Part shown: piece by piece, positions 1 through 64,000 of the stretch | Layout: each line of letters starts with the position of its first letter | Numbering within the stretch: the stretch's first letter is position 1 | Assembly (NCBI RefSeq): GCF_003007715.1 | Contig: NZ_PXNO01000023.1 | Coordinates: forward strand, 124,001 to 188,000 | DNA: 64,000 bases | Direction: 5' to 3' | From: Marinobacter shengliensis | GTDB taxonomy: Bacteria; Pseudomonadota; Gammaproteobacteria; Pseudomonadales; Oleiphilaceae | The notes under the pieces: generated by a model | The model's database searches: none | Seen by the model: only the letters and a program-made list of their open reading frames with translations | Told to the model about the DNA's origin: nothing | Program-made: the position numbers and the translations under genes

Positions 1-61
1 CCACAAAGGCAATGCCGGCAATCAGGGCCAGCGCCAGAGTCAGTTTATTTTTTCGGGTCAT
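1..61 (-). CDS. Start of a membrane-anchored protein, probably a transport membrane-fusion protein (partial)
   Basis: Only about the first 20 codons are inside the window; the gene runs off the left edge. They read as a short basic N-terminus (MTRKNK) followed by a hydrophobic Leu/Ala/Ile stretch, which is a signal peptide or membrane anchor. The ATG overlaps the last codons of the TetR gene upstream, so the two are likely co-transcribed and translationally coupled. A TetR regulator followed by an N-anchored protein is the common arrangement of RND or HlyD-type efflux operons, but the function here is inferred from context only. Confidence 0.4.
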   Translation of the reverse strand, partial: MTRKNKLTLALALIAGIAFV

Positions 62-683
62 TGGGTATCTCCTGGAAGCTGGCGGCGTATAGTTTGAAAA
101 TTCGGGGGGCTGTCTGCTCAAGGGTGGCCATTTCTCCGCTCACCATGCCCTGAACCACCAGCCCCTGAATGGCGCCTAGGTACAACACCGCCGCCGCTTC
201 CGTATCGATACCGGCCGCTATGTGTCCCTGTTCAATGCCGAGCTGAAGTAAACCGACCACCTTTTTGCGGTAGCGGACAAGGGTCTGGCGGACGATGGTT
301 TTGGCTGGGCCGTTGCTCGGTTTTTGCAGCTCTCCCAGCATCAGGCGGGGAATGCCCGGGTGTCGGGAGATGAAGCCCACATGGGCAAGGAACATGGCTT
401 CCAGAGACTGGTCAGCTTGCTCATGCCGGTCCGCTTCCCGGAATACCTGGCTGGTCAGCTGCCCCGAAACCCAGCCGGCCACCGATTCCCACAGCCGGTT
501 CTTGTTCGGAAAATGCTTGAACAACGCACCCTGCGACAGTCCCACTTCATCGGCAATTCGGGCGGTGGTAAGGGTGGCCGGGTCCTGCTCAGCACATAAC
601 TGAACAACCGCCTCGATGGTGGCGGACTGGCGTAGTTCGGTGCTTTGGTAGGGTCGTTTGTCGGGGGTTCTTGCTGTTGCCAT
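45..683 (-). CDS. TetR/AcrR family transcriptional regulator
   Basis: A 212-residue one-domain repressor. The N-terminal TetR helix-turn-helix is visible at roughly residues 14-60, with the characteristic ARIADEVGLSQGALFKHFPNK helix pair, followed by an all-helical ligand-binding region (KTIVRQTL, EAAAVLYLGAIQG). I start at the ATG encoding MATARTPDKR because a longer reading needs a TTG start and would overlap the likely operator at 723-744. It overlaps the downstream membrane-protein gene and probably represses it together with itself. The ligand cannot be told from sequence; efflux or lipid-related repressors are the usual roles for this subfamily. Confidence 0.85.
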   Translation of the reverse strand: MATARTPDKRPYQSTELRQSATIEAVVQLCAEQDPATLTTARIADEVGLSQGALFKHFPNKNRLWESVAGWVSGQLTSQVFREADRHEQADQSLEAMFLAHVGFISRHPGIPRLMLGELQKPSNGPAKTIVRQTLVRYRKKVVGLLQLGIEQGHIAAGIDTEAAAVLYLGAIQGLVVQGMVSGEMATLEQTAPRIFKLYAASFQEIPNDPKK

Positions 684-722
684 TAGTGTTGTCCAGGGAA
701 GAAAGTAATTAATTGCTTTATT

Positions 723-744
723 TTGATTGATGAATACCAATCAA
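723..744. promoter_or_regulatory. Inverted repeat, probable TetR operator
   Basis: TTGATTG and CAATCAA form a perfect 7-bp inverted repeat with an 8-bp spacer, about 40 bp upstream of the TetR start codon. Size and symmetry suit a TetR dimer, and autoregulation is common in the family. That the neighbouring TetR binds it is inference. Confidence 0.5.
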
Positions 745-823
745 GCAAGAAACAAGATGGAGAATGGCGGATCAGGGCTCAGATGAAAGCCATTCAAAAA
801 GTTCAGATCAGGTACATTTTAAT

Positions 824-853
824 TTGCAGGGTAGGGAAGTTTCTGTATATAGT
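824..853 (+). promoter_or_regulatory. Candidate sigma70 promoter of the nrdD operon
   Basis: A TTGCAG -35 (824-829) and a TATAGT -10 (848-853) with 18-bp spacing, or TATATA at 846-851 with 16 bp, lie just ahead of the first riboswitch helix. Transcription would start near 858-860, close to the 5' strand of P1, so the exact -10 register is uncertain. Confidence 0.45.
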
Positions 854-855
854 TT
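840..855. promoter_or_regulatory. NrdR box 1 (imperfect)
   Basis: TTTCTGTATATAGTTT matches the NrdR consensus acaCwAtATaTwGtgt at about 11 of 16 positions and covers the candidate -10. It lies exactly 31 bp (three helical turns) upstream of the stronger box at 871-886. Paired boxes at integral helical turns are the known NrdR arrangement. Confidence 0.55.
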
Positions 856-856
856 G

Positions 857-1040
857 TTTGCCTTGGTAATACACAACATATTGTGTTTGTAGTAAGGAAT
901 CCGGTGAGAGTCCGGAACTGACGCGCAGCGGTATTGGGGAACGACCGTGGCATGATGACACTGGCGAAAGCCGGGAAGTCGCCACGCAAGGCAGAGCCGA
1001 AAGGCTCACGCCCCTGAGTCCGAAGACCTGCCAGGGCAAC
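857..1040 (+). promoter_or_regulatory. Cobalamin (B12) riboswitch upstream of nrdD
   Basis: The leader has the conserved cobalamin aptamer parts in order. The P1 5' strand TTTGCCTTGG (857-866) pairs with CCAGGGCAAC (1031-1040). The GGAATCCGGTGAGAGTCCGG core is at 896-915, a GGCGAAAGCC hairpin at 963-972, and the near-invariant GAGTCCGAAGACCTGCC block at 1016-1032. B12 riboswitches before B12-independent isozymes (metE, nrdAB, nrdDG) are established from comparative genomics. The expected logic is that NrdD is shut off when B12 is available for a class II enzyme; no class II nrdJ is in this window. Confidence 0.9.
871..886. promoter_or_regulatory. NrdR box 2
   Basis: ACACAACATATTGTGT matches the NrdR consensus acaCwAtATaTwGtgt at 15 of 16 positions. 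Together with the weaker box at 840-855 it brackets the candidate transcription start. It also lies inside the transcribed riboswitch, just after P1. NrdR is the dedicated ribonucleotide reductase repressor, so two independent controls appear stacked on this leader. Confidence 0.8.
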
Positions 1041-1106
1041 AAGCACTGCACCTTCGCGATTCAGGGTGAACAGCTGATCATGTCTCGGGTATTCGCCCGT
1101 GCCTGA

Positions 1107-1166
1107 CCTCCTGTATTCGCGAACGTTGCTGCACCTATTGCGACAACCTGACGCGCTTCCAGGAGG
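1107..1166 (+). promoter_or_regulatory. Likely riboswitch expression platform that hides the nrdD ribosome-binding site
   Basis: CCTCCTG at 1107-1113 is the exact complement of CAGGAGG at 1160-1166, which contains the strong AGGAGG Shine-Dalgarno six bases before the nrdD ATG. No poly-T terminator is seen between aptamer and gene. The simplest reading is a translational off-switch, in which ligand binding frees the anti-Shine-Dalgarno to seal the site. Confidence 0.55.
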
Positions 1167-1172
1167 AACCTG

Positions 1173-2951
1173 ATGTCTGCCCACACCACCTCGCACCCTG
1201 TTGATCCGGCCTTGCTGGATATTTCCGCCACTGTTGGTGAATACCTGCACCGCAGCGACTGGCGGGTGAACGCCAACGCCAACCAGGGCTATTCCCTCGG
1301 TGGCCTGATTCTGAATACCGCCGGCAAAGTGATTGCCAACTACTGGCTGAACGAGGTGTATACCCCGGAAATCGGCCGGGCCCACCGGCAAGCAGACCTG
1401 CACATCCATGATCTGGACATGCTCAGCGGCTACTGCGCCGGCTGGTCCTTGCGCACGCTGCTGCACGAGGGCCTGAACGGTGTGCCAGGCAAGGTGGAAG
1501 CGGGCCCGCCAAAGCACCTCTCAAGCGCCATCGGGCAGATGGTCAATTTTCTCGGCACCTTGCAGAATGAATGGGCCGGGGCCCAGGCCTTCAGCTCCTT
1601 CGACACCTACCTGGCGCCGTTTATCCGCAAGGACAACCTGGACTACGCCACTGTGCGCCAGTGCATCCAGGAGTTTGTTTACAACCTGAACGTGCCGTCC
1701 CGCTGGGGCACCCAGACGCCATTTACCAACATCACTTTTGACTGGGTTTGCCCGGACGATCTGCGGGAGCAGATACCCATTATTGCCGGTGAGGAAATGC
1801 CATTCAGCTATGGCGAATTGCAGGCCGAGATGGACATGATCAACCAGGCCTACATCGAGGTAATGACCGCAGGCGACAGTATGGGCCGGGTATTTACCTT
1901 CCCGATTCCTACCTACAACATCACCCGGGATTTCGACTGGGCATCCGACAACGCCCTGCGATTATTCGAAATGACCGCCCGTTACGGCCTGCCGTACTTC
2001 CAGAATTTCCTCAACTCGGATCTGGAGCCCAACATGGTGCGCTCCATGTGCTGCCGTCTGCAGCTGGACCTGAGGGAACTGCTCAAGCGGGGCAATGGCC
2101 TGTTCGGTTCAGCGGAGCAGACAGGCTCGCTGGGTGTGGTCACCGTGAACTGTGCCCGGTTGGGTTACCTGTATAAAGGAGACAAGCCGGCGCTCTTTGC
2201 CCGCCTGGATGAGCTGATGGGTCTGGCCCGGGACAGCCTGGAAACCAAGCGCCAGGAGATCGGCCGGCTGATGGTGGAAGGCCTGTTCCCCTACACCAAG
2301 CGCTATCTGGGCACCCTGAGAAATCACTTCTCCACCATTGGTGTGAATGGCCTGAACGAAATGGTTCGCAACTTTACCGGTGATCAGGAAGATATCAGCA
2401 GCGAGCAGGGCCGGGCCTTTGCGCTGGAGCTGCTGGACCATGTACGGGAGCGGATGAAGCAATACCAGGAAGAAACCGGCCATCTCTATAATTTGGAAGC
2501 CGCTCCGGCCGAAGGCACCACCTATCGGTTCGCCAAGGAAGACCAGAAGCGGTTTGCCGATATCCTGCAAGCAGGTACACCGGATGCCCCCTATTACACC
2601 AATTCCAGCCAACTTCCGGTGGGGTACACCGACGACCCGTTTGAAGCTTTGGATCTTCAGGATGAACTGCAAACCCGTTACACCGGCGGCACAGTTCTGC
2701 ACCTGTACATGCGTGAACGCATCAGCGATGCCGCCACCTGCGGCCGGTTTGTGAAAACGGTGCTGGAGAATTACCGGCTGCCGTACATCACCGTCACGCC
2801 CACCTTCTCCATCTGTCCGGTACATGGGTACCTGAACGGAGAACACGAATTCTGCCCGAAATGCGACGAACTGTTGCTCGCCGGGCAGCTATCACAGCTG
2901 GCAACGGCCGGCACTTCCCCAAAAAGCAAAGAAGGAGTTCAGCATGGATAA
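1173..2951 (+). CDS. nrdD: Anaerobic (class III) ribonucleoside-triphosphate reductase, large part lacking the glycyl-radical tail
   Basis: A 592-residue class III reductase that makes dNTPs without oxygen. The thiyl-radical region RSMCCRLQLDL (Cys293/Cys294) and the following GLFGSAEQTGSLGVVTVN block are typical. The zinc site near the C-terminus reads CPVH (548-551) and CPKC (561-564). Two things are odd. The N-terminus begins directly in the catalytic barrel with no ATP-cone, so the usual dATP control domain is absent. The chain also stops 28 residues after the zinc site, before any R-V-x-G-Y glycyl-radical motif; that motif is on the overlapping 48-residue gene that follows. The start is fixed by AGGAGG six bases upstream. 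Operon with the glycyl-radical peptide and nrdG. Confidence 0.93.
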   Translation: MSAHTTSHPVDPALLDISATVGEYLHRSDWRVNANANQGYSLGGLILNTAGKVIANYWLNEVYTPEIGRAHRQADLHIHDLDMLSGYCAGWSLRTLLHEGLNGVPGKVEAGPPKHLSSAIGQMVNFLGTLQNEWAGAQAFSSFDTYLAPFIRKDNLDYATVRQCIQEFVYNLNVPSRWGTQTPFTNITFDWVCPDDLREQIPIIAGEEMPFSYGELQAEMDMINQAYIEVMTAGDSMGRVFTFPIPTYNITRDFDWASDNALRLFEMTARYGLPYFQNFLNSDLEPNMVRSMCCRLQLDLRELLKRGNGLFGSAEQTGSLGVVTVNCARLGYLYKGDKPALFARLDELMGLARDSLETKRQEIGRLMVEGLFPYTKRYLGTLRNHFSTIGVNGLNEMVRNFTGDQEDISSEQGRAFALELLDHVRERMKQYQEETGHLYNLEAAPAEGTTYRFAKEDQKRFADILQAGTPDAPYYTNSSQLPVGYTDDPFEALDLQDELQTRYTGGTVLHLYMRERISDAATCGRFVKTVLENYRLPYITVTPTFSICPVHGYLNGEHEFCPKCDELLLAGQLSQLATAGTSPKSKEGVQHG

Positions 2952-3090
2952 CCAGAAACTTCCCGATGACAGCCAACGCCAGCGCTGCGAAGTGTGGACT
3001 CGGGTAATGGGCTACCACCGCCCGGTCTCAGCCTTTAACAAAGGCAAGCAATCCGAGCATCGCGAACGCACCCACTTCCGGGAGCGTTGA
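2944..3090 (+). CDS. Separate glycyl-radical C-terminal domain of NrdD (48 aa)
   Basis: This small gene encodes what is normally the C-terminal end of NrdD. It contains CEVWTRVMGYHRPVSAFNKG, with Gly23 in the R-V-M-G-Y glycyl-radical context, and a basic KGKQ tail. Its ATG overlaps the nrdD stop by 8 bp in the +1 frame and has its own GGAG Shine-Dalgarno seven bases upstream, so it is designed to be translated. nrdG follows after 1 bp. The likely mechanism is that the activase NrdG makes the radical on this peptide, which then docks into the NrdD barrel; this resembles the known free-standing radical domain GrcA/YfiD of pyruvate formate-lyase. A genuine frameshift in the assembly is the main alternative. 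Confidence 0.8.
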   Translation: MDNQKLPDDSQRQRCEVWTRVMGYHRPVSAFNKGKQSEHRERTHFRER

Positions 3091-3091
3091 A

Positions 3092-3796
3092 ATGACTGCG
3101 GATAACCTGGTGATTGGAGGCATGGCCGCCTTTTCCACCGTCGATTATCCGCAACACCTGGCGGCAACCCTGTTCCTGCAGGGTTGTCCCTGGCGTTGCC
3201 ATTACTGCCATAACCCTCATCTTATACCACTTGAAGCTGGTGATGAAAAAATCACCTGGAAACAAGCTCATCGGCACCTGACAAGCCGGCGGGGGTTGCT
3301 GGATGCTGTGGTGTTTAGTGGTGGCGAACCCACCATTCAGAAAGCACTGTTGCCTGCCCTTCAACAAACCCGCGAGTTGGGTTTTCGTAACGGCCTGCAC
3401 ACCGGCGCCCCGCATCTGAAACTGCTGGAACCGCTGTTGCCCTGGCTGGACTGGGTGGGCCTGGACATCAAAGCGCTGCCTTCAGACTATGAAATCATCA
3501 CCACCAACCGCCATGCCGGGCAGGAAAGCTGGGCGGCTATCTCCGCACTGCAAAAGGCCGGCGTGGACTTTGAATGCCGGATGACTTGGCATGGCGCCCT
3601 GCAGTCACCGGAGCAGGTGATTACCGTGGGGGAGCAGTTGTCAGATCAGGGCGTGCGCCGGTTTGCGGTGCAGATCGCCCGAAGTGATCAGATGCTGAAT
3701 GGCACCATCGGGGCCGGGTATCTGAGCATGGAAAACAAGCAAAACGTCCGTAACAAACTCACTCCGCTTTTTGAAACCCTCGACATGCGGGAGTAG
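3092..3796 (+). CDS. nrdG: Anaerobic ribonucleotide reductase activating protein (radical SAM)
   Basis: A 234-residue radical SAM activase. The [4Fe-4S]/SAM motif is CPWRCHYC (Cys32, Cys36, Cys39), and VVFSGGEPT is the SAM-binding GGE loop. It abstracts hydrogen from the reductase glycine to create the glycyl radical. In this operon the target glycine is on the separate 48-residue peptide whose stop lies 1 bp upstream. Length and the GLDIKALP segment resemble the longer NrdG subgroup (TIGR02495-like) rather than the 154-residue E. coli form. Confidence 0.92.
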   Translation: MTADNLVIGGMAAFSTVDYPQHLAATLFLQGCPWRCHYCHNPHLIPLEAGDEKITWKQAHRHLTSRRGLLDAVVFSGGEPTIQKALLPALQQTRELGFRNGLHTGAPHLKLLEPLLPWLDWVGLDIKALPSDYEIITTNRHAGQESWAAISALQKAGVDFECRMTWHGALQSPEQVITVGEQLSDQGVRRFAVQIARSDQMLNGTIGAGYLSMENKQNVRNKLTPLFETLDMRE

Positions 3797-3830
3797 TCTG
3801 GGAGCAGACTTGTTCAATCGGAGAGCGTTA

Positions 3831-4193
3831 ATGGATATCCGACTCAAACGAGCCTACGACACCGCCGCCCGCTCAGACGGCCCGCGTATACTGGTAGACC
3901 GCATCTGGCCCCGGGGCGTTGCCAAGGAAGATGCCGACATCGCCCACTGGCTGAAAGGGCTTGCTCCGTCTACTGAATTGCGTAAGTGGTTCGGCCATGA
4001 TCCGGACAAATGGCCGGAGTTCTGCGACAGCTACCTGAAAGAGCTTCAGTCCGACGATGCCGCAGAGGACCTGGAAACACTCTGGAAGATCCTTGATGAG
4101 CACAAACGCATAACGCTGGTGTTTGCTGCCAAAGACACCGAGCACAACAACGCGGTGGCGCTGCGGGGTTATATCCTGAACGAAACGCTCTGA
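3831..4193 (+). CDS. DUF488 (YeaO-like) family protein
   Basis: A 120-residue cytosolic protein with the DUF488 pattern: RAYD near the start, the strongly conserved ILVDRIWPRGV block at about residues 20-30, ELRKWFGHDPDKWPEF in the middle, and LVFAAKDTEHNNAVAL near the end. E. coli YeaO is the familiar member; its biochemical function is not established. I start at the ATG of MDIRLKRAYD, preceded by GGAG. It is 34 bp after nrdG and may be transcribed with it, but nothing links the functions. Confidence 0.85.
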   Translation: MDIRLKRAYDTAARSDGPRILVDRIWPRGVAKEDADIAHWLKGLAPSTELRKWFGHDPDKWPEFCDSYLKELQSDDAAEDLETLWKILDEHKRITLVFAAKDTEHNNAVALRGYILNETL

Positions 4194-4301
4194 AGCCATC
4201 CGCTATCCGCTTTGGGTTGGGCCAGTTGTTACAAACCCTTACTGTCACGATCTTAAACATGTATAGAATATGAATCATTATTAATGGGCTGGAGTAAGAT
4301 T

Positions 4302-5396
4302 ATGGGTTTTTGGCCGTCCACAAAGCGTGTGGAAGCGCTTGAAGCGGAGCTGTCGGCATTGAACAAGGCATATGCTGAGCGAGATGAGCAGAATCGCAGG
4401 CTGGAAGCGGAACTGGAAGAAGAGCGCAGTGCGCTGGTAAAGACCCGCTCAGAACTTGAGCTTGGTCACCGATTGATGGCAGGCCTTGGTCAATTTAGTT
4501 CCTCACTGAGCGAACTCAAAGGATCCTTCAGCGAGTTGTCGGATTTGCTCGGCTCCCGGCGCAGTGAAGCCCTGAAAACCCGGGATGAATCCGGCCAGGT
4601 GCGCGACGGCATGGCAACGCTAGTACAGCGTCTGGATGGAGCGCGCCAGAGAGTAGTGAGTTCTGCCGGGCAGATGGAGGCGCTGGAAACAGAAACCGGA
4701 AGCATAACGTCGCTGGTGGATGTTATTGACGGTGTGTCTGACCAGACTTCGCTACTCGCTCTGAACGCCAGCATTGAGGCCGCCCGGGCCGGCGAGCACG
4801 GCCGGGGGTTCAGCGTGGTGGCGACGGAGGTCCGTAACCTTGCATTCCGGGCGGGTGAGGCCACCCGTGAAATCGAGGAGGCCATCAACCGGATTCGTAG
4901 CCAGACCTCCGCCGTCTCCGGGGCCAGCAAGGCGAGCAGCGAAGAAATGCAAAAGCTGGCCGAAGAAGCGGAAACTGCCAGAAGTCGCCTGATGTCGTTG
5001 ATTGACCTTGCGGACAATTCGTCCACGGCGCTGGGTAACGCCGCTTTGTTGGCGGAAATTGAGCTGGCGAACCTGGAAGAGCTGGAAATCAAGCTCACGG
5101 TTTACCAGATTCTGGCTGGACTGTCTGATCGAACTGCAGGCTCTCTTCCCTCAGAAACTGAATGCCGGCTCGGCCAGTGGTACTACCAGGGTGATGGCAA
5201 CCAACAGTATGCCGGCCGAATGGATTTTAAAGCCATTGAGGAGCCGCACCGACTGGTGCATGTATACGCTATCAAGGCAGTGCAGGCCCACCATGACAGT
5301 CGTCATGAAGATGCGCTGAAAGCACTGGAGGCCATGGAAGCCAATAATCTGGATGTGATGAGCCGGTTAAGGCGGTTGGTTTCCTTGGTTGATTAG
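4302..5396 (+). CDS. Soluble methyl-accepting chemotaxis-type protein with C-terminal CZB domain
   Basis: A 364-residue receptor without membrane segments. An N-terminal coiled coil (residues about 10-60) leads into an MCP signalling domain whose hairpin tip carries [20 protein letters not shown]. The last ~80 residues form a chemoreceptor zinc-binding (CZB) domain with the conserved Cys and LGQWYY, then EEPHRLVH and [11 protein letters not shown] histidines. CZB domains bind zinc and in several systems sense oxidants such as HOCl. I use the ATG of [10 protein letters not shown] because GGAG sits seven bases upstream, rather than the in-frame ATG 18 bp earlier. It probably signals through CheA or a diguanylate cyclase encoded elsewhere. 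Confidence 0.88.
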
Positions 5397-5591
5397 CGGC
5401 CTGATCTATCGAATGGCAATCAGAGGCAATATTCAAACCTGGCGGGCCAGTGAAATCCGGCAGTTGATTTAACGCCGCCCTGAGAGGGGCAGGTGCTGCA
5501 TTCCAGCGGTGCGCAGATTCGCACGCCGGTGGGCATCGCGGTGCCTTGTTTAGCGACTTTGGCGCACCACTGAAAACATGAAGTTCCTGTA

Positions 5592-5891
5592 TCAAAAACC
5601 CAAAAACAGCATGTCCAACGCCGCGGAGATTTCATCTTGCTGCCCAGCGAGGCTGCCAGCACCAAAACGCAATTCGCTTTCAGGCACAGCAGCCATGTAC
5701 TGAGTAGCCATGACTACCTCCTGGCCCTCAATGTTAAATACAGGGTTCAGCCTCTGGGCAGGAGAGGGCGCCGAGGACTTGGGTAACAGTGGCACAACAA
5801 CTCGGGTGTTCAAGCCACTGAGAAGGTCTGACTGAACATCCAGAAGATAGCCAGCCCCATCCTTATTTTCAAAGATATCGAAACGGGCCAT
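5592..5891 (-). CDS. ccdB: CcdB-type gyrase-targeting toxin
   Basis: A 99-residue CcdB family toxin (F-plasmid CcdB is 101). MARFDIFENKDGAGYLLDVQSDLL and the VVVPLLP strand are characteristic, as is the final helix ending ...LDMLFLGF. The last three residues are Leu-Gly-Phe where F-plasmid CcdB has Trp-Gly-Ile, the residues that contact gyrase, so toxicity toward gyrase is not certain. Its ATG overlaps the ccdA stop (TGATG), the usual coupling that keeps antitoxin in excess. Confidence 0.87.
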   Translation of the reverse strand: MARFDIFENKDGAGYLLDVQSDLLSGLNTRVVVPLLPKSSAPSPAQRLNPVFNIEGQEVVMATQYMAAVPESELRFGAGSLAGQQDEISAALDMLFLGF

Positions 5892-6136
5892 CAGAACTGC
5901 CGGTGCCGTGCAAGAGGCAAACCGTTAGCTTCAACGTATGCGTTAGAGCTTGCGAGAGCTCTGGCATTTTCTTTCAACCACTTCTGCTGCTTCTGAAGCT
6001 TCACAGCCTCTGCGATCCCTGCCTCTGCTGATCGTGAAACATTGATTCCCAGAGCTTTTGCCTCTTTGAGGAGGGCGCTATCTAGCGACAGGTTCGTTGG
6101 CTTTCGTATGGATTTGGTAGCTTGGGAAGCTTGCAT
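5891..6136 (-). CDS. ccdA: CcdA-type antitoxin
   Basis: An 81-residue partner of CcdB. The N-terminal third (KPTNLSLDSALLKEAKALGINVSRSAE) is the ribbon-helix-helix DNA-binding part and the C-terminal WLKENARALASSNAYVEANGLP is the flexible segment that wraps the toxin. It is first in the two-gene operon and probably autorepresses together with CcdB. Chromosomal ccdAB pairs are often in variable regions; here the pair sits beside a possible transporter remnant, consistent with an insertion-prone spot. Confidence 0.88.
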   Translation of the reverse strand: MQASQATKSIRKPTNLSLDSALLKEAKALGINVSRSAEAGIAEAVKLQKQQKWLKENARALASSNAYVEANGLPLARHRQF

Positions 6137-6526
6137 GGTTTAGCCCTCACACAGATCGATGCGCCCATTTTATGCGCATGTTCATTGAACATCAATCTCT
6201 CCTGTAGCGCTCAGTAATACCAGCCGGTTCTGAGCTGGAGGTTTGTGGTTGGTTGGCTCCCGAGTGATCTCCCTGTTTTATAGGCTACTGCCATGTGGCT
6301 ATGAGGGCGCCCGACCCCAGCACCAGTGAGACACCCACCTCAGCAATCATCAGCAGTACCATGAAGCCGTGAATAAACGACGGTGGCAGTGTGGCGCTGC
6401 TGAATCTGCATCTTTAGTAGCAGCGCCATGAGCTTAAAGATTCATTGAAAATAATTGTATTATGGTCCATTAATGGAGGTGCTTCCCTTTAGAGGGTTTT
6501 GACTGATGAGATGCAAGGAGATTCTG
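6137..6526. other. 390-bp intergenic stretch
   Basis: No intact gene is visible. It holds the ccdAB promoter side, an apparent transporter tail fragment at about 6285-6400 (minus strand), and the AT-rich upstream region of the small exported protein at 6527. No convincing promoter or operator could be assigned. Confidence 0.5.
6285..6400 (-). pseudogene. Possible 3' remnant of a membrane transporter gene
   Basis: Read on the minus strand, about 37 codons without a start run into a TAG at 6285-6287. They begin with SSATLPPSFIHGFMV and end in a hydrophobic Leu/Val/Ala helix (VSLVLGSGALIATWQ). This resembles the last helix of MFS drug exporters. There is no start codon or Shine-Dalgarno and the reading frame decays upstream. 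It may be a decayed gene end left after an insertion, or chance. Confidence 0.28.
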
Positions 6527-6835
6527 ATGATGAAAACAAAAAAACAGCTAGCCGCCGTATTGGCCGCACTGGCCATGCTCATACCGATGGTGATTCAAGC
6601 AGAGGAGAAAGCTGACGTCTGGTTGCCCAGCCTGATTACGGATACCCCACAGGAGGGTTTTGAGCTAGCCATCAAGCTGTCCCGAATGGGAGTAAAAAGC
6701 ACCCAGTCCAGTAAAGAGGTTCTGTTCCGGGAGCGGGCAAAATATTCAGAGGATGGTGAGGCCCTGATGCATGCATCAGAAGTGATCGCGGTTCACTTCC
6801 AGACGGTTGCAGCGGCCAACGATTACTGGAAATAA
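6527..6835 (+). CDS. Small exported protein of unknown function
   Basis: A 102-residue protein with a clear Sec signal peptide: MMKTKKQ, a hydrophobic Leu/Ala core, and a likely cleavage at VIQA-EE (about residue 25). The mature part is about 75 residues, with no Cys and no recognised domain (ADVWLPSLITDTPQEGF, ending ANDYWK). AAGGAG lies six bases before the ATGATG, which decides this start over an in-frame ATG 21 bp upstream. A hairpin directly downstream ends the unit. I do not recognise the family. Confidence 0.65.
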   Translation: MMKTKKQLAAVLAALAMLIPMVIQAEEKADVWLPSLITDTPQEGFELAIKLSRMGVKSTQSSKEVLFRERAKYSEDGEALMHASEVIAVHFQTVAAANDYWK

Positions 6836-6842
6836 TCAACGC

Positions 6843-6864
6843 GGCGGCCCGCTGCGGGGCCGCC
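6843..6864. terminator. GC-rich hairpin between convergent genes
   Basis: GGCGGCCC (6843-6850) and GGGCCGCC (6857-6864) form an 8-bp stem with a 6-base loop. It lies between the end of the small exported protein and the end of the sdhB-like gene on the other strand. The T-run is poor, so termination efficiency is uncertain. Confidence 0.5.
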
Positions 6865-6894
6865 AGTTTGGTTACTTTGCCTGGCTTGCGGTGC

Positions 6895-7608
6895 TCAAAC
6901 CTGTTCCCGCACCAGCATCGCCTTGATTCGGCCGATGGCTTTCATGGGGTTCAATCCCTTGGGGCAGTAGGCTGTGCAGTTACCGATACCTCGGCAACGA
7001 AATACACTAAAGGGGTCTTCCAGCTTCTCCAACCGCTCTCTGGTGGCCGTATCCCGCGAATCCACCAGAAAACGATAAGCCTGAAGCAAACCGGAGGGGC
7101 CGATGTACTTTTCCGGGTTCCACCACCATGAAGGGCAGGCTGAGGTGCAACAGGCACAGAGAATACATTCGTAAAGGCCATCCAGCTTTGCTCTGTCTTC
7201 CGGGCTTTGGAGGCGTTCAATGGCCGGTTCCGGCTTGTCATTGATGAGCCAGGGCTGTACCCGGGCATACTGTTTAAAGAACAGAGACTGATCCACCACC
7301 AGATCCCGGATAACCGGCATGCCCGGTAGCGGCCGGATTTGGAGAATACCCCTCTTCCCAAGCACATCCTCTACCCGTGTGATACAGCCGAGCCCGTTAC
7401 GGCCGTTGATGTTTAGACCGTCTGAGCCACACACGCCCTCCCGACAGGAGCGACGGAAGGCCAGTGTAACATCTCGGGTTTTCAGGTGTTCCAGGACATC
7501 GAGCACCATGCGATTGCGGAATTCACCGTCGACCTGGATATCCTGGTTGTAAGGGGCGTCATCCTGTTCCGGGTTGTAGCGATACACACGAGCGATAAAG
7601 GCAGACAT
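6895..7608 (-). CDS. Succinate dehydrogenase/fumarate reductase iron-sulfur subunit, orphan copy
   Basis: A 237-residue SdhB-type protein with all three clusters intact: CREGVCGSDGLNINGRNGLGC for [2Fe-2S], CILCACCTSACPS for [4Fe-4S], and CRGIGNCTAYCPKGLNP for [3Fe-4S]. It passes electrons from the flavoprotein to quinone. SdhA, SdhC and SdhD are not adjacent, so this is a stand-alone extra subunit rather than part of a visible sdhCDAB operon. I take the ATG of MSAFIARVYRYNP, which gives the normal SdhB length; an ATG nine codons upstream is possible. It may swap into the main complex under particular conditions. Confidence 0.85.
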   Translation of the reverse strand: MSAFIARVYRYNPEQDDAPYNQDIQVDGEFRNRMVLDVLEHLKTRDVTLAFRRSCREGVCGSDGLNINGRNGLGCITRVEDVLGKRGILQIRPLPGMPVIRDLVVDQSLFFKQYARVQPWLINDKPEPAIERLQSPEDRAKLDGLYECILCACCTSACPSWWWNPEKYIGPSGLLQAYRFLVDSRDTATRERLEKLEDPFSVFRCRGIGNCTAYCPKGLNPMKAIGRIKAMLVREQV

Positions 7609-7806
7609 TTTGCTATTCTCCAGAAAATGATTCATTTCCTGTATTAGTTTAATGTCAGGTTAGCAGAGGAAAGTGTGTTTGGAGTATTAGACGGTGGGAA
7701 AACGCAGGTGTAACTTGTGCCATTCTCGCGCTGCACGGAAGTGTTTAACGCCGAACACACACCAGCTATGCTGCATCAAGCGGTGAAGTAACCCAGGAGG
7801 CAACGG

Positions 7807-8034
7807 ATGGATACCCGGGAGAGTCGGGAATGGCAAAGGCTGGCCTTTGTTGAGAACCGTGATGGTAGGGCAGCGGCATTGGTCTTTGCTCATCAGGGTA
7901 TTGCCCAGTACGAGTCTGCCATTCGGGAATCGGATTCCTGTGGCAATCAATACGGTGCCGCTTATCGGGAAAGCCTGATGGCCTCCATCCAGGTATACCG
8001 GGAGTATCTTCAGAAAAACGAAACCCCGGCTTGA
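7807..8034 (+). CDS. Small conserved-looking protein of unknown function
   Basis: A 75-residue soluble, mildly acidic protein (MDTRESREWQRLAF ... GAAYRESLMASIQVYREYL), mostly helical by composition. An AGGAGG six bases before the ATG and a terminator hairpin overlapping the stop codon support it as a real gene. I recognise no domain. It is convergent with the ferritin-like gene that follows. Confidence 0.55.
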   Translation: MDTRESREWQRLAFVENRDGRAAALVFAHQGIAQYESAIRESDSCGNQYGAAYRESLMASIQVYREYLQKNETPA

Positions 8035-8044
8035 CCGGGGTTTC
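8020..8044. terminator. Rho-independent-type hairpin, probably bidirectional
   Basis: GAAACCCCGG and CCGGGGTTTC make a perfect 10-bp stem with a 5-base loop across the stop codon of the small gene. The flanking A and T runs suit termination from both sides, between this gene and the convergent gene ending at 8075. Confidence 0.7.
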
Positions 8045-8074
8045 ATGCGGACCGTAAGCGTTGGTGGTGCGTCG

Positions 8075-8533
8075 TTAGTACATTTCCAGCCGCCCAATAT
8101 CCCTGGATTGCAGGCGGGCTTCTGCCTGTTGGTTGGCTGCCAGCTCCCTGAAGAGTTCCGCCTCACGATTATTCTGGGCAAGTTTGGCGCGCAGTTCATA
8201 CATTTCCGTCAGGGTTTTGTGTGAACCCAGGATGTTCTTCAGAACATCCTGTATGTCATGGCACCCTGTACAGGCTGGTATCCGGTCCGGGATCCGGCGG
8301 CTTTCGAAATCCTGAGAGTCAACCAGCCAGGCGTCCATCAAATCATCGTCGGTATCCTGCAGGAAGTCCTCCATGGCTTCCGCCTGGCGATGCTCCCGAC
8401 TTGCAAGAAAACTGAGCGCCATTTGCATACGTTCGTCTTCCTGCACTTCAGCCAGCATCTCATACTGTTTTTCGAGCAGTTCGTGGTATTCGGTTATCCA
8501 CTCGATCAGGTTTTTCAGTTGTTTAAAGGCCAT
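8075..8533 (-). CDS. Helical ferritin-like protein, second gene of the nitrosative-stress operon
   Basis: A 152-residue cytosolic, highly helical protein. Potential metal ligands recur in helical context (E15-x-H17, E47-H48, H105), suggesting a ferritin-like or hemerythrin-like bundle; I cannot name the family with certainty. It also contains ACTGCH (Cys88-Cys91-His92), a CxxCH motif, but has no signal peptide, so covalent haem c is unlikely and the motif may bind metal. It starts 17 bp after the RIC-like gene and shares its promoter and NsrR-type operator, so a role in iron or NO handling is inferred from context. Confidence 0.6.
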   Translation of the reverse strand: MAFKQLKNLIEWITEYHELLEKQYEMLAEVQEDERMQMALSFLASREHRQAEAMEDFLQDTDDDLMDAWLVDSQDFESRRIPDRIPACTGCHDIQDVLKNILGSHKTLTEMYELRAKLAQNNREAELFRELAANQQAEARLQSRDIGRLEMY

Positions 8534-8550
8534 AATTCTGTCCCCTCTGT

Positions 8551-9222
8551 TCAGAACTGAAAACGCGGGAACAGTACATCCCGCTCCAGGTAGATTTGTT
8601 CGGAAAGCCTGAAATCCAGAGCTTTCAGTTCATGGTAGAAGCGCCTCCATGAACGACATGCCGACTCCGGTGCCCGGTAGTTTCTGGTCATGTCGCGGAG
8701 CTTTTTCAGTTGTTTTTTGATGATTGAATGTTCTTCGTTCATTTGGGCGATGGGCGTTTCCGGGCGTGGGGGCTGGTCATGCGCCATCTGGTTCAGTACG
8801 TGAGTGTTCTCCTTCTCGATATGATCTCGAAGCAGGCGCTCCAGCTTTTTGACCGCCAGCGTGATGCCTTTCGGTACGTCTGGGTTGGCTCTGTGAACCG
8901 CCTCAATCTTGCGGGCGAGCCGGTGGATTTCGGGCAGTTTTGCGAGGTGAGCAGCATCGTACCCCCGCAGTATCAGCTCCAGCAGTACGTCAGTATCCAG
9001 CTCTTCAATAGATGTCTGCTCCATGACTGTGTCAAACAGCTCCTGGCATAACTGCCCTGGTTCAACATTGGCAATGGAGGCGACCATTTCCACGGTGGCC
9101 TGACGGTGTTTGTCGATATGTGGCACGTATCGGCGGAACACGTCGAGTGTTTCCGGGCTTCTGCTTGCCAGCTGGCTGACAGTGGTTTCGCTGCAGCGTC
9201 CAAGAATATCCTGATAGTTCAT
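8551..9222 (-). CDS. Hemerythrin-domain protein related to RIC/YtfE, degenerate paralogue
   Basis: A 223-residue relative of the di-iron repair proteins YtfE/ScdA/DnrN. The N-terminal ScdA_N-like region (SQLASRSPETLDVFRRYVPHIDKH) aligns but lacks the Cys-Cys pair of the family. In the hemerythrin domain HIEKE (His134, Glu138) and NEEH (His165) are kept. The final ligand motif HIHLE reads QIYLE (209-213), so one iron ligand is replaced by Gln. It may therefore bind one iron or have another role. A canonical family member is also present at 48329-49012. A -35/-10 promoter containing an NsrR-type operator precedes it, and GAGGAGG is the ribosome site. Confidence 0.78.
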   Translation of the reverse strand: MNYQDILGRCSETTVSQLASRSPETLDVFRRYVPHIDKHRQATVEMVASIANVEPGQLCQELFDTVMEQTSIEELDTDVLLELILRGYDAAHLAKLPEIHRLARKIEAVHRANPDVPKGITLAVKKLERLLRDHIEKENTHVLNQMAHDQPPRPETPIAQMNEEHSIIKKQLKKLRDMTRNYRAPESACRSWRRFYHELKALDFRLSEQIYLERDVLFPRFQF

Positions 9223-9245
9223 TGCTCATCCTCCTCTCTTGCTTT

Positions 9246-9268
9246 AAAATACATATAAAATACATGTT
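9246..9268. promoter_or_regulatory. NsrR-type operator between divergent genes
   Basis: A 23-bp site with two ATACAT half-sites 11 bp apart (AAAATACATAT and AAATACATGTT around one central base). It agrees with the NsrR consensus AAnATGCATTT-n-AAATGCATnTT at all but about one position when the R/Y ambiguities are allowed. It covers the -10 of the RIC-like operon and also faces the Nfu-SufT operon. nsrR itself is at 49909-50346. This is the best NsrR site in the window. Confidence 0.75.
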
Positions 9269-9280
9269 ACAGATAGTCAA
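9252..9280 (-). promoter_or_regulatory. Promoter of the RIC-like operon
   Basis: On the minus strand TTGACT (9280-9275) and TATATG (9257-9252) are separated by exactly 17 bp. The -10 lies inside the NsrR-type operator, so repressor binding would block polymerase. The start codon is about 30 bp downstream. An imperfect palindrome with CAAGAA/TTCTTG arms at 9278-9300 lies on the other side and may serve the divergent operon. Confidence 0.65.
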
Positions 9281-9322
9281 GAATTATTCTCATTTTCTTG
9301 TCGTGTGAGGGAGGAGATGGTG

Positions 9323-9481
9323 ATGACGTGCAGTAAGCCGGAAAACATAAAAGAAGAGCTCTGGGCGCAGCACCTGAGCTGGCTGGAGCTGGTTCGGGAT
9401 GAATGCAAATCCAACTGGGCGAAATATCTTCGGGAAAAACAGAGAGAGCGGGAGGTGGTGAACTGTGGAGATCAACGCTGA
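9323..9481 (+). CDS. Small leader protein of the Nfu-SufT operon (52 aa)
   Basis: A 52-residue soluble peptide, MTCSKPENIKEELWAQHLSW at its start, rich in Trp, Glu and Lys, ending REREVVNCGDQR. GGAG lies six bases before this ATG (a second ATG six bases further upstream is too close to it). Its last 17 bp overlap the GTG start of the Nfu-SufT gene, so translation is probably coupled. Two internal Cys and one near the end are present but no known motif. Reality rests on the ribosome site and the overlap. Confidence 0.5.
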   Translation: MTCSKPENIKEELWAQHLSWLELVRDECKSNWAKYLREKQREREVVNCGDQR

Positions 9482-10307
9482 AGTAACACCGGCTGCCCGC
9501 GACTATCTGAATGCGGTGTTGGCAAAACAGGAGGTGCCGGGTATGGCCGCCAGAGTGTATGTGGATAAGGGCGGTACCTCTCAGGCAGAAACGTGCCTGG
9601 CCTTCTGCCCGCCGGGAGAGGAGTCCGCCAATGATATCCGTCGGGATTTTGAAGATCTGACCCTGTTCTTTGATGCATCCAGTGTGCCTTACCTCAAAGA
9701 TATGGAAATTGGTGTGCATGGCGAAGGCAAGCTGCAGACTCTGACCATTAAGGCCCCGAACAGCAAGAAGCCGGCAAAACCACCCAAAACCTTCACGGTA
9801 TCTCAGGATTGTCCTGCCTTGCGCGTTCCCTACGGAACGGACTTTACGATCCCGGAGGGGGCAGAGGTCACCATTACTCAGGCACTTGGCGGCAGTTTTA
9901 CAGTGAACTACGAGGGTAACCTTTACCGTTTGTCTCCGGAGGTGGCCCGTCAGTTGGGCCTGCAAACTGATATCGTCATGTTTGAACCACCGGAGGATGG
10001 CCTGATCAGTGAAGATCAATGCCGGGACAGCCTGCGCCAGGTATATGACCCGGAAATCCCCGTCAATATCGTCAGTCTGGGTCTTGTCTACGGCCTGGAT
10101 ATCAACCAGGAAAAACAGTTGGTGAAGGTCACTATGACTCTGACCTCGCCGGGGTGTGGCATGGGCGACATTATCGCTGATGATGTCAGGAGCAAGACCT
10201 TGCAGGTGCCTTATGTACAGGAGTGTCAGGTGGATATCGTGTTCGATCCGCCCTGGAGTTATGACAGCCTGGATGAGGAAGCGCGCCTCGAGCTTGGTAT
10301 GATCTGA
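9465..10307 (+). CDS. NfuA N-domain fused to SufT (iron-sulfur cluster assembly/repair)
   Basis: A 280-residue two-part protein. Residues 1-105 match the degenerate A-type N-domain of NfuA (ARVYVDKGGTSQAETCLAFC, LFFDASSVPYLKDMEIGV, LTIKAPNSKK). Residues about 112-280 match SufT: CPALRVPYGTDFTIPEG, VTITQALGGSFTVNYEGNL, then the MIP18/DUF59 part with YDPEIPVNIVSLGLVYG and the Cys in TSPGCGMG. Both halves act in Fe-S cluster carriage, but I know them only as separate proteins. NfuA's own C-terminal CxxC scaffold domain is missing. The GTG start is set by GGGAGG upstream and overlap with the 52-residue gene. It shares the NsrR-type operator with the divergent RIC-like operon, suggesting repair of NO-damaged clusters. 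Confidence 0.82.
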   Translation: MEINAEVTPAARDYLNAVLAKQEVPGMAARVYVDKGGTSQAETCLAFCPPGEESANDIRRDFEDLTLFFDASSVPYLKDMEIGVHGEGKLQTLTIKAPNSKKPAKPPKTFTVSQDCPALRVPYGTDFTIPEGAEVTITQALGGSFTVNYEGNLYRLSPEVARQLGLQTDIVMFEPPEDGLISEDQCRDSLRQVYDPEIPVNIVSLGLVYGLDINQEKQLVKVTMTLTSPGCGMGDIIADDVRSKTLQVPYVQECQVDIVFDPPWSYDSLDEEARLELGMI

Positions 10308-10339
10308 GCCGCTGCCTTCCCTGGCACGGCTCATCGAAA

Positions 10340-12409
10340 TCAGAAGCGGCCGGAGACTTTAGCGACCAGCCCCCGGCCCGGCGATAGTATACCGCCGTCT
10401 GTCAGGTGCTCCCGATAACGCTTGTCCAGCAAGTTGTTGCCTTCAACCGAGACTTCCAGTGCACTGAGGCTGCCGGTAGCGCCAAAGTTCCAGCCCAGCT
10501 CAACGTCCACAGTTGCATAGCCGGGGGTGCTGTTTTCCGTGCCGTTGGAAAAGACATCGGCAGTCCGATCCTGTTCGGCTACCGCTCGCACTTGCCCATG
10601 CCAGTTAAAGCCGAGGCGGTTTTGCTGGCCCAGTCCCAGGGTCAGTTCCGGTGCCGGCATCTGGTACAGCGGCTCGTTGTCCTGTTTGTTTTTACCCCGC
10701 AGCCAGGTCAGGCTGCCATCCAGGTCGATGGCGGGGGCGGTGGTGTTCAGGGCTTCCAGTGGCATCACGAAACCGGCTTCGGCACCGTAGATGACCACTT
10801 CATCCAGGTTCTCGGTCTGTTTGATGGGCAGGTTATTCTGGGGGTGGTTCTGGCCTGTGATACGCCCTGCAATATAGTCATCAATCCGGGTGTAGAAGGC
10901 TGCAACCTGGTATTGGCCCAGACGGCCGCGACCTTTCAGGCCAACTTCCGCACTGGTGGATTTTTCCGGATCCAGTTGAGGGTTACCACGGTGGAAGAAC
11001 CCGTCACCCCGGGTGGCATCTTCAAAGCGTTCGCGCATGTCAGGTGCACGGTAGGCGGTACCGATATTAAGGTAAGGATTGACCATGTCGCTCAGGTTGT
11101 AGATGGCACCGGCAGACCAGGACAGCGTTTCGGAAGTGTTCTTTAACCCCTCGGTTCTGGCTGCCGGTCCGTTGCCCACCACCCGTGCATCGCCTGTCAC
11201 TTTGTCATAGCGTGCACCGAGCTGTATGTTCCAGTTGCCGGCCATGATGTCATCCTGCACGAACAGGCCCCGACTCTCGATTTCGCCATCCCGGAAGGGT
11301 GAGTTGGCAACAGCGTTATCTGACATGGGCGGGTTGTAGGTAAAACGCTCAGGGTCACCGGTCATTTCCCAGCCCTCGGCCCCAACCGTGACCAGGTGGT
11401 TATCACCCACAGGCAACCTGTACTGCGCTTTAACACCGTCGGTGCGGAAACTGACATCGTTCCACACCTGGTTGCGCTCCTTGAAATCCCACCAGGCGCG
11501 GATTTGCCGGTCCACTTCCTGCCGATAAATGCTGGTCTCCAGGGTACCGGTACCGATACCGGCCTCGTAGCCAAGCTCCGCAAGTGTGCGCTTCTGCTTG
11601 GGCGAATGGATCGTCAGGGTTCCGTTGCCGCCCGGGCCGGGCTTGGCAGACCCCGGATACCAGACTTTCCGGTCTTCATGGTTCTGCAGGTTCAGGGTCA
11701 GTTTCTGGTTGTCGGTTAACCTGAAAGCGTATTTCGCCAGAAAGGATTCCGAGCGGAAGCCGCTGTTTTCAACATCACCGTCGGGTGTTTCATAGTCGTC
11801 CACATCTTTGGCGGCGGCACCGATGACAAGGCCGTGGTTCTTGCTGGAAAGCTCCAGCAGGGCGCCGCCGGCCAGACTGCTGTCCACCGTGCCAGTGCTG
11901 CCGGAGAATCGACCATGGGCTTCAGGTTGTTCTGAGAAAGTCGCCTCTGGAGTCCGCAGGTTGATAGCGCCGCCCATGGCGCCGGTGCCATGCAGTACCG
12001 AGGCCGGGCCTTTGACCACTTCGACGGTTTCCAGCAGGCTCATGTCTGCCAGGGATGCAATGGCCCCCTGGGGCTGGGCAGAGTTCAGGCGGACACCGTC
12101 CACCAGAAGTACCACACTCTCCTTTTTCAGGCCGCGAATAACCGGGTTACCACCCCAGGCGCCGCCATCGCCCTGGACCGCCAGACCGGGTTTGCCACGG
12201 AAGAGATCGCCGGCGGTTTTTGAAGCGACAGTGTGGTCCGTGGTTAAACGCTCTGTTGCGCTCGCGGTTTCCAGCGTGTCGGATTCGTAGCCTTTGGCGG
12301 TTACGACCAGTTCCTTAAGTTCTGAAGAATGGCCGGTTGCAGCGTGTGCTGCGGGTAAAGCGGAAAAGGCAAAGATGGCTAAAGCCAGTGGATGGGGGCG
12401 TCGATTCAT
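10340..12409 (-). CDS. TonB-dependent outer membrane receptor, ligand unknown
   Basis: A 689-residue receptor with signal peptide (cleavage near AAHA-AT), a TonB box-like ELVVTAK, a plug domain (PVIRGLKKESVVLLVDGVRL, GPASVLHGTGAMGGAINL) and a 22-strand barrel ending in Phe. YRAP and NPQLDPEKS in the barrel resemble the FRAP/NPNL signature of haem receptors; copper receptors such as OprC/NosA are another option in denitrifiers. It is divergent from an ABC importer plus nnrS. A perfect FNR/DNR box lies between them and a TATATT -10 at 12455-12450 puts that box at -41.5, so anaerobic or NO-dependent induction is likely. The ATG is preceded by GGAG. Confidence 0.85.
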   Translation of the reverse strand: MNRRPHPLALAIFAFSALPAAHAATGHSSELKELVVTAKGYESDTLETASATERLTTDHTVASKTAGDLFRGKPGLAVQGDGGAWGGNPVIRGLKKESVVLLVDGVRLNSAQPQGAIASLADMSLLETVEVVKGPASVLHGTGAMGGAINLRTPEATFSEQPEAHGRFSGSTGTVDSSLAGGALLELSSKNHGLVIGAAAKDVDDYETPDGDVENSGFRSESFLAKYAFRLTDNQKLTLNLQNHEDRKVWYPGSAKPGPGGNGTLTIHSPKQKRTLAELGYEAGIGTGTLETSIYRQEVDRQIRAWWDFKERNQVWNDVSFRTDGVKAQYRLPVGDNHLVTVGAEGWEMTGDPERFTYNPPMSDNAVANSPFRDGEIESRGLFVQDDIMAGNWNIQLGARYDKVTGDARVVGNGPAARTEGLKNTSETLSWSAGAIYNLSDMVNPYLNIGTAYRAPDMRERFEDATRGDGFFHRGNPQLDPEKSTSAEVGLKGRGRLGQYQVAAFYTRIDDYIAGRITGQNHPQNNLPIKQTENLDEVVIYGAEAGFVMPLEALNTTAPAIDLDGSLTWLRGKNKQDNEPLYQMPAPELTLGLGQQNRLGFNWHGQVRAVAEQDRTADVFSNGTENSTPGYATVDVELGWNFGATGSLSALEVSVEGNNLLDKRYREHLTDGGILSPGRGLVAKVSGRF

Positions 12410-12478
12410 GGAGTTCTCCGATAACTGCTTACGGTTGAGAATGGTTCGCAATATACTGCAAATGAAACTGATTCGTAT

Positions 12479-12492
12479 TTGATTTTCATCAA
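12479..12492. promoter_or_regulatory. Perfect FNR/DNR box shared by two divergent promoters
   Basis: TTGATTTTCATCAA is a perfect TTGAT-N4-ATCAA palindrome. A -10 is found at the correct distance on both sides: TATATT (12455-12450, minus) for the TonB receptor and TACACT (12515-12520, plus) for the ABC operon. Both place the box centre about 41.5 bp upstream of the predicted start. One dimer could thus activate both directions. FNR or DNR cannot be distinguished by sequence. Confidence 0.85.
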
Positions 12493-12548
12493 CAGGAGTT
12501 TGTGTTCGTGCGGGTACACTCATGTCAGTTATTGCAGGGTGTGAGTGT

Positions 12549-13334
12549 ATGGGTAGTTTGATTCGCAGTGGTCTGGGTTGGGGTGGCAGCCTTACCGGAG
12601 TTTTATTATTCGTGGCGCTCTGGGAGTGGGGGAGTTTGTCATACGGTAGCTTTTTGCTCCCCGGCCCGCGGGATGCGCTATCGGCCATCGTAGGCTTTGC
12701 CGACAACGGTGAGCTCTGGACGGCCGTTTGGGCCACCACCTGGCGGGCCATGACCGGCTTTGCCATTGCTGCGCTGGCTGGTGTCTCTCTGGGCCTTATT
12801 GCAGGGTTGTCCCACACGGTTGGCCGAGCGCTGGAGCCGGTTTCAACGGTACTTCTGGGCATACCGCCCATCGCCTGGATTGTGCTGGCACTGTTGTGGT
12901 TCGGCAGCGGCTCCCTGGCAGCGATCTACACGGTGGTGGCCACCACCATTCCTGTCGCTTTCGCCGGTGCTCAGATCGGGGCCCGGACCCTGGACCAGCG
13001 CCTGCAGGAGATGGGCGATGTGTTCCGCGTGCCCTTTGCCATGCGCCTTTGGGATTTCTATCTGCCCCACATTGTTTCCTACGTATTCCCGGCATTGATT
13101 ACCGCTCTGGGGGTGGCCTGGAAAGTCACCGTAATGGCGGAATTGTTTGCCACAGAAGATGGGGTAGGGGCGGGCATGGCCATGGCCCGGGTGAGCCTGG
13201 ACACTGCCGGTGCCATGGCCTGGATTTTGGTGGTCGTGGTGTTGCTATTGGTGGCCGAACACGGATTTCTGCGCCCCTTGCAGAAAAAAATGGAACCCTG
13301 GCGGCAGGTCAAAGGCCCTGCCATGCCGGGCTGA
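12549..13334 (+). CDS. ABC transporter permease (SsuC/TauC-like)
   Basis: A 261-residue inner-membrane permease with about six helices and the binding-protein-dependent EAA-type loop (GARTLDQRLQEMGDVFRVP). It resembles permeases for sulfonate, nitrate, taurine or pyrimidine precursors. I start at the second ATG (MGSLIRSGLG) because the predicted transcription start for the box at 12479-12492 falls near 12527, beyond the first ATG at 12522. It is followed 10 bp later by its ATPase and then the binding protein. The substrate is unknown. Confidence 0.82.
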   Translation: MGSLIRSGLGWGGSLTGVLLFVALWEWGSLSYGSFLLPGPRDALSAIVGFADNGELWTAVWATTWRAMTGFAIAALAGVSLGLIAGLSHTVGRALEPVSTVLLGIPPIAWIVLALLWFGSGSLAAIYTVVATTIPVAFAGAQIGARTLDQRLQEMGDVFRVPFAMRLWDFYLPHIVSYVFPALITALGVAWKVTVMAELFATEDGVGAGMAMARVSLDTAGAMAWILVVVVLLLVAEHGFLRPLQKKMEPWRQVKGPAMPG

Positions 13335-13344
13335 GGAGTTTGCG

Positions 13345-14085
13345 ATGCTGACGCTGCAAAAGGTTTCACTGGATCTTGGCCCGAACACCATTGTGTCCGG
13401 CGTGGATCTTCAGGTGGCACCAGGTGAATCCGTGTGCCTGGTGGGGCCGTCCGGCTGCGGAAAAACCAGCCTGTTGCGTCTGGCATCGGGGGTGCTTGCG
13501 GCTACTTCGGGACAGGTGAGAAATCACTTTACAACCACCGCGGCAGTATTCCAGGAGTCCCGGTTGCTGCCCTGGCGGCGGCTGCTCGACAACATTGCCC
13601 TGGGCCTGAAAGCCCGGGGCGTGCCTCGGCGAGATCGACTGACGCAGGCGAAAGAGTTGGCCGATCAGGTAGGGCTTTCAGATTATGACGAGCATTTTCC
13701 CCACGAGTTGTCCGGTGGCATGCAACAGCGGGTGGCTCTGGCCCGGGCGCTGGCCGTAGGCGCCGATTTCCTGCTGTTGGATGAGCCTTTCAGTGCCCTG
13801 GATGTGGGGCTGCGCAGCGAAGCCCAGGATCTGGTGGAACGGCTTGTGGTCGATCAGGGTATAGCAACCTTGATGGTGACTCACGATCTCACTGAAGCCC
13901 TGCGTCTGGCCCATCGAATTATTGTCGTTTCCGGCTCGCCCGGTACCGTGGTGTTTGAACATCCAGTCACCACCCCTTACCGGGAACGCAGCCATGCCTG
14001 GCTGTATGAAGAAGCTGGCCACCTGCTGAGGCAACCGGTGGTCAGCGAGAGTTTTCTGTTTCATCCGGATTCGGAGGTGGCATGA
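13345..14085 (+). CDS. ABC transporter ATP-binding protein (SsuB/TauB-like)
   Basis: A 246-residue ATPase. Walker A is GPSGCGKTS, the Q-loop VFQESRLLPW, the signature LSGGMQQRVALARAL, Walker B FLLLDEPFSALD, and the switch His is in VTHDLTEAL. The ATG follows GAGGAG; a longer reading into the permease gene is not supported. Its last codons overlap the start of the binding-protein gene (ATGA), so the three importer genes form one coupled operon. Confidence 0.9.
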   Translation: MLTLQKVSLDLGPNTIVSGVDLQVAPGESVCLVGPSGCGKTSLLRLASGVLAATSGQVRNHFTTTAAVFQESRLLPWRRLLDNIALGLKARGVPRRDRLTQAKELADQVGLSDYDEHFPHELSGGMQQRVALARALAVGADFLLLDEPFSALDVGLRSEAQDLVERLVVDQGIATLMVTHDLTEALRLAHRIIVVSGSPGTVVFEHPVTTPYRERSHAWLYEEAGHLLRQPVVSESFLFHPDSEVA

Positions 14086-15068
14086 ATCGTCGTGAACTGC
14101 TCAAACTGGCGGCCTGTTCGGCTTTGATTTCAGCCGTTCCCCTACAAAGGGCGTTTGCAGCCAAACCCGGCAAACTGATTGCAGCTACACCTCTTGGCTT
14201 GCCCCAGGTGATCCTGGCCCGGGCGCTGGAAGATCCGGAGCTGAATAACCTGATCCCTGAACGGGAACTTCTGGACTGGAAAGACCCGGATCAGTTGCGG
14301 GCCTGGCTGGCCCGGGCCGAAGTGATGGTGACGGCGACCCCAACCAATGTGGCCGCCAACCTGTATAACCGTGGCGTACCCGTGGTGCTGATGAACGTGA
14401 ATGTGTGGGGCACCCTGGGCATGCTGGGCCTCGAGCAGAAAGGCCCGTTGGCGAAGATGGAAGATCTGGCTGGCAGGCATGTGGGCGTGCCCTGGCGCGG
14501 GGATATGCCGGACCTGGTGTTCCGCTACTTGCTCGGTAAGGCCGGCCTGGAAGTGGGGCGTGACGTCAGGGTGAGCTATCAGTCCAGCCCGTTCGAGACG
14601 GTACAGATGTATGTGGCGCAACGCCTGGACGCTGCGGTGTTGCCAGAACCCATGCGCACGGCAACCCGGCTACAGAGCATGCAGTTCGGGCAGTCACCTA
14701 ATGAGCTGGATCTTCAGCAGGAGTGGGCGCGGCTGGCCGGTGGTGAGCCACTGCTGCCCCAGGCAGGGGTACTCTGCCGGCGGGAGTTGCTGGAGCAGGC
14801 ACCCGAGCAGGTTGCAGCGCTGCAAGCGGCCATTGGCCGGGCGGTTGACTGGGTAGTCGGTGAGTCGGAGGCAGCGGCGAGGTTGGGGGCGGATCGGTCG
14901 CCCCTGAGCCGTCAGGTGTATGAAGGAGCGATTGCCCGCACCGCGCTGAAAATGGTCAATGCGCAGGAAGCCCGGCCAGCTCTGGAGGACTTTTTCTCGG
15001 CACTGTCTGAATTGTCGTCTGGGTTCATTGGAGGCAAGTTGCCGGATGCGGATTTCTACCATGTTTGA
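14082..15068 (+). CDS. ABC transporter periplasmic substrate-binding protein (NMT1/SsuA-like)
   Basis: A 328-residue exported binding protein. MNRRELLKLAACSALISAVP is a signal peptide with a twin-Arg-like N-terminus, cleaved near AFA-AK. The mature part has the two-lobed NMT1/TauA pattern: TPLGLPQVILARAL at the start, ATPTNVAANLYNRGVPVVLMN as the ligand-binding strand turn, and RHVGVPWRGDMPDLVFRYLLGKAGL at the second lobe. Residues that would identify the ligand are not recognisable. The family moves small organics or anions. Coupling to nnrS (8-bp overlap) and to a TonB receptor under the same box suggests import of a molecule needed during denitrification, such as a metal complex or haem-related compound; this is inference. 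Confidence 0.78.
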   Translation: MNRRELLKLAACSALISAVPLQRAFAAKPGKLIAATPLGLPQVILARALEDPELNNLIPERELLDWKDPDQLRAWLARAEVMVTATPTNVAANLYNRGVPVVLMNVNVWGTLGMLGLEQKGPLAKMEDLAGRHVGVPWRGDMPDLVFRYLLGKAGLEVGRDVRVSYQSSPFETVQMYVAQRLDAAVLPEPMRTATRLQSMQFGQSPNELDLQQEWARLAGGEPLLPQAGVLCRRELLEQAPEQVAALQAAIGRAVDWVVGESEAAARLGADRSPLSRQVYEGAIARTALKMVNAQEARPALEDFFSALSELSSGFIGGKLPDADFYHV

Positions 15069-16248
15069 CCATCCCTGGCTGGCTTACGGCTTCCGGCCCT
15101 TTTTCCTGTTAGGTGCCCTGTACGCACCAATTGCGCTTCTGCCCTGGATTGGTGCGCTGATGCAGCAATTCACCTTGCCCATGGCGCTGCCTCCGCTGGC
15201 CTGGCATGGCCATGAAATGTTGTTCGGGTTTGTCAGTGCAGCTCTGGTAGGGTTTCTGCTGACCTCGATACCGTCCTGGGCCAGTGTGACACCCATCGCG
15301 GGTAAGTCGCTGGCAGCCCTGGTTTTGCTCTGGCTGGCGGGGCGATTGCTGTTCTGGTTATCCGCCCTGATACCGGGCTGGCTGGTGGCCATTGTGAACC
15401 TTGCCTTGCCTCTTGTTTTGATACTCTGGGCGGCCCCGGCCTTGCTGTCCGAGGCTGGCCGCCGACACCTGAGTATCGGCATGGCACTGATCGGCTATGT
15501 GCTGGTTCAGGTGCTTTTCTATACGGCCTGGTTGTGGCCGGAGGTCACTGGCACGATCACTCCGGTGGCGGTGCTTAACACCACCGTCAATCTGCTGCTG
15601 GTACTGATTGCCCTTACGGCTACCCGCATTGTCCGTGTGGTGGCCATGGAGGCACGAAAGGAAATTGGCTTTTCAGGCCCTGGTCGATTAACACCTGCCC
15701 GGGAGCATCTGGCGGTGGCCGCGTTGATTCTGTTTGTGATTGCGGATTTCTGGGCTCCCGGTCACGTGGTTACCGGCTGGATTGCCCTCGCTGCCGCGGC
15801 AGCCCAGGCCGACCGCCTGAGTGAATGGCCGTGGGGCAGGGCGATGACCCGGTTATACCTGTTGCTGCTGACGCTGGCGTATCTGTGGATGGTGGTCGGG
15901 CTGGTTCTGGTGGGTGTCACCGCACTCATCGACACCTTGCCCGGTTACACCGGCCGCCATGCCTTGTCGGCCGGTGCAGCGGGTACCGCAATTCTTGCTG
16001 TGTTCTGTATTGCCGGGCTGCGCCATACCGGAAGGTCGCTGGCGCTGCCGTGGCTGATCTGGCCTGCGCTAGTAGCATTGGTCGCAACGGCACTGTTGCG
16101 AACGTTTGTACCGGTCTGGTGGCCGGAGTACTACCTGTTGGCGGGCGTCGTGCTGCCCTTTGTGCTCTGGTTGGTTTCCTATCTGCTTTACGCAATCGCT
16201 TACGGGCGTTTTCTTGTGACCGCCAGGGCGGATGGAATGCCTGGGTAA
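15061..16248 (+). CDS. nnrS: NnrS family haem- and copper-containing membrane protein
   Basis: A 395-residue polytopic protein with about 12 helices. The N-terminal YGFRPFFLLG and the HGHEMLFGF segment are NnrS hallmarks, with histidines suitable for haem. NnrS proteins bind haem and copper and protect against NO and iron-nitrosyl stress in denitrifiers. The ATG overlaps the stop of the binding-protein gene; an ATG 15 bp further upstream is possible. Being last in a DNR-boxed ABC operon, it shares expression with the uptake system rather than standing alone as in many genomes. Confidence 0.88.
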   Translation: MFDHPWLAYGFRPFFLLGALYAPIALLPWIGALMQQFTLPMALPPLAWHGHEMLFGFVSAALVGFLLTSIPSWASVTPIAGKSLAALVLLWLAGRLLFWLSALIPGWLVAIVNLALPLVLILWAAPALLSEAGRRHLSIGMALIGYVLVQVLFYTAWLWPEVTGTITPVAVLNTTVNLLLVLIALTATRIVRVVAMEARKEIGFSGPGRLTPAREHLAVAALILFVIADFWAPGHVVTGWIALAAAAAQADRLSEWPWGRAMTRLYLLLLTLAYLWMVVGLVLVGVTALIDTLPGYTGRHALSAGAAGTAILAVFCIAGLRHTGRSLALPWLIWPALVALVATALLRTFVPVWWPEYYLLAGVVLPFVLWLVSYLLYAIAYGRFLVTARADGMPG

Positions 16249-16350
16249 TCGAGCTCTGATATTCCCGGTTCTATGACAATTAGCAAGAGCACATTTTGGT
16301 GATTGCGCTATGCTCAAAGTGGCAGTGTCCGTTTTGGGAGAGCGTACTTC

Positions 16351-18336
16351 GTGATCAAAGCACCAGATACCTCGGATGCCTTCGAAATTTTCCCCTGGAA
16401 TCGTAATTTCGAAACCGGCATTCAGGAAATCGATGAGCAGCACAAGGTGCTGGTTAATATCCTTAATCGTCTTGCCTGGCACTTCGCATCGGATAGCTCT
16501 GAACTTTCCGCGGACCACGTTCTTGATGAGTTGCTTTCCTATGCCGCGTTTCACTTCCAGTTTGAGGAAAAGATCTGGAATAAGACACTGGGTGAGGATG
16601 GTATGGCCAGAAATCATCACGATGCCCACCAGATGTTCTTTGTTCAGATTCATGAATTGCGTAAAAGTGGCGAACCCCACGAAGACATACTGACCAATCT
16701 TTTTGATTTTCTGACTCGTTGGTTGGCGTTTCATATTCTGGAGTCTGATCGCCGCATGGCCCTCACTGCCAAGATGGTAGAAAAGGGCTACGCGTTAAAT
16801 GAGGCCAGGGACCGGGTGGACTCAGAACTCAGCGGTTCGGTATCTGTGCTGGTTAATGCGCTTCTGGAGATTTACGGCAAATTGTCTTCAAGCACCATTC
16901 AGTTGATGCGTGAAAAAATGGCGCGCCACAGGGCCGAAGACGATTTGCAGCGAATCCAGAACGAACGCTTGAGTCAGGCTCTGGAAGAACAGGCCAGCGA
17001 ATATCAGCAGCACCTTGAAACCCTGGCCTACAACGATGCCCTGACAGGCCTCTGGAATCGCAACGGGATCATTCGAAGAATCCGCGACTGCATGGCGGAA
17101 GCAGAGAGGGCAGTCAACCCGGCAGCTTTGGTGTCCATCGACCTCGATCATTTTATTGATCTGAACGCGTGCCTTGGGGAGGATGCCGCAGACCGTTTAC
17201 TTGGCCTGTTGGCACGGCGCTGGCTTGATGCCATACCGGCTGATGCCTGTCTGGCCCGGACTGGCGGTGATGAATTTGCGCTTCTGCTGCCTGATGCCAG
17301 CCAGACGGAATCCCGACTCGAGGCCCTTCGGTTGACGGCGCGCCAGCCTTTTGAGCTTGATGGGGCAGAAGTGTCTGTTACTTTTACGGCTGGAGTTGTT
17401 CTATTTCCTGATCAGGCAGTTCAGGATGCTGACATCCTGTTGCGACAGGCAAATAACACGCTTTATCGTGCGAAGCATGAAATGCATGGCGGGTGGTTGT
17501 ATCTGGATGCAGGTGAACAAAACCAGTACCACGCCCGCCAATTGTTACTGGATGACATTCGAAGAGGCCTCAGTCATGAAGAGTTTCGGCTGTTTTATCA
17601 GCCTAAGGTGAACCTTCGGACCGGTGAAGTACTGGGCGTTGAGGCGCTTATCCGCTGGCAACACGCTCAGAAAGGCTTGTTGTCACCGATTCATTTTCTG
17701 CCAGGCATAGAACATCATGCCCTGAACGTTCAGGTTGGCGAATGGGTGTTGCGGGAATCTCTTCAGCAAATGCAGCGCTGGGACAAGCAGGGCGTAGAGT
17801 TGAATGTCAGCGTCAATGTCTCGGCTTTCCAGCTTCAGAGTGGTGATTTTCCAGAACGGCTTAAGCACATCCTTTCAGAGTTCCCGCAGATTGACCCTGC
17901 CAGGCTGGATCTGGAAATCCTGGAGACGGCTGCCCTGGGGGAGCTGGACAGGGCTGTCCAGACAATCAACGAGTGTCGGGAGCTCGGCGTTCGTTTCTCG
18001 CTCGACGATTTTGGTACAGGCTATTCGTCGTTGTCTTATCTGAAGCGACTCCCTGTCGACACTCTCAAAGTGGATCGGGAGTTTGTATCCGGGGCCGACG
18101 GAAGTCGAGAGAACCTTTCAATACTTCGGGGGATTGTCGGGCTGTCGGGTGTATTCGGAAAACAGATCATTGCTGAGGGTGTTGAAACGATCAAACAGGG
18201 CCAGATTCTGTTGTCGCTGGGGTGCCAGCAGGCCCAGGGTTATGCGATGTCTCCCCCTGTTGAGCCGGATCGCCTCCTGGAGTGGATCGCCAACTGGAAA
18301 ACTTTTCCGGAGTGGCAGGCATACGACGGTTTGTGA
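16351..18336 (+). CDS. Hemerythrin-GGDEF-EAL c-di-GMP signalling protein
   Basis: A 661-residue soluble protein. Residues ~1-130 are a bacteriohemerythrin (GIQEIDEQHKVL, FHFQFEEKIW, HHDAHQMF, AFHILESDRRM), which binds O2 or NO at a di-iron site. A coiled linker leads to GGDEF (LTGLWNRNGI and an intact GGDEF) and then EAL with EALIRW, LDDFGTGYSSL, LKVDREFV and AEGVET, all needed for phosphodiesterase activity. Both catalytic halves look intact, though the output is most likely c-di-GMP hydrolysis. I favour the GTG with GGGAG ten bases upstream over an earlier TTG. Its 3' end overlaps the convergent PyrD-like gene by 146 bp. Confidence 0.85.
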   Translation: MIKAPDTSDAFEIFPWNRNFETGIQEIDEQHKVLVNILNRLAWHFASDSSELSADHVLDELLSYAAFHFQFEEKIWNKTLGEDGMARNHHDAHQMFFVQIHELRKSGEPHEDILTNLFDFLTRWLAFHILESDRRMALTAKMVEKGYALNEARDRVDSELSGSVSVLVNALLEIYGKLSSSTIQLMREKMARHRAEDDLQRIQNERLSQALEEQASEYQQHLETLAYNDALTGLWNRNGIIRRIRDCMAEAERAVNPAALVSIDLDHFIDLNACLGEDAADRLLGLLARRWLDAIPADACLARTGGDEFALLLPDASQTESRLEALRLTARQPFELDGAEVSVTFTAGVVLFPDQAVQDADILLRQANNTLYRAKHEMHGGWLYLDAGEQNQYHARQLLLDDIRRGLSHEEFRLFYQPKVNLRTGEVLGVEALIRWQHAQKGLLSPIHFLPGIEHHALNVQVGEWVLRESLQQMQRWDKQGVELNVSVNVSAFQLQSGDFPERLKHILSEFPQIDPARLDLEILETAALGELDRAVQTINECRELGVRFSLDDFGTGYSSLSYLKRLPVDTLKVDREFVSGADGSRENLSILRGIVGLSGVFGKQIIAEGVETIKQGQILLSLGCQQAQGYAMSPPVEPDRLLEWIANWKTFPEWQAYDGL

Positions 18337-19207
18337 CCCTCAAATGAGGCTGCAGAATCCGGTAGCCAGCATCAGGGCCTTTGAATACCAGCGCATTGTG
18401 GACCTGAACTAGATCGGCCCCGGCATTCAATCGGTCCCGATACTGCCTGGATGACTGCACTCCGCCATTGGTCAGAAGGGCAGTGCCGGCAGGCATGCGT
18501 TTTCGGCATAGTTCCAGTGTATGGCAGACTGAGGCTTGTAACTTTTGGCAGTCCCATTGCCGAAAGCTTTTTTCGGTGAACGGTTTGCCAAAATCGAAAC
18601 AGATTAGAATTCCGTCCAGGCCCATGGATGCCAGGTAGGGTAAAAGGCCCAGATCGTTGGTGCTGCCCGGGGTGAGCCGTAGTTTGAATACTATGGGGCA
18701 GTGTTTGCCGGTGAGTTGTGCCAATTGGCCTCGAAATTCGATGAGCGCCACCAGGTTGGCGTGTAGTTTTGGAAACGCCGTGGCAGTCCTCAGCCAGTTC
18801 GGGGCAAGAGTCAGGTAATCGGCTGACCACCAACACGCCTCGATAAGTTCTTTTAACCGGTCAGTTTCCCGTTCTGGCGCTTCGGTTTCCTGTACTGCCA
18901 GTCTAATCCCGGCCAAGGTCATGCGCGGCGGGCCGCCGCCTGCGATCTGTGGTGGCACAGAGCGCTGCCAGCTACCGATTTCGATGGATCCGAACCCGAG
19001 CGCGCCGGCGTTTCTTCCCAGTCTGCCGGTGCGATCGAAACCGGCGGCAATGCCCAACCTGTTGGAAAACGACAGGCCCATACAGGTAACAGGCCGCTCA
19101 GGTGCACGGGCTGCAATCCCAGGCGGCCAGTCAGTCAGCGCCTGTTGGCAGGCATTCTCGAATGCCCTCCGCCGAATGTCGGGAAGTTGGTTTTCTGGCC
19201 TATCCAT
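18191..19207 (-). CDS. Divergent dihydroorotate dehydrogenase-like flavoprotein, last gene of the pqq operon
   Basis: A 338-residue PyrD-fold protein. The class 2 pattern is readable (MGLSFSNRLGIAAGFDRTG, LGFGSIEIGSW, NGGVQSSRQYRDRLNAGADLVQVHNALVFKGP), but active-site motifs differ. The FDKNG loop is FDRTG, and the NxSSPNT strand that binds orotate is LTLAPNWL. It probably binds FMN but is unlikely to make orotate. The last ~50 residues (after residue ~290) are Pro/Ser/Gly-rich, unlike PyrD, and overlap the EAL gene on the other strand, as if an original stop were lost. Its ATG overlaps the SerC-like stop, so it is translated with the pqq-serC operon. Confidence 0.72.
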   Translation of the reverse strand: MDRPENQLPDIRRRAFENACQQALTDWPPGIAARAPERPVTCMGLSFSNRLGIAAGFDRTGRLGRNAGALGFGSIEIGSWQRSVPPQIAGGGPPRMTLAGIRLAVQETEAPERETDRLKELIEACWWSADYLTLAPNWLRTATAFPKLHANLVALIEFRGQLAQLTGKHCPIVFKLRLTPGSTNDLGLLPYLASMGLDGILICFDFGKPFTEKSFRQWDCQKLQASVCHTLELCRKRMPAGTALLTNGGVQSSRQYRDRLNAGADLVQVHNALVFKGPDAGYRILQPHLRVTNRRMPATPEKFSSWRSTPGGDPAQQGETSHNPGPAGTPATTESGPV

Positions 19208-20291
19208 AACGGTTCCTGAAATCCCGCATGAAATCGACAAGGGCACTAACGGCCGCGTCTGTCTGAGCGTTATACAGGCTCGCGCGCAACCCCCCGGCGT
19301 GGCTATGTCCGGACAGATTGAAGAGTCCCCTTTCAGAGGCTTCAGCCAGAAAGGTTTGTCTTAGCGATTCGCTGGCAAGTCCGAAGCAAAGGTTCATCAC
19401 GGAGCGGTGACCCAGTTGAGCGGGGCAATGATAGAAATCATCCTGATCGATGACCGAGTAAACCTGTTCGCTCTGATGCTTATTGTGAATCTGTATGGCG
19501 GGGAGGCCGCCTTGTGCATCAAGCCACTCCAGCATGAGATCCACAAGGTAGATGGCAAACATCAATGGCGTGTTGGTGCGGTTGCCGGCTTCGATCTGTG
19601 ACTCGTAATTGAATACTCGGGGCGTCTCCGGGCGCGCCCGGCCCAGCAGGGTTTCCCTGATAATCACGATGACCAGACCGGCCGGCCCCAGGTTCTTCTG
19701 GGTGCCCGCATAGATCAGCCCGTATTGGTTAATATTGATCGGCCGGGAGAGAAATTCAGAGGTCATGTCGGCAACTAACGGGATGTCATCACAATCCGGA
19801 TCTGCATGAAACTGCACCCCATTTGCTGTCTCGTTGGTCGTAATATGGCAATAGCTCAAGTCCTGAGGGAGGCTCCACCGGTGAGGGGATGGAATGCGGT
19901 CGTATCCGGTGCTGCGAGAGCTGGCAACAGTATGCGCCTTGCCATAGCGCGCGCCCTCCTGCAACGCACGGGCAGACCAGTGACCTGTGTCTACGTATCC
20001 CGCCTTGCCACTGGCTGGAAGCAGGTTCAGCGGAATCAGTGAAAACTGGGCCGATGCGCCTCCCTGAAGGAATAGAATCTGGTACCCGGGTGGCAGATTC
20101 AGTAGTGCCCGCAACCGCATTTTTGCCTGCACCATCAGTTCTGCAAACCGGTCGCTTGAGAAGGGCGTTTCCAATATGGAGTAGCCCTGACCCTGCCAGT
20201 CATACAGTTCCGCTCTGGCTTTGGCCAATACCGACCCCGGTAGGGGGGCAGGGCCAGCCGCAAAATTGAATTTCTTGTTATACCTTTCCAT
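19200..20291 (-). CDS. SerC-family aminotransferase lacking phosphate-binding residues
   Basis: A 363-residue class V PLP aminotransferase clearly of the phosphoserine aminotransferase family (FNFAAGPAPLPGSVL, YAGTQKNLGPAGLVIVI with the PLP Lys, GGLRASLYNA). The substrate-phosphate site is altered. The HR pair of E. coli SerC (His41-Arg42, in EVSHRGKEF) reads ETPFSSDRF here, and the GHR (328-329) reads GHS. The carboxylate Arg of GGMRAS is kept. Reduced affinity for phosphorylated substrates is therefore expected, and a role in serine synthesis is doubtful. It overlaps the membrane-protein gene before it (TGATG) and the PyrD-like gene after it, placing it in the pqq operon. Confidence 0.83.
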   Translation of the reverse strand: MERYNKKFNFAAGPAPLPGSVLAKARAELYDWQGQGYSILETPFSSDRFAELMVQAKMRLRALLNLPPGYQILFLQGGASAQFSLIPLNLLPASGKAGYVDTGHWSARALQEGARYGKAHTVASSRSTGYDRIPSPHRWSLPQDLSYCHITTNETANGVQFHADPDCDDIPLVADMTSEFLSRPININQYGLIYAGTQKNLGPAGLVIVIIRETLLGRARPETPRVFNYESQIEAGNRTNTPLMFAIYLVDLMLEWLDAQGGLPAIQIHNKHQSEQVYSVIDQDDFYHCPAQLGHRSVMNLCFGLASESLRQTFLAEASERGLFNLSGHSHAGGLRASLYNAQTDAAVSALVDFMRDFRNRYG

Positions 20292-20797
20292 CAGAACAGG
20301 TTCAGGCCATGGCTTCCTGCGGCCATGAAAAAGATCAGGGGAAACGAGAGAATGGTATTTGTTCTGGAGGACAGAAAGGTCACCCTGGAACAACGTATCC
20401 GCTCAGCGGCTGGTGCCGCGACAAACCCCAGCACTTTTTTCTGATGTGGCCAGAGTACGAACCACAGATTGAGCACCATGATAATGCCAATCCACGCCCC
20501 GACGCCGATCACTGCGTGATGCCCCTCAAGGGTGAGGGCATCCATGAGTATGCCTCTGTGCCAGAGCATGAGAGCGCCAGAAGCGAGGACAACCAGAGAC
20601 GCATAGCGAAAGGTGCCGTGCTCCTGGTGCATCCTGCGGGTAAGGTCTTCCGTTCTATTGCTCTCATCTTTTGGGTCTATCTGCAACGGTATAAAGCGGG
20701 GCGCTTTAACCACGTTCGCGTAATTATGACCAACCCAGATCAGAGCAAAGACGATATGCAGCCAGCGCATGGCAATGTCCACCAGTGTCCAGCTCAT
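20291..20797 (-). CDS. PuuD/urate-hydroxylase-like membrane protein in the pqq operon
   Basis: A 168-residue membrane protein with four probable helices. RWLHIVFALIWVGHNY resembles the first helix of the PuuD-type membrane domain, and further membrane-side histidines (HQEHGTFRY, ALMLWHRG, EGHHAVIG, WPHQKK) could bind haem. The C-terminal cytochrome c of full-length PuuD is absent. It could be an electron-transfer partner for an operon oxidoreductase such as the PyrD-like protein. The ATG overlaps the stop of the 35-residue gene and its own stop overlaps the SerC-like ATG. Confidence 0.62.
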   Translation of the reverse strand: MSWTLVDIAMRWLHIVFALIWVGHNYANVVKAPRFIPLQIDPKDESNRTEDLTRRMHQEHGTFRYASLVVLASGALMLWHRGILMDALTLEGHHAVIGVGAWIGIIMVLNLWFVLWPHQKKVLGFVAAPAAERIRCSRVTFLSSRTNTILSFPLIFFMAAGSHGLNLF

Positions 20798-20901
20798 GAC
20801 AGGCCTGCCTGAATCCACGCTTTGGTAATCAGATAGAGCACGATGGTCAGCACCATGCCGGCCGCGAGCGTGCCCACCAATGAATCATGGGGGACCTTCA
20901 T
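20794..20901 (-). CDS. 35-residue single-helix membrane peptide in the pqq operon
   Basis: A very short gene: MKVPHDSLVG followed by one hydrophobic helix (MVLTIVLYLI) and a short tail. GAGG lies eight bases upstream of the ATG, 1 bp after the pqqE stop, and its stop overlaps the next ATG (ATGA). The exact packing supports a real gene. It is probably an accessory subunit of the adjacent 168-residue membrane protein. No homologue is recognised by eye. Confidence 0.6.
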   Translation of the reverse strand: MKVPHDSLVGTLAAGMVLTIVLYLITKAWIQAGLS

Positions 20902-20902
20902 G

Positions 20903-22036
20903 TTATACCTCCGTGGGTACCCACCCGGCTGCCCGGGCGATCAGTTTTTCCGGGTGCTGGCGGGTTTTCAGCGCACGGTCCACGGCATCCGTTACCATGT
21001 AGTGATGCGGTGATTTGCTGCAGGCCGGGTCGGGATTGGCGGCATCCCCGGTCAAAAGCATGGCCTGGCAGCGGCAGCCGCCGAAGTCTTTTTCTTTCTC
21101 TGAGCAACTTCGGCAGGGTTCTTTCATCCAGCTATCACCGCGATACAAATTGAAGCTCTCCGACTGGTGCCAGATCCAGCTCAGGTCACGGTCCCGAACG
21201 CTCGGGAAATTCAGCCCCGGCAGGGTGCGGGCTTGTGAACAGGGGAGTACTATGCCGTCTGGTGCAATGGTCAGGTGAATGCTGCCCCAGCCGTTCATAC
21301 AGGCCTTGGGGCGGCCTTCGTAGTAATCCGGAATAACGAAGAAAATGGTCATACTGCCGGCCAGTCGCTCCCTTGCTTCGGCAACTTGCGCCTCCGCTTT
21401 CTCCAGAGCCTCTCGGGTAGGCATCAATTGATCCCGGTTGACCAGCGCCCAGTTGTAGTACTGCACATTGGCAAGCTCCAGGTATTCCACGCCTATGTCG
21501 GCCGCCAGATTGATAATGTCCGGCACCTGGTGAATGTTGACACTTGAAACGGGAACATTGAGCACCATCGGAAAGCCGAGCGACTTGATCTCTCTGGCCA
21601 TCTGGAGCTTCTTTTCGTAACAATCTACTCCGGCCAGCCAGTGGGCGGTTTCCGGATTACTGGACTGGAAGCCCAGCTGTATATGGCGCAAACCGGCTTC
21701 TTTCAGGTTCTCCAGTCGTTTTCTGGTAAGCCCGATGCCCGATGTGATCAGGTTGGTGTAATACCCCAACCCATTGGCTTCAGCTACCAGCTCTTCCAGA
21801 TCTTTTCTCAGTGTGGGCTCACCGCCGGAGAAGCCGATCTGCATCGCCCCCATGTTGCGGGCATCGTGAATAACCTGCTTCCACTCATTGGTGCTCAGTT
21901 CATCCGGATGGTTATCCAGATCCGTGGGGTTGCTGCAGAACGCGCATTTGAGCGGGCATTTGTAGGTCAGCTCAAGCAACAGCCAGACGGGGTTGCCCTG
22001 ACCATCAAGATTCAGGTTGGATCCAGCCTTTGCCAT
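20903..22036 (-). CDS. pqqE: PqqE radical SAM enzyme (PqqA glutamate-tyrosine cross-linking)
   Basis: A 377-residue radical SAM/SPASM enzyme. The SAM cluster motif is KCPLKCAFC near the start, IGFSGGEPTLR is the SAM loop, and auxiliary-cluster cysteines are in CMNGWGSIHLTI, IVLPCSQA, CRSCSEKEKDFGGCRC and DPACSKSPHH. It joins Glu and Tyr side chains of PqqA. The ATG is preceded by GGAGG and lies 32 bp inside pqqD. It is followed by the 35-residue membrane gene rather than other pqq genes. Confidence 0.92.
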   Translation of the reverse strand: MAKAGSNLNLDGQGNPVWLLLELTYKCPLKCAFCSNPTDLDNHPDELSTNEWKQVIHDARNMGAMQIGFSGGEPTLRKDLEELVAEANGLGYYTNLITSGIGLTRKRLENLKEAGLRHIQLGFQSSNPETAHWLAGVDCYEKKLQMAREIKSLGFPMVLNVPVSSVNIHQVPDIINLAADIGVEYLELANVQYYNWALVNRDQLMPTREALEKAEAQVAEARERLAGSMTIFFVIPDYYEGRPKACMNGWGSIHLTIAPDGIVLPCSQARTLPGLNFPSVRDRDLSWIWHQSESFNLYRGDSWMKEPCRSCSEKEKDFGGCRCQAMLLTGDAANPDPACSKSPHHYMVTDAVDRALKTRQHPEKLIARAAGWVPTEV

Positions 22037-22298
22037 AGCATACCTCCAGGAACTGGTGAACACGGGGCTCAATGAAGTCGGGTGCTTCCGAGAACAGGCC
22101 GGAAAGTTCGGCGACGATGTCTGACACCGTTCTGGCACCGTCACACCGGTTGAGGATTTCACCGGCGGTGGGGTTCAGTTTTACAATGCCTTCGGGATAC
22201 ATCAGCACGTAAGCTTGCTGTGATTCTTCCCAGCGAAACATGAAGACCGGTGCGATGCGGAATCGGGTAAGACCAGTGTAGTTGTTTGAATTGGTCAT
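22005..22298 (-). CDS. pqqD: PqqD peptide chaperone
   Basis: A 97-residue RiPP-recognition protein. It has the winged-helix pattern of PqqD: FRIAPVFMFRWEESQQAYVL, YPEGIVKLNPTAGEILNRCDG and TVSDIVAELSG. It delivers PqqA to PqqE; the two genes overlap, consistent with a complex. Length is normal. A GGGAG precedes the ATG. It lies 73 bp after pqqA. Confidence 0.9.
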   Translation of the reverse strand: MTNSNNYTGLTRFRIAPVFMFRWEESQQAYVLMYPEGIVKLNPTAGEILNRCDGARTVSDIVAELSGLFSEAPDFIEPRVHQFLEVCYGKGWIQPES

Positions 22299-22371
22299 TG
22301 GCTGCTCCCAGGGGCTTACAAGGCGAAGGGCTGTCCCTGCAAGAGGAAGAGGCTCACAGGGACAGAATTGA

Positions 22372-22446
22372 TCAGCGAACGTAAACGTACGCAGTTACTT
22401 CAAAGCCAAGCCGCAGGTCTTTGAAGTCAGGGTCGGTCCATTTCAT
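22372..22446 (-). CDS. pqqA: PqqA precursor peptide (24 aa)
   Basis: A 24-residue peptide starting MKWTDPDFKDLRLGFEVTAY. The conserved LRLGFEVT core carries Glu16 and Tyr20 in the E-x-x-x-Y spacing that PqqE cross-links to build PQQ. The tail (VYVR) is slightly different from common FASR/FYTR endings. pqqD and pqqE follow at once, but pqqB and pqqC are not here. Too short for usual gene calling, it is easily missed. Confidence 0.92.
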   Translation of the reverse strand: MKWTDPDFKDLRLGFEVTAYVYVR

Positions 22447-22649
22447 TTTATCACCTGTATTTGTTATGAATGTTTATGGCGGCGGAATAACTCCGCCCAT
22501 GTCCACTCTAGGGTTGGGTGACGCTGCAAAGGAATGGTACTTTGGACCTAATTTTCTGGATCTTAGGTGTGATTTCTGAGGGCTTTTGGGTTAATAGAAT
22601 GGGCTTCAGATCGACTGTCTGAAAAGTGAAATTTTAATATGTATATTTT

Positions 22650-22663
22650 TTGATTTTTATCAG
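22650..22663. promoter_or_regulatory. FNR/DNR-like box upstream of the pqq operon
   Basis: TTGATTTTTATCAG matches TTGAT-N4-ATCAA at nine of the ten fixed positions. It is about 200 bp upstream of pqqA. A TAAAAT -10-like element on the minus strand (22636-22631) is closer to the box than the activating -41.5 position requires, so activation, repression or chance are all possible. Confidence 0.4.
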
Positions 22664-22667
22664 TTGC

Positions 22668-23165
22668 TCACCTGGATTTCGCCATTAGCTGACGGACAGA
22701 CAAATCCCACTCCAGACTATCCAGAAGATTCTTCAAAGCCAGCCCCAGCTCGGTGTCCCCTTCAATCACCAGGCGCCGCTGGAAAAACAGCTGGTCCGGG
22801 TCTTGCCGGCGCTCTGCAAGAGTCTTGAAGGCTGCCAGCGACCCCCGAATGGTCGCTTCGCCTGGGCCTTCCACAACGCGAAGCCGGCCTGCCCAGAAAC
22901 CGATGGTAATACCTGGTTGACCTCCATTGACCTCCAGCCGAATTGTGCGGCCTTCAAAATCATCGAATTCGCCCTCAGCCAGCGCTTCTGCAAACAGCCG
23001 GTTTAGCGGGGCTTCGGCAACCAGTTGTTTGAAGCTAACGGGCACGTTGCGGTCGATGGTGTCCAGTAGTGGCGTCGGGGAGGGGAGGTATTCTTTCAGA
23101 ACCGCGATGGATTGCTCCAGTAATGGGCTGTGCAAAGACGCGATGGGAGGCAGTGAAAAGGCCAT
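22668..23165 (-). CDS. ubiT: UbiT-type SCP2 lipid-binding protein for O2-independent ubiquinone synthesis
   Basis: A 165-residue SCP2-domain protein resembling E. coli UbiT/YhbT. TIRLEVNGGQPGITIGFWAGRL and ATIRGSLAAFKTLAE follow the SCP2 strand-helix pattern, and QDPDQLFFQRRLVIEGDTELGLALKNLLDSLEW is the conserved C-terminal part (the RRL...GDTELG section is diagnostic). UbiT works with the peptidase-like UbiU/UbiV hydroxylases to make ubiquinone without oxygen. Those partners are not next to it here. Its place directly after narXL fits supply of quinone for nitrate respiration. Confidence 0.82.
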   Translation of the reverse strand: MAFSLPPIASLHSPLLEQSIAVLKEYLPSPTPLLDTIDRNVPVSFKQLVAEAPLNRLFAEALAEGEFDDFEGRTIRLEVNGGQPGITIGFWAGRLRVVEGPGEATIRGSLAAFKTLAERRQDPDQLFFQRRLVIEGDTELGLALKNLLDSLEWDLSVRQLMAKSR

Positions 23166-23209
23166 GTTCAACTCCGGGCAGGACGACAACCCGCCCAGAG
23201 TATCAAAAG

Positions 23210-23224
23210 GTCGCCGGCGGCGAC
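23210..23224 (-). terminator. Hairpin after narL
   Basis: GTCGCC-GGC-GGCGAC makes a 6-bp stem; read on the minus strand it is followed by CTTTTG. It could partially terminate narXL transcripts before ubiT. The T-run is short. Confidence 0.45.
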
Positions 23225-23234
23225 TTGATTTAAC

Positions 23235-23894
23235 TCAGCCCTTGTGGAGACCTTCTTCTACGGCCCAAACGGCTACTTCAACCCGCGAGCGCAGGTTGAG
23301 TTTCTTGAGCAGGTGCTTTACGTGCACTTTTACCGTGCCGTCGCTGATGTCGAGCTTGCGGCCGATCATCTTGTTGGAGAGGCCTTCGGCGATCAGGCGC
23401 AAAATGTCTTTTTCCCGCGGCGTCAGGCTGTCGAAGTCCGGCCGGGATGACTGCTGCGGTTTGTTGGAACGCAGGGCCTGGGCCAGTAACGTTGTTAGCC
23501 GGTCACTGATGACCATTTTGCCAACAGCCGCCTGGTGTAACTGGGCGATCATATCTTCCGGCTCCATGTCTTTCAGCAGGTAGCCGTCGGCACCGGCACG
23601 CAGGGCGGCAACCACATCGTCTTCCTGGTCAGACACGGTAAACATGACAATACGCGAGCTGATGTTCTGGTCCCGCAGGTGTTTGAGAGCTTCAATGCCG
23701 TCCATCTCCGGCATGTTCAGGTCCATCAGGATCAAATCCGGCTCGGTTTCCAGGGCCAGCTTGATGCCGTCGGCGGCGTTGCTTGCCTCGCCGATCACTT
23801 CCATGTCGTCTTCCATGCCGATCAACTGCTTGATGCCCTGTCGCAGCAGGGGGTGGTCGTCAATCAGCAGTATACTTGCGGGTGTCTCAGCCAT
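23235..23894 (-). CDS. narL: NarL nitrate response regulator
   Basis: A 219-residue LuxR/FixJ-type regulator. The receiver has the acidic pocket (LIDDHP) and the phospho-acceptor Asp58 in [13 protein letters not shown]. The C-terminal HTH is [43 protein letters not shown], shown here only by its key parts: [15 protein letters not shown] and [14 protein letters not shown]. It acts downstream of NarX (29 bp away). Likely targets in this window are the 7-2-7 sites before moaA and narG. Confidence 0.93.
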
Positions 23895-23923
23895 GGTTTC
23901 TCTCGTTGATGTTGGTGTTTGGG

Positions 23924-25780
23924 TCAGGCCGGTGAAGATTCGGTAGGAATCAGGTTACGGCTTTTGGGAACGAATGTTAATGTCACTTCCACGCCGCCTT
24001 CGTCCCGGTTATCAACCTTTACCTTACCCCCGAGCGTTCGGGCGCGGTCCTGCATGATCACCAGGCCGTAATGGTTAACCGGCTGGTCGCCGCCGGGCAG
24101 GCCCTTGCCGTTGTCGCGAATACTTGCCCGAACCTGCGGAGACTCGAACAGCACCTTAACGGATATGACCGTAGCGTCGGCATGCTTGACGGCGTTTGCC
24201 AGTCCCTCGCGGATAATCTGCAGGGTATGGATTTCCTCGTTTGGCGACAGCGTCTGAGGCGGCAGGTTGTATTCAAAGTCCACCGGGTGGCCCAGTCTCT
24301 CGGAAAACTCGTCGATGGTCTTGCGCAAAGCCGTGGCCAGGTCTGGTGTGTCCAGTTTCAGGCGGAACGTGGCCAGTAGCTCACGCAGTTGCCGGTAGGC
24401 GCTGTTCAGGCCAGTACTGAGCTCTTCCAGAATGTCGTCGTGGATGGGTTTCTGCTCGCCCGTGATATTGAGCCGGCGCAGCCGGGTTACCTGCATCTTC
24501 AGGTAAGACAACGACTGGGCCAGTGAATCGTGCAACTCCCGGGCGATCACGGTGCGTTCTTCGGCCAGGGTCAGCTGCTGTTCCTCGGTTATTTGCCGTT
24601 CCAGGAAAATGGCGGTTGCCAGTTGGTCGGTCAGGGTCTCCAGCAGCCGGCGAGAGGTGGCGGACAACCCTTTGGCTGCCGGGTACCAAACCTCCAGGGT
24701 GCCGAGCAACTGGCTGGGTGTGCGGATGGGAAGTAATAAACGACGGCCATCGTTGTTCTCCAATGGCATTTCATCGTAGACCTCGGGGGTCACCAGGCAG
24801 GCATTGCAGTGATGGTCGCGACAGTAGAACGGCCGTTTGTCCGTGGCCGTGGTAATGGCTTCCACAGGCTCTGCGGATTCCTTGTCGTGCAGGAACAGAC
24901 GGATCGGACCAATGCCCAGCAGCAGCTCCAGCTCCTGCAGCATGGGAATGGCACCATTACAGAGGTCATGATTGGCAAACAGGTCTCTACTGGCCGAATG
25001 CATCACCTGCAGGGCCTGGTGGCTGACTTCCAACTCTTCAGTTTTCTGCCGGGCCTTGGCTTCCAGTTCGTAGTAGGTCAGGGCCAGTTCGCTGGTCATC
25101 TGGTCGAAGGCCTGGCCTAGTTGTGCCAGCTCGTCTGCACCTTTCAGGTCGGCTTTCCGGGAGAAATCTTTCTCGCCAACGGCGCCGGCGATGGCCACGA
25201 GTTTTCGCAGGGGGCGAAGGATCCGGTTTTTCAGGTCGTAGAACAGGGCGATCACGATCAGCACCGAGAACACCATGCTGATGATCTGAATCAGGTGCAG
25301 CAGATCAACACGTGCTTCTGTGCGCTGTTCCAGCATAGTCACCAGGCGGTCAACTTCCTGGATGTAGTCCTCCACAGCCTGAACCATAGCCGGGGTGATG
25401 GGTGTGCCTACTTCATGTTGTTCAAGGGCTGGTTTAAGTTCGTCCTGCCATGCCGCCAGCATCTGACGGTACTGTCGTGCCAGAGGGTGGTCGTCTGCGC
25501 CGGGAACCGAGCGAAGGATGGCGGTGTCCTCAAGGCGGCGCTCATAATCATTGATGCGTGCGCCTGAGGAAGCCCGTCCATTTTCGTAATCTTCGGTGGC
25601 AGAACGGGCAATTAACTGGAAGGCGCCCATTCGCAGCGCTCCGGCCAGGTTGATGGCCGTGGCATTGCCTTCAATGCTGTTGGAAACCGCCAGGGTTGTA
25701 GACATGCTGACGATAGCGGTCAGCACGATGGCGCCGATCACCACAGCGAGTCGGTTTACTAGCGGACTTCTGGATGTCAT
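23924..25780 (-). CDS. narX: NarX nitrate/nitrite sensor histidine kinase
   Basis: A 618-residue sensor. One N-terminal helix leads to the P-box (residues ~37-55, [18 protein letters not shown]), the nitrate-binding signature of NarX/NarQ. A four-helix periplasmic region, second helix and HAMP follow, then a central region with the NarX-type cysteines (CRDHHCNAC). The HisKA_3 motif is [17 protein letters not shown] and the ATPase has GLANAVKHA and NGKGLP. It phosphorylates NarL, encoded 29 bp downstream, to activate nitrate respiration genes. Confidence 0.93.
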
Positions 25781-25860
25781 GGGTTGTTGTCTGTTAGGGA
25801 GTTCGAAAGGTGCCTTTCCAGGCCAGATTATGACCGAGGAACTGCGGTTCCGATACCTCC

Positions 25861-25874
25861 TTGAGGATAGTCAA
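25861..25874. promoter_or_regulatory. FNR/DNR box before narK
   Basis: TTGAGGATAGTCAA keeps the TTGA-N6-TCAA core of an FNR-family site. A CATCAT -10 at 25896-25901 predicts a start near 25909, which puts the box at -41.5. It is likely the anaerobic activator site of the narK-narGHJI transcript. Confidence 0.65.
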
Positions 25875-25963
25875 TTACCCCAATGGATAGTCCTCCATCA
25901 TAGCCTTTGACCCTTTGGAGAGCAAAAGCCGACACTAAAGGTTGGTTAATTCGAGGTGACAGG

Positions 25964-27232
25964 ATGCAAACCCGACTGGAGCAGGACGATGACAAGCTGG
26001 CATCGCTGGTGGTGATTCTGCCGCTGGCAGTGACAGGCTTTGTTGTTGCGGCAGGATGCTGGACGCTGTTTGCCGTGGCGGGAGTGCACCTCAGGGCCGA
26101 TCTTGCCTTGAGCAGTCTTCAGTTCGGCATATTGCTGGCCGCGCCCATGGCCGTCAGTGCTGTATTGGCAATTCCGGCCGGGTTGGCCGCCCAGCGTTAT
26201 GGTGCCCGCGCCGTGATGCTCGCCTGCCTGGCAGGGTTGGCACTGTGTATGGGCTTACTCCTGCTGACCGAAAGTTTCTACGGTTACCTTCTGGTTGCCG
26301 GCGGTCTGGGGCTGGCCGGTGGATTCTACAGTGCCGGCCTGCAGTTTGTGGTCAGTCACTGTAAGCCGAAACGGTTGGGGCTGGTGCTTGGCGTTTTTGG
26401 TGCGGGAGTCACAGGCGCTGGCTTCAGCTATTACCTGGTACCGCTGTTTCACGATGCGTTTTCCTGGCAGGGAGTGCCCCTGGCCTACCTGATTGTATTG
26501 CTGCTGGTGATTGCCCTTCTGGTGATGTTGACCGATCCGGAATCCAGGGAATCCGGTGCGGACAGGCCCTGGTCTGTCGGGCAGGTGGTTCGAATACTCA
26601 GACGTGGTCGCTCGCTCCCGCTCACTGCCTACTTTGGTGTGGTGGCCGGAAGCTTCTTTGCCTTGGCGCTCTGGTTGCCGGATTTCCTGTCGGCACAGTT
26701 TGGCTTGTCCCTGGACGCGGGCGCACGCCAGGCTCAGTGGTTCGTTATTCCCGGTGCCCTTGCGCAGATTCTGGGTGGTGGCCTGGCTGACCGGTTTGGC
26801 AGTGCCAGGGTCGCCACGCGGTCACTGGTGTTGTGCCTGGTGGCGCTGGCTGTGTTGTCTTACCCGCCAATGACGTTATTTGTCAGGGGGGTAGATGAGA
26901 TCATCACTGTGGAATTTGCCCTGCCTCTGATGATTGAAGGTAGTTTGATTGTGGTGCTGGGTGTCGCCATGGGGAGTGCCATGGGGAGCCTGCAACGAAT
27001 GGTGATACTGGCCAATCGTGCCGAGGCCGCCTTGTTCGCAGGCTTTCTGCTGGTTTCTGCCTGTTCCGTTGCGTTTGTTCTACCGGTCCTGTTTGGCGCG
27101 GTTAACCAGTGGCTGGGTGTTCGAACAGCGGTGTTCATGATTCTCTTCCTGTTGCTCAGCAGCAGCCTTCTGATGTTCGCTCGCGACACCCGTCGTGAGG
27201 AGCGAAGAACCCTTCTCCACCCAGGGATATAG
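25964..27232 (+). CDS. narK: NarK-type nitrate/nitrite MFS transporter
   Basis: A 422-residue MFS protein with 12 predicted helices. The nitrate-porter patterns are readable: SSLQFGILLAAPMAVSA in helix 2, RYGARAVML in the first cytoplasmic loop, GLGLAGGFYSAGLQFVV in helix 5, and the second-half GGGLADRFGSARV loop. The ATG follows GAGGTGACAGG; an in-frame start 57 bp upstream lies almost on the predicted transcription start and is less likely. It resembles the proton-coupled NarK1 type. It lies directly before narG with 122 bp between them. Confidence 0.88.
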   Translation: MQTRLEQDDDKLASLVVILPLAVTGFVVAAGCWTLFAVAGVHLRADLALSSLQFGILLAAPMAVSAVLAIPAGLAAQRYGARAVMLACLAGLALCMGLLLLTESFYGYLLVAGGLGLAGGFYSAGLQFVVSHCKPKRLGLVLGVFGAGVTGAGFSYYLVPLFHDAFSWQGVPLAYLIVLLLVIALLVMLTDPESRESGADRPWSVGQVVRILRRGRSLPLTAYFGVVAGSFFALALWLPDFLSAQFGLSLDAGARQAQWFVIPGALAQILGGGLADRFGSARVATRSLVLCLVALAVLSYPPMTLFVRGVDEIITVEFALPLMIEGSLIVVLGVAMGSAMGSLQRMVILANRAEAALFAGFLLVSACSVAFVLPVLFGAVNQWLGVRTAVFMILFLLLSSSLLMFARDTRREERRTLLHPGI

Positions 27233-27238
27233 CCCTGC

Positions 27239-27254
27239 TACCACCTCGGTGGTA
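27239..27254. promoter_or_regulatory. 7-2-7 inverted repeat before narG, possible NarL site
   Basis: TACCACCTCGGTGGTA is a perfect palindrome with the 7-2-7 geometry of NarL sites; each half matches TACYYMT at 5 of 7. A second repeat, GTGGT-AGTA-ACCAC, lies at 27267-27280. The first could equally be a hairpin ending narK mRNA. Confidence 0.45.
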
Positions 27255-27354
27255 CAGCCGGGTTATGTGGTAGTAACCACGCAGATTTCGCGGTTTTTCT
27301 CACACACAATGGTCTCAAATCGGAGCAACGATCCGGCAGACGGAGAGAGAGACC

Positions 27355-30300
27355 ATGAGTCATTTAATCGACAAACTGAATTACTTCAGGAAGAAGCGCG
27401 AGCCGTTCGCGGGCGGCCACGGCGAAACCCATGAAGTCAGTCGCGAGTGGGAAGACAGCTACCGCCAGCGCTGGCAGCACGACAAGGTTGTGCGTTCCAC
27501 CCACGGCGTAAACTGCACCGGCTCCTGCAGCTGGAAGATCTACGTCAAGTACGGCCTGGTTACCTGGGAAACCCAGCAGACCGACTACCCCCGTACCCGC
27601 CCAGACCTGCCTAACCACGAGCCCCGCGGCTGCCCTCGGGGTGCCAGCTATTCCTGGTACATGTACAGCGCCAACCGCCTGAAGTACCCGCTGATGCGCA
27701 AGAGCCTGATGAAGCTCTGGCGTGCGGCCCGTATTCAGTTCAACGACCCGGTACAAGCATGGGCGTCCATTGTTGAAGACCCCAAGAAAACCGCCGAGTA
27801 CAAGCCCCGCCGCGGTATGGGCGGTTTTGTCCGTTCCAATTGGGACGAGGTCAACGAGCTGATTGCTGCCTCCAACGTCTACACCGCCAAGAAGTTTGGT
27901 CCGGACCGCATCATCGGCTTCTCGCCGATTCCGGCCATGTCCATGGTGTCCTATGCCGCCGGTAGCCGTTACCTGTCGATGATTGGCGGCGTGTGCATGA
28001 GCTTCTACGACTGGTACTGCGACCTGCCGCCGGCCTCCCCACAAACCTGGGGCGAGCAGACCGACGTGCCGGAATCCGCTGACTGGTACAACTCCGGCTA
28101 CATCATTGCCTGGGGTTCCAACGTGCCCCAGACCCGTACCCCGGACGCCCACTTCTTTACCGAAGTGCGCTACAAGGGCACCAAGACCGTTGCCATTACC
28201 CCGGATTACGCCGAAGTCTCCAAGCTGTCTGACGAGTGGTTGAACCCCAAGCAGGGCACCGATGCCGCCCTGGGCATGGCCATGGGCCACGTGATCCTGA
28301 AAGAGTTCCACGTCGACAAGCCCAGTGAATACTTCACCGACTACGTGCGCCGTTACACCGACATGCCCTACCTGGTCATGCTGGATGAAAAGGACGACGG
28401 CAGCTATGTGCCGGGCCGTTTCCTGCGCGCCAGTGATCTGGTGGACGGACTGGGTGAGGAGAACAACCCGGAATGGAAAACCATCGCTATTGACGAGAGC
28501 ACTGGCGAGCTGACCGCACCGAACGGCTCCATCGGCTATCGCTGGGGCGAGAAGGGCAAGTGGAACCTGAAGCAGACCGCCAAGGGCTCCGATGTAAACC
28601 TTCAGCTGTCCATGGTCGAGAAACACGACGACGTTGTGGACGTTGCCTTCCCGTACTTCGGTGGTATTGAGCACGACCACTTCAAGCACGTGGAAATCAA
28701 GGACATCCTCAAGCACAAGCTGGGCACCCGCAAGGTCAAGCTGGCTGACGGCTCCGAAGGCCGTGTGGTCACCGTTTACGACCTGATGGTCGCCAACTAC
28801 GGCATCAGCCGCGGCCTGGGTGATGACGACGGAGCTTCTTCCTATGACGAAGTGAAGCCCTACACTCCGGCCTGGCAGGAAAAGATCACTGGCGTACCCG
28901 CCGAGAAAGTGATCCGGATTGCCCGTGAGTTTGCGGATAATGCCGACAAGACCAAGGGCCGTTCCATGGTCATCGTGGGTGCCGGTATGAACCACTGGTA
29001 CCACATGGACATGAACTACCGTGGCCTGATCAACATGCTGATCATGTGTGGTTGTATCGGCCAGAGCGGCGGTGGCTGGGCCCACTACGTTGGCCAGGAA
29101 AAACTGCGCCCGCAGACTGGCTGGCAGCCGTTGGCGTTTGGCCTGGACTGGCAGCGCCCGCCACGCCACATGAATTCTACCTCCTTCTTCTACGCCCATT
29201 CCGGCCAGTGGCGTTACGAGAAACTGGGTGTCGACGAAATCCTGTCGCCGCTGGCGGACAAGTCCAAATTCAGTGGCAGCCTGATCGACTACAACGTGCG
29301 CGCCGAGCGCATGGGCTGGTTGCCCTCTGCGCCCCAGCTCAACCGCAACCCGCTGGGTATTGCGGCGGAAGCCGAGAAGGCTGGCATGGACGTCTCCGAT
29401 TATGTGGCCAAGTCCATGAAGGACGGCTCCCTGGCCTTCGCCAGTGAGGATCCGGAAGCGCCGGAGAACTGCCCGCGCAACCTGTTCATCTGGCGCTCCA
29501 ACCTGCTGGGCTCGTCCGGCAAGGGCCATGAGTACATGCTCAAGTACTTGTTGGGCACCAAAAACGGCCTGCAAGGCAAAGACCTGGGCGTGGAAGGCGG
29601 TGCCAAGCCGCAAGAGGTCAAGTGGCGCGACGAAGCCCCGCAGGGCAAGCTCGACCTGCTGGTGACCCTGGACTTCCGCATGTCCACCACCTGCCTGTAT
29701 TCAGACATCGTTCTGCCGACCGCTACCTGGTACGAGAAGAACGACCTGAACACCTCAGACATGCACCCGTTCATCCATCCGCTGACCGCCGCCACTGATC
29801 CGGCCTGGGAAGCGCGCAGTGACTGGGAAATCTACAAGGGCATTGCCAAATCCTTCTCCAAGGCGGCTGAGGGCCACCTGGGTGTCGAGAAAGATGTGGT
29901 GACCCTGCCGCTGCTGCACGATGCGCCGGCGGAACTGGGCCAGCCGTTCGATGTGAAGGACTGGAAAAAAGGTGAATGCGACCTGATCCCGGGCAAGACT
30001 GCGCCCAACTTCATCACCGTTGAGCGGGATTACCCGAACACCTACGCACGCTTCACCTCGCTTGGCCCGCTGATGGACAAGTTGGGTAACGGTGGCAAGG
30101 GCATCAACTGGAACACCGAGAAGGAAGTCAACTTCCTGAAGGAGTTGAACTACACCCATCTGGAAGGTGCCAACGCGGGTCGTCCGAAGATTGAAAGCGC
30201 CATTGATGCCGCGGAAGTGATTCTGACCCTTGCGCCGGAAACCAACGGCCAGGTTGCCGTGAAGGCGTGGGCCGCGCTGTCTGAAATGACCGGCCTGGAC

Positions 30301-31098
30301 CACACCCATCTGGCGAAGAACAAGGAAGAGGAGAAAATCCGCTTCCGGGACATCGTGGCGCAACCGCGCAAGATCATCTCCAGCCCGACCTGGTCTGGTC
30401 TGGAAGACGAGCATGTGTCCTACAACGCTGGCTACACCAACGTGCACGAGCTGATTCCCTGGCGCACCCTGACCGGCCGCCAGCAGTTCTACCAGGACCA
30501 CGAGTGGATGCGCGCCTTCGGTGAAAGCCTGCTGGTGTATCGCCCGCCCATCAACACCAAGGCGATTGAGAGCATGCAGGATCAGCGCAGCAACGGTAAC
30601 CCGGAGAAAGCGTTGAACTGGATCACGCCGCACCAGAAGTGGGGTATTCACAGTACCTACAGCGACAACCTGTTGATGCTGACCCTCTCCCGCGGTGGCC
30701 CTATCGTGTGGATGAGTGAAGACGATGCCAAAGACATCGGGGTTGAAGACAACGACTGGATCGAGCTGTTCAACAGTAACGGTGCCATTGCGGCCCGGGC
30801 GGTGGTCAGCCAGCGGGTGATGCCTGGCATGGTGATGATGTACCACGCCCAGGAACGCAACGTGAACGTGCCGGGCTCTGAAATTACCGGTACCCGGGGC
30901 GGCATCCATAACTCGGTCACCCGTGTGTGCCCGAAACCGACCCATATGATCGGTGGCTATGCCCAGTATTCCTACGGCTTCAACTACTACGGCACCGTAG
31001 GTTCCAACCGGGACGAGTTCGTGGTGGTCCGCAAGATGAAGAACGTGGACTGGCTCGACGGTGAAGGCAATGACTATGCTCAGGAGGCAGTAAAATGA
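27355..31098 (+). CDS. narG: Respiratory nitrate reductase alpha subunit (molybdopterin)
   Basis: The 1247-residue catalytic subunit of the membrane-bound nitrate reductase facing the cytoplasm. The FS0 [4Fe-4S] ligands are in HGVNCTGSCSW and the following Cys-Pro (RGCPRGASYSW). The Mo ligand Asp is in YCDLPPASPQTWGEQTDVPE. It reduces nitrate to nitrite with a bis-MGD cofactor. GAGAGAGA precedes the ATG. It overlaps narH by 4 bp (ATGA), and the order narGHJI followed by ppiC matches Pseudomonas-type nar clusters. There is no Tat leader beyond the vestigial N-terminus usual for NarG. Confidence 0.97.
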   Translation: MSHLIDKLNYFRKKREPFAGGHGETHEVSREWEDSYRQRWQHDKVVRSTHGVNCTGSCSWKIYVKYGLVTWETQQTDYPRTRPDLPNHEPRGCPRGASYSWYMYSANRLKYPLMRKSLMKLWRAARIQFNDPVQAWASIVEDPKKTAEYKPRRGMGGFVRSNWDEVNELIAASNVYTAKKFGPDRIIGFSPIPAMSMVSYAAGSRYLSMIGGVCMSFYDWYCDLPPASPQTWGEQTDVPESADWYNSGYIIAWGSNVPQTRTPDAHFFTEVRYKGTKTVAITPDYAEVSKLSDEWLNPKQGTDAALGMAMGHVILKEFHVDKPSEYFTDYVRRYTDMPYLVMLDEKDDGSYVPGRFLRASDLVDGLGEENNPEWKTIAIDESTGELTAPNGSIGYRWGEKGKWNLKQTAKGSDVNLQLSMVEKHDDVVDVAFPYFGGIEHDHFKHVEIKDILKHKLGTRKVKLADGSEGRVVTVYDLMVANYGISRGLGDDDGASSYDEVKPYTPAWQEKITGVPAEKVIRIAREFADNADKTKGRSMVIVGAGMNHWYHMDMNYRGLINMLIMCGCIGQSGGGWAHYVGQEKLRPQTGWQPLAFGLDWQRPPRHMNSTSFFYAHSGQWRYEKLGVDEILSPLADKSKFSGSLIDYNVRAERMGWLPSAPQLNRNPLGIAAEAEKAGMDVSDYVAKSMKDGSLAFASEDPEAPENCPRNLFIWRSNLLGSSGKGHEYMLKYLLGTKNGLQGKDLGVEGGAKPQEVKWRDEAPQGKLDLLVTLDFRMSTTCLYSDIVLPTATWYEKNDLNTSDMHPFIHPLTAATDPAWEARSDWEIYKGIAKSFSKAAEGHLGVEKDVVTLPLLHDAPAELGQPFDVKDWKKGECDLIPGKTAPNFITVERDYPNTYARFTSLGPLMDKLGNGGKGINWNTEKEVNFLKELNYTHLEGANAGRPKIESAIDAAEVILTLAPETNGQVAVKAWAALSEMTGLDHTHLAKNKEEEKIRFRDIVAQPRKIISSPTWSGLEDEHVSYNAGYTNVHELIPWRTLTGRQQFYQDHEWMRAFGESLLVYRPPINTKAIESMQDQRSNGNPEKALNWITPHQKWGIHSTYSDNLLMLTLSRGGPIVWMSEDDAKDIGVEDNDWIELFNSNGAIAARAVVSQRVMPGMVMMYHAQERNVNVPGSEITGTRGGIHNSVTRVCPKPTHMIGGYAQYSYGFNYYGTVGSNRDEFVVVRKMKNVDWLDGEGNDYAQEAVK

Positions 31099-32672
31099 AA
31101 ATCCGTTCCCAAGTCGGCATGGTGCTGAACCTGGACAAGTGCATTGGTTGCCACACCTGTTCCGTCACCTGCAAAAACGTATGGACAAGCCGTGAAGGCA
31201 TGGAATACGCCTGGTTCAACAACGTCGAAACCAAGCCTGGCATCGGCTACCCGAAAGAATGGGAGAACCAGGACAAGTGGAAGGGCGGCTGGATGCGCGA
31301 CAGCTCCGGCAAAATCCGCCCCCGCATCGGCGGCAAGTTCCGGGTACTGGCGAACATCTTCGCCAACCCGGACCTGCCGGAAATCGATGACTACTACGAA
31401 CCGTTTGACTACGACTACCAGCACCTGCACACCGCCGGTGATGTGAAGCACCAGCCGGTCGCCCGGCCACGGTCGCTGATCTCTGGCGAGCGCATGAAGA
31501 AAATCGAATGGGGCCCGAACTGGGAAGAAATCCTGGGCACCGAGTTTGCCAAGCGCCGCAAAGACAAGAACTTTGATCAGGTGCAGGCAGACATTTACGG
31601 CCAGTTCGAAAACACTTTCATGATGTACCTGCCGCGTCTGTGCGAGCACTGCCTGAACCCGGCGTGTGTAGCCAGTTGCCCGAGCGGTGCCATCTACAAG
31701 CGCGAAGAAGACGGCATTGTGCTGATCGACCAGGACAAGTGCCGCGGCTGGCGGATGTGTGTCTCCGGCTGCCCGTACAAGAAGATCTACTTCAACTGGA
31801 AAACCGGCAAATCCGAGAAGTGCATCTTCTGCTACCCGCGTATCGAAGCCGGTCTGCCGACCGTCTGCTCCGAGACCTGTGTAGGCCGTATCCGCTACCT
31901 CGGTGTGCTGCTGTACGACGCAGACCGCATTGAAGAAGTGGCCAGCGCCCCGGGCGAGCACGAGCTGTATGAAAAGCAGCTGGAAATCTTCCTGGACCCG
32001 TTCGACCCGAAAGTGATCGAACAGGCGAAGAAAGACGGCATCCCGATGAACGTGATCGAAGCCGCCCAGCAGAGCCCGGTGTACAAAATGGCGGTGGACT
32101 GGAAACTGGCCCTGCCGCTGCACCCGGAATACCGCACCCTGCCCATGGTGTGGTACGTGCCGCCGCTCAGCCCGATCCAGTCTGCGGCGGAAGCCGGCAA
32201 GGTCGAGTTCGACGGCGTACTGCCGAAGATCGAAAGCCTGCGGATTCCGGTCAAGTACCTGGCGAACCTGCTGACCGCCGGTGACGAGAAGCCCATCGTT
32301 CGCGCTCTGAAGCGGATCATGGCTATGCGTTTGTACAAGCGTGCCGAGACCGTGGAAGGCAAGGAAGACCTGCGAGCGCTGGAGGAGTGCGGCCTGACCA
32401 AAGCCCAGGCGGACGAAATGTACCGCTACCTGGCCATCGCCAACTACGAAGACCGCTTCGTGATTCCGACCAGCCATCGCGAGCTGGCCAAGGAAGCTTT
32501 CCCGGATGCGGACGCCTACGGCGAGCGTGGTGGTTGTGGCTTTAGCTTCGGCGACGGCTGCAACGGTGGTGACAGCGAGTTCAGCCTGTTCGGTGGCAAG
32601 AAGCAGACCACCAGCATGGTCAGCAAGCTGGCGACCGTAAAGCAGGTCGACCCGAAACAGCTGCAGGATTGA
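31095..32672 (+). CDS. narH: Respiratory nitrate reductase beta subunit (iron-sulfur)
   Basis: A 525-residue electron-transfer subunit with four clusters. The cysteine groups are CIGCHTCSVTC near the N-terminus, CEHCLNPACVASCPSG, CRGWRMCVSGCPYKK (Trp replaces a Cys, giving the [3Fe-4S] cluster as in NarH), and CIFCYPRIE with CSETCVGRIRYLG. It passes electrons from the NarI haems to NarG. A Cys/Gly-rich tail (GGCGFSFGDGCNGG) is near the C-terminus. Confidence 0.97.
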   Translation: MKIRSQVGMVLNLDKCIGCHTCSVTCKNVWTSREGMEYAWFNNVETKPGIGYPKEWENQDKWKGGWMRDSSGKIRPRIGGKFRVLANIFANPDLPEIDDYYEPFDYDYQHLHTAGDVKHQPVARPRSLISGERMKKIEWGPNWEEILGTEFAKRRKDKNFDQVQADIYGQFENTFMMYLPRLCEHCLNPACVASCPSGAIYKREEDGIVLIDQDKCRGWRMCVSGCPYKKIYFNWKTGKSEKCIFCYPRIEAGLPTVCSETCVGRIRYLGVLLYDADRIEEVASAPGEHELYEKQLEIFLDPFDPKVIEQAKKDGIPMNVIEAAQQSPVYKMAVDWKLALPLHPEYRTLPMVWYVPPLSPIQSAAEAGKVEFDGVLPKIESLRIPVKYLANLLTAGDEKPIVRALKRIMAMRLYKRAETVEGKEDLRALEECGLTKAQADEMYRYLAIANYEDRFVIPTSHRELAKEAFPDADAYGERGGCGFSFGDGCNGGDSEFSLFGGKKQTTSMVSKLATVKQVDPKQLQD

Positions 32673-32682
32673 GGAGCAAGTT

Positions 32683-33423
32683 ATGCAACTTCTGAAAGTA
32701 CTGGCGCGGGTACTCGAGTACCCCACCGACGAACTGCAGCAATCCAAAGACGCCCTGGTAGCCGCTGTCCTGGAGGACAGCCGGCTGCCCCGGCAGAACA
32801 AGGAACAGCTGCTGACCTGCATCGACCGCCTGTGCGACGGAGACCTGATGGACCTTCAGGAATCCTACGTAGGCACCTTCGACCGGGGCCGGGCCACCTC
32901 CCTGCTGCTGTTCGAACACGTGCATGGTGAGTCCCGTGATCGCGGCCAGGCCATGGTAGACCTGATGGAACAGTATCGGGCCAATGGCCTGGAGATTGAT
33001 GCCCGGGAACTGCCGGACTACCTGCCGTTGTTTCTGGAGTACCTGTCTACCCGGCCATGGGACGAAATCAAAAACTGGCTGGAAGACATCCACCACATCC
33101 TCGGCCTGCTCGGCGAGCGGCTGTACCAGCGTGAAAGCGTCTACCACGTGGTGATGGATTCGCTGCTGGTGCTCTCTGGCCGGAAGACCAACCGCCAGGA
33201 ACTGGCCCAGATCGTTGCCTCGGAAGAGCGCGACGACACGCCGGAAGCCCTGGACAAGGTCTGGGAAGAAGAAATGGTGAAATTTGTGGATGACCAGGGC
33301 AGCTCCTGCAGCACCGGTGGCGTGGTTGGACAACGCCGCCGTGAGCTGGAACAGACCCAGACCATTCACCTGAGTGATCAGCTGATGACGGACGCTACCC
33401 CCCGTCAGGCAGGGCGCGCGTAA
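32683..33423 (+). CDS. narJ: NarJ molybdenum cofactor-assembly chaperone of nitrate reductase
   Basis: A 246-residue TorD/NarJ-type helical chaperone needed to mature NarG, not part of the final enzyme. ARVLEYPTDELQQSK is the typical start, and FEHVHGESRDRGQAMVDL and LPDYLPLFLEYLS are the family core. GAGGAG precedes the ATG. The C-terminal tail after residue ~195 contains SSCSTGGV and is poorly conserved in the family. Confidence 0.94.
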   Translation: MQLLKVLARVLEYPTDELQQSKDALVAAVLEDSRLPRQNKEQLLTCIDRLCDGDLMDLQESYVGTFDRGRATSLLLFEHVHGESRDRGQAMVDLMEQYRANGLEIDARELPDYLPLFLEYLSTRPWDEIKNWLEDIHHILGLLGERLYQRESVYHVVMDSLLVLSGRKTNRQELAQIVASEERDDTPEALDKVWEEEMVKFVDDQGSSCSTGGVVGQRRRELEQTQTIHLSDQLMTDATPRQAGRA

Positions 33424-33441
33424 GCGCAGGAGGAAATGACA

Positions 33442-34119
33442 ATGTCCTATCTACACACACTGGTTTTCGGGGTATACCCGTACATCGCCCTGGCGGTCCT
33501 GTTCATCGGAACCTGGGCGCGCTATGACCACGGTCAGTTCACCTGGAAAGCCCATTCCAGCCAGATGCTGAGAAAGAAAAACATGGTACTGGCCAGCGTG
33601 CTGTTCCATGTGGGTATCCTGGTGATCTTCTTCGGCCACCTGGTTGGCCTGTTGGCGCCGAAATGGGCCTACGAATGGCTGATGACGCCCGGCCAGAAAC
33701 AGGTCATGGCCGTGGTGGTCGGCGGCATCGCCGGCGTTATGTGCCTGATTGGCGGCGCCATGCTCGCCTACCGCCGCCTGACCGACCCGCGGGTTCGTGC
33801 CAGCAGCACCGTCGCTGACAATCTGGTCATCATCATCCTGGTGGTGCAGGTCGCCCTCGGCCTGGCCACCATCCTGCCCACCATGGGGCACCTGGATGGC
33901 TCCGAAATGCTCAAGTTCTCTGCCTGGGCACAAGGCGTGCTGACCCTGCAGGGCGGTGTGGCTGGCCACATTGCGGATGTGCACTGGATCTACAAAACCC
34001 ACATCTTCCTGGGCCTGACCATCTTCGTACTCTTCCCGTTCACCCGACTGGTGCACATGCTCAGCGTGCCGGTGGAGTATTTCGGCCGGAAGTACCAGGT
34101 GGTTCGCAAACGCGCGTAA
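33442..34119 (+). CDS. narI: Respiratory nitrate reductase gamma subunit (cytochrome b)
   Basis: A 225-residue membrane subunit with five helices and two b-haems. The haem histidines are in LFHVGILVIFFGHLVGL and in HWIYKTHIFLGLT with TRLVHMLSVPVEY. It oxidises quinol and feeds NarH. I choose the second ATG (MSYLHTLVFG) because AGGAGG is 8 bases upstream; the first ATG is too close to it. A hairpin follows before ppiC. Confidence 0.95.
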   Translation: MSYLHTLVFGVYPYIALAVLFIGTWARYDHGQFTWKAHSSQMLRKKNMVLASVLFHVGILVIFFGHLVGLLAPKWAYEWLMTPGQKQVMAVVVGGIAGVMCLIGGAMLAYRRLTDPRVRASSTVADNLVIIILVVQVALGLATILPTMGHLDGSEMLKFSAWAQGVLTLQGGVAGHIADVHWIYKTHIFLGLTIFVLFPFTRLVHMLSVPVEYFGRKYQVVRKRA

Positions 34120-34129
34120 TGATGAGATT

Positions 34130-34155
34130 GCCACGGAGCCTGCCGGCTCCGTGGC
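34130..34155 (+). terminator. Strong hairpin between narI and ppiC
   Basis: GCCACGGAGC and GCTCCGTGGC form a perfect 10-bp stem with a 6-base loop. There is no T-run after it, so it is more likely an mRNA-stabilising or attenuating element than a full terminator. Confidence 0.55.
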
Positions 34156-34179
34156 AAAGAATCTTTCTGGAGAAGCAAC

Positions 34180-34986
34180 ATGCAAATAATCCCCGTCGGC
34201 GAAGCCGGCAAACCCAGAAACCAGTTCCCTCCGGTGTACGTGGGTGACACGCTGATCCACGAAGACGACATCGCCCGGGAAATGCAGCACCATCCCGCCG
34301 AAGAATTGGCCGAAGCCTGGCACGAAGCCGCCAAAAGCCTCGTCATCCGCGAGTTACTCCTGCAACAGGCCAGCCGCCTGAACCTGGACAACATCGAAGA
34401 CGAAGAAGACCGCATCGCCCGGGTACTGGAACTCGAACTCAACGTCCCGGACCCCGATGAACAGGACTGCGAACGCTTCTACGCCGCCAACCCCGGCCGA
34501 TTCTGCAGCCCCACCATCATGGCCGTCAGCCACATACTCCTGGCTGCCGCCCCGGACGACATCGAAGAACGCATACGCCAGGAAGAAGCCGGCCGACAAC
34601 TCCTGACCGCCCTCCTGGACGGCCGCTCACAGTTCAACCAACTGGCCAAACAATACTCCGCCTGCGAATCCCGCCACCAGGGCGGCAGCCTGGGGCAGAT
34701 CAGCAAAGGCCAGACCGTCGAAGAATTCGAACGCCCGGTCCTCAGCCTCACCGAAGGTTTGAATCCCGAACTCATCGAAACCCGCTACGGCTGGCACATC
34801 GTCCGGGTAGACCAACGAATCGACGGCGAACAGCTCCCGTACGAACACGTCAAACCCCAGATTCGCCAATACCTGAGCGAAAGCGTCACCCGCCGCGCCT
34901 TCCGCCAGTACCTGCAAGTCCTGGCCGTTGAAACCGGCATAGAAGGCGTCGACCTGGAGCTGCCGGATTCGCCGTTGATGCAATGA
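34180..34986 (+). CDS. PpiC/NifM-type peptidyl-prolyl cis-trans isomerase of the nar cluster
   Basis: A 268-residue cytosolic parvulin. The parvulin domain is at about residues 110-215: SHILLAA, LLDGRSQFNQLAKQYSACES, GGSLGQISKGQTVEEFE and ETRYGWHIVRVD. The N-terminal ~100 residues are helical as in NifM/SurA-like proteins. A similar gene follows narGHJI in Pseudomonas, where it is thought to help fold the reductase. No signal peptide is present, consistent with the cytoplasmic location of NarGH. Confidence 0.88.
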   Translation: MQIIPVGEAGKPRNQFPPVYVGDTLIHEDDIAREMQHHPAEELAEAWHEAAKSLVIRELLLQQASRLNLDNIEDEEDRIARVLELELNVPDPDEQDCERFYAANPGRFCSPTIMAVSHILLAAAPDDIEERIRQEEAGRQLLTALLDGRSQFNQLAKQYSACESRHQGGSLGQISKGQTVEEFERPVLSLTEGLNPELIETRYGWHIVRVDQRIDGEQLPYEHVKPQIRQYLSESVTRRAFRQYLQVLAVETGIEGVDLELPDSPLMQ

Positions 34987-35052
34987 GAACTCTGGTGAGG
35001 CGGATTCGTCCCGGAGGAGAAAGCCTAGCGATTTCACCTGAGTCTGGAGGCG

Positions 35053-35155
35053 TTGGGCGGGATCAGCTTTCCAAAACCTTGCGGAGCCATGGATGGCGGA
35101 GCAGAGCGTACAGGGAAGTATTCACAGCGTGTTTTGGAAAGCTGATCCCGCCCAA
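35053..35155 (+). repeat. Palindromic repeat element, copy 1
   Basis: Two perfectly complementary 25-bp arms (35053-35077 and 35131-35155) enclose a 53-base centre. Inner arm ends are CTTTCCAAAAC/GTTTTGGAAAG; the centre begins TGCGGAGCCATGGATGGCGG and ends TATTCACAGCGT. The same centre recurs at 40796-40908 (reversed) and 44753-44867. The outer arm (TTGGGCGGGATCAG) is not shared with the other copies. It lies after ppiC. Confidence 0.9.
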
Positions 35156-35197
35156 TGACGGCGCTCCAACCCCCAAACTAGTTAGCAGGGCGAATAA

Positions 35198-35211
35198 TTG
35201 AGTTAAGTCAA
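35198..35211. promoter_or_regulatory. FNR/DNR box before dnr
   Basis: TTGAGTTAAGTCAA keeps the TTGA-N6-TCAA core. A TATACC -10 at 35233-35238 gives a predicted start near 35245, placing the box at about -41.5. It allows FNR control or autoregulation of dnr. Confidence 0.65.
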
Positions 35212-35325
35212 CTACTCAACAAGAACCCGCCTTATACCCCCATCGGGGGAGCGATTTTTCACCACTATCCCTCTACTATTTAAAACAAGATATTGAATGC
35301 ATGAATATGCAGAGAGGATACCCCA

Positions 35326-36075
35326 ATGGCCGTCACCCAAAGCGCCGAAAGCCGATACACCAAACCCGTACTCGTCGCCATCAACAAACCGCTTGATGAA
35401 GAAGACGGCCTGGAAGCACTACGCAGCCACGCCCTGTTCCGCAGCCTCAAAGCCCACGACCTGGACTACCTCATCCAGCAGTCCCGGCGCCTGCGTCTCG
35501 GCCACCACCAGCTGCTCTACCGCCAGGACATGCCAGCGCACCACTTCTTCTTTGTGATCAGCGGCCGCCTCAGACTCTACCGCCTGGACTCCTCCGGCAT
35601 CGACAGAACCCTCGACAGCATCGCCCCCGGCGACTGCTTCGCCGAAGTCATGATCTACGCCGATCCGCCAAGGTACGCCTGCTACGCCGAAGCACTCAAA
35701 TCCAGCGAAGTGCTGATGATCCCGGTCAAAGCCTATCAGGACCTGCTCGACCGGCACCCGGAGTATGCCCAGGCCGCGCTTCGCCATTACGCCATGCGCG
35801 CCGTCACACGGTTCCACGACCTGGAAATCATGACCGTCCAGAACGCCCGTGACCGCCTGATCCGCTACTTGATTGACCTGCTGCCTAATGGCGCCCTGGA
35901 AGGGGGCGAAGTTGAACTGCCCCTGCCCAAATGCCTGGTGGCTTCGCGCCTGGCCATGCAGCCGGAAACCTTCTCCCGGATATTGGCCGATCTAAAGTCC
36001 AACGGCCTGGTTCGGGTGAACCGCAGCAAACTATTCATTTCCGATCCTCAGCGACTGATCGAAATCAGCCAGTAG
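35326..36075 (+). CDS. dnr: DNR-type Crp/Fnr regulator of denitrification
   Basis: A 249-residue Crp/Fnr protein. The N-terminal cyclic-nucleotide-type barrel (FRSLKAHDLDYLIQQSRRL, FFFVISGRLRLYRL, GDCFAEVMIY) lacks the N-terminal cysteine cluster of FNR, so it is not an oxygen-labile Fe-S sensor. The C-terminal HTH has KCLVASRLAMQPETFSRILADL, with the E--SR residues that read TTGAT-type sites. DNR proteins bind haem and sense NO. Located between the nar and nos clusters, it is the likely regulator of the boxes listed here. A terminator follows directly. Confidence 0.88.
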   Translation: MAVTQSAESRYTKPVLVAINKPLDEEDGLEALRSHALFRSLKAHDLDYLIQQSRRLRLGHHQLLYRQDMPAHHFFFVISGRLRLYRLDSSGIDRTLDSIAPGDCFAEVMIYADPPRYACYAEALKSSEVLMIPVKAYQDLLDRHPEYAQAALRHYAMRAVTRFHDLEIMTVQNARDRLIRYLIDLLPNGALEGGEVELPLPKCLVASRLAMQPETFSRILADLKSNGLVRVNRSKLFISDPQRLIEISQ

Positions 36076-36080
36076 CTTTC

Positions 36081-36101
36081 GGGTCCTCCGGACCCTTTTT
36101 T
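36081..36101 (+). terminator. Rho-independent terminator of dnr
   Basis: GGGTCC-TCC-GGACCC stem-loop followed by six T residues, 6 bp after the dnr stop. Confidence 0.88.
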
Positions 36102-36130
36102 CCAATTTTCGCCAAGTCAGGGGCATCATT

Positions 36131-36532
36131 ATGATCAGCAGTTACCAGGACCTTGTGAAGGCCAGCCAGAACGAACATGAGCCCCAGCGATTCCTGTTCG
36201 TGTTTTGCAAAGCCGAGCTGCCAGATGATGCATCCGCTGCCGAGCGGGCCGCCTTCGAACGTGGTGAGGGTGGGGCGCTGACCCCGGTAATCTGCGTGGA
36301 TAAAACCCCTGAGGAAGCGCCAGACTTCACTGTGTTGGCTGAAGAATCCCGAACCACCGGCCAAGACTGGGATATGGTGTTCGTGGCGGCCATGTCTGGC
36401 CGTGGCGGCATAGAACCCTCCAGTGATGAAGCCCAGCAACCCATGACCATGATGGTCGAAAGCATCCGTATGGGTAACGTTGGCAATTACCTACCCCTCG
36501 ATCAATCCGGCCAGGCCGTGAGCCTGGGCTGA
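36131..36532 (+). CDS. Conserved protein of unknown function beside dnr and nos
   Basis: A 133-residue soluble acidic protein (QRFLFVFCKAELPDDASAAE, GGALTPVICVDKTPEE, DWDMVFVAAMSGRGG). I recognise it as a family often seen in Pseudomonas-type genomes and sometimes labelled 'ribonucleotide reductase subunit alpha', for which I see no catalytic evidence. It lies between the dnr terminator and the nosR promoter as its own unit. The repeated short beta-type strands suggest a small alpha/beta fold. Confidence 0.75.
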   Translation: MISSYQDLVKASQNEHEPQRFLFVFCKAELPDDASAAERAAFERGEGGALTPVICVDKTPEEAPDFTVLAEESRTTGQDWDMVFVAAMSGRGGIEPSSDEAQQPMTMMVESIRMGNVGNYLPLDQSGQAVSLG

Positions 36533-36573
36533 ACCGGTCCGGTTACGCCGCTGGCGTATCCAAAAAGAGGTAT

Positions 36574-36587
36574 GTGATTTTTATCAA
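36574..36587. promoter_or_regulatory. FNR/DNR box before nosR
   Basis: GTGATTTTTATCAA matches TTGAT-N4-ATCAA at nine of ten fixed positions. A start 41.5 bp from its centre would be near 36622, 10 bp before the GTG of nosR and 34 bp before an internal ATG at 36656. The -10 is weak. Confidence 0.6.
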
Positions 36588-36631
36588 TCATTGTCCACCC
36601 TAGTTGTATTCCGATTGGATTGGGGGTTTGA

Positions 36632-38776
36632 GTGTTCAGGGAATCTGTTCTCGTAATGCTGGCATTGATGCTTCTTGCATCGGTTGCCAGCGCCACGTCG
36701 CTCAGTGAATACGAGCCCGTTGCCGGCCGGCAGGTGATCCAGGTTGCCATTCCGTCGGTCACTCGCTATGAGCCCCGGGAAGACAACCGGGCCATCCAGG
36801 AACTCTACGCCGGCGATGAACTGGTGGGCTACGCCTACCAGACCCTCGATTTCGTGCAAACCCCGGCATACTCCGGTAAGCCCTTGAACGCCATGGTGGT
36901 GCTGGATACCGAAGGCGAGATTAAAGGCGCACGGGTGATCCATCACGATGAACCGATTCTCTTGATCGGTATTCCCGAAGCCAAGATGCATGAGTTCACT
37001 GACCAATACGCCGGCCTGAAAGCTGACCAGCGAGTAACCGTTGGGGGAAAATCGTCCGAACGCAGGGTGGCGGTGGATGGGCTGTCTGGTGCGACCGTCA
37101 CGGTCATGGTCATCAACGAAGTCATTATGCGCACGGCGCATCGAGTTGGCGGTGAGCTGGGCCTGGTCGAAGGCGTTGGCGTTGGTAAGCGGCCACCCAA
37201 GGCGGAAGTGATCAAGGACAGCTTTCGGCAACGTTCCTGGACAGAATTAACCGGTGATGGCTCCATTCGCCGGATGCTGCTGACCCGGGGCCAGGTGGAT
37301 GATGCCTTTGCCGGTGGGCCGGCAGAGGGTTTTGAAACTGCCGCACCGGATCAGCGTGACGAACCCCTGATCGATTTATACACCGCTTACCTGGATGTGC
37401 CTTCCATTGGCCGTAACCTGTTGGGTGATCGCCAGTACGAGTGGTTGATGTCTGAGTTGAAGGAAGGCGAGCATGCCATTGCGGTGCTGGCCACCGGGTC
37501 CTACTCCTTCCGTGGTTCAGGCTATGTGCGTGGCGGTATCTTTGATCGCTTGCAGATCCGCCAGTTCGGAGACACCTTCAACTTCCGTGACCTGGACTAC
37601 TATCGCCTGAGCGATGTGTACCTGGGCGATATGCCGCGCCTGCCGGAAATGGCCATTTTCATCATTCGCCAGCAATACAATTTCGACCCCGGCGAACCCT
37701 GGTCCCTGGAGCTGACCGTAAAGCGCCAGACCGGCCCTCTGGACAGCGAATTTGCGGTGTTCCCCCTGGAATACCAACTGCCTGACAAGTATTACACCCG
37801 TGCGGAACCCGAGCTTACCCAGGAAGAGTGGTTGGAAGAGCAACCCATGTGGGTTCAGGTCTGGTATCAGAAGCAGTTCCAGATCATCGTGGTTGGTTTT
37901 GGTATTGCGGTGCTGCTGTTCATCCTGTTCTTCCAGGACTGGTTGGTACAAAAGCCGCGGATGATGCGCTGGATTCGCCATGCATTCCTGACCTACACCC
38001 TGTTCTTTATTGGTTGGTATGCCCTCGGGCAGTTGTCGATTGTCAACGTACTGACCTTTGTGAACAGCGTGATCAGCGGCTTCCGCTGGGAAACTTTCCT
38101 GATTGATCCGATGCTATTCATTCTCTGGTCGGTGGTGGCTGGCATCGTATTGCTCTGGGGGCGAGCGGTTTACTGCGGCTGGCTGTGCCCGTTCGGCGCC
38201 CTGCAGGAACTGACCAACGAAATTGCCCGCAAACTGAAGGTGCCCCAGTACACCGTGCCGTTTGCCGTGCATGAGCGCCTCTGGGCCATCAAATACATCA
38301 TTCTTCTGGTGTTGTTTGGTGTTTCCCTGGAGTCGCTTGCTACCGCAGAAAGAATGGCAGAGGTGGAACCCTTCAAAACCGCCATTACGCTCCGCTTCGA
38401 TCGCACCTGGCCCTTCGTCACTTACGCCCTGTTGTTGCTGGTGGTCAACCTGTTCACCCGGAAGGTGTTCTGCCGCTACTTGTGCCCGCTGGGAGCCGCC
38501 CTGGCTCTGCCTTCCAAGCTGCGGGTGTTCGACTGGCTCAAGCGCCGCAAAGAGTGCGGTAACCCCTGCCGCCTCTGCGACCACGAATGTGAGGTGCAGG
38601 CTATCCATCCGGATGGGCACATCAATTACATGGAGTGCCACTACTGCCTGGATTGCCAGATGACCTATTTCGATGACCACAAGTGCCCACCGCTGATCGT
38701 CAAGCGCCGGGGCAAACGCCGTGGTCACAACGCACCGGGCCACCCGGAGGAGATCCCCGTGGTTCAGGTGAACTGA
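36632..38776 (+). CDS. nosR: NosR regulatory/electron-transfer flavoprotein of N2O reduction
   Basis: A 714-residue membrane protein required for nosZ expression and activity. A signal sequence is followed by a periplasmic FMN-binding domain with the flavinylation motif SGATVT (near residue 155). About six helices follow, with CGWLCPFGALQE and CRYLCPLGAALALP motifs, then a cytoplasmic ferredoxin-like end (CGNPCRLCDHECEV, MECHYCLDCQ). The GTG start is used as it gives the full leader; an ATG at 36656 is possible if transcription starts near 36622. First gene of nosRZDFYL. Confidence 0.95.
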   Translation: MFRESVLVMLALMLLASVASATSLSEYEPVAGRQVIQVAIPSVTRYEPREDNRAIQELYAGDELVGYAYQTLDFVQTPAYSGKPLNAMVVLDTEGEIKGARVIHHDEPILLIGIPEAKMHEFTDQYAGLKADQRVTVGGKSSERRVAVDGLSGATVTVMVINEVIMRTAHRVGGELGLVEGVGVGKRPPKAEVIKDSFRQRSWTELTGDGSIRRMLLTRGQVDDAFAGGPAEGFETAAPDQRDEPLIDLYTAYLDVPSIGRNLLGDRQYEWLMSELKEGEHAIAVLATGSYSFRGSGYVRGGIFDRLQIRQFGDTFNFRDLDYYRLSDVYLGDMPRLPEMAIFIIRQQYNFDPGEPWSLELTVKRQTGPLDSEFAVFPLEYQLPDKYYTRAEPELTQEEWLEEQPMWVQVWYQKQFQIIVVGFGIAVLLFILFFQDWLVQKPRMMRWIRHAFLTYTLFFIGWYALGQLSIVNVLTFVNSVISGFRWETFLIDPMLFILWSVVAGIVLLWGRAVYCGWLCPFGALQELTNEIARKLKVPQYTVPFAVHERLWAIKYIILLVLFGVSLESLATAERMAEVEPFKTAITLRFDRTWPFVTYALLLLVVNLFTRKVFCRYLCPLGAALALPSKLRVFDWLKRRKECGNPCRLCDHECEVQAIHPDGHINYMECHYCLDCQMTYFDDHKCPPLIVKRRGKRRGHNAPGHPEEIPVVQVN

Positions 38777-38838
38777 GCAGTACCTATAAAAAGCCATGAG
38801 AAGCTAAAACCGCCATAACCAATAACGGAGTTGTCGCT

Positions 38839-40734
38839 ATGAGCAAGAAAGATGATCTGAGCCAGAACGCACCGGAGGTTCCCGAAGGTGGCCTGAGCCG
38901 TCGCCGCTTTATGGGGGCCGCGGCCCTGGCCGGCGTGGCTGGTGCAACTGGCCTCGGCACCACCATGATGACCCGCGAATCGTTCGCCGCCGCAGCCCGA
39001 GACGCCCGCAACAAGGCCCATATTGAGCCAGGGGAGCTGGATGAGTACTACGGCTTCTGGAGCGGTGGGCATCAGGGTGAAGTGCGTGTTCTGGGTGTTC
39101 CGTCCATGCGCGAGCTGATGCGAATTCCAGTGTTCAACGTGGACTCTGCCACCGGCTGGGGCATCACTGACGAAAGCAAGGAAATCCTGGGTAAAGACAA
39201 GCTGTACCTGAACGGTGACTGTCACCACCCGCACGTCTCGATGGACGATGGCCACTACGATGGCAAGTACCTGTTCATCAACGACAAGGCCAACAGCCGG
39301 ATCGCCCGTATCCGCCTGGATATCTTCAAGACTGACAAGGTCACCCATATCCCGAACGTTCAGGCGATTCACGGTCTGCGTCTTCAGAAGGTGCCGCGCA
39401 CCAAGTATGTTTTCTGTAACGCGGAATTCGTGATTCCACAGCCGAACGATGGCAGCGATTACAGCCTTGAGAACAGCTACACCATGTTTACGGCCGTAGA
39501 CGCAGACACCATGGAAGTGGCATGGCAGGTGATTGTCGACGGCAACCTGGATAACACCGATGCGGACTTCACCGGCAAATATGCAGCCTCTACCTGCTAC
39601 AACTCCGAGAAAGCCGTAGACCTGGCCGGTACCATGCGTAACGACCGTGACTGGGTGGTGGTGTTCAACGTTGAGCGTATTGAAGCGGCCGTGAAAGCCG
39701 GCAACTTCAAAACCATCGGTGATTCCAAGGTGCCCGTGGTTGAGGGGCGCAAGGGTTCCGACGTTACCCGTTACATTCCGGTGCCGAAGAACCCTCACGG
39801 CCTGAATACCTCCCCCGATGGCAAGTACTTCATTGCCAACGGCAAATTGTCTCCGACCGTGTCCATCATTGCCATCGACAAGCTCAATGATCTGTTTGAT
39901 GACAAGATCGGTGACCGCGATCCGATTGTTGCGGAGCCGGAGCTGGGTCTTGGGCCTCTGCATACCACGTTCGATGGTCGCGGCAATGCTTACACCACGC
40001 TGTTTATCGACAGCCAGGTGGCCAAGTGGAACATTGACGATGCCATCAAGCACTACAATGGCGAGAAAGTGAATTACATCCGCCAGAAGCTGGATGTTCA
40101 CTACCAGCCGGGCCATAACCACGCGTCGCTGACTGAATCCCGCGATGCGGATGGCAAGTGGCTGGTGGTGCTGTCGAAGTTCTCCAAGGACCGTTTCCTG
40201 CCGGTAGGCCCGCTGCACCCGGAGAACGATCAGCTGATCGATATTTCCGGCGAGGAAATGAAACTGGTACACGACGGCCCTGCTTTCGCTGAACCGCACG
40301 ACTGCATCCTTGTGCGCCGTGACCAGATCCGTCCGAAGAAGATCTGGGACCGGAACGATCCTTATTTTGCCTCTACCCGTGCGCAGGCTGAGAAAGACGG
40401 CGTGACGCTGGAAGCGGATAACAAGGTTATCCGGGATGGCAAGAAGGTTCGTGTGTACATGACCTCTGTGGCACCTCAGTTCGGGATGCTGGAGTTCAAG
40501 GTGAAGGAGGGTGATGAGGTTACGGTGGTTGTGACCAATCTGGACTCCATTGAGGATGTGACTCACGGGTTCTGTATGGTGAACCATGGTGTGAGTATGG
40601 AGATCAGTCCTCAGCAGACGGCATCGGTGACCTTTACGGCGGGTAAGCCTGGGGTTTACTGGTACTACTGCAACTGGTTCTGCCATGCGCTGCATATGGA
40701 GATGGGTGGTCGCATGTTGGTCGAGAAGGCCTGA
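38839..40734 (+). CDS. nosZ: Nitrous oxide reductase (clade I, Tat-exported)
   Basis: A 631-residue periplasmic copper enzyme that reduces N2O to N2. The Tat leader has [14 protein letters not shown] and cleavage near SFA-AA. The N-terminal propeller carries the CuZ histidines ([27 protein letters not shown]). The CuA site near the C-terminus is [12 protein letters not shown]. The Tat signal and the nosRZDFYL order mark the clade I (proteobacterial) type. The gene is 62 bp after nosR. Confidence 0.98.
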
Positions 40735-40753
40735 TAGCTTCTGACCTTGGTTC

Positions 40754-40775
40754 GGGGTCCCTTTTTTGGGGCCCC
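40754..40775 (+). terminator. Hairpin after nosZ
   Basis: GGGGTCCC and GGGGCCCC pair (one G-T) around a loop of six T. No T-run follows, so it may slow decay or partly terminate between nosZ and nosD rather than stop all transcription. Confidence 0.55.
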
Positions 40776-40795
40776 AGCCTTCAAGTATTGGTGAA

Positions 40796-40908
40796 GCAAA
40801 CCAATGGGAGAGGCCTTTCCAAAACACGCTGTGGATACGTCCGTGTACGCTCTGCTCCGCCATCCCTGGCTCCGCAAGGTTTTGGAAAGGCCTCTCCCAT
40901 TGATTTGC
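40796..40908 (-). repeat. Palindromic repeat element, copy 2 (reversed), inside the nos operon
   Basis: Thirty-base arms (40796-40825 and 40879-40908) pair with a single mismatch. The centre, read on the minus strand, is nearly that of copy 1 (TGCGGAGCCAGGGATGGCGG ... TATCCACAGCGT). Inner arm ends CCTTTCCAAAAC are shared; the outer sequence CAATGGGAGAGG is unique to this copy. It lies between nosZ and nosD, so it is transcribed with the operon and would fold into a very stable mRNA hairpin. Confidence 0.9.
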
Positions 40909-41014
40909 CCGGCTTTGTGCAGCCCTCTGGGAGCTGCAGATTTGAGGAGTTTTCCCGTGTGTTGTCTGAGATTGCGACGTCCACGGGCTATTTATCAACC
41001 TTAGAGAGCATTTG

Positions 41015-42283
41015 ATGTATCAACTTTTGCGTTATGGGGTGGCCCTGTCAGTCGCTCTGATTTCGCTGACCGCAAGTGCCAACCTGCAAGATCAGCTGGA
41101 TGCCCTGGAGCCAGGCGCATCGTTCGAGCTTCCTTCCGAGCAGCTTCCACCATTGGCTATCCGGGTGCCCGGCGTTTCTGTGTCCTGTGCTGAGGATTCG
41201 GTGATTGATGCCGGCGGGGCAGGGCATGGCGTGGAGATTCTGGCGGAAGGGGTGTCGTTTTCCGGTTGTGTGGTGCGCAACTGGGGTCAGGATCTGAATG
41301 AGTTGGATGCGGGGATTTTTGTGGCTCGGGAAGCTAAGGGGGCGGTTGTTGCGGATAACCGGCTTCAGGGGCCGGCGTTTGGGATTTGGTTGGATGCGAC
41401 GCCGGATGTGGTTGTCCGGAATAACGAGATACGGGGGGATACAAACCTTCGGTCCCAGGATCGGGGCAACGGGATTCATCTGTTCAATACCACCGGGGCG
41501 TTGATTGAGGGAAATGACATTCGCCAGACCCGGGATGCGATTTATATCGAGACGGCGAATAACAACAAGATTCGCAATAACGTGATGTCGGATCTGCGTT
41601 ATGGCATTCACTACATGTACTCCATGCACAACCTGCTGGAAGGCAATGTGACCCGTGGCACTCGCACGGGGTACGCGTTGATGCAGAGCAAGTATCTGAC
41701 GGTGGTGAATAACCGGTCGGAGAATGATGAGAATTACGGGATTCTGATGAATTTCATCACCAATTCCACCCTCAAAGGCAATGTGGTCACCGGGGTGTCT
41801 CAGGGGCAAACCGGTGGGGTGATGATTTCCGGAGGCGAGGGCAAGGCGGTGTTCATCTATAACTCGCTGTACAACACCTTCGAGGGTAACTACTTCGGCA
41901 ACAGCAATATCGGCATTCATCTGACCGCCGGTTCCGAGCAGAACGAGGTGTTTGATAATGCCTTTGTGAACAACGAGCGGCAGGTGAAGTATGTGGCCAC
42001 GCGTACCCAGTCCTGGGCGAAGGATGGGCGAGGGAATTTCTGGAGTGATTATCTGGGCTGGGATCGTAACCAGGATGGCATTGGTGATGTGCCCTACGAG
42101 CCTAATGACAACGTGGACCGCTTGTTGTGGAAGTACCCGGAGGCGCGGGTGCTGATGTTCAGCCCGGCGGTGGACACCCTGCGTTGGGTGCAGGATGCGT
42201 TTCCGGTGGTGAAGTCTGCCGGGGTGAGTGATCCCAAACCGTTGATGCGAATTCCCGAACACCTGCAATCGGAGATCCGATGA
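41015..42283 (+). CDS. nosD: NosD periplasmic copper-maturation protein
   Basis: A 422-residue exported protein with signal peptide (cleavage near TASA-NL) and a right-handed beta-helix (CASH/PbH1) core. Repeats such as GNDIRQTRDAIYIETANNN, NNVMSDLRYGIHYMYSMHN and NSTLKGNVVTG are typical. With NosF and NosY it supplies the CuZ centre of NosZ. The ATG is in the register that gives the signal peptide; a TTG just before it is ignored. Confidence 0.94.
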   Translation: MYQLLRYGVALSVALISLTASANLQDQLDALEPGASFELPSEQLPPLAIRVPGVSVSCAEDSVIDAGGAGHGVEILAEGVSFSGCVVRNWGQDLNELDAGIFVAREAKGAVVADNRLQGPAFGIWLDATPDVVVRNNEIRGDTNLRSQDRGNGIHLFNTTGALIEGNDIRQTRDAIYIETANNNKIRNNVMSDLRYGIHYMYSMHNLLEGNVTRGTRTGYALMQSKYLTVVNNRSENDENYGILMNFITNSTLKGNVVTGVSQGQTGGVMISGGEGKAVFIYNSLYNTFEGNYFGNSNIGIHLTAGSEQNEVFDNAFVNNERQVKYVATRTQSWAKDGRGNFWSDYLGWDRNQDGIGDVPYEPNDNVDRLLWKYPEARVLMFSPAVDTLRWVQDAFPVVKSAGVSDPKPLMRIPEHLQSEIR

Positions 42284-43212
42284 ACTGCTTTCGACTGGAC
42301 AATGTGAGCCACCGCTACGATAAGGCGACGGTGCTCCACGGCGTGGACTTGCGGCTGGAGCCGGGGGAAATTCTCGGACTGTTTGGCCACAACGGGGCGG
42401 GTAAAACCACTTCAATCAAACTCATTCTGGGTTTGATGAAACCGACCCAGGGCCAGGTTTCTGTGTTGGGTGGCGAAGCTGGTGATCCCCACGTAAGCCA
42501 ACATATAGGCTATCTGCCGGAGAACGTGATGTTCTACCCGCAGCTGACTGGGCGGGAAATCCTCAGCCATTTTGCCCGGCTCAAAGGTGCGAGCCTGAAT
42601 CAGGTGCCAGAGCTGCTGGAGCAGGTTGGCTTGGGCGATGCCATGGATGCCCGCACCAAAACCTACTCCAAGGGCATGCGCCAGCGCCTTGGCCTGGCCC
42701 AGGCGCTGCTCGGCAAGCCCAAACTGTTGATGCTGGACGAACCCACGGTTGGTCTGGACCCGGTGGCAACGGCTGATTTGTACCGGTTGCTGCGGCGCCT
42801 GCGGGATGAGGGCACGGGCATTGTGTTGTGCTCCCATGTATTGCCGGGGGTAGAACCCTATATCGACCGCGCCGCCATTCTGACCGATGGCGCCTTGAAA
42901 GCCGCCGGCGACCTGCCGGCACTTCGCCGCCAGGCCAACATGCCGGTCACCCTCAGCCTGGAGCCGGCCACTACCATGATGGCGCTGGAGAAAGCGATTG
43001 ACGGTGCACGCCCCAACGCCGGGCTACTCATGAAAAGCAACAACGGCCGCCTGCAAGTGGACGTGAGACCGAAGGAAAAAATGGCGTTGATACACGCATT
43101 GATGAACTCCGGAGAGGTGGCGGACCTGGGAATACACCAGCCCAGCCTGGAAGATATCTACGTCCACTTCATCGGGTCGGGCGGACTGGCCCACCGGGGA
43201 GGTGGCCAATGA
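42280..43212 (+). CDS. nosF: NosF ABC ATPase for NosZ maturation
   Basis: A 310-residue ATPase: Walker A GHNGAGKTTS, signature YSKGMRQRLGLAQALL, Walker B LLMLDEPTVGLD, and switch His in CSHVLPGVE. It energises the NosDFY complex. It overlaps nosD by 4 bp (ATGA) and nosY by 4 bp. Confidence 0.95.
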   Translation: MNCFRLDNVSHRYDKATVLHGVDLRLEPGEILGLFGHNGAGKTTSIKLILGLMKPTQGQVSVLGGEAGDPHVSQHIGYLPENVMFYPQLTGREILSHFARLKGASLNQVPELLEQVGLGDAMDARTKTYSKGMRQRLGLAQALLGKPKLLMLDEPTVGLDPVATADLYRLLRRLRDEGTGIVLCSHVLPGVEPYIDRAAILTDGALKAAGDLPALRRQANMPVTLSLEPATTMMALEKAIDGARPNAGLLMKSNNGRLQVDVRPKEKMALIHALMNSGEVADLGIHQPSLEDIYVHFIGSGGLAHRGGGQ

Positions 43213-44039
43213 ATGCTATCTGGACCATTGCCCGCAAGGAACTCAGCGACAGCTTTCGCAATCGTTGGCTGGTGGCGATCAGCCTGGTGTTTGCCACCCT
43301 GGCTCTGGGCATTGCCTGGTTTGGTGCGGCGGCGTCCGGGCAGGTCGGTTACGCCTCCACGCCGGCCACCATTGCCAGCCTGGCCAGCCTTGGCATTTTC
43401 CTGATACCGCTGATTGCCCTGTTGCTTGCCTACGACGCTATTGTGGGTGAAGAAGAGGGCGGCACACTTCTGCTGCTGATGACCTACCCTCTCAGTAAAA
43501 ACCAGCTCCTGCTCGGCAAATTCCTTGGCCACGGCCTGACCCTGGCCCTGGCCACACTCATCGGGTTCGGGGTTGCGGCCATCGCCATCGCCGTCCTGGT
43601 AGACGATGTCGCCGTCGGTGCCCTGGCGGCCGCCATGGGCCGGTTCATCGGCTCAACCGTTCTGTTGGGGTGGGGGTTCATCGCCCTCGCATACCTGGTC
43701 AGCGTCCGGGTCAGCGAGAAACCGGTCGCCGCAGGCCTGGCCCTGGCCATCTGGTTCTTCTTCGTACTGATCTTTGACTTGATGCTGCTGGGCATCCTTG
43801 TTGCCAGCGAGGGCAAGCTCAACCCGGAGCTGCTGCCATGGTTGCTGATGCTGAACCCCACCGATATCTACCGCTTGCTCAATATCGTGGCCTTCGGTGA
43901 TGGCAACCAGCTGAGCGGTGTACTCAGCCTGGGCTCAGACCTGCCCATCGGTACCGGAGGACTCTGGCTGGGCCTGGCGCTCTGGTGTGCCACACCGCTG
44001 ATTGGCGCCCTGTTGTTATTCAAAAACCGAAAAATCTGA
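43209..44039 (+). CDS. nosY: NosY ABC permease for NosZ maturation
   Basis: A 276-residue membrane protein with about six helices (WTIARKELSDSFRNRWL start, then GIFLIPLIALLLAYDAIVGEEEGGTLLLLM). It partners NosF and NosD. Length and the EEEGGTLLLL cytoplasmic loop are normal for NosY. Confidence 0.94.
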   Translation: MNAIWTIARKELSDSFRNRWLVAISLVFATLALGIAWFGAAASGQVGYASTPATIASLASLGIFLIPLIALLLAYDAIVGEEEGGTLLLLMTYPLSKNQLLLGKFLGHGLTLALATLIGFGVAAIAIAVLVDDVAVGALAAAMGRFIGSTVLLGWGFIALAYLVSVRVSEKPVAAGLALAIWFFFVLIFDLMLLGILVASEGKLNPELLPWLLMLNPTDIYRLLNIVAFGDGNQLSGVLSLGSDLPIGTGGLWLGLALWCATPLIGALLLFKNRKI

Positions 44040-44059
44040 TACCACCGGAGAACAGAACC

Positions 44060-44677
44060 ATGCCCACACCGCTCACCAAATGGCTTATAGCGGCCCTGAC
44101 GGCGATCACCCTCGCGGGTTGCTCCAACGGCGAACAACAAACCGCTGCCAAACCCGACCCCGTTCACTTTGACTCCGGCGACGAATGCCACGTATGCGGC
44201 ATGGTCATCACCAGCTTCCCCGGCCCCAAAGGCCAGGCCTTCACCGAGCGCCAGCAGCACACCCGCAAGTTCTGTTCCACCAAAGACATGTTCGCCTGGT
44301 TCCTGCAGCCGGAAAACGAAAACCGCGACCACACCCTCTACGTCCACAACATGGCCGAAACCCACTGGGACCACCCGGACGACACCCACCTGATCGACGC
44401 CCGTGAAGCCTGGTACGTCGTCGGCTCAGAACGCACCGGTGCCATGGGTCCGACCTTGGCCTCGTTCGAAACAGAATCCGAAGCGACCGACTTTGCCGCA
44501 GAATACGGCGGTCAGGTCATCGGTTTTGCGGATATCACGCTGGAGCACCTGAATGCTGGTATGGCAATGCATGGCATGGAGGGGATGGATGGCATGCACG
44601 ATATGCATAATCAGGAAGATGCCGGTATTCGTTCCGGTCAGATGACTGACAATCATAGCAGTCACAATGGCCATTGA
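44060..44677 (+). CDS. nosL: NosL copper chaperone lipoprotein with a Met/His-rich tail
   Basis: A 205-residue outer-envelope lipoprotein (lipobox LAGCS at Cys20) that binds Cu(I) and feeds the NosDFY/NosZ pathway. ECHVCGMVI is the conserved metal site, and KFCSTKDMFAWF and THLIDAREAWYVV are family blocks. The last ~45 residues carry an unusual tail rich in Met and His (GMAMHGMEGMDGMHDMHNQ and HSSHNGH), which could store extra copper; common NosL proteins end earlier. GGAG precedes the ATG. Confidence 0.93.
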   Translation: MPTPLTKWLIAALTAITLAGCSNGEQQTAAKPDPVHFDSGDECHVCGMVITSFPGPKGQAFTERQQHTRKFCSTKDMFAWFLQPENENRDHTLYVHNMAETHWDHPDDTHLIDAREAWYVVGSERTGAMGPTLASFETESEATDFAAEYGGQVIGFADITLEHLNAGMAMHGMEGMDGMHDMHNQEDAGIRSGQMTDNHSSHNGH

Positions 44678-44752
44678 GATGCCCGACGGCTGGATCAGAT
44701 AACCACGGGAGGCTTGAGATAGCCTGTAAAGGCGGAGTCCGAGAAGTAAGAG

Positions 44753-44867
44753 AGAGCAGGTGAGGGAAGGCTTTACAAAAATTTGCGGAGCCATGGATGG
44801 CGGAGCAGAAGCGCCACAGGGATGTGCCGAAGGAGCGGTTTTTGGAAAGCCTTCCCTCACCTGCTCT
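44753..44867 (+). repeat. Palindromic repeat element, copy 3, between convergent nosL and moaA
   Basis: Twenty-nine-base arms (44753-44781 and 44839-44867) pair with one mismatch. The centre starts TTGCGGAGCCATGGATGGCGG as in copy 1 but its second half (AAGCGCCACAGGGATGTGCC) has diverged. The outer arms (GAGCAGGTGAGGGAAGG) are unique. Between convergent genes it may act as a bidirectional terminator. Confidence 0.88.
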
Positions 44868-44905
44868 AACGCCTACCCCCGCAGGCTAGGAGCCGAAACA
44901 GACAA

Positions 44906-45898
44906 TCAACCGCCAGTCATATTCATAAACCGAAGAATCTGAACCTCACCATTGCTGGAAAAGTGATGCCGCTCCGGCTTCAGATCCATCGCATCAATGA
45001 TCGCCTGCTGAAGCTTGTCATCCGTCACCGGATTGCCCCGTAGAACCCGCCGCAAATCCACCGAATGCTCATTGCCAAGGCACAGCAAAAGCCGTCCCTC
45101 AACCGTCACCCGAACCCGGTTACAGGTCGAACAGAAGTTATGGGAATGCGGTGAAATAAACCCAACCCGAACATCGCTGTCCGGCATCTGATAGTAACGT
45201 GCCGGCCCGCCAGAATCCTTGGCTACCGGAATCAGCTCATGGCGCCGGCGGATAATCTCGCGCACTTCCTCGCTGGTGCACAAAGCAAGACCACGATCAT
45301 GCTCCGAAATCTCGCCCAGCGGCATCTCCTCGATAAAACTGATATCCACCTGCTTTTTCCGGGCAAACTCAATCAGCTCCGGAATCTCTTCATCGTTACG
45401 GCCTTTCATCACCACCGTATTCAGCTTGATACCGCGGAAGCCTGCGTCCCGGGCGGCATCAATACCGTCCAATACCTGCTGCAGATTGCCAGTGCGGGTA
45501 ATGGAACGGAATTTTTCGGAATCCAGGGAATCCAGACTGATATTGAGACGGTGCAGGCCCGCCTTACGCAGTTTCTCCGCCATGGTCGGCAACTGGCTGC
45601 CATTGGTGGTCATGGCAAAGTCCCGCAAACCATAGGTGCCTACTTCGCGGACCAGCTCAAGGATGTCTTTGCGGACCAGGGGTTCGCCACCGGTCAGGCG
45701 GATTTTTTCCGTACCCAGGGCAACAAAGTTTCGAGCCAGCCTGGCGATCTCCTCCAGCGTCAGAACCTGCTGGCGGGGCAGAAAGGTCATGTCCTCCGCC
45801 ATGCAGTACACACAGCGGAAGTCGCAGCGGTCAGTCACCGACAGGCGCACGTAATTGACGGTGCGGCCAAATCGGTCGGTCAGCTTGGCTTGCGGCAT
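44906..45898 (-). CDS. moaA: MoaA GTP 3',8-cyclase (molybdenum cofactor biosynthesis)
   Basis: A 330-residue radical SAM enzyme for the first step of Moco synthesis. The N-terminal cluster motif is CDFRCVYC, the SAM loop LTGGEPLV, the GTP-site cluster CSTCNRVRV...LLLC, and the chain ends in the functional Gly-Gly (MTGG). It stands alone here, presumably a dedicated copy that raises cofactor supply for NarG; similar moaA1 copies sit near nar in pseudomonads. A strong NarL-type site lies 75-90 bp upstream of the ATG. Confidence 0.95.
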
Positions 45899-45972
45899 GG
45901 GCAGGTTTCCCTGTCTGGAGTCATATGTATAAAGGATAGTCAAAGTATCACAGATATCCCAACCCAATCCGA

Positions 45973-45988
45973 TACCTCTCGGGGGGTA
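45973..45988. promoter_or_regulatory. NarL 7-2-7 binding site upstream of moaA
   Basis: TACCTCT-CG-GGGGGTA: the first heptamer matches TACYYMT at 7 of 7 and the inverted second at 6 of 7, with the NarL-specific 2-bp spacing. It is upstream of moaA and also near the end of the divergent-side norB transcript, so moaA is the likely target. Confidence 0.7.
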
Positions 45989-46003
45989 ATCCCTGTATGA
46001 ACC

Positions 46004-46029
46004 AAAAAAAAGGGGCCAGAAAAGGCCCC
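46004..46029 (-). terminator. Rho-independent terminator of the NO reductase operon
   Basis: Read on the minus strand: GGGGCC-TTTTCT-GGCCCC followed by eight T, about 20 bp after the norB stop. Confidence 0.9.
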
Positions 46030-46050
46030 GGGGAAAACGGTCAATACACT

Positions 46051-48336
46051 CTATGCCCGCTCGGAGATGGCCTCATCATCAGGGTAGGGCGCCGGCTCCA
46101 GATTGGGGAAGAAAATGCCTTTTACCACCTGCCAGGTGACCCCAAGCGCCCCAACGATGAACACAACATCGCCAATAGTCCGGATCCAGCGAAGGGTTTG
46201 CAGGACATCGCTCTGCAGGAAGGCTTCGCTTCGGGCGTACCAGAGGCCTTCACTGGCACTTGCCAGGAACTGGATGATGCCGATGGGCAACAGACTGGTG
46301 AACAGCATGAGGACGAGCCCGATATTCAGCCACCAGAAGCTGATCTTCATCAGTCGTTCGTCAAAGACAATGCTCGGCCTGATGTAACGCAGGATCAGCA
46401 GCGTGAAGCCCAGGGCCAGGAACCCATAGACACCAAACAGCGCTGCGTGGGCATGGGTGGGCGTCGTGTTCAGGCCCTGAATGTAATAGAGGGCGATCGG
46501 CGGGTTAATCATGAAACCCAGAACACCCGCGCCGAGCATATTCCAGAACGCGACAGCAACGAAGAACATCAGCGGCCAGCGGATATTTTCCATCCACGGA
46601 GCGCGGGTCTTCAGCCGCCAGTTTTCCCAGGCTTCATAGCCAAGGACAACCAATGGCACAACTTCCAGTGCGCTGAATGTTGCACCAACCGCCATCACCG
46701 GTGTTGTGGTGCCAGAGAAGTACAGGTGATGGAAGGTCCCTGGTACGCCACCGAGCATGAACAGGCTGGCGGAGGCCAGACTGGCCGACGTTGCGATGGT
46801 GCGCGAGACCAGTCCCATGCTGCAGAAGATGAACGCCAGGGCGGCCGTGGCGAATACTTCAAAGAAGCCTTCTACCCAAAGGTGAACAATCCACCAGCGC
46901 CAGTATTCCATGATGGAAATATGGGTACGTTCTCCGTAGAAGAAACCAGCGCCGTAGAACAGGCCAATTGCAACCACCGAGGCGGTGAGCAATGCCAGCA
47001 GGTTTTTGTCACCGGGTTGGCGAAGTGCTGGCACAATGCCGCGTAACATCAAGACCAGCCAGAAAACGATGCCCAGGAATTTGCCGATCTGCCAGAGACG
47101 CCCAAGGTCGACAAACTCATAACCCTGGTGGCCCAGCCAGAAACTCAGATGCGGGGGCATGATCTGGGCAATGGCCAGGAAGTTACCGATGAATGAGCCG
47201 CCAACGACCACAACCAGTGCCCAGAACAGCACGTCTACACCCAGTTTCTGGAATTTCGGATCCTTGCCGCCGTTGATGACGGGCGCAAGGAACAGTCCGG
47301 CTGCCAGGAAGCCGGTCGCAATCCAGAACAGCGCCGCCTGAATGTGCCAGGTGCGGACCAGCGAGTACGGGAGCCATTCCGACGTGTTGATTCCGTAGAA
47401 GCCCTGACCCTCGACGGTGTAGTGTGCGGTAAACCCACCCAGCATGACCTGGAAGGTGAAGAGGCCGACGACCAGCAGCAGATACTTTCCCAGTGCCCTT
47501 TGGGAGGGGGTAAGTGCAAGGGCACTGATGGGATCTTTAAGCGGCGCCGCAGGTTCATCGTCATCGTGTTTGCGCAAGAATGCCCAGGCCCAGATCAGGC
47601 CTCCTACCCCGGCGATCAGGAGAATGACGCTGATCACTGACCAGACCACATTCTCGCCACTGGGCTTGTTGTCGATCAACGGTTCGTGTGGCCAGTTGTT
47701 GGTGTAGGTGACGTTGCTTCCCGGGCGCTCGGTTGCTGCAGCCCAGGCCGTCCAGAAGAAGAACTCAGTCATTTGCTGCCGGCGCTCGGGGCTGGGCAGT
47801 GTGTTCTCCTTCATCGCATAGCTTGCGCGGGTGGATTGTAGCTCTGGCGCATCGCTGAATAACCGGCTGTAGTAGTCGGCCGTTTTGGCAATGGCGCGGG
47901 TTCTCCGGTCTGAGAGATGCAGGGTACCGGTGGCGTCATCATAGGTGTTGTTCCGGTATTCAGTTTTCAGATCGTACTGCAGAGCGTTCTGTTGTTGGCC
48001 GCTCAGGCTGTGCCAGGCATGCCCGAACTCCTCCTGTGCGGCAATTTCCAGCCAGGTTTCCAGTTCGCGGTGAAGCCAGTCTGCAGTCCAGTCCGGCGCC
48101 TGATAGGCACCATGCCCCCAGATAGATCCGACTTGCATACCGCCCATGGACTGCCAGGCAGTCTGGCCATCAAGAATGCTCTCTTCTGTCATCAGAAGGT
48201 CGCCAGCGGGAGAAACCACCTGGTCGGGTATGGGGGGAGCCTCTCGGTAGACCTCCCGACCAAAGTAACCAAGCAGTGTAAAAGTGATTGCCAGAATGGC
48301 GATCAGAATCCACCAGAGTTTTCGATAGTCAGCCAC
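46051..48336 (-). CDS. norB: Quinol-dependent nitric oxide reductase (qNor, single subunit)
   Basis: A 761-residue haem-copper oxidase-family enzyme reducing 2 NO to N2O with electrons from quinol. An N-terminal extension with a first helix and a ~200-residue periplasmic domain ([30 protein letters not shown]) replaces NorC, then 12 core helices follow with the haem and FeB histidines ([57 protein letters not shown]). The GTG start (MADYRKLWW) with GGGGGG upstream overlaps the dnrN stop by 8 bp. There is no norC/norD. It is both respiratory and protective. Confidence 0.94.
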
Positions 48337-49012
48337 GTTGCGCGCCCCCCAGCAAGCCATCAACCCGGTGGAACAACACATTGTTTTCCAGGTGGATGTG
48401 TTCCATGAGGTCATTCTCCAGTTCGGTCAGGCCCAGATAGAGCGCTCTCCAGGTGTTGCATGCACCTTCTGGCAAGGTCAGGTTGAAGGTGAGGCTGTGG
48501 ATTTCAGCCAGGGCGGCACCATGGTCCTCGTGTTCATTGCGCATGACTGAAACCGGTGCTGCGGCCATGCCAGTGATTCCACGGGCAATCATCGGAAACA
48601 GGATCTGTTCCTCTTTTTGCATGTGCGATTCAAGCTCGTTCTGCATGTTTTCAAGGTGTGCGCCCAGCCCTGAAGGGCAGCGGGGGTGCTTGCTGTGAAC
48701 GCGCTCTACGCGCTGAGCCAATCGAATCAACTCAGGGAGTTGTTCACGGTGTACATCGTGGAAGCGAGTCAGAATGTGCTCAATCAACGCTTCGTTACTG
48801 GTTTGGTCTTCTGGCGTAGCCTGGTCAGTCCGGGCTTGCAAGGCGATCAGCTGGCTGGCAATGGCGTTCGGGTCGAGTCCTTTTGCCGTGGCTGCAGCCA
48901 TCAATGAGGCGTCACCATGACAGCAAAAGTCGAGCTTGTGGCGATGCAGCACGGCGGAGGCCCCAGGAATGTCACGGGCCAGCTGGCCGAGTGGAAGGTT
49001 AGTCAGGTTCAT
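48329..49012 (-). CDS. ytfE: RIC/YtfE (DnrN) di-iron repair protein for nitrosative damage
   Basis: A 227-residue canonical family member. The N-terminal ScdA_N domain has LHRHKLDFCCHG with Cys30-Cys31, and the hemerythrin domain has HDVHREQLPELIRLAQRVE, HMQKEEQILFP, NEHEDHG and EHIHLENNVLF, so all iron ligands are present. It restores NO-damaged Fe-S clusters. It is the first gene of the dnrN-norB unit and overlaps the start of norB. Compare the degenerate paralogue at 8551-9222. Confidence 0.94.
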   Translation of the reverse strand: MNLTNLPLGQLARDIPGASAVLHRHKLDFCCHGDASLMAAATAKGLDPNAIASQLIALQARTDQATPEDQTSNEALIEHILTRFHDVHREQLPELIRLAQRVERVHSKHPRCPSGLGAHLENMQNELESHMQKEEQILFPMIARGITGMAAAPVSVMRNEHEDHGAALAEIHSLTFNLTLPEGACNTWRALYLGLTELENDLMEHIHLENNVLFHRVDGLLGGAQRG

Positions 49013-49027
49013 GATTATGCACTCCTA

Positions 49028-49050
49028 AACATGTATAACAGATAAATGTA
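49028..49050. promoter_or_regulatory. Weak NsrR-like motif before dnrN
   Basis: A 23-bp stretch with AACATGTATAA and AGATAAATGTA around one base matches the NsrR consensus at about 15 positions. A similar stretch lies at 49199-49221, before the divergent gene. Both contain ATAAATGTA 11 bp after ATGTA. Alone each is weak; the pair plus the nearby nsrR gene make it plausible. Confidence 0.4.
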
Positions 49051-49198
49051 TCGGAGTGAATTTTCATTTAGATGTAAGTTGAATGTCAAATATAAAGTTC
49101 TAGGATTCTGTGTTTCAGGTCTTTAAATTGGCTCTTGCAATTGATTTGTTTAGATATTTTTTCGAATTTGATTTTCGATGTCGTTCGATATAGCCTTA

Positions 49199-49221
49199 AA
49201 GATGTAATCGCAATAAATGTA
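49199..49221. promoter_or_regulatory. Weak NsrR-like motif before the 74-residue membrane protein
   Basis: AAGATGTAATC and CAATAAATGTA around one base: the first half matches AAGATGYATTT at 9 of 11, the second at 7 of 11. It shares its layout with the motif at 49028-49050. Confidence 0.4.
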
Positions 49222-49238
49222 ATTAGGTGGAGGGGGTT

Positions 49239-49463
49239 ATGGAACGCTTTGAAAAATGGCTGGTCATATCCAATACCGCGGTTCTGGTGTCGTTCCTGGG
49301 GTTGCTGTTGACGGTGATGCTGGCTTACCCGCTGGCCGATGCCTTGGCACTGCCAGTGCAGATTGCCGCCCACATCGGAACCCTGTTATTCGCGGTTGGG
49401 GTGAAAATTGCCTACGTTGCCCGTCTGGCCTTTCTGAGCAAGTTGGGCAGACCCGTACACTGA
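49239..49463 (+). CDS. Small two-helix membrane protein, NO-defence neighbourhood
   Basis: A 74-residue protein with two hydrophobic helices (VLVSFLGLLLTVMLAYPLA and IGTLLFAVGVKIAYVARLAF). The ATG is taken because GGAGGGGG lies just upstream; an in-frame GTG 12 bp earlier is weaker. It is divergent from dnrN-norB and begins a short unit that leads to nsrR. Similar tiny membrane proteins accompany nor and hcp genes in NsrR regulons, but I cannot give a function. Confidence 0.65.
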   Translation: MERFEKWLVISNTAVLVSFLGLLLTVMLAYPLADALALPVQIAAHIGTLLFAVGVKIAYVARLAFLSKLGRPVH

Positions 49464-49486
49464 TTCACGGTAGAATAGATGCAGTT

Positions 49487-49879
49487 ATGAATCGTTCCGA
49501 GACCCGTGCCATGAAAGCACCTTCCGGTAAAACCGGTTTCCGGATACTTGCGTATATGTCTGTAGCGATTGGTGCCGTCGGGGTTGTTCTTCCGCTGTTG
49601 CCGACCACGCCGTTTGTCATACTGGCGGCTTACTTTGCCAGTAAAGGGTCTCCGGAGTTTGCCCGGTGGCTTGAAGAGCACCCGACTTTCGGCCCGGCAA
49701 TTGCCCAGTGGCATGAGCGCAGGGCCATTCCGGTTAAGGCGAAGATTCTTGCCTGCGCCATGATGGCGTTGAGCTGGAGCATGTTGGTCTGGCTAGGTTC
49801 AACGGTATTTGTATTGACGGTTTCGGGGCTGTTCCTGCTGAGCGTTGCAGGTTATCTGCTCACGAGGCCATCCTGTTAA
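49487..49879 (+). CDS. DUF454 (YbaN-like) membrane protein
   Basis: A 130-residue membrane protein with three helices and the DUF454 signature: GAVGVVLPLLPTTPFVILAA followed by FASKGSPEFARWLEEHPTFG. E. coli YbaN is the reference; its function is unknown. It lies 23 bp after the 74-residue membrane gene and 29 bp before nsrR. An ATG eight codons later is an alternative start. Confidence 0.85.
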   Translation: MNRSETRAMKAPSGKTGFRILAYMSVAIGAVGVVLPLLPTTPFVILAAYFASKGSPEFARWLEEHPTFGPAIAQWHERRAIPVKAKILACAMMALSWSMLVWLGSTVFVLTVSGLFLLSVAGYLLTRPSC

Positions 49880-49908
49880 AGTTTTCCGTCATATTTATGG
49901 AGTTATGA

Positions 49909-50346
49909 ATGCACATCACCCGCTATACAGATTATTCCTTGAGAGTTCTGATTTATCTGGCTGAACAGGGTGATCGTCTGGCCACCATTCAGGAAATTGC
50001 AGACAGCTACGAAATTTCCAAGAATCACCTGATGAAAGTGGTTCATCAGCTCAACAAGAAAGGCTACATCGAGACCATTCGGGGCAAGAAAGGTGGTATG
50101 CGCCTGCACATGGCGCCCAATGAGATCAACATCGGTGTTCTTGTCAGGGAAACGGAGCAGGACCTCAGCATTGTTGAGTGCTTTTCATCAAAGAACGCCT
50201 GCAAGATCACCCCGGTGTGCGGCCTGAAGGCCATGTTTGCCGAAGCCTTGAAGGCTTTCCTTGAAACACTCGACAAATACACTCTGGCCGATGTTATCCA
50301 GGATAAACACCGGCCACAGCTGGTGCGCTTGCTTCAGATCGCCTGA
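49909..50346 (+). CDS. nsrR: NsrR nitric oxide-sensing Rrf2 repressor
   Basis: A 145-residue Rrf2 protein. The N-terminal winged helix (LRVLIYLAEQGDRLATIQEIAD, SKNHLMKVVHQLNKKGYIETIRGKKGG) and three cluster cysteines, Cys91, Cys98 and Cys104 (CFSSKNACKITPVC), identify NsrR rather than IscR. NO destroys its Fe-S cluster and lifts repression of NO-defence genes. The best operator in the window is 9246-9268. Its last codons overlap the end of convergent desB by 13 bp. Confidence 0.93.
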   Translation: MHITRYTDYSLRVLIYLAEQGDRLATIQEIADSYEISKNHLMKVVHQLNKKGYIETIRGKKGGMRLHMAPNEINIGVLVRETEQDLSIVECFSSKNACKITPVCGLKAMFAEALKAFLETLDKYTLADVIQDKHRPQLVRLLQIA

Positions 50347-51425
50347 AGCTCGCGCTTTCCTTCCAATCGGGTTCTTACCACGTCCGGCAGCGAGAATTTG
50401 CCGATACGTTTGAGGACGGTGCCATACTGTTTGGCAAAGCTCCCGGTGTTGTACGGAATGTCGTATTTCTCGCACACTGCCTGAACCTTCTCGGAAATCT
50501 CCGGGTAACGGTGAGCCGGCAGGTCGGGGAACACGTGGTGTTCAATCTGGTAACTCAGGTGTCCGCTCAACACGTGCAGCCACTTGCCGCCGGTGAAGTT
50601 GGATGAACCGGTGAGCTGGCGCAGATACCAGTGGCCTTTGCTTTCACCCTCGCATTCTTCCTCGGTAAAGGTCTCCGCATCTTGGGTGAAGTGCCCGCAG
50701 AAGATAACGGTGGATGCCCAGATGTTACGAATCAGGTTAGCACCCACGTTGCCTGCCAGAACGATAGGAGCGACAGGCAGGGTCAGCAGCGGGAAGAATA
50801 CGTAATCCTTGAATCCCTGGCGGCCACCCTTACGGACGAAATCCTTCAGGAACGGCAGCTTGTCGCGCCAGCGCAACTCTCCCCGGCGGATCTTCTCGCT
50901 CTCCAGCTCGTGTACGCCGACGCCCCACTGGAACAGCACGGTCAGCAGGATGTAGTTGATGAACTGCAACAGGTGGCCGGGGTGCCATTTCACGTCATCA
51001 CTCAGGCGCAGCACCGCATAACCGTAATCCCGGTCTTTGCCGATAATGTTGGTGTAGGTGTGGTGCTCGTAGTTGTGGGTCCGGCGCCAGGAATCGCTGG
51101 TGCAAACGGTGTCCCACTCATAGGTTTGAGAGTTAAGGGCCGGGTCATTCATCCAGTCGTACTGGCCATGCATGACGTTATGGCCGATTTCCATGTTCTC
51201 TATGATTTTTGCGATACCCAGCGTAGCGGTAGCAGCCACGAATACGGGTGGAATGAAGCCGAAGGGCATCATCACCCGGCCGCCCACTTCCAGGGTGCGG
51301 TGCAGGCGGATGATCTTGCGGATGTACTTGGCATCCCGCTCGCCCAGGTCTGCAATGACCTCGTCACGGATGGCGTCCAGGTCTTTCTGCAGTTCGTTCA
51401 GTTGGTCTTCGTTAAGCTTTTTCAT
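50334..51425 (-). CDS. desB: Acyl-CoA delta-9 desaturase, DesB type
   Basis: A 363-residue membrane di-iron desaturase. The three histidine boxes are GHNVMHGQ, HNYEHHTY and QIEHHVFPDLP, with the last in the fused-cytochrome-free pattern. Two helix pairs flank them. In P. aeruginosa the homologous DesB introduces double bonds into exogenous saturated acyl-CoAs, using DesC as electron donor under DesT control; the same three genes are present here in order. The ATG follows GGGAG by nine bases. Confidence 0.9.
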   Translation of the reverse strand: MKKLNEDQLNELQKDLDAIRDEVIADLGERDAKYIRKIIRLHRTLEVGGRVMMPFGFIPPVFVAATATLGIAKIIENMEIGHNVMHGQYDWMNDPALNSQTYEWDTVCTSDSWRRTHNYEHHTYTNIIGKDRDYGYAVLRLSDDVKWHPGHLLQFINYILLTVLFQWGVGVHELESEKIRRGELRWRDKLPFLKDFVRKGGRQGFKDYVFFPLLTLPVAPIVLAGNVGANLIRNIWASTVIFCGHFTQDAETFTEEECEGESKGHWYLRQLTGSSNFTGGKWLHVLSGHLSYQIEHHVFPDLPAHRYPEISEKVQAVCEKYDIPYNTGSFAKQYGTVLKRIGKFSLPDVVRTRLEGKRELQAI

Positions 51426-51473
51426 ATCGATGACTCCCTGCGGCAATAATCGCCGCAATACAAAAGAATGGGG

Positions 51474-52580
51474 TTAGACGTCCAGGGCGACAGGCCCTTG
51501 GGGAACCGAAACACAAAGTTGAACAGGCTCTTCACCCGGGCCGGAGACCTTGCCGGTAAGTCGATTAACCACGATGCCGCTGGTTTTGCGGCAGCTGCAC
51601 TGGTGGCAGATGCCCATGCGGCAGCCGTATTGGGGTTTCAGGCCAGCGGCTTCGGCAATCTCCAGCAGGTTGGCATCGCCTTCTGAGCCCACTTTCAGGT
51701 TGCTGTTGGAAAAGGTCACCTCACCGCCCAGTTGATCGCTATCCAGAGATGCCTGTGCCGGGGGCGCAAAAAAGGTACTGTGCATCTGCTTCTCCTTCAG
51801 GCCGCGCTTGGCCAGAAGGTCCGTTGCCAGGTCCATCAGACCTTTGGGTCCGCACAGGAATACTTCTCTGGCCTTGATGCCCGCGACGGTCTCCAGGTCG
51901 CTGTCCCGCAGATAACGAGGCTCGTCGCTCTCATTGGTTGCGATGATAGTCAGTGACAGCGCAGGCCAGCGTGCTGCCAGGGCCTGCAGTGCTTCCCGGG
52001 CGATCACGTCATTATGGGTGCGCACGTAATAAAGCAGGGTAACGGGGGCCCGATAGTCCTCTGCTGCCATGGTCTGAAGCTGGCTCAGGATAGGGGTGAT
52101 GCCGCTACCGCCGGCAATGAACAGCACGGGGTGCGCCGGCTCGGGAATCAGGAACTCCCCAAACGCCTCTGTAAGCCCAATCACATCTCCCGGTTGCAGG
52201 GCGTCGTGCATCCAGTTGGTGACCAGTCCACCGGGCAGGCGCTTGATGGTCAGGGTGATCTGCCCCTCGGATTGCCACAACAACGGTGAGCTGGACAGGC
52301 TGAAGGTGCGGGTGCGGCGAACACCCTCTATATCGGTACAGATGTTCACATGCTGACCTGCCTGGAACCCGGCCCATCGTTTTGCCGGCTTCAGAACGAA
52401 GGTTTTGGTGTCAGCTGTTTCGTTAATAATGTTCTCTACCCGTGCCGGTGTGTACTCTTGTACCCACATCGGGTTGATGGCTTCGGCCAGCGGGTCGAAA
52501 TAGCCGGCCGGGTTGTCCCGGTTCAGTAACTGCCGGCCAAGCCAGTGAAGTGCTTTGGTGTTTGAAAGTCGTGCCAGCAT
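51474..52580 (-). CDS. desC: DesC-type ferredoxin reductase for the desaturase
   Basis: A 368-residue flavoprotein: an FAD domain (RRTRTFSLSSSP), an NAD(P) domain (LFIAGGSGITPILSQLQ, VFLCGPKGLMD), and a C-terminal plant-type [2Fe-2S] domain with CRMGICHQCSCRK and a distal Cys (QLCVSVPQG). It passes electrons from NADPH to DesB, 48 bp downstream. The upstream region has two of the three DesT-type operators. The ATG at 52580 is chosen over a longer reading that would run through the operators. Confidence 0.88.
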   Translation of the reverse strand: MLARLSNTKALHWLGRQLLNRDNPAGYFDPLAEAINPMWVQEYTPARVENIINETADTKTFVLKPAKRWAGFQAGQHVNICTDIEGVRRTRTFSLSSSPLLWQSEGQITLTIKRLPGGLVTNWMHDALQPGDVIGLTEAFGEFLIPEPAHPVLFIAGGSGITPILSQLQTMAAEDYRAPVTLLYYVRTHNDVIAREALQALAARWPALSLTIIATNESDEPRYLRDSDLETVAGIKAREVFLCGPKGLMDLATDLLAKRGLKEKQMHSTFFAPPAQASLDSDQLGGEVTFSNSNLKVGSEGDANLLEIAEAAGLKPQYGCRMGICHQCSCRKTSGIVVNRLTGKVSGPGEEPVQLCVSVPQGPVALDV

Positions 52581-52619
52581 GATTGGTTCTCCATACTTGT
52601 TGGTACTTGTTCCACTGCA

Positions 52620-52637
52620 TGTGTACAAGTGTTCACT
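52620..52637. promoter_or_regulatory. DesT-type operator A
   Basis: TGTGTACAAGTGTTCACT, an imperfect palindrome of the FabR/DesT type, 40 bp upstream of desC. It shares the TGTGTAC start and 18-bp frame with operators B and C. Confidence 0.65.
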
Positions 52638-52639
52638 AA

Positions 52640-52657
52640 TGTGTACGACTGTACACA
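52640..52657. promoter_or_regulatory. DesT-type operator B
   Basis: TGTGTACGACTGTACACA is a perfect 7-4-7 inverted repeat just two bases from operator A (20-bp centre spacing, two helical turns), suggesting two repressor dimers side by side on the desC promoter. Confidence 0.7.
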
Positions 52658-52735
52658 CAAGTTTGACTTTCAACAATTACCTGGCGTGATGGTTGGCTCG
52701 AAATGACAAGTCTGGTGGTTCTTTCTCCGGTCTAA

Positions 52736-52753
52736 TGTGTACACTTGTGAACC
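52736..52753. promoter_or_regulatory. DesT-type operator C
   Basis: TGTGTACACTTGTGAACC, 25 bp before the desT start codon, resembles operators A and B. It probably provides autoregulation of desT. Confidence 0.65.
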
Positions 52754-52777
52754 TGGTTAAGCGGTACGGGAAGAGGA

Positions 52778-53407
52778 ATGGCAGACAAACAAAGGCGCAA
52801 GCCAGGGGAAACCCGCGAGAAGCTGATGAGTGCGGCTCTGGCATTGGTGGGTAAAGGCCGGCATTTCGCCAGCCTGGGCATTCGGGAGGTCACCCGGCAG
52901 GCGGGTGTGGTGCCTACATCCTTTTACAGGCATTTCCGGAGCATGGACGATCTGGGTTTGCAGCTGGTGGATGAGCTGGGCCTGGTGCTACGCCGAATGA
53001 TGCGGGAAGCGCGAGCCAATGTGTTGCAGGCGGACAAGCTGATTGAAGAGTCTGTGGGTATCTTCGTGGCTCATGCCCAGGCCAACCGAAGTTTCTTCCT
53101 GTTTATGGCTCAGGGCCTGGCGGGGGAAAGTCGGGCGGTACAGGAGGGGATTCGCAGTGAAATGCGTTTCTTCGCCAGCGAGCTGGCCAACGATCTTCGC
53201 CGGCTCAGGTTAATGGAGCATCTTAGTGACGCCGATCTGGATGTAACATGCGATCTGGTAGTGCGAACCGTGGCCTTCAGCCTGACCGACCTGCTCAGCA
53301 TATCCGAAGACGACGATTACCAGATCGGCCAGGTGCGTAAGCGCACCACCCGTTTCCTGCAGATGGTGTTTGTCGGCGCTGCCAACTGGAACAGCGACAG
53401 CGCCTGA
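52778..53407 (+). CDS. desT: DesT/FabR-type TetR regulator of unsaturated fatty acid synthesis
   Basis: A 209-residue TetR protein, divergent from desC-desB. The HTH (SLGIREVTRQAGVVPTSFYRHF) is the FabR/DesT type; the RxVxR and FYRHF are characteristic. These regulators bind acyl-CoA and adjust desaturation to membrane need. Three matching operators lie in the 197-bp divergent region. Confidence 0.9.
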   Translation: MADKQRRKPGETREKLMSAALALVGKGRHFASLGIREVTRQAGVVPTSFYRHFRSMDDLGLQLVDELGLVLRRMMREARANVLQADKLIEESVGIFVAHAQANRSFFLFMAQGLAGESRAVQEGIRSEMRFFASELANDLRRLRLMEHLSDADLDVTCDLVVRTVAFSLTDLLSISEDDDYQIGQVRKRTTRFLQMVFVGAANWNSDSA

Positions 53408-53416
53408 GGCGGGACA

Positions 53417-54793
53417 CTAGGTTGCCGACGCCACGCCAATGGCCACCAAGGTGGCGATAACTGGAATGGCGACGGTCACCACAAAGATGTCCTTATAGGC
53501 TTCCTTGTGCTTGAGGCCCATGATGGTCAGCATGGCAATTACCGCGCCGCAATGGGGCAGTGAGTCGATGCCGCCGGAACCGAGGGTGGCAATTCTATGC
53601 AGGGTCTCCGGCTCTATACCCATCGCAAGATACTTTTCCGCAAAGGTCTGCATGAAGATCTGCAATCCCCCGGACCCCGAGCCCACAATCGCCGACACCA
53701 CGCTGACTGAGGCGAACGCGGATAACAGCGGAGGTAGCGGCAGCTCCAGTACCCACTGCGCAAAGCTGTTGAAGCCGGTAGTCTGAGTCACCACGCTGCC
53801 AAACCCGATCACGGCGGCCGTGTTGAGCAAAGGCATGATAGCGTCGTTGGCGCCAACGCCCAGACTTTCCATGGCCTTGCTGCGAAAATCCGGGAACAGC
53901 AACACACAGCTACCCGCGCCAATCATCAGGGCAAAGCTTGGCCAGACGATCGGCTCGTTACCGGCGAAAGCGATCAGGGGGCCCAGCAAAGGCGTCTCGC
54001 CATCGGCTATGCCGAGTGCGGTTAACAGTCTCGGAACAATAATGGTGCCCAGAACCAGCAGTAGCGGAACAATACTGCGTTGCCACTTGGGCCCATGCTG
54101 TAGCGCAGGCGCCATGTTCTCCATGTATTCATCCTGGGCATTCACCTGGTAGCCCTCTCCGGCTGCGCGAGCCCGGGTCCATTGCCGTTCCAGGTACACC
54201 AGTCCCAACACCAACATAACAGCGCCGGCGGTCAGCCCGATCAGGGCGCCGGCAAACAGGTCTGTGCCAAGAGCGGAAGCCCCGATGACGTTGTGTATAG
54301 AGGGAGTGCCAGGCAGTGCCGTCATGGTAAAGGTGCCAGACCCCAGCGCGCTGGCGCCGCAAAACAGGCGTTTTGGCAGGTTGGCTTCGCGCATGAGCGC
54401 GACGCCCAGCGGGTACATGGTGAAGATCACCACAAACACCACGACACCACCATAGGTTAACAACGCACACACCAGTATGGTCACCAGGATGGTGCGTTTT
54501 GCGCCCAGGCCACGGGTTATGGCATTGGCGATGGAGCCCGCAGCCCCGCTTGAGGCCATCATCTTGCCGAAGATGGCGCCGGCGAGGAACAGGATAAAAA
54601 ACTTGCCGGCAAAGCTGAAGGCGCCCAGCGGACCAAAAGGAAAGTGTTCCAGCAGGGTCGGGGATAGTCCCAATCCGTTGGTCACCGCGACAATCAGGCT
54701 GGATACCAGCGCTGCGACCAGAATATTGATTCCGCGCAACGCCATCACAATCAGCAAAATCAGACCGGCCAGAAGGCCAAGGTTTGCAAGCAT
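53417..54793 (-). CDS. GntP-family permease, probable hydroxy acid or gluconate-type transporter
   Basis: A 458-residue membrane protein with about 12 helices. FGKMMASSGAAGSIANAI, TYGGVVVFVVIFTMYPLG and TALPGTPSIHNVIG are typical of GntP and related H+ symporters. It follows the class II aldolase gene (12 bp apart), so the pair probably imports and cleaves or oxidises a hydroxylated acid. Specific substrate unknown. Confidence 0.83.
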   Translation of the reverse strand: MLANLGLLAGLILLIVMALRGINILVAALVSSLIVAVTNGLGLSPTLLEHFPFGPLGAFSFAGKFFILFLAGAIFGKMMASSGAAGSIANAITRGLGAKRTILVTILVCALLTYGGVVVFVVIFTMYPLGVALMREANLPKRLFCGASALGSGTFTMTALPGTPSIHNVIGASALGTDLFAGALIGLTAGAVMLVLGLVYLERQWTRARAAGEGYQVNAQDEYMENMAPALQHGPKWQRSIVPLLLVLGTIIVPRLLTALGIADGETPLLGPLIAFAGNEPIVWPSFALMIGAGSCVLLFPDFRSKAMESLGVGANDAIMPLLNTAAVIGFGSVVTQTTGFNSFAQWVLELPLPPLLSAFASVSVVSAIVGSGSGGLQIFMQTFAEKYLAMGIEPETLHRIATLGSGGIDSLPHCGAVIAMLTIMGLKHKEAYKDIFVVTVAIPVIATLVAIGVASAT

Positions 54794-54804
54794 GTGAGCT
54801 CCTG

Positions 54805-55575
54805 TCAGTCCCGGAAACCTGGGTCAATGCGGTCCAGCTTGCGCAGCAAGCCAGGCCAGGCCAGTTTGCCACCAAGGCCTTTGGTAACCTGTTCGGCTTG
54901 CTGTTTGATGGTGTCGACTATGCCGGCGGGGATGGGCGTCAATGGGCGGTCGCCCGACAGCGCTTTGATCTGGATCTGACACGAGGTCTGCAGTATGTAC
55001 ATGGCAAGAAACGCATCGGCAATGCTGGTCCCGGTGGTCAGCAGGCCGTGGTTGCGCAGGATCATGAAGTTCGCGTTGCCCAGATCTTTTTGTAGACGTG
55101 CCTTTTCGTCTTCCCTCAGGGCAACACCCTCATAATCGTGATAGGACAGGCTGGCCAGCGCAAACAGGCTTTGCTGGGATAGGGGAAGCAGGCCATCCTG
55201 TTGCGCCGATACCGCAATGCCGTCGGCGGTGTGCAGGTGCATCACACAGGCTGCGTCTTCTCTCACCGAATGAATGGCGCTGTGGATGGTAAAGCCGGCG
55301 GGATTGATGTCGAAATCGTCGGGGTCGATCTTGTTTGCGTCCTGGTCAACACGTACCAGGCTTGATGCGGTAATTTCCTCGAACATCATCCCGTAGGGAT
55401 TGATCAGGAAATGGTGCTCATCGCCGGGGATCCTCGCGGAGATATGAGTAAAGACAAGGTCGTCCCAACCGTGGAGTGCCACCAGGCGATAGGCCGCTGC
55501 AAGGTCGACCCGCAGTTGCCATTCTTGTTCACTGACGTTGTTTTTCTTTGACGGAATGGAGAGCTGTTCTGACAT
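54805..55575 (-). CDS. Class II aldolase/adducin-domain protein
   Basis: A 256-residue metal-dependent aldolase-type protein. The zinc ligands are suggested by FTHISAR, CVMHLHTADG and NHGLLTTG with the final His in the usual spacing, and INPYGMMFEEITASSLV is the family's substrate loop. Related enzymes cleave fuculose-phosphate or act on small carbohydrates and C3-C4 acids. It lies in an operon with the GntP permease and faces a Crp/Fnr regulator. Confidence 0.85.
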   Translation of the reverse strand: MSEQLSIPSKKNNVSEQEWQLRVDLAAAYRLVALHGWDDLVFTHISARIPGDEHHFLINPYGMMFEEITASSLVRVDQDANKIDPDDFDINPAGFTIHSAIHSVREDAACVMHLHTADGIAVSAQQDGLLPLSQQSLFALASLSYHDYEGVALREDEKARLQKDLGNANFMILRNHGLLTTGTSIADAFLAMYILQTSCQIQIKALSGDRPLTPIPAGIVDTIKQQAEQVTKGLGGKLAWPGLLRKLDRIDPGFRD

Positions 55576-55683
55576 GATGTGTTTCTCTCTATGGGTGTTG
55601 TTCTTGTGGTATTCATCCTCTTTAGCGTCGAGTGTAGGGATAAGTGATCGGCCAAGACTGTCAAATTGTTTACAATTGAGGTT

Positions 55684-56376
55684 ATGACTAACATCAAGAC
55701 CATCCTGGCTGACTGCCCCTTGTTTGCAGGTTTCCCTGTGCGGGCGTTTGACGACCTTGCCGACATTGCCCGAGTTCGGATATTCGATGCGGATGAGCCG
55801 ATCTACGACAAAGGATCTGCCACAGCCACTCTGAATGTGATTGCCTCGGGTGTGGTCCGGATAAGTTCCGTCAATTCCGCAGGGCGGGAAGCCACTCTGA
55901 TCATGTTCAACGCCGGAGTCTGGTTCGGGGATTCAGTTTTTTCTCCCGGTATGAAAAGGGTGTACGGCGCCACGGCTCATGAAGCGGCAACCCTGGTAGA
56001 GCTACCGGGCGATGCATTCCGGAGCGTAATGGCAAAGTACCCTGAGTGCTATCCGGTGGTTCTGGACATGGTAAGCCGCCGGTTATGGGCGGCGATGTCG
56101 ATTATTGAAGACGATGCACTTCGAGGCGTTGCCGCAAGGATTGGCCGGAGGTTGCTGTTTCTGGCCCAGATTCAGGGCGATGGTGACGCTGGCACCGAGC
56201 CGGTGACCATCCGCATTACCCGGGAACACATTGCGAATATGATGGGCATGACCCGACAGGGCGTGCACCAGTGGATCAAGCATTTTGAGCAGCGGGGGCT
56301 ACTGAAACTGACCTACGGCCGGATCGAACTCACCGATCCGGCCGCATTGCAGGATTACCTTCAGACCCTGGATTAG
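55684..56376 (+). CDS. Crp/Fnr-family regulator divergent from the aldolase operon
   Basis: A 230-residue Crp/Fnr protein. The barrel (LADCPLFAGFPVRAFDDLADIARVRIF, TLNVIASGVVRISSVNSAGREATL) has no FNR cysteine cluster. The HTH is TREHIANMMGMTRQGVHQWIKHFEQRGLLKL, shortened here to its core REHIANMMGMTRQGVHQWIK; its Arg-Gly recognition residues differ from E--SR of FNR/DNR, so it reads a different site. The ATG follows GAGG. It probably controls the divergent aldolase-permease operon. Confidence 0.82.
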   Translation: MTNIKTILADCPLFAGFPVRAFDDLADIARVRIFDADEPIYDKGSATATLNVIASGVVRISSVNSAGREATLIMFNAGVWFGDSVFSPGMKRVYGATAHEAATLVELPGDAFRSVMAKYPECYPVVLDMVSRRLWAAMSIIEDDALRGVAARIGRRLLFLAQIQGDGDAGTEPVTIRITREHIANMMGMTRQGVHQWIKHFEQRGLLKLTYGRIELTDPAALQDYLQTLD

Positions 56377-56399
56377 CGCCGGGGAGGTCTGCCCGGAGA

Positions 56400-57872
56400 T
56401 CAGCTTTGGCTTTTGGTGCCCGTAGCTTTCGGCGCTTTTCTGCTTCTTTGAGGTTTTACCTTTGTCGTTTTAGCGGGCGGAGGCAGGATCAGGCTCTCTA
56501 GCTCATCCAGTGCTTCCCCGGTGTACACCGCCAGCTTCTGCATGCTGGGTAGAGTGTCGCGGCAGCCGGTGTAACCGAAGTTCAGTGAGCCGGCATAGCT
56601 CAGGCAGGTAATGTTCAGGGCCCCGCCGTGGGCAATCAAAGACACCGGGTACATGGCCTCCAGCTTTGCGCCCTCGTAGTAAAGCGTTCGCTCCGGCCCC
56701 GGGACGTTGGAAATCGTCACGTTAAACACCGGCCGCATGCGCCCGCCCAGGCCAGACATAAGCTGCAGGATATAGGGTGACATCAGCAGCATGGTGTATT
56801 GGGTCAGTGCACTCTTCGGCAGTTTTTGCAGATGTTCCTTGGCCCGTCGGGTAGATGTTTTGATCTGCTGAAGCCGGTTCAACGGGTCGGCTTCATCGGT
56901 AGCGAGAGAGGCAATCATGAAGCTGATCTGGGTACCTGTACCCTGGTCATCTGCCGGGCGGATGTTAACCGGAATGCCTGCCGTCAAAGGGATGTCTGGC
57001 AGCTGGTCCTGCTCAAGCAGGAACCGGCGCAGAGCCGTACCGCACAAGTACAGAACAATATCATTCAGGGAGCCACCGCTGGCATGTGCCAAGTCTTTCA
57101 GCCGCTCCAGTTGATAATGCTGGGTGGCGAAACGGCGCTGGCCGGTCACCCGGTGATTCAGCAAAGACACGGGGCCAGTGAAGGGTGCTGTCAGGCCATC
57201 TTCCGGGTGCCGCACAGAGTGAACCAGGCGGTTACCGGCCTGCCAGAGTCTTGGCGCCATATCGGCCTGCAGTTTCAGCGCGTCCATGGCTTGCGAGACG
57301 GCCGCCGGCACACTGGCCTCTTTGTCTGTCTTGCTGCCACGGCGCCGCTCGGGACGAACCGTCCAGGGCGGCGGCATGTTGGTGCGATCCGGGTCGGTGG
57401 TCAGTACACGCTGCATCAGGCGCACGCCACTGATGCCGTCAATCATCGAGTGATGCATCTTGGTGTACAGGGCAAAACGGTTGTTTTCCAGCCCCTCGAT
57501 GACATGGCATTCCCACAGCGGGCGGGAAAAATCCAGGGGGTTGGAGTGCAGGCGCGACACCAGAATGCCAAGCTCCCGCTCGCCGCCGGGACGGGGCAGG
57601 GCTGAGTGTCTGACGTGGTAATCGAGATCGATGTCCTTGTCGATTTTCCAGGCTGGTGCCACCAGTCGCCCAAGAAAGCCGGACCAGGCCAGCTTGTATC
57701 CCCAGGGGGCTGCGACATCACCTGCTTCCTTCATGCGGGTCACCATGTCCCGCAGAAAAGTCTCCGTAGCGCCTTCCGGTAGCGAGAAAATCTGTAAATT
57801 ACCGACGTGCATGGGGGTATCTTCAGATTCTACCGCGAGCCATGAGGCGTCCAGTGTTCCGAGACGTTTCAT
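56400..57872 (-). CDS. ws2: Wax ester synthase/diacylglycerol acyltransferase (WS/DGAT)
   Basis: A 490-residue bifunctional acyltransferase making wax esters from fatty alcohols and acyl-CoA. The catalytic HHSMIDG is in the N-terminal half and the NVPGP motif is in NVTISNVPGPERTLYYEG. The N-terminus MKRLGTLDASWLAVESEDTP is, from memory, nearly the same as Marinobacter hydrocarbonoclasticus WS2, which is the strongest pointer to the genus. A Lys/Arg-rich tail follows the conserved end. It stands alone between a Crp regulator and a BASS transporter. Confidence 0.95.
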   Translation of the reverse strand: MKRLGTLDASWLAVESEDTPMHVGNLQIFSLPEGATETFLRDMVTRMKEAGDVAAPWGYKLAWSGFLGRLVAPAWKIDKDIDLDYHVRHSALPRPGGERELGILVSRLHSNPLDFSRPLWECHVIEGLENNRFALYTKMHHSMIDGISGVRLMQRVLTTDPDRTNMPPPWTVRPERRRGSKTDKEASVPAAVSQAMDALKLQADMAPRLWQAGNRLVHSVRHPEDGLTAPFTGPVSLLNHRVTGQRRFATQHYQLERLKDLAHASGGSLNDIVLYLCGTALRRFLLEQDQLPDIPLTAGIPVNIRPADDQGTGTQISFMIASLATDEADPLNRLQQIKTSTRRAKEHLQKLPKSALTQYTMLLMSPYILQLMSGLGGRMRPVFNVTISNVPGPERTLYYEGAKLEAMYPVSLIAHGGALNITCLSYAGSLNFGYTGCRDTLPSMQKLAVYTGEALDELESLILPPPAKTTKVKPQRSRKAPKATGTKSQS

Positions 57873-58084
57873 TCCTTGTGTATCTCCGTCACTTAGTCAT
57901 TTTTTGATTGTTACATGCAAGTATACTGATTACCGCAGTAACACACGATCAAAACGCCCATTTAGTTCTGGCTTTTACAGGGTTTTGCAGTTACACAATG
58001 TAGCCATCCGGCGCTGCCGATCTGTCGGGTAGTGTGCTAATTTCTCTCTGCAAACAATGAATAACAAAGAATGACGGAGGTTTC

Positions 58085-58984
58085 GTGGAATCCAGCCCGC
58101 TGATCTCGGCAGGTTTGCCGGTGGCGCTCTTTATCATCATGATCGGTATCGGGATGACCCTGACCGTTCGGGACTTTCGCCAGGTGGCGGTTTACCCCCG
58201 TGGCATGGTGGTCGGCACCATCGCCCAGATATTGTTGATGCCGCTGGCTGCGTTTGCGCTGGCCTATCTGTTTGGGGTGTCGCCTGCCATCGCGGTGGGG
58301 CTGGTGATTATTGCAGCCTGCCCTGGCGGCACCACATCCAACCTGTTCGTTTTACTGGCCAGGGGCAACATTGCCCTGTCTATTGTTCTGACCGTGGTAG
58401 CCAGCCTGATCACCATCATAACCCTGCCGCTGTTTGCCAATATGGCCCTGCAGCATTTTATGGGCACGGCGGAGGACATCTCGCTACCAGTGGGCAAAAC
58501 CATCGGCATGCTGGTGGGCATCGTGTTGTTCCCGGTGGCTCTTGGCATGATTGTGCGCACTCGCAAGCCTGAGCTGGCACGTAAAGCTGAGAGTGTCGTC
58601 AGCATTTTCGGGGGCGTGGTGCTGGCGGTTCTGATTGTGGCCCTGCTGTTCGGTGTTCGTGACCAGATCGGCGATTTGCTGAAGCAGGCTGGTCCTTCAA
58701 CCATCATGCTCAATGTGGTGGGCATTGTTCTGGGCCTGCTTGCCGGGCGTGCGGCGGGCCTGACGCAGCGCGAGTCGCTGGCCGTGGCGGTTGAACTGGG
58801 CGTCAAGAACGCGACCATTGGCCTGATGGTTACCCTGACGCTGCTGGAATCCAGCGCCATGTCCATCCCCGCTGCCGTATACGGTGTGCTTATGTTTCCC
58901 ATCGGGTTCTTGCTGGCGGTTTATGGCCGCAGCATTATTCCCAAATCCAATGTGCAGACCACCGCCTCCCAACCAGTCGATTGA
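58085..58984 (+). CDS. Bile acid:sodium symporter (BASS) family transporter
   Basis: A 299-residue membrane protein with about 10 helices. GIGMTLTVRDFRQVAVYPRG, VIIAACPGGTTSNLFVLLARG and GVKNATIGLMVT are family signatures; the ACPGG and the E/N in VELGVKNAT are expected sodium-binding positions. Marine members often move pantoate, pyruvate or other carboxylates; this substrate is unknown. GTG start with GGAGG upstream. Confidence 0.87.
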   Translation: MESSPLISAGLPVALFIIMIGIGMTLTVRDFRQVAVYPRGMVVGTIAQILLMPLAAFALAYLFGVSPAIAVGLVIIAACPGGTTSNLFVLLARGNIALSIVLTVVASLITIITLPLFANMALQHFMGTAEDISLPVGKTIGMLVGIVLFPVALGMIVRTRKPELARKAESVVSIFGGVVLAVLIVALLFGVRDQIGDLLKQAGPSTIMLNVVGIVLGLLAGRAAGLTQRESLAVAVELGVKNATIGLMVTLTLLESSAMSIPAAVYGVLMFPIGFLLAVYGRSIIPKSNVQTTASQPVD

Positions 58985-59080
58985 CATATTTGCCAGCCGC
59001 CCGCTGCCGCCAGAGACAGAGGGGCATGAAGGCATCACTGTTACCCTGAGCCCACAGATTTTCAGCTCAGGATAACAATA

Positions 59081-60220
59081 ATGATGCCTCTTGCCCTTCG
59101 AACGCCCCCTTCCTGCCACTGGATCACCCGGTGTCTTTTACTGGCGACCACCTTCGCGATGTCTTTCCTCCCGGTTCTGACCTGGGCCAATGAAGACTTG
59201 CGGGCGAAGGTTTATGACCAGAGCCTTCCCCTGGAACAGCGTATCAACGCCATGCAGGAATTGACCGGCCTGCAGCCCGATCCAGACCGGACCTACCGGG
59301 TATGTGTCTGGGATATCTTTGGGCGCTCCGGCCCTATTTATGGCGCAGCCCAGGATCAGCGGCACCGAATTCTTCAGTACGGTATCAACGTAGAGATGGT
59401 GCCCTACACCAGCGAATCGGTGATGGTAGAAGAGCTCAAATCCGGTACCTGCGACGCGGCGCTGATGAGTGGGCTGCGTGCGCGATTGTTCAATCAATAC
59501 ACCGGCACCCTGGATTCGATTGGCGGCTTCCCGGATCACGAGCAAATGCAGTTGGGGTTGCAGCTGATGGCCGATCCCCGCAGTGCGGATCGCATGGTGA
59601 GCAACGGTTATGTGGTGATGGGTATTGCTCCGGCGGGCGCCGCCCACGTGTTTGTGAACGACCGCAGCATCAATACCCTGGCAAAGGCATCTGGTAAGCG
59701 AGTGGTGGTGCTGGATTACGATCCTACCCAGGCGGAGATGATTTCTGGTGTGGGCGCTACCCCGGTGGTCGCTGACATTGTTAATGCCCCCAATATGTTC
59801 AATACCGGGGTGGTCGACGTACTGGCAGCACCGCTGGCAGCCTATGAGGTATTGGAGCTGCACAAGGGGCTGGAGCCGGACGGTGGCATTATCGACCTGC
59901 CGTTGACCCATATCACCATGCAGCTGATTGGCCGCGCCGAGGTCATCCCCAACGAACTGGCGCAGCTTGTGCGAGAGGCTTTTTTCCAGGGGTCCGATGA
60001 AATAATCAGTCGCGTCCGGATGGAAGAGGAAAAGGTGCCGGACAAGTGGTGGATCAGAATTCCCGCTGAAGACCGCCGGGAATACGATGCCATGATGCAG
60101 GCAGCGAGGCTGGAGTTGCGCGAGCAAGGGTACTACAGCGGGGACATGTTGACTCTGCAGCGCAAGATCCGGTGCCGCGCTGACGGTAGCCGTGAGGAAT
60201 GTAGTAATCCGGTGGAGTAA
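59081..60220 (+). CDS. Putative TRAP-type solute-binding protein
   Basis: A 379-residue exported protein with a signal peptide (cleavage near TWA-NE). The mature part contains VCVWDIFGRSGPIYGAAQDQ and KSGTCDAALMSGLRARLFN, a DctP-like binding protein arrangement; two short cysteine pairs are present (ending CRADGSREEC). It is 3 bp upstream of a TRAP permease, which fits a binding-protein/permease pair. Not close to well-studied sugar-acid TRAP proteins. Confidence 0.72.
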   Translation: MMPLALRTPPSCHWITRCLLLATTFAMSFLPVLTWANEDLRAKVYDQSLPLEQRINAMQELTGLQPDPDRTYRVCVWDIFGRSGPIYGAAQDQRHRILQYGINVEMVPYTSESVMVEELKSGTCDAALMSGLRARLFNQYTGTLDSIGGFPDHEQMQLGLQLMADPRSADRMVSNGYVVMGIAPAGAAHVFVNDRSINTLAKASGKRVVVLDYDPTQAEMISGVGATPVVADIVNAPNMFNTGVVDVLAAPLAAYEVLELHKGLEPDGGIIDLPLTHITMQLIGRAEVIPNELAQLVREAFFQGSDEIISRVRMEEEKVPDKWWIRIPAEDRREYDAMMQAARLELREQGYYSGDMLTLQRKIRCRADGSREECSNPVE

Positions 60221-60223
60221 GCC

Positions 60224-62365
60224 ATGACCACCGATTCCCGGACCGCTCCTGTATCGGCCAGTCGCACCTGGTCAATGACCCTGGCCAGTGCGCCGATGCT
60301 GGCCATTCTTGTGCTGACGTTGTTGGCCTCGGTAGGCGAAACCCTGCACTCGCGGATACTGGAAATCGGCGGGGAAACCTGGCCCGACTACTTCAACCTG
60401 CGGGTGATCGACCGGATCAGTGCGCCGGGTTGCCAGGTCGTGGTCGATGAAGAAGCGGCTGTAGACCTGGCGGTTGCGGTTAAAAAGGCGGAAAAATCTG
60501 CCGACCCATTTGCCGATGTGTTCGGCGACCAGATCGACCATGAACAGGTCCGCGCTTCAGTGCTGGCCGCGTCCCGCGCCTGCGAGAATCGTCTTGCTAA
60601 TTGGGAGCGCCTACAGTCGCTCAACACTCCAGGGGTTCAGGCTTTCGTTTTGGTAGAGGCAGGGCTGTCTCAGGCCGTTCTGCTGGTAACCGGAAATCGT
60701 CGGGTGCTGCTGGGGCTGATGCTGCTGTTCTGTGCAGCGGCCGCAACCCTGGGGCGTCAGCACATTGCCCTTCGGCCGGTAGAAAGCCGTCTGGATGATC
60801 GGGTTGCCACGGTTTCGCAATTGGTGGCCAACGGGTTACTGACCGCCTCTACCTGGCTTTATCGGCAACAGGAGCTGGCCCAGGCAGAGGCCGGCATGCC
60901 CCTGGCCCATCTGTTCATGCACGATATCTGGGTGGCGGGTTTTGGTTCGCTCACCCTGATTTCCCTCTGGCAGCTGCGCCAGCGGAGGGATGACCTGCCT
61001 GTGGGCAGAAGCTGGTCTCGGGCCATGCTGAGCGTACCTCTTTACAGCTTCATGTGTATTTCTGCCTCTATCCAGTTTGCGTTTCACGGCTTCTACCACG
61101 GTATTGCCGTCTACCTCACCATGATGGCGGAGTTATCGGCACTGTTCCTCAATCTTGGGCTCTACGTGTGGGTGGGTATGTTGCTGGCGCGCACCCATCT
61201 TCCCAGGAAGGTCTTCGATGTTCTGCGGCCCTGGCGGTTGCCTCCGAAATGGCTCGGGGTGGCGGTGCTGCTGCTCACTGCCTTGCCCACCGCCTACAGC
61301 GGCGCGTCCGGTATCTTTATTCTGGCGGCGGGCCTTACTCTTTACCGGGAGCTGCGGCGCGCGGGTACATCGGAGCAACTGGCACTGGCGACTACGGCGA
61401 TCTCCGGCTCCATGGGGACCATGCTGCGTCCCTGTCTGCTGGTGGTCATTGTTGCCACCCTCAACAACAGTGTGACCACCGATGAACTGTTCAGCGCCGG
61501 CGCCAGGGTATTGTTGTTGACCGCGTCGGTGTACGCGATTTATGTGTTCCTGATTGGCGGGCCGTCGAAAGGAGAGATCGCTCCACTGCGGGAGGCGGTG
61601 CCCGGCATGCTGCGTGCGTTGTTGCCACTGCTGCCTTACGTGGCTATTTTCGCGGGCGTGATCCTGCTGTGGAATCTACTGCTGAATAGGGGGCTGGATG
61701 AGTTCTCTGCGCCAGCCATTCTGCCGTTGATTTTGCTGCTGGTGCTGGCGTTCGAGCGTTGGGTGCTCAAAACACCGGATCCTGACACTGATGATTTGCC
61801 GGAGGATGCCCGTGGTCCGTTGGCAAGCGGCTTTTCATCCGCTGTGTTGCGCGCTACCCGTGAATCCAGTGCCCTGATCGGTGCCCTGCTGATGTTAATG
61901 GCACTGTCCGTCAGTGTCGGCGGCCTGATCGAACGTTCGGGCTTACTTGAGTTGTTCCCGGAACAACTGGGATCGGTGTGGATGACGCTTACGCTGCTGA
62001 TGGGCTTGCTGGTGTTTATAGGCATGATCATGGACCCCTATGGCGCGGTACTGTTGGTGAACGCCACGCTGGCACCAATTGCCCTGAACAACGGTATTGA
62101 TCCGCTTCACTTCTGGGTGATGACCGTGCTCGCATTTGAAATGGGGTATCTGACTCCACCCGTGGCGCTCAACCATTTGCTGACCAGGCAGGTGGTGGGC
62201 GTGCCCACATCGCCGGAGAGCCTGTATGGTACCTTCTGGCAGCGCAATTTCCGCTTCATTCTCCCGGTGATGGTCATGGGCACTACGCTGTTGATGGTGA
62301 CGTACCTGCCAGCCTTTGGGAGCACAATATTCCAACTATTGTTGGGTATTCAGTCTCCGGCTTAG
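60224..62365 (+). CDS. TRAP transporter large permease with extra N-terminal region
   Basis: A 713-residue membrane protein. The C-terminal ~430 residues have the DctM pattern (TALPTAYSGASGIFILAAG, TTAISGSMGTMLRPCLL, GLLVFIGMIMDPYGAVLLV, FEMGYLTPPVALN). The N-terminal ~280 residues include a signal-anchor, a soluble Cys-containing segment of ~100 residues (APGCQVVVDEEAAVDL, ASRACENRLANWERL) and several helices that may stand in for the small DctQ subunit. It is coupled to the upstream binding protein. Substrate unknown. Confidence 0.82.
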   Translation: MTTDSRTAPVSASRTWSMTLASAPMLAILVLTLLASVGETLHSRILEIGGETWPDYFNLRVIDRISAPGCQVVVDEEAAVDLAVAVKKAEKSADPFADVFGDQIDHEQVRASVLAASRACENRLANWERLQSLNTPGVQAFVLVEAGLSQAVLLVTGNRRVLLGLMLLFCAAAATLGRQHIALRPVESRLDDRVATVSQLVANGLLTASTWLYRQQELAQAEAGMPLAHLFMHDIWVAGFGSLTLISLWQLRQRRDDLPVGRSWSRAMLSVPLYSFMCISASIQFAFHGFYHGIAVYLTMMAELSALFLNLGLYVWVGMLLARTHLPRKVFDVLRPWRLPPKWLGVAVLLLTALPTAYSGASGIFILAAGLTLYRELRRAGTSEQLALATTAISGSMGTMLRPCLLVVIVATLNNSVTTDELFSAGARVLLLTASVYAIYVFLIGGPSKGEIAPLREAVPGMLRALLPLLPYVAIFAGVILLWNLLLNRGLDEFSAPAILPLILLLVLAFERWVLKTPDPDTDDLPEDARGPLASGFSSAVLRATRESSALIGALLMLMALSVSVGGLIERSGLLELFPEQLGSVWMTLTLLMGLLVFIGMIMDPYGAVLLVNATLAPIALNNGIDPLHFWVMTVLAFEMGYLTPPVALNHLLTRQVVGVPTSPESLYGTFWQRNFRFILPVMVMGTTLLMVTYLPAFGSTIFQLLLGIQSPA

Positions 62366-62447
62366 TCGTTATGCTCAGGCCTGCGTGGATGTGATCGGGT
62401 TCGCGGCTGGTGCGTATCATGCAACTGATGGCAGGGGGGGAAGCGAA

Positions 62448-64000
62448 GTGAAAGAGGAAGCTCAGGGGCATGGTTACTCACAGCGGTTGGTGATTGCGTT
62501 CGCCATTGGGTCGGTCATGATGCCGTCAAGCGAGTTGGCGGCACAGGTTGCGGACGAGGGCGAGGCGATTGGGGAAATCGTTCTGGAAGTGACCTCACCT
62601 CGCCTGGCTCGTGACCTTTACGATACCCCCGCTGCGGTCAGCGTAGTGGACGCCCCCGCCATCCGCCAGGGCCAGCAGCGCCTGCAACTGGACGAATCCC
62701 TCAATACCGTGCCTGGGCTTTTCTTCCAGAACCGTTACAACTTCGCCCAGAATCTGCGACTGTCGACCCGGGGTTTCGGGGCTCGTGCGCCCTTCGGTAT
62801 TCGGGGTATCCGCATTCAGGTAGATGGCATTCCCTATACCCTGCCGGATGGCCAGTCGCAGATCGATGCCATCGACCTGGATTCCGCTCAGCGCATTGAG
62901 GTAATTCGGGGCCCGTCCTCGGTGCAGTATGGCAATGCCGCCGGTGGCGTGCTGGATATCACCACGGCCCGTGGCGATGATTTGCCCCCCGGTGCCCGGC
63001 TGCGCCTTGATGGCGGCAGCGATGATTACCGCAAGGCCGCCATTCAGGGTAATGGCGTTCACGGCGACACCAGTGCCATCGCAACGCTGTCCTGGATGAA
63101 TGTAAACGGCCACCGGGAACAGAGTGAGGCGGAAAAGGGCCTGTTCAACGCCCGAGTTTCCCATGAGCTGGATTCCGAGAGGGAGCTGACCGCCACCTTC
63201 AACGCCTTACATAACCCGAAAGCCCAGGACCCGGGCGGCTTGACCCTGTCCCAGGTAGAGGATGATCCGAACCAGGCTACCTTTATGGCCAAGCGGCTGG
63301 ACAGCGGCCAGACGGTGAATCAGCAAACCCTGGGGCTGCAGTATCAGGATGCCGCTGTATTGCCCGGTGAGGTCACCGTGAACACCTTTTACAGTCATCG
63401 GGATTTCGCCCAGCAGTTGCCTTTTCCCGGCGCCAGCCGAGTGGCCTACGACCGCCATTTTTACGGAATCAGTTCCCAGTACCAGCAAGGTTCCGAGCTG
63501 GCCGGGCGACCTTTGACCTGGGTAACCGGCGCGGATGTCCATCGGCAGTCGGATGACCGCCGGCGCTACCAGGTGTCACCCATGGGCGAGATTACCGGGC
63601 AAACCCAGGCAGAAACCCAGAACGCGACAAACGTGGCTGTATTCGCCCAGGGGGATCTGGCGCTGACGGATCGGTTGAATTTTTCACTCGGGACCCGCTG
63701 GGATCATCTGCGCCTGTCGGTCGATGATGACCGGCTTGAGGACGGTGATGATTCCGGCAGCCGGACGTTCCGGGAAGTCAGCGGCGTGGTTGGCCTGAGC
63801 TATCGCCTGGCGCCCCGGCATCAGGTATATGCCACCGTTGGCACGGCGTTCGAGTCGCCCACCTTTACCGAGTTTGCCAACCCCTCTGGTGCCGGGGGCT
63901 TTAACCCGGATGTGGAACCGCAAAAGGCGCTGAACCGGGAGATTGGTGTTCGTGGTTTATGGGGTAACTCACTCAGTTACGACCTGGCACTGTTCTCCAT
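62448..64000 (+). CDS. TonB-dependent outer membrane receptor (partial)
   Basis: The gene runs off the right edge; about 517 codons are visible. A signal peptide (cleavage near ELAA-QV), a TonB box-like region EIVLEVTSPR, and a plug domain (STRGFGARAPFGIRGIRIQVDGIPYT, GPSSVQYGNAAGGVLDITT) are followed by barrel strands. It resembles siderophore/Fe(III)-type receptors. The GTG start is supported by GGGGGG seven bases upstream. Not related in a special way to the receptor at 10340-12409. Confidence 0.82.
   Translation, partial: MKEEAQGHGYSQRLVIAFAIGSVMMPSSELAAQVADEGEAIGEIVLEVTSPRLARDLYDTPAAVSVVDAPAIRQGQQRLQLDESLNTVPGLFFQNRYNFAQNLRLSTRGFGARAPFGIRGIRIQVDGIPYTLPDGQSQIDAIDLDSAQRIEVIRGPSSVQYGNAAGGVLDITTARGDDLPPGARLRLDGGSDDYRKAAIQGNGVHGDTSAIATLSWMNVNGHREQSEAEKGLFNARVSHELDSERELTATFNALHNPKAQDPGGLTLSQVEDDPNQATFMAKRLDSGQTVNQQTLGLQYQDAAVLPGEVTVNTFYSHRDFAQQLPFPGASRVAYDRHFYGISSQYQQGSELAGRPLTWVTGADVHRQSDDRRRYQVSPMGEITGQTQAETQNATNVAVFAQGDLALTDRLNFSLGTRWDHLRLSVDDDRLEDGDDSGSRTFREVSGVVGLSYRLAPRHQVYATVGTAFESPTFTEFANPSGAGGFNPDVEPQKALNREIGVRGLWGNSLSYDLALFS

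Follow-up and report, generated by a model that had tools for sequence, protein, structure and literature searches.

The gene cluster considered here, from Marinobacter shengliensis, carries pqqA, pqqD and pqqE together with genes resembling puuD, serC and pyrD, which raises the question of what becomes of the PqqE product at a locus of this composition. In the known pathway, PqqB and PqqC carry out ring oxidation and closure using O2, and O2 is regarded as necessary for the final steps of the synthesis. The window, by which we mean the whole stretch of 64,000 nucleotides that was analysed, contains on its minus strand (18191-22446) a seven-gene operon in the order pqqA-pqqD-pqqE-tm35-PuuD-like-SerC-like-PyrD-like. 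An earlier note on this DNA had described seven tightly packed minus-strand genes; its positions stand for all of them, and the family models agree. The features are as follows, in window coordinates:

22372-22446, minus strand: pqqA2, a 24-residue precursor MKWTDPDFKDLRLGFEVTAYVYVR with E-x-x-x-Y; Pfam PqqA and TIGR02107 above cut-off
22005-22298, minus strand: pqqD2, peptide chaperone; TIGR03859 83.7 bits against a cut-off of 46
20903-22036, minus strand: pqqE2, radical SAM/SPASM Glu-Tyr cross-linking enzyme of the cassette clade; TIGR02109 518 bits against a cut-off of 381
20794-20901, minus strand: tm35, membrane microprotein with a single pass; motif P[HYF][DE][ST]..GT...G..LT..L
20291-20797, minus strand: PuuD-like protein with four long (membrane) helices; partial Pfam Urate_ox_N match, 46 bits against 26.9
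19200-20291, minus strand: SerC-like PLP aminotransferase; NF003764 443 bits against 253, and Pfam Aminotran_5
18191-19207, minus strand: PyrD-like FMN TIM-barrel protein; Pfam DHO_dh 40 bits against 27
22650-22663, minus strand: predicted Fnr/Anr-type box CTGATAAAAATCAA with one mismatch; distance to the downstream pqqA start about 210 bases
22668-23189, minus strand: ubiT, neighbour; NF047962 120.6 bits against a cut-off of 46.9
23235-25780, minus strand: narL and narX-like genes, a nitrate/nitrite two-component system, neighbours; NF007935 and NF007896

A gap of 73 bases separates pqqA from pqqD; from pqqD onward, neighbouring genes either adjoin or share 1 to 32 bases, and the ATG start of pqqE lies inside the 3′ end of pqqD. 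In the PyrD-like ORF the conserved domain is followed by about 50 further codons, which reach into the 3′ end of a convergent gene (16303-18336). Neither pqqB nor pqqC is found within 18191-22446.

The six cassette genes in the order pqqADE-puuD-serC-pyrD are all present in the window, and the same order (tm35 apart) is repeated in three other genomes of the genus, so that the operon is not a chance arrangement. Identity to these three relatives is 100% for PqqA, 83-89% for PqqE, 83-87% for the PuuD-like, 64-67% for the SerC-like and 48-53% for the PyrD-like protein. Among 80 alpha-, beta- and gammaproteobacterial loci fetched with the PuuD-like gene, an adjacent pqqE was found in 79 and a SerC-like gene in 78 (it is absent at L103 and L112); the PyrD-like gene was not found at 7. 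The association of SerC-like and PyrD-like genes with pqqADE, whose conservation the earlier note had proposed to check, is thus conserved over the 80 loci. On plasmids, the search with the PuuD-like protein gave just two cassettes, and the best 20 of 53 matches of a DNA search fell mostly within pqqE.

The first three genes show the features of a PqqA-PqqD-PqqE precursor system: PqqD and PqqE score above curated cut-offs, and the canonical E-x-x-x-Y motif that had been noticed before is present in PqqA as E-V-T-A-Y. The EVTAY tail is common to the cassette PqqAs read, while the canonical PqqA of the same genome has EVTMYFANR. In a PqqE tree, which left out L084 and any copy whose match was shorter than about 300 residues, all 83 cassette PqqEs form one clade and none of the 46 other PqqEs falls inside it (support 0.997); L069 and L078 in this tree are one genome, and two canonical copies (L069, L070) entered twice via other loci. 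Judged from their sequences, PqqA2, PqqD2 and PqqE2 are a distinct yet bona fide pqqADE set, second and specialised.

The absence of pqqB and pqqC had been noted earlier, together with the suggestion that the genome be searched for them. It holds for the operon and fails for the genome, which has both genes, together with a canonical pqq cluster, on a different contig (C19). Genomes of 50 of the 80 loci were tested, and the window's own genome and three relatives were added for pqqC, PQQ alcohol dehydrogenase and PqqE. Above cut-off, pqqB was found in 47/50 and PQQ alcohol dehydrogenase in 53/53 of these cassette genomes; pqqC was found in 51/53. In the class sample pqqB is present in 54 of 369 genomes overall and in 5/5 with the cassette. 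At 14/80 loci, including 7 of the 11 genomes described next, the stretch fetched for the cassette also contains pqqB/C. In these 11 genomes, drafts or MAGs whose completeness is not stated, no PqqE match other than that of the cassette was found, and it occurs together with pqqB and pqqC. This suggests that the cassette product most simply feeds PQQ; given that the genomes are drafts or MAGs, a second PqqE could be unsequenced. Among the tested genomes, no candidate for a producer of PQQ by the cassette alone is decisive. G059 has the cassette and PQQ dehydrogenases, with no pqqB/C found and no obvious break, but, being a MAG, may be incomplete. G048 was rejected on account of a contig break at the cassette, pqqE not being found either. 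G060 has no pqqB and only parts of pqqC and of a second PqqE, but the stretches read there contain masked N.

The neighbourhood may provide some clues regarding the conditions under which the cassette is used. UbiT is an accessory factor of O2-independent ubiquinone synthesis. The narL gene scores above cut-off (NF007935, 342 bits), the narX-like gene below it (NF007896, 473 bits against 578), and a narG match lies at 27358-31059 of the window. Genes ubiU or ubiV are neighbours in 19/80 loci, as is an M48 peptidase, also in 19/80. UbiV was found in 34/36 cassette genomes compared with 0/44 cassette-free PQQ producers, two groups that were drawn differently and compared with kinship ignored. 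Fnr boxes were scanned in the 77 of 85 loci having pqqA and 350 upstream bases, the window being scored apart: within 350 bases upstream of pqqA, 18/77 carry a perfect box (resampled control 0.08%) and 29/77 one with at most one mismatch (resampled control 1.4%). A perfect TTGATAACAATCAA stands at a similar distance in five other Marinobacter-type loci (L067, L068, L073, L074 and L075). A conserved GTACCATT block upstream of pqqA was considered as a NarL site and rejected, as it does not match the NarL heptamer. Within the genus, narG is present in 10/10 near-complete cassette genomes and in 77/110 overall. Thirteen genomes of the relatives sample from the genus have pqqB and narG with no cassette; therefore, the cassette is not required for the lifestyle of a nitrate-respiring PQQ producer. 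The anaerobic logic of the locus (UbiT, NarXL, Fnr box) was absent from the first reading.

The SerC-like protein shares with phosphoserine aminotransferase its family, the PLP lysine and the alpha-carboxylate arginine. In an alignment of the 64 of 66 clustered ORFs that matched the window protein in BLASTP, K198, D174, R335 and H328 are present in 64/64; K198, D174 and R335 are residues characteristic of PLP class V aminotransferases. In contrast to SerC, H41, R42 and R77 are missing in 64/64 and R329 in 63/64 (present in 1/64), all four being presumably phosphate-binding, and S40 is likewise found in 0/64. The protein thus has the residues of a class V aminotransferase and lacks those of a phosphoserine aminotransferase. 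A literature search on SerC residue roles gave nothing on SerC mechanism among the matches listed. The PyrD-like protein resembles class 2 dihydroorotate dehydrogenase in its FMN barrel (fold match to E. coli PyrD 1f76, E 2e-16), its glycine motifs and K217, kept in all 55 of the 59 clustered ORFs that matched the window protein in BLASTP. Unlike that enzyme, it has lost residues 111-117 in 55/55, which correspond to what we take to be the orotate loop (NRMGFNN), and the presumably catalytic S175 is kept in only 12/55, with W instead in the window protein. The PyrD equivalog models give 32-74 bits against cut-offs of 200-619. The fold and FMN-side residues are therefore those of an FMN barrel, and the loop and S175 of PyrD class 2 function are wanting. 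Taken together, the alignments indicate that both proteins retain PLP or FMN residues, that the phosphoserine and orotate residues are gone, and that the side-chain pocket of the SerC-like protein has probably been re-modelled.

PuuD urate hydroxylase consists of an eight-TM domain and a cytochrome c domain. The PuuD-like protein holds part of that membrane domain (the Urate_ox_N match covers positions 165-238 only); unlike the hydroxylase, it has 168 residues, a single cysteine and no cytochrome c domain, and so does not have the make-up of a urate hydroxylase. Five histidines (H14, H24, H60, H118 and H163) are invariant in 31/31 aligned sequences. A Foldseek fold search for a heme protein with its predicted structure (pLDDT 85.8) gave no match at E 0.001, and comparison with cytochrome b (VIA-align) gave Z of 8-10, the same range as unrelated helical bundles. 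An ORF with the tm35 motif lies between pqqE and the puuD-like gene in 65/84 loci, compared with 16/1680 control stretches; a Pfam search gave no match for tm35.

We consider it likely that the operon, as a cassette under anaerobic control, makes PQQ independently of oxygen. PqqE2 would cross-link the Glu and Tyr residues of PqqA2 while PqqD2 holds the peptide, and a protease, possibly the membrane M48 peptidase neighbouring other loci, would release the resulting diamino acid. Together, the SerC-like PLP enzyme, the FMN-containing PyrD-like protein and the membrane PuuD-like/tm35 pair may then perform ring oxidation and closure, with water as the source of oxygen and the quinone pool taking the electrons, and so replace the steps that PqqB and PqqC perform with O2. 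The order and identity of these chemical steps are guesses. The canonical pqqABCDE would serve under air and the cassette when nitrate is respired, a division of labour like that provided by UbiTUV for ubiquinone. As PQQ retains the nitrogen of Glu as well as that of Tyr, an aminotransferase in this route is odd. The first of two readings in the earlier note, that B and C are located elsewhere and that the additional genes contribute to PQQ supply, is supported by pqqB/C on C19, the PQQ dehydrogenases and the sole-PqqE genomes. Its idea of an aminotransferase acting with a flavoprotein that is coupled to an electron acceptor in the membrane agrees with the residue data, applied to PQQ and not to a new cofactor.

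That second reading, in which the SerC-like, PyrD-like and PuuD-like proteins take the PqqE2 product into a quinone or redox cofactor other than PQQ that serves anaerobic respiration, we regard as unlikely. The dedicated PqqA2, the separate PqqE2 clade and the canonical pqqB and pqqC kept in nearly all cassette genomes tested are consistent with it, as is the aminotransferase, which to our knowledge has no part in PQQ chemistry, and the conservation of the gene association stands. However, it is lowered as the main reading by the 11 genomes with pqqB/C whose sole PqqE is of the cassette type; pqqB/C in the same stretch at 14 loci and the PQQ dehydrogenases in 53/53 genomes also speak against it, and gene clusters common to at least six loci, several of them unassigned, include no evident user of another cofactor. 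By the refuting condition of the earlier note itself, B and C elsewhere in the genome count against a new RiPP-derived cofactor, and little favours it. As pqqB and pqqC occur in almost every cassette genome, genomics cannot separate PQQ from a sister compound. There is a small chance that the cassette makes a sister quinone without O2, for example one with a nitrogen exchanged by the SerC-like enzyme, which quinoproteins use in anaerobic respiration, the two cofactors alternating with oxygen where a genome has both clusters. It is similarly improbable that the cassette depends on PqqB or O2 traces and replaces or assists the last oxidation (the PqqC step) only, as a booster at low oxygen; the frequency of pqqB and pqqC and their sharing of the stretch would suit this, whereas the Fnr boxes, ubiTUV and narXL, and G059 with its PQQ dehydrogenases and no pqqB/C found, would not.

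Two further readings are far less credible than oxygen-independent PQQ synthesis. The SerC-like score above the NF003764 cut-off might suggest that genes of normal serine and pyrimidine synthesis happen to follow an extra copy of pqqADE. This is highly improbable given the order conserved over 80 loci, the loss of H41, R42, R77 and the orotate loop in every aligned sequence, the low PyrD equivalog scores and a further PyrD-type match on contig C27 that is probably the housekeeping enzyme. Equally hard to credit is a decaying pqq duplicate that has no separate function: the PyrD-like gene is fast-evolving and was not found at 7 loci, and the SerC-like gene is absent at two, but PqqA remains identical and PqqE 83-89% identical where the PyrD-like protein is only 48-53%, and the Fnr boxes and the microprotein are conserved.

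If true, oxygen-independent PQQ synthesis would resolve how PQQ-dependent enzymes are supplied in oxygen-free habitats, as in growth on methanol with nitrate, and would represent a new O2-free way of oxidising a peptide-derived ring and a PQQ route for anaerobic fermentations. The open question of PQQ in anoxia becomes a gene-deletion experiment with named genes. Hyphomicrobium denitrificans is described as growing on methanol with nitrate, and K. pneumoniae and P. aeruginosa, whose pqq genes are all canonical, as producing no PQQ anaerobically (PMC12423496), while according to a 2024 paper PQQ-dependent methanol dehydrogenases are suggested to be active under complete anoxia only if PQQ is carried over or supplied (PMC11102522).

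Like canonical pqqABCDE, the cassette has pqqA, pqqD and pqqE and presumably the same chemistry up to the cross-linked peptide; unlike it, it has no pqqB or pqqC, a PqqE of another clade, an Fnr-type box, and three extra proteins and a microprotein. With the UbiT-UbiU-UbiV pathway it would share the principle of replacing O2-dependent steps under anoxia in addition to a route used under air, and it often shares the gene neighbourhood; the two have no enzymes in common, the U32 peptidase-like proteins being neighbours of the cassette and not parts of it. A literature search for Marinobacter and anaerobic PQQ gave no title on the cassette among the matches. The closest parallel is the H. denitrificans type of cluster: oxygen-independent PQQ synthesis was already speculated in 2025 for the pqqAED-puuD-serC-pyrD cluster of Hyphomicrobium, with the same genes and the same proposal as here (PMC12423496). 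There, transcription of Hden_0551-0553 (second pqq copies) was much lower in SoxR/sHdrR mutants, like that of denitrification genes, and the cluster is co-regulated with denitrification and ubiTUV. Section 2.9 of that paper names Hyphomicrobium, Halomonas sulfidovorans, Stutzerimonas, Methylophaga and Azoarcus, not Marinobacter, and within that section there is no mention of tm35, active-site changes, Fnr boxes, sole-PqqE genomes or counts. What the present analysis adds to that section is the conservation, the regulation, the sole-PqqE argument, the active-site changes and the tm35 microprotein.

The operon was described in the earlier note as lacking pqqB and pqqC. This is true of the operon itself but not of the genome (4.17 Mb, 28 contigs), in which both genes lie on contig C19 together with a canonical pqqE and pqqA. 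The set in the window is therefore a second pqqADE. The features concerned are listed below (window coordinates unless C19 is named):

22446 to 18191, minus strand: pqqA, pqqD, pqqE, tm35 (35-codon ORF), PuuD-like, SerC-like and PyrD-like genes, in this order
22650-22663, minus strand: Fnr/Anr-type box upstream of pqqA, 1 mismatch
Upstream of pqqA, minus strand like the operon: ubiT, narL and a narX-like gene
27358-31059, strand opposite to the operon: narG match
16303-18336, downstream of the operon: convergent gene, GGDEF/EAL-like by eye
C19:31800-32708: pqqB
C19:31060-31764: pqqC
C19:29652-30734: canonical pqqE

From pqqD onward, the genes are contiguous or overlapping. The PyrD-like ORF extends about 50 codons past its conserved domain and, at 18191-18336, shares sequence with the convergent gene's 3′ end; this C-terminal tail has low confidence in the structure model, and the proteins of close relatives end at residue 289.

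The association of the SerC-like and PyrD-like genes with pqqADE is widely conserved. We scanned 84,980 named genomes with a PuuD-like alignment and retained the best 80 of 90 loci, the closest of which are mostly from Marinobacter. Next to the PuuD-like gene in these 80 loci lie pqqE (79, the remaining locus being cut by a contig end), SerC-like (78), pqqD (74), PyrD-like (73) and pqqA (72; six of the eight loci without it begin near a contig end). Since the loci were chosen by the PuuD-like gene, these counts show that this PuuD-like type accompanies pqqADE, not how frequent the cassette is. Of 369 genomes drawn evenly from the class, 5 have this type (257-278 bits), all five with adjoining pqqD, pqqE, SerC-like and PyrD-like genes; a lower-scoring PuuD-like family (56-159 bits) occurs in 118 others. 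Within the genus, 12 of 124 genomes carry the cassette-type PuuD-like gene, and among the source genome and 37 relatives, a close PyrD-like gene is present in 4 of 38, the same four having a second PqqE above the cut-off next to it. Two variant loci share the order pqqD-pqqE-pqqA-puuD-like: Bradyrhizobium nanningense (L103) lacks the SerC-like gene, and Paramagnetospirillum caucaseum (L112) has neither SerC-like nor PyrD-like genes nearby.

The cassette can probably move, as it was found on two plasmids, a 45.8-kb mobilizable plasmid of Acidibrevibacterium fodinaquatile (L165) and pHY1 of Methylovirgula (L166). The former carries the entire cassette plus an M48 peptidase, and its PyrD-like protein, annotated as hypothetical, matches DHO_dh. 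On pHY1, another RiPP pair, the CbpA precursor and the CbpB radical SAM enzyme, lies directly upstream (L166, 3980-5559), with a Crp/Fnr regulator between this pair and the cassette.

In a tree of 129 PqqE proteins, a single split (support 0.997) contains all 83 that adjoin a PuuD-like gene and none of the 46 others. Nearly all cassette genomes tested have other PQQ-related genes as well: a PQQ-dependent methanol/ethanol-type dehydrogenase above the cut-off in 53/53, pqqC in 51/53 and pqqB above the cut-off in 47/50. In the class sample, pqqB is present in 54 of 369 genomes overall and in 5/5 with the cassette (4/4 vs 53/368 when the source genome is left out, P 0.0004). A single PqqE match (E 1e-100) was found in 13 of the 53 cassette genomes. 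In 11 of them (G045, G054, G055, G057, G063, G065, G069, G071, G072, G073 and G085), it is the cassette copy, with pqqB and pqqC both present; in G059 it is also the cassette copy, with pqqB/C not found, and in G061 it is the canonical one, the cassette copy being cut by a contig end. G060 has one PqqE above the cut-off and one partial, and G048 has no PqqE match. Unless a second PqqE was left unsequenced, the cassette-type PqqE in the 11 genomes should also feed the canonical route. Moreover, pqqB and pqqC both lie within the fetched stretch in 14 of 80 loci, seven of these belonging to the 11 genomes; L080, for example, reads pqqD-pqqE-puuD-serC-pyrD-pqqB-pqqC. Mainly because of these two observations, we infer that the cassette product leads to PQQ, in line with the earlier proposal that pqqB and pqqC lie elsewhere and the extra genes support PQQ supply.

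The small ORF tm35, already listed in the earlier note, is, judging from its conservation, a real microprotein. Between pqqE and the puuD-like gene, an ORF with P[HFYPL][DE][STNHM] and then a hydrophobic stretch occurs in 65 of 84 loci vs 16 of 1680 size-matched control stretches. At positions not covered by this search motif, G, T, G, L, T, L and R are kept in 55, 56, 58, 65, 58, 63 and 46 of the 65, respectively. Several loci from Marinobacter and Hyphomicrobium yielded no such ORF, and Pfam gave no match for the copy in the window.

Aligned to E. coli SerC (reference numbering), all 64 SerC-like sequences keep the PLP lysine K198, D174, W102, H328 and R335, while S40, H41, R42 and R77 are found in none and R329 in one; S-H-R is replaced by P-F followed mostly by T or S. 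In phosphoserine aminotransferase, these lost residues bind the phosphate, and R335 binds the alpha-carboxylate; on these roles, the protein would be an aminotransferase acting on another amino acid. Similarly, K217, D65, G63, E83, G85 and G311 of E. coli PyrD are kept in 55/55 PyrD-like sequences, but the 111-117 loop and N246 in 0/55, suggesting an FMN barrel with another substrate. S175 is found in 12/55 and N172 in 44/55, the window copy lacking the latter; the structure model has E. coli PyrD as its first match (E 2e-16). The PuuD-like protein has four long helices in its model and no cytochrome c part, and five histidines and many polar residues are invariant (31/31). In fold searches, the model had no Foldseek match at E 0.001, and its alignments with cytochrome b (Z 8-10) scored no better than those with unrelated helical bundles. 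An M48 membrane peptidase, absent from the window's operon, lies near the cassette in 19 of 80 loci (three confirmed by Pfam) and is a candidate for releasing the cross-linked pair. In six loci (L091, L096, L098, L099, L104 and L142), it is followed by a creatininase-type amidohydrolase, an assignment checked by Pfam in L091, which could be a further pathway step.

Several observations point to an anaerobic context. Within 350 bases upstream of pqqA, a perfect Fnr/Anr box (TTGATN4ATCAA) was found in 18 of 77 loci; the number rises to 29 if one mismatch is allowed, and the other 48 have at least two mismatches. First-order resampling of the same stretches gave 0.08% and 1.4%, respectively, and random stretches from the same loci 1.0% and 2.9%. 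Among 65 mutually dissimilar groups of upstream sequences, 16 have a perfect box; upstream of canonical Marinobacter pqqA, 0/5 regions have a box with at most one mismatch. Elsewhere in the window, Fnr-type boxes lie at 12479-12492 and 36574-36587, of which one is perfect (TTGATTTTCATCAA) and the other has one mismatch; in the window as a whole, matches with up to two mismatches number 38 vs 19.6 expected. A separate block, TTAG...GTACCATT...CCTA-AGTG (22460-22580, upstream of pqqA), is kept in 8 Marinobacter-type loci. Within 9 kb of the cassette, ubiU or ubiV is found in 19 of 80 loci, ubiT in 16 and Crp/Fnr-type regulators in 8. UbiV is present in 34/36 cassette genomes vs 0/44 pqqB-positive, cassette-free genomes of the class sample (Fisher P 1e-20, ignoring kinship, with cases and controls sampled by different procedures). 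Among near-complete genomes of the genus, narG is present in 10/10 with the cassette vs 77/110 overall (P 0.02, ignoring kinship), within about 10 kb of it in nine; narG is missing from two cassette genomes, both of them incomplete (58 and 82%). The converse fails, which counts against the link with anoxia: 13 relatives have pqqB and narG yet no cassette.

At the sequence level, the cassette thus combines a set of genes for cross-linking, proteins of the PLP and FMN families whose pockets are altered, a membrane partner and an anaerobic context. We may guess that the SerC-like step is a transamination or PLP-aided imine chemistry, its place in the order also guessed, that flavin would drive the dehydrogenations, that water would supply the oxygen, and that PuuD-like and tm35 would pass electrons to ubiquinone. 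PQQ retains both nitrogens, of Glu and Tyr. Therefore, the SerC-like protein may swap a nitrogen that ring closure restores, or PLP may serve another step; its role is the weakest point of the mechanism.

The proposal itself is prior: a 2025 paper on Hyphomicrobium denitrificans (PMC12423496), in its section on pqqAED-puuD-serC-pyrD clusters, suggests that they synthesize PQQ independently of O2. Its authors argue from co-regulation and from the genes present, and they name five genera; that section does not mention tm35. Literature searches among published papers listed no other title with this proposal for such clusters. As far as our searches reach, the present analysis adds the occurrence in Marinobacter and on plasmids, the counts, the argument from genomes with a sole PqqE, the Fnr boxes, the contrast in UbiV, the loss of active-site residues and the microprotein.
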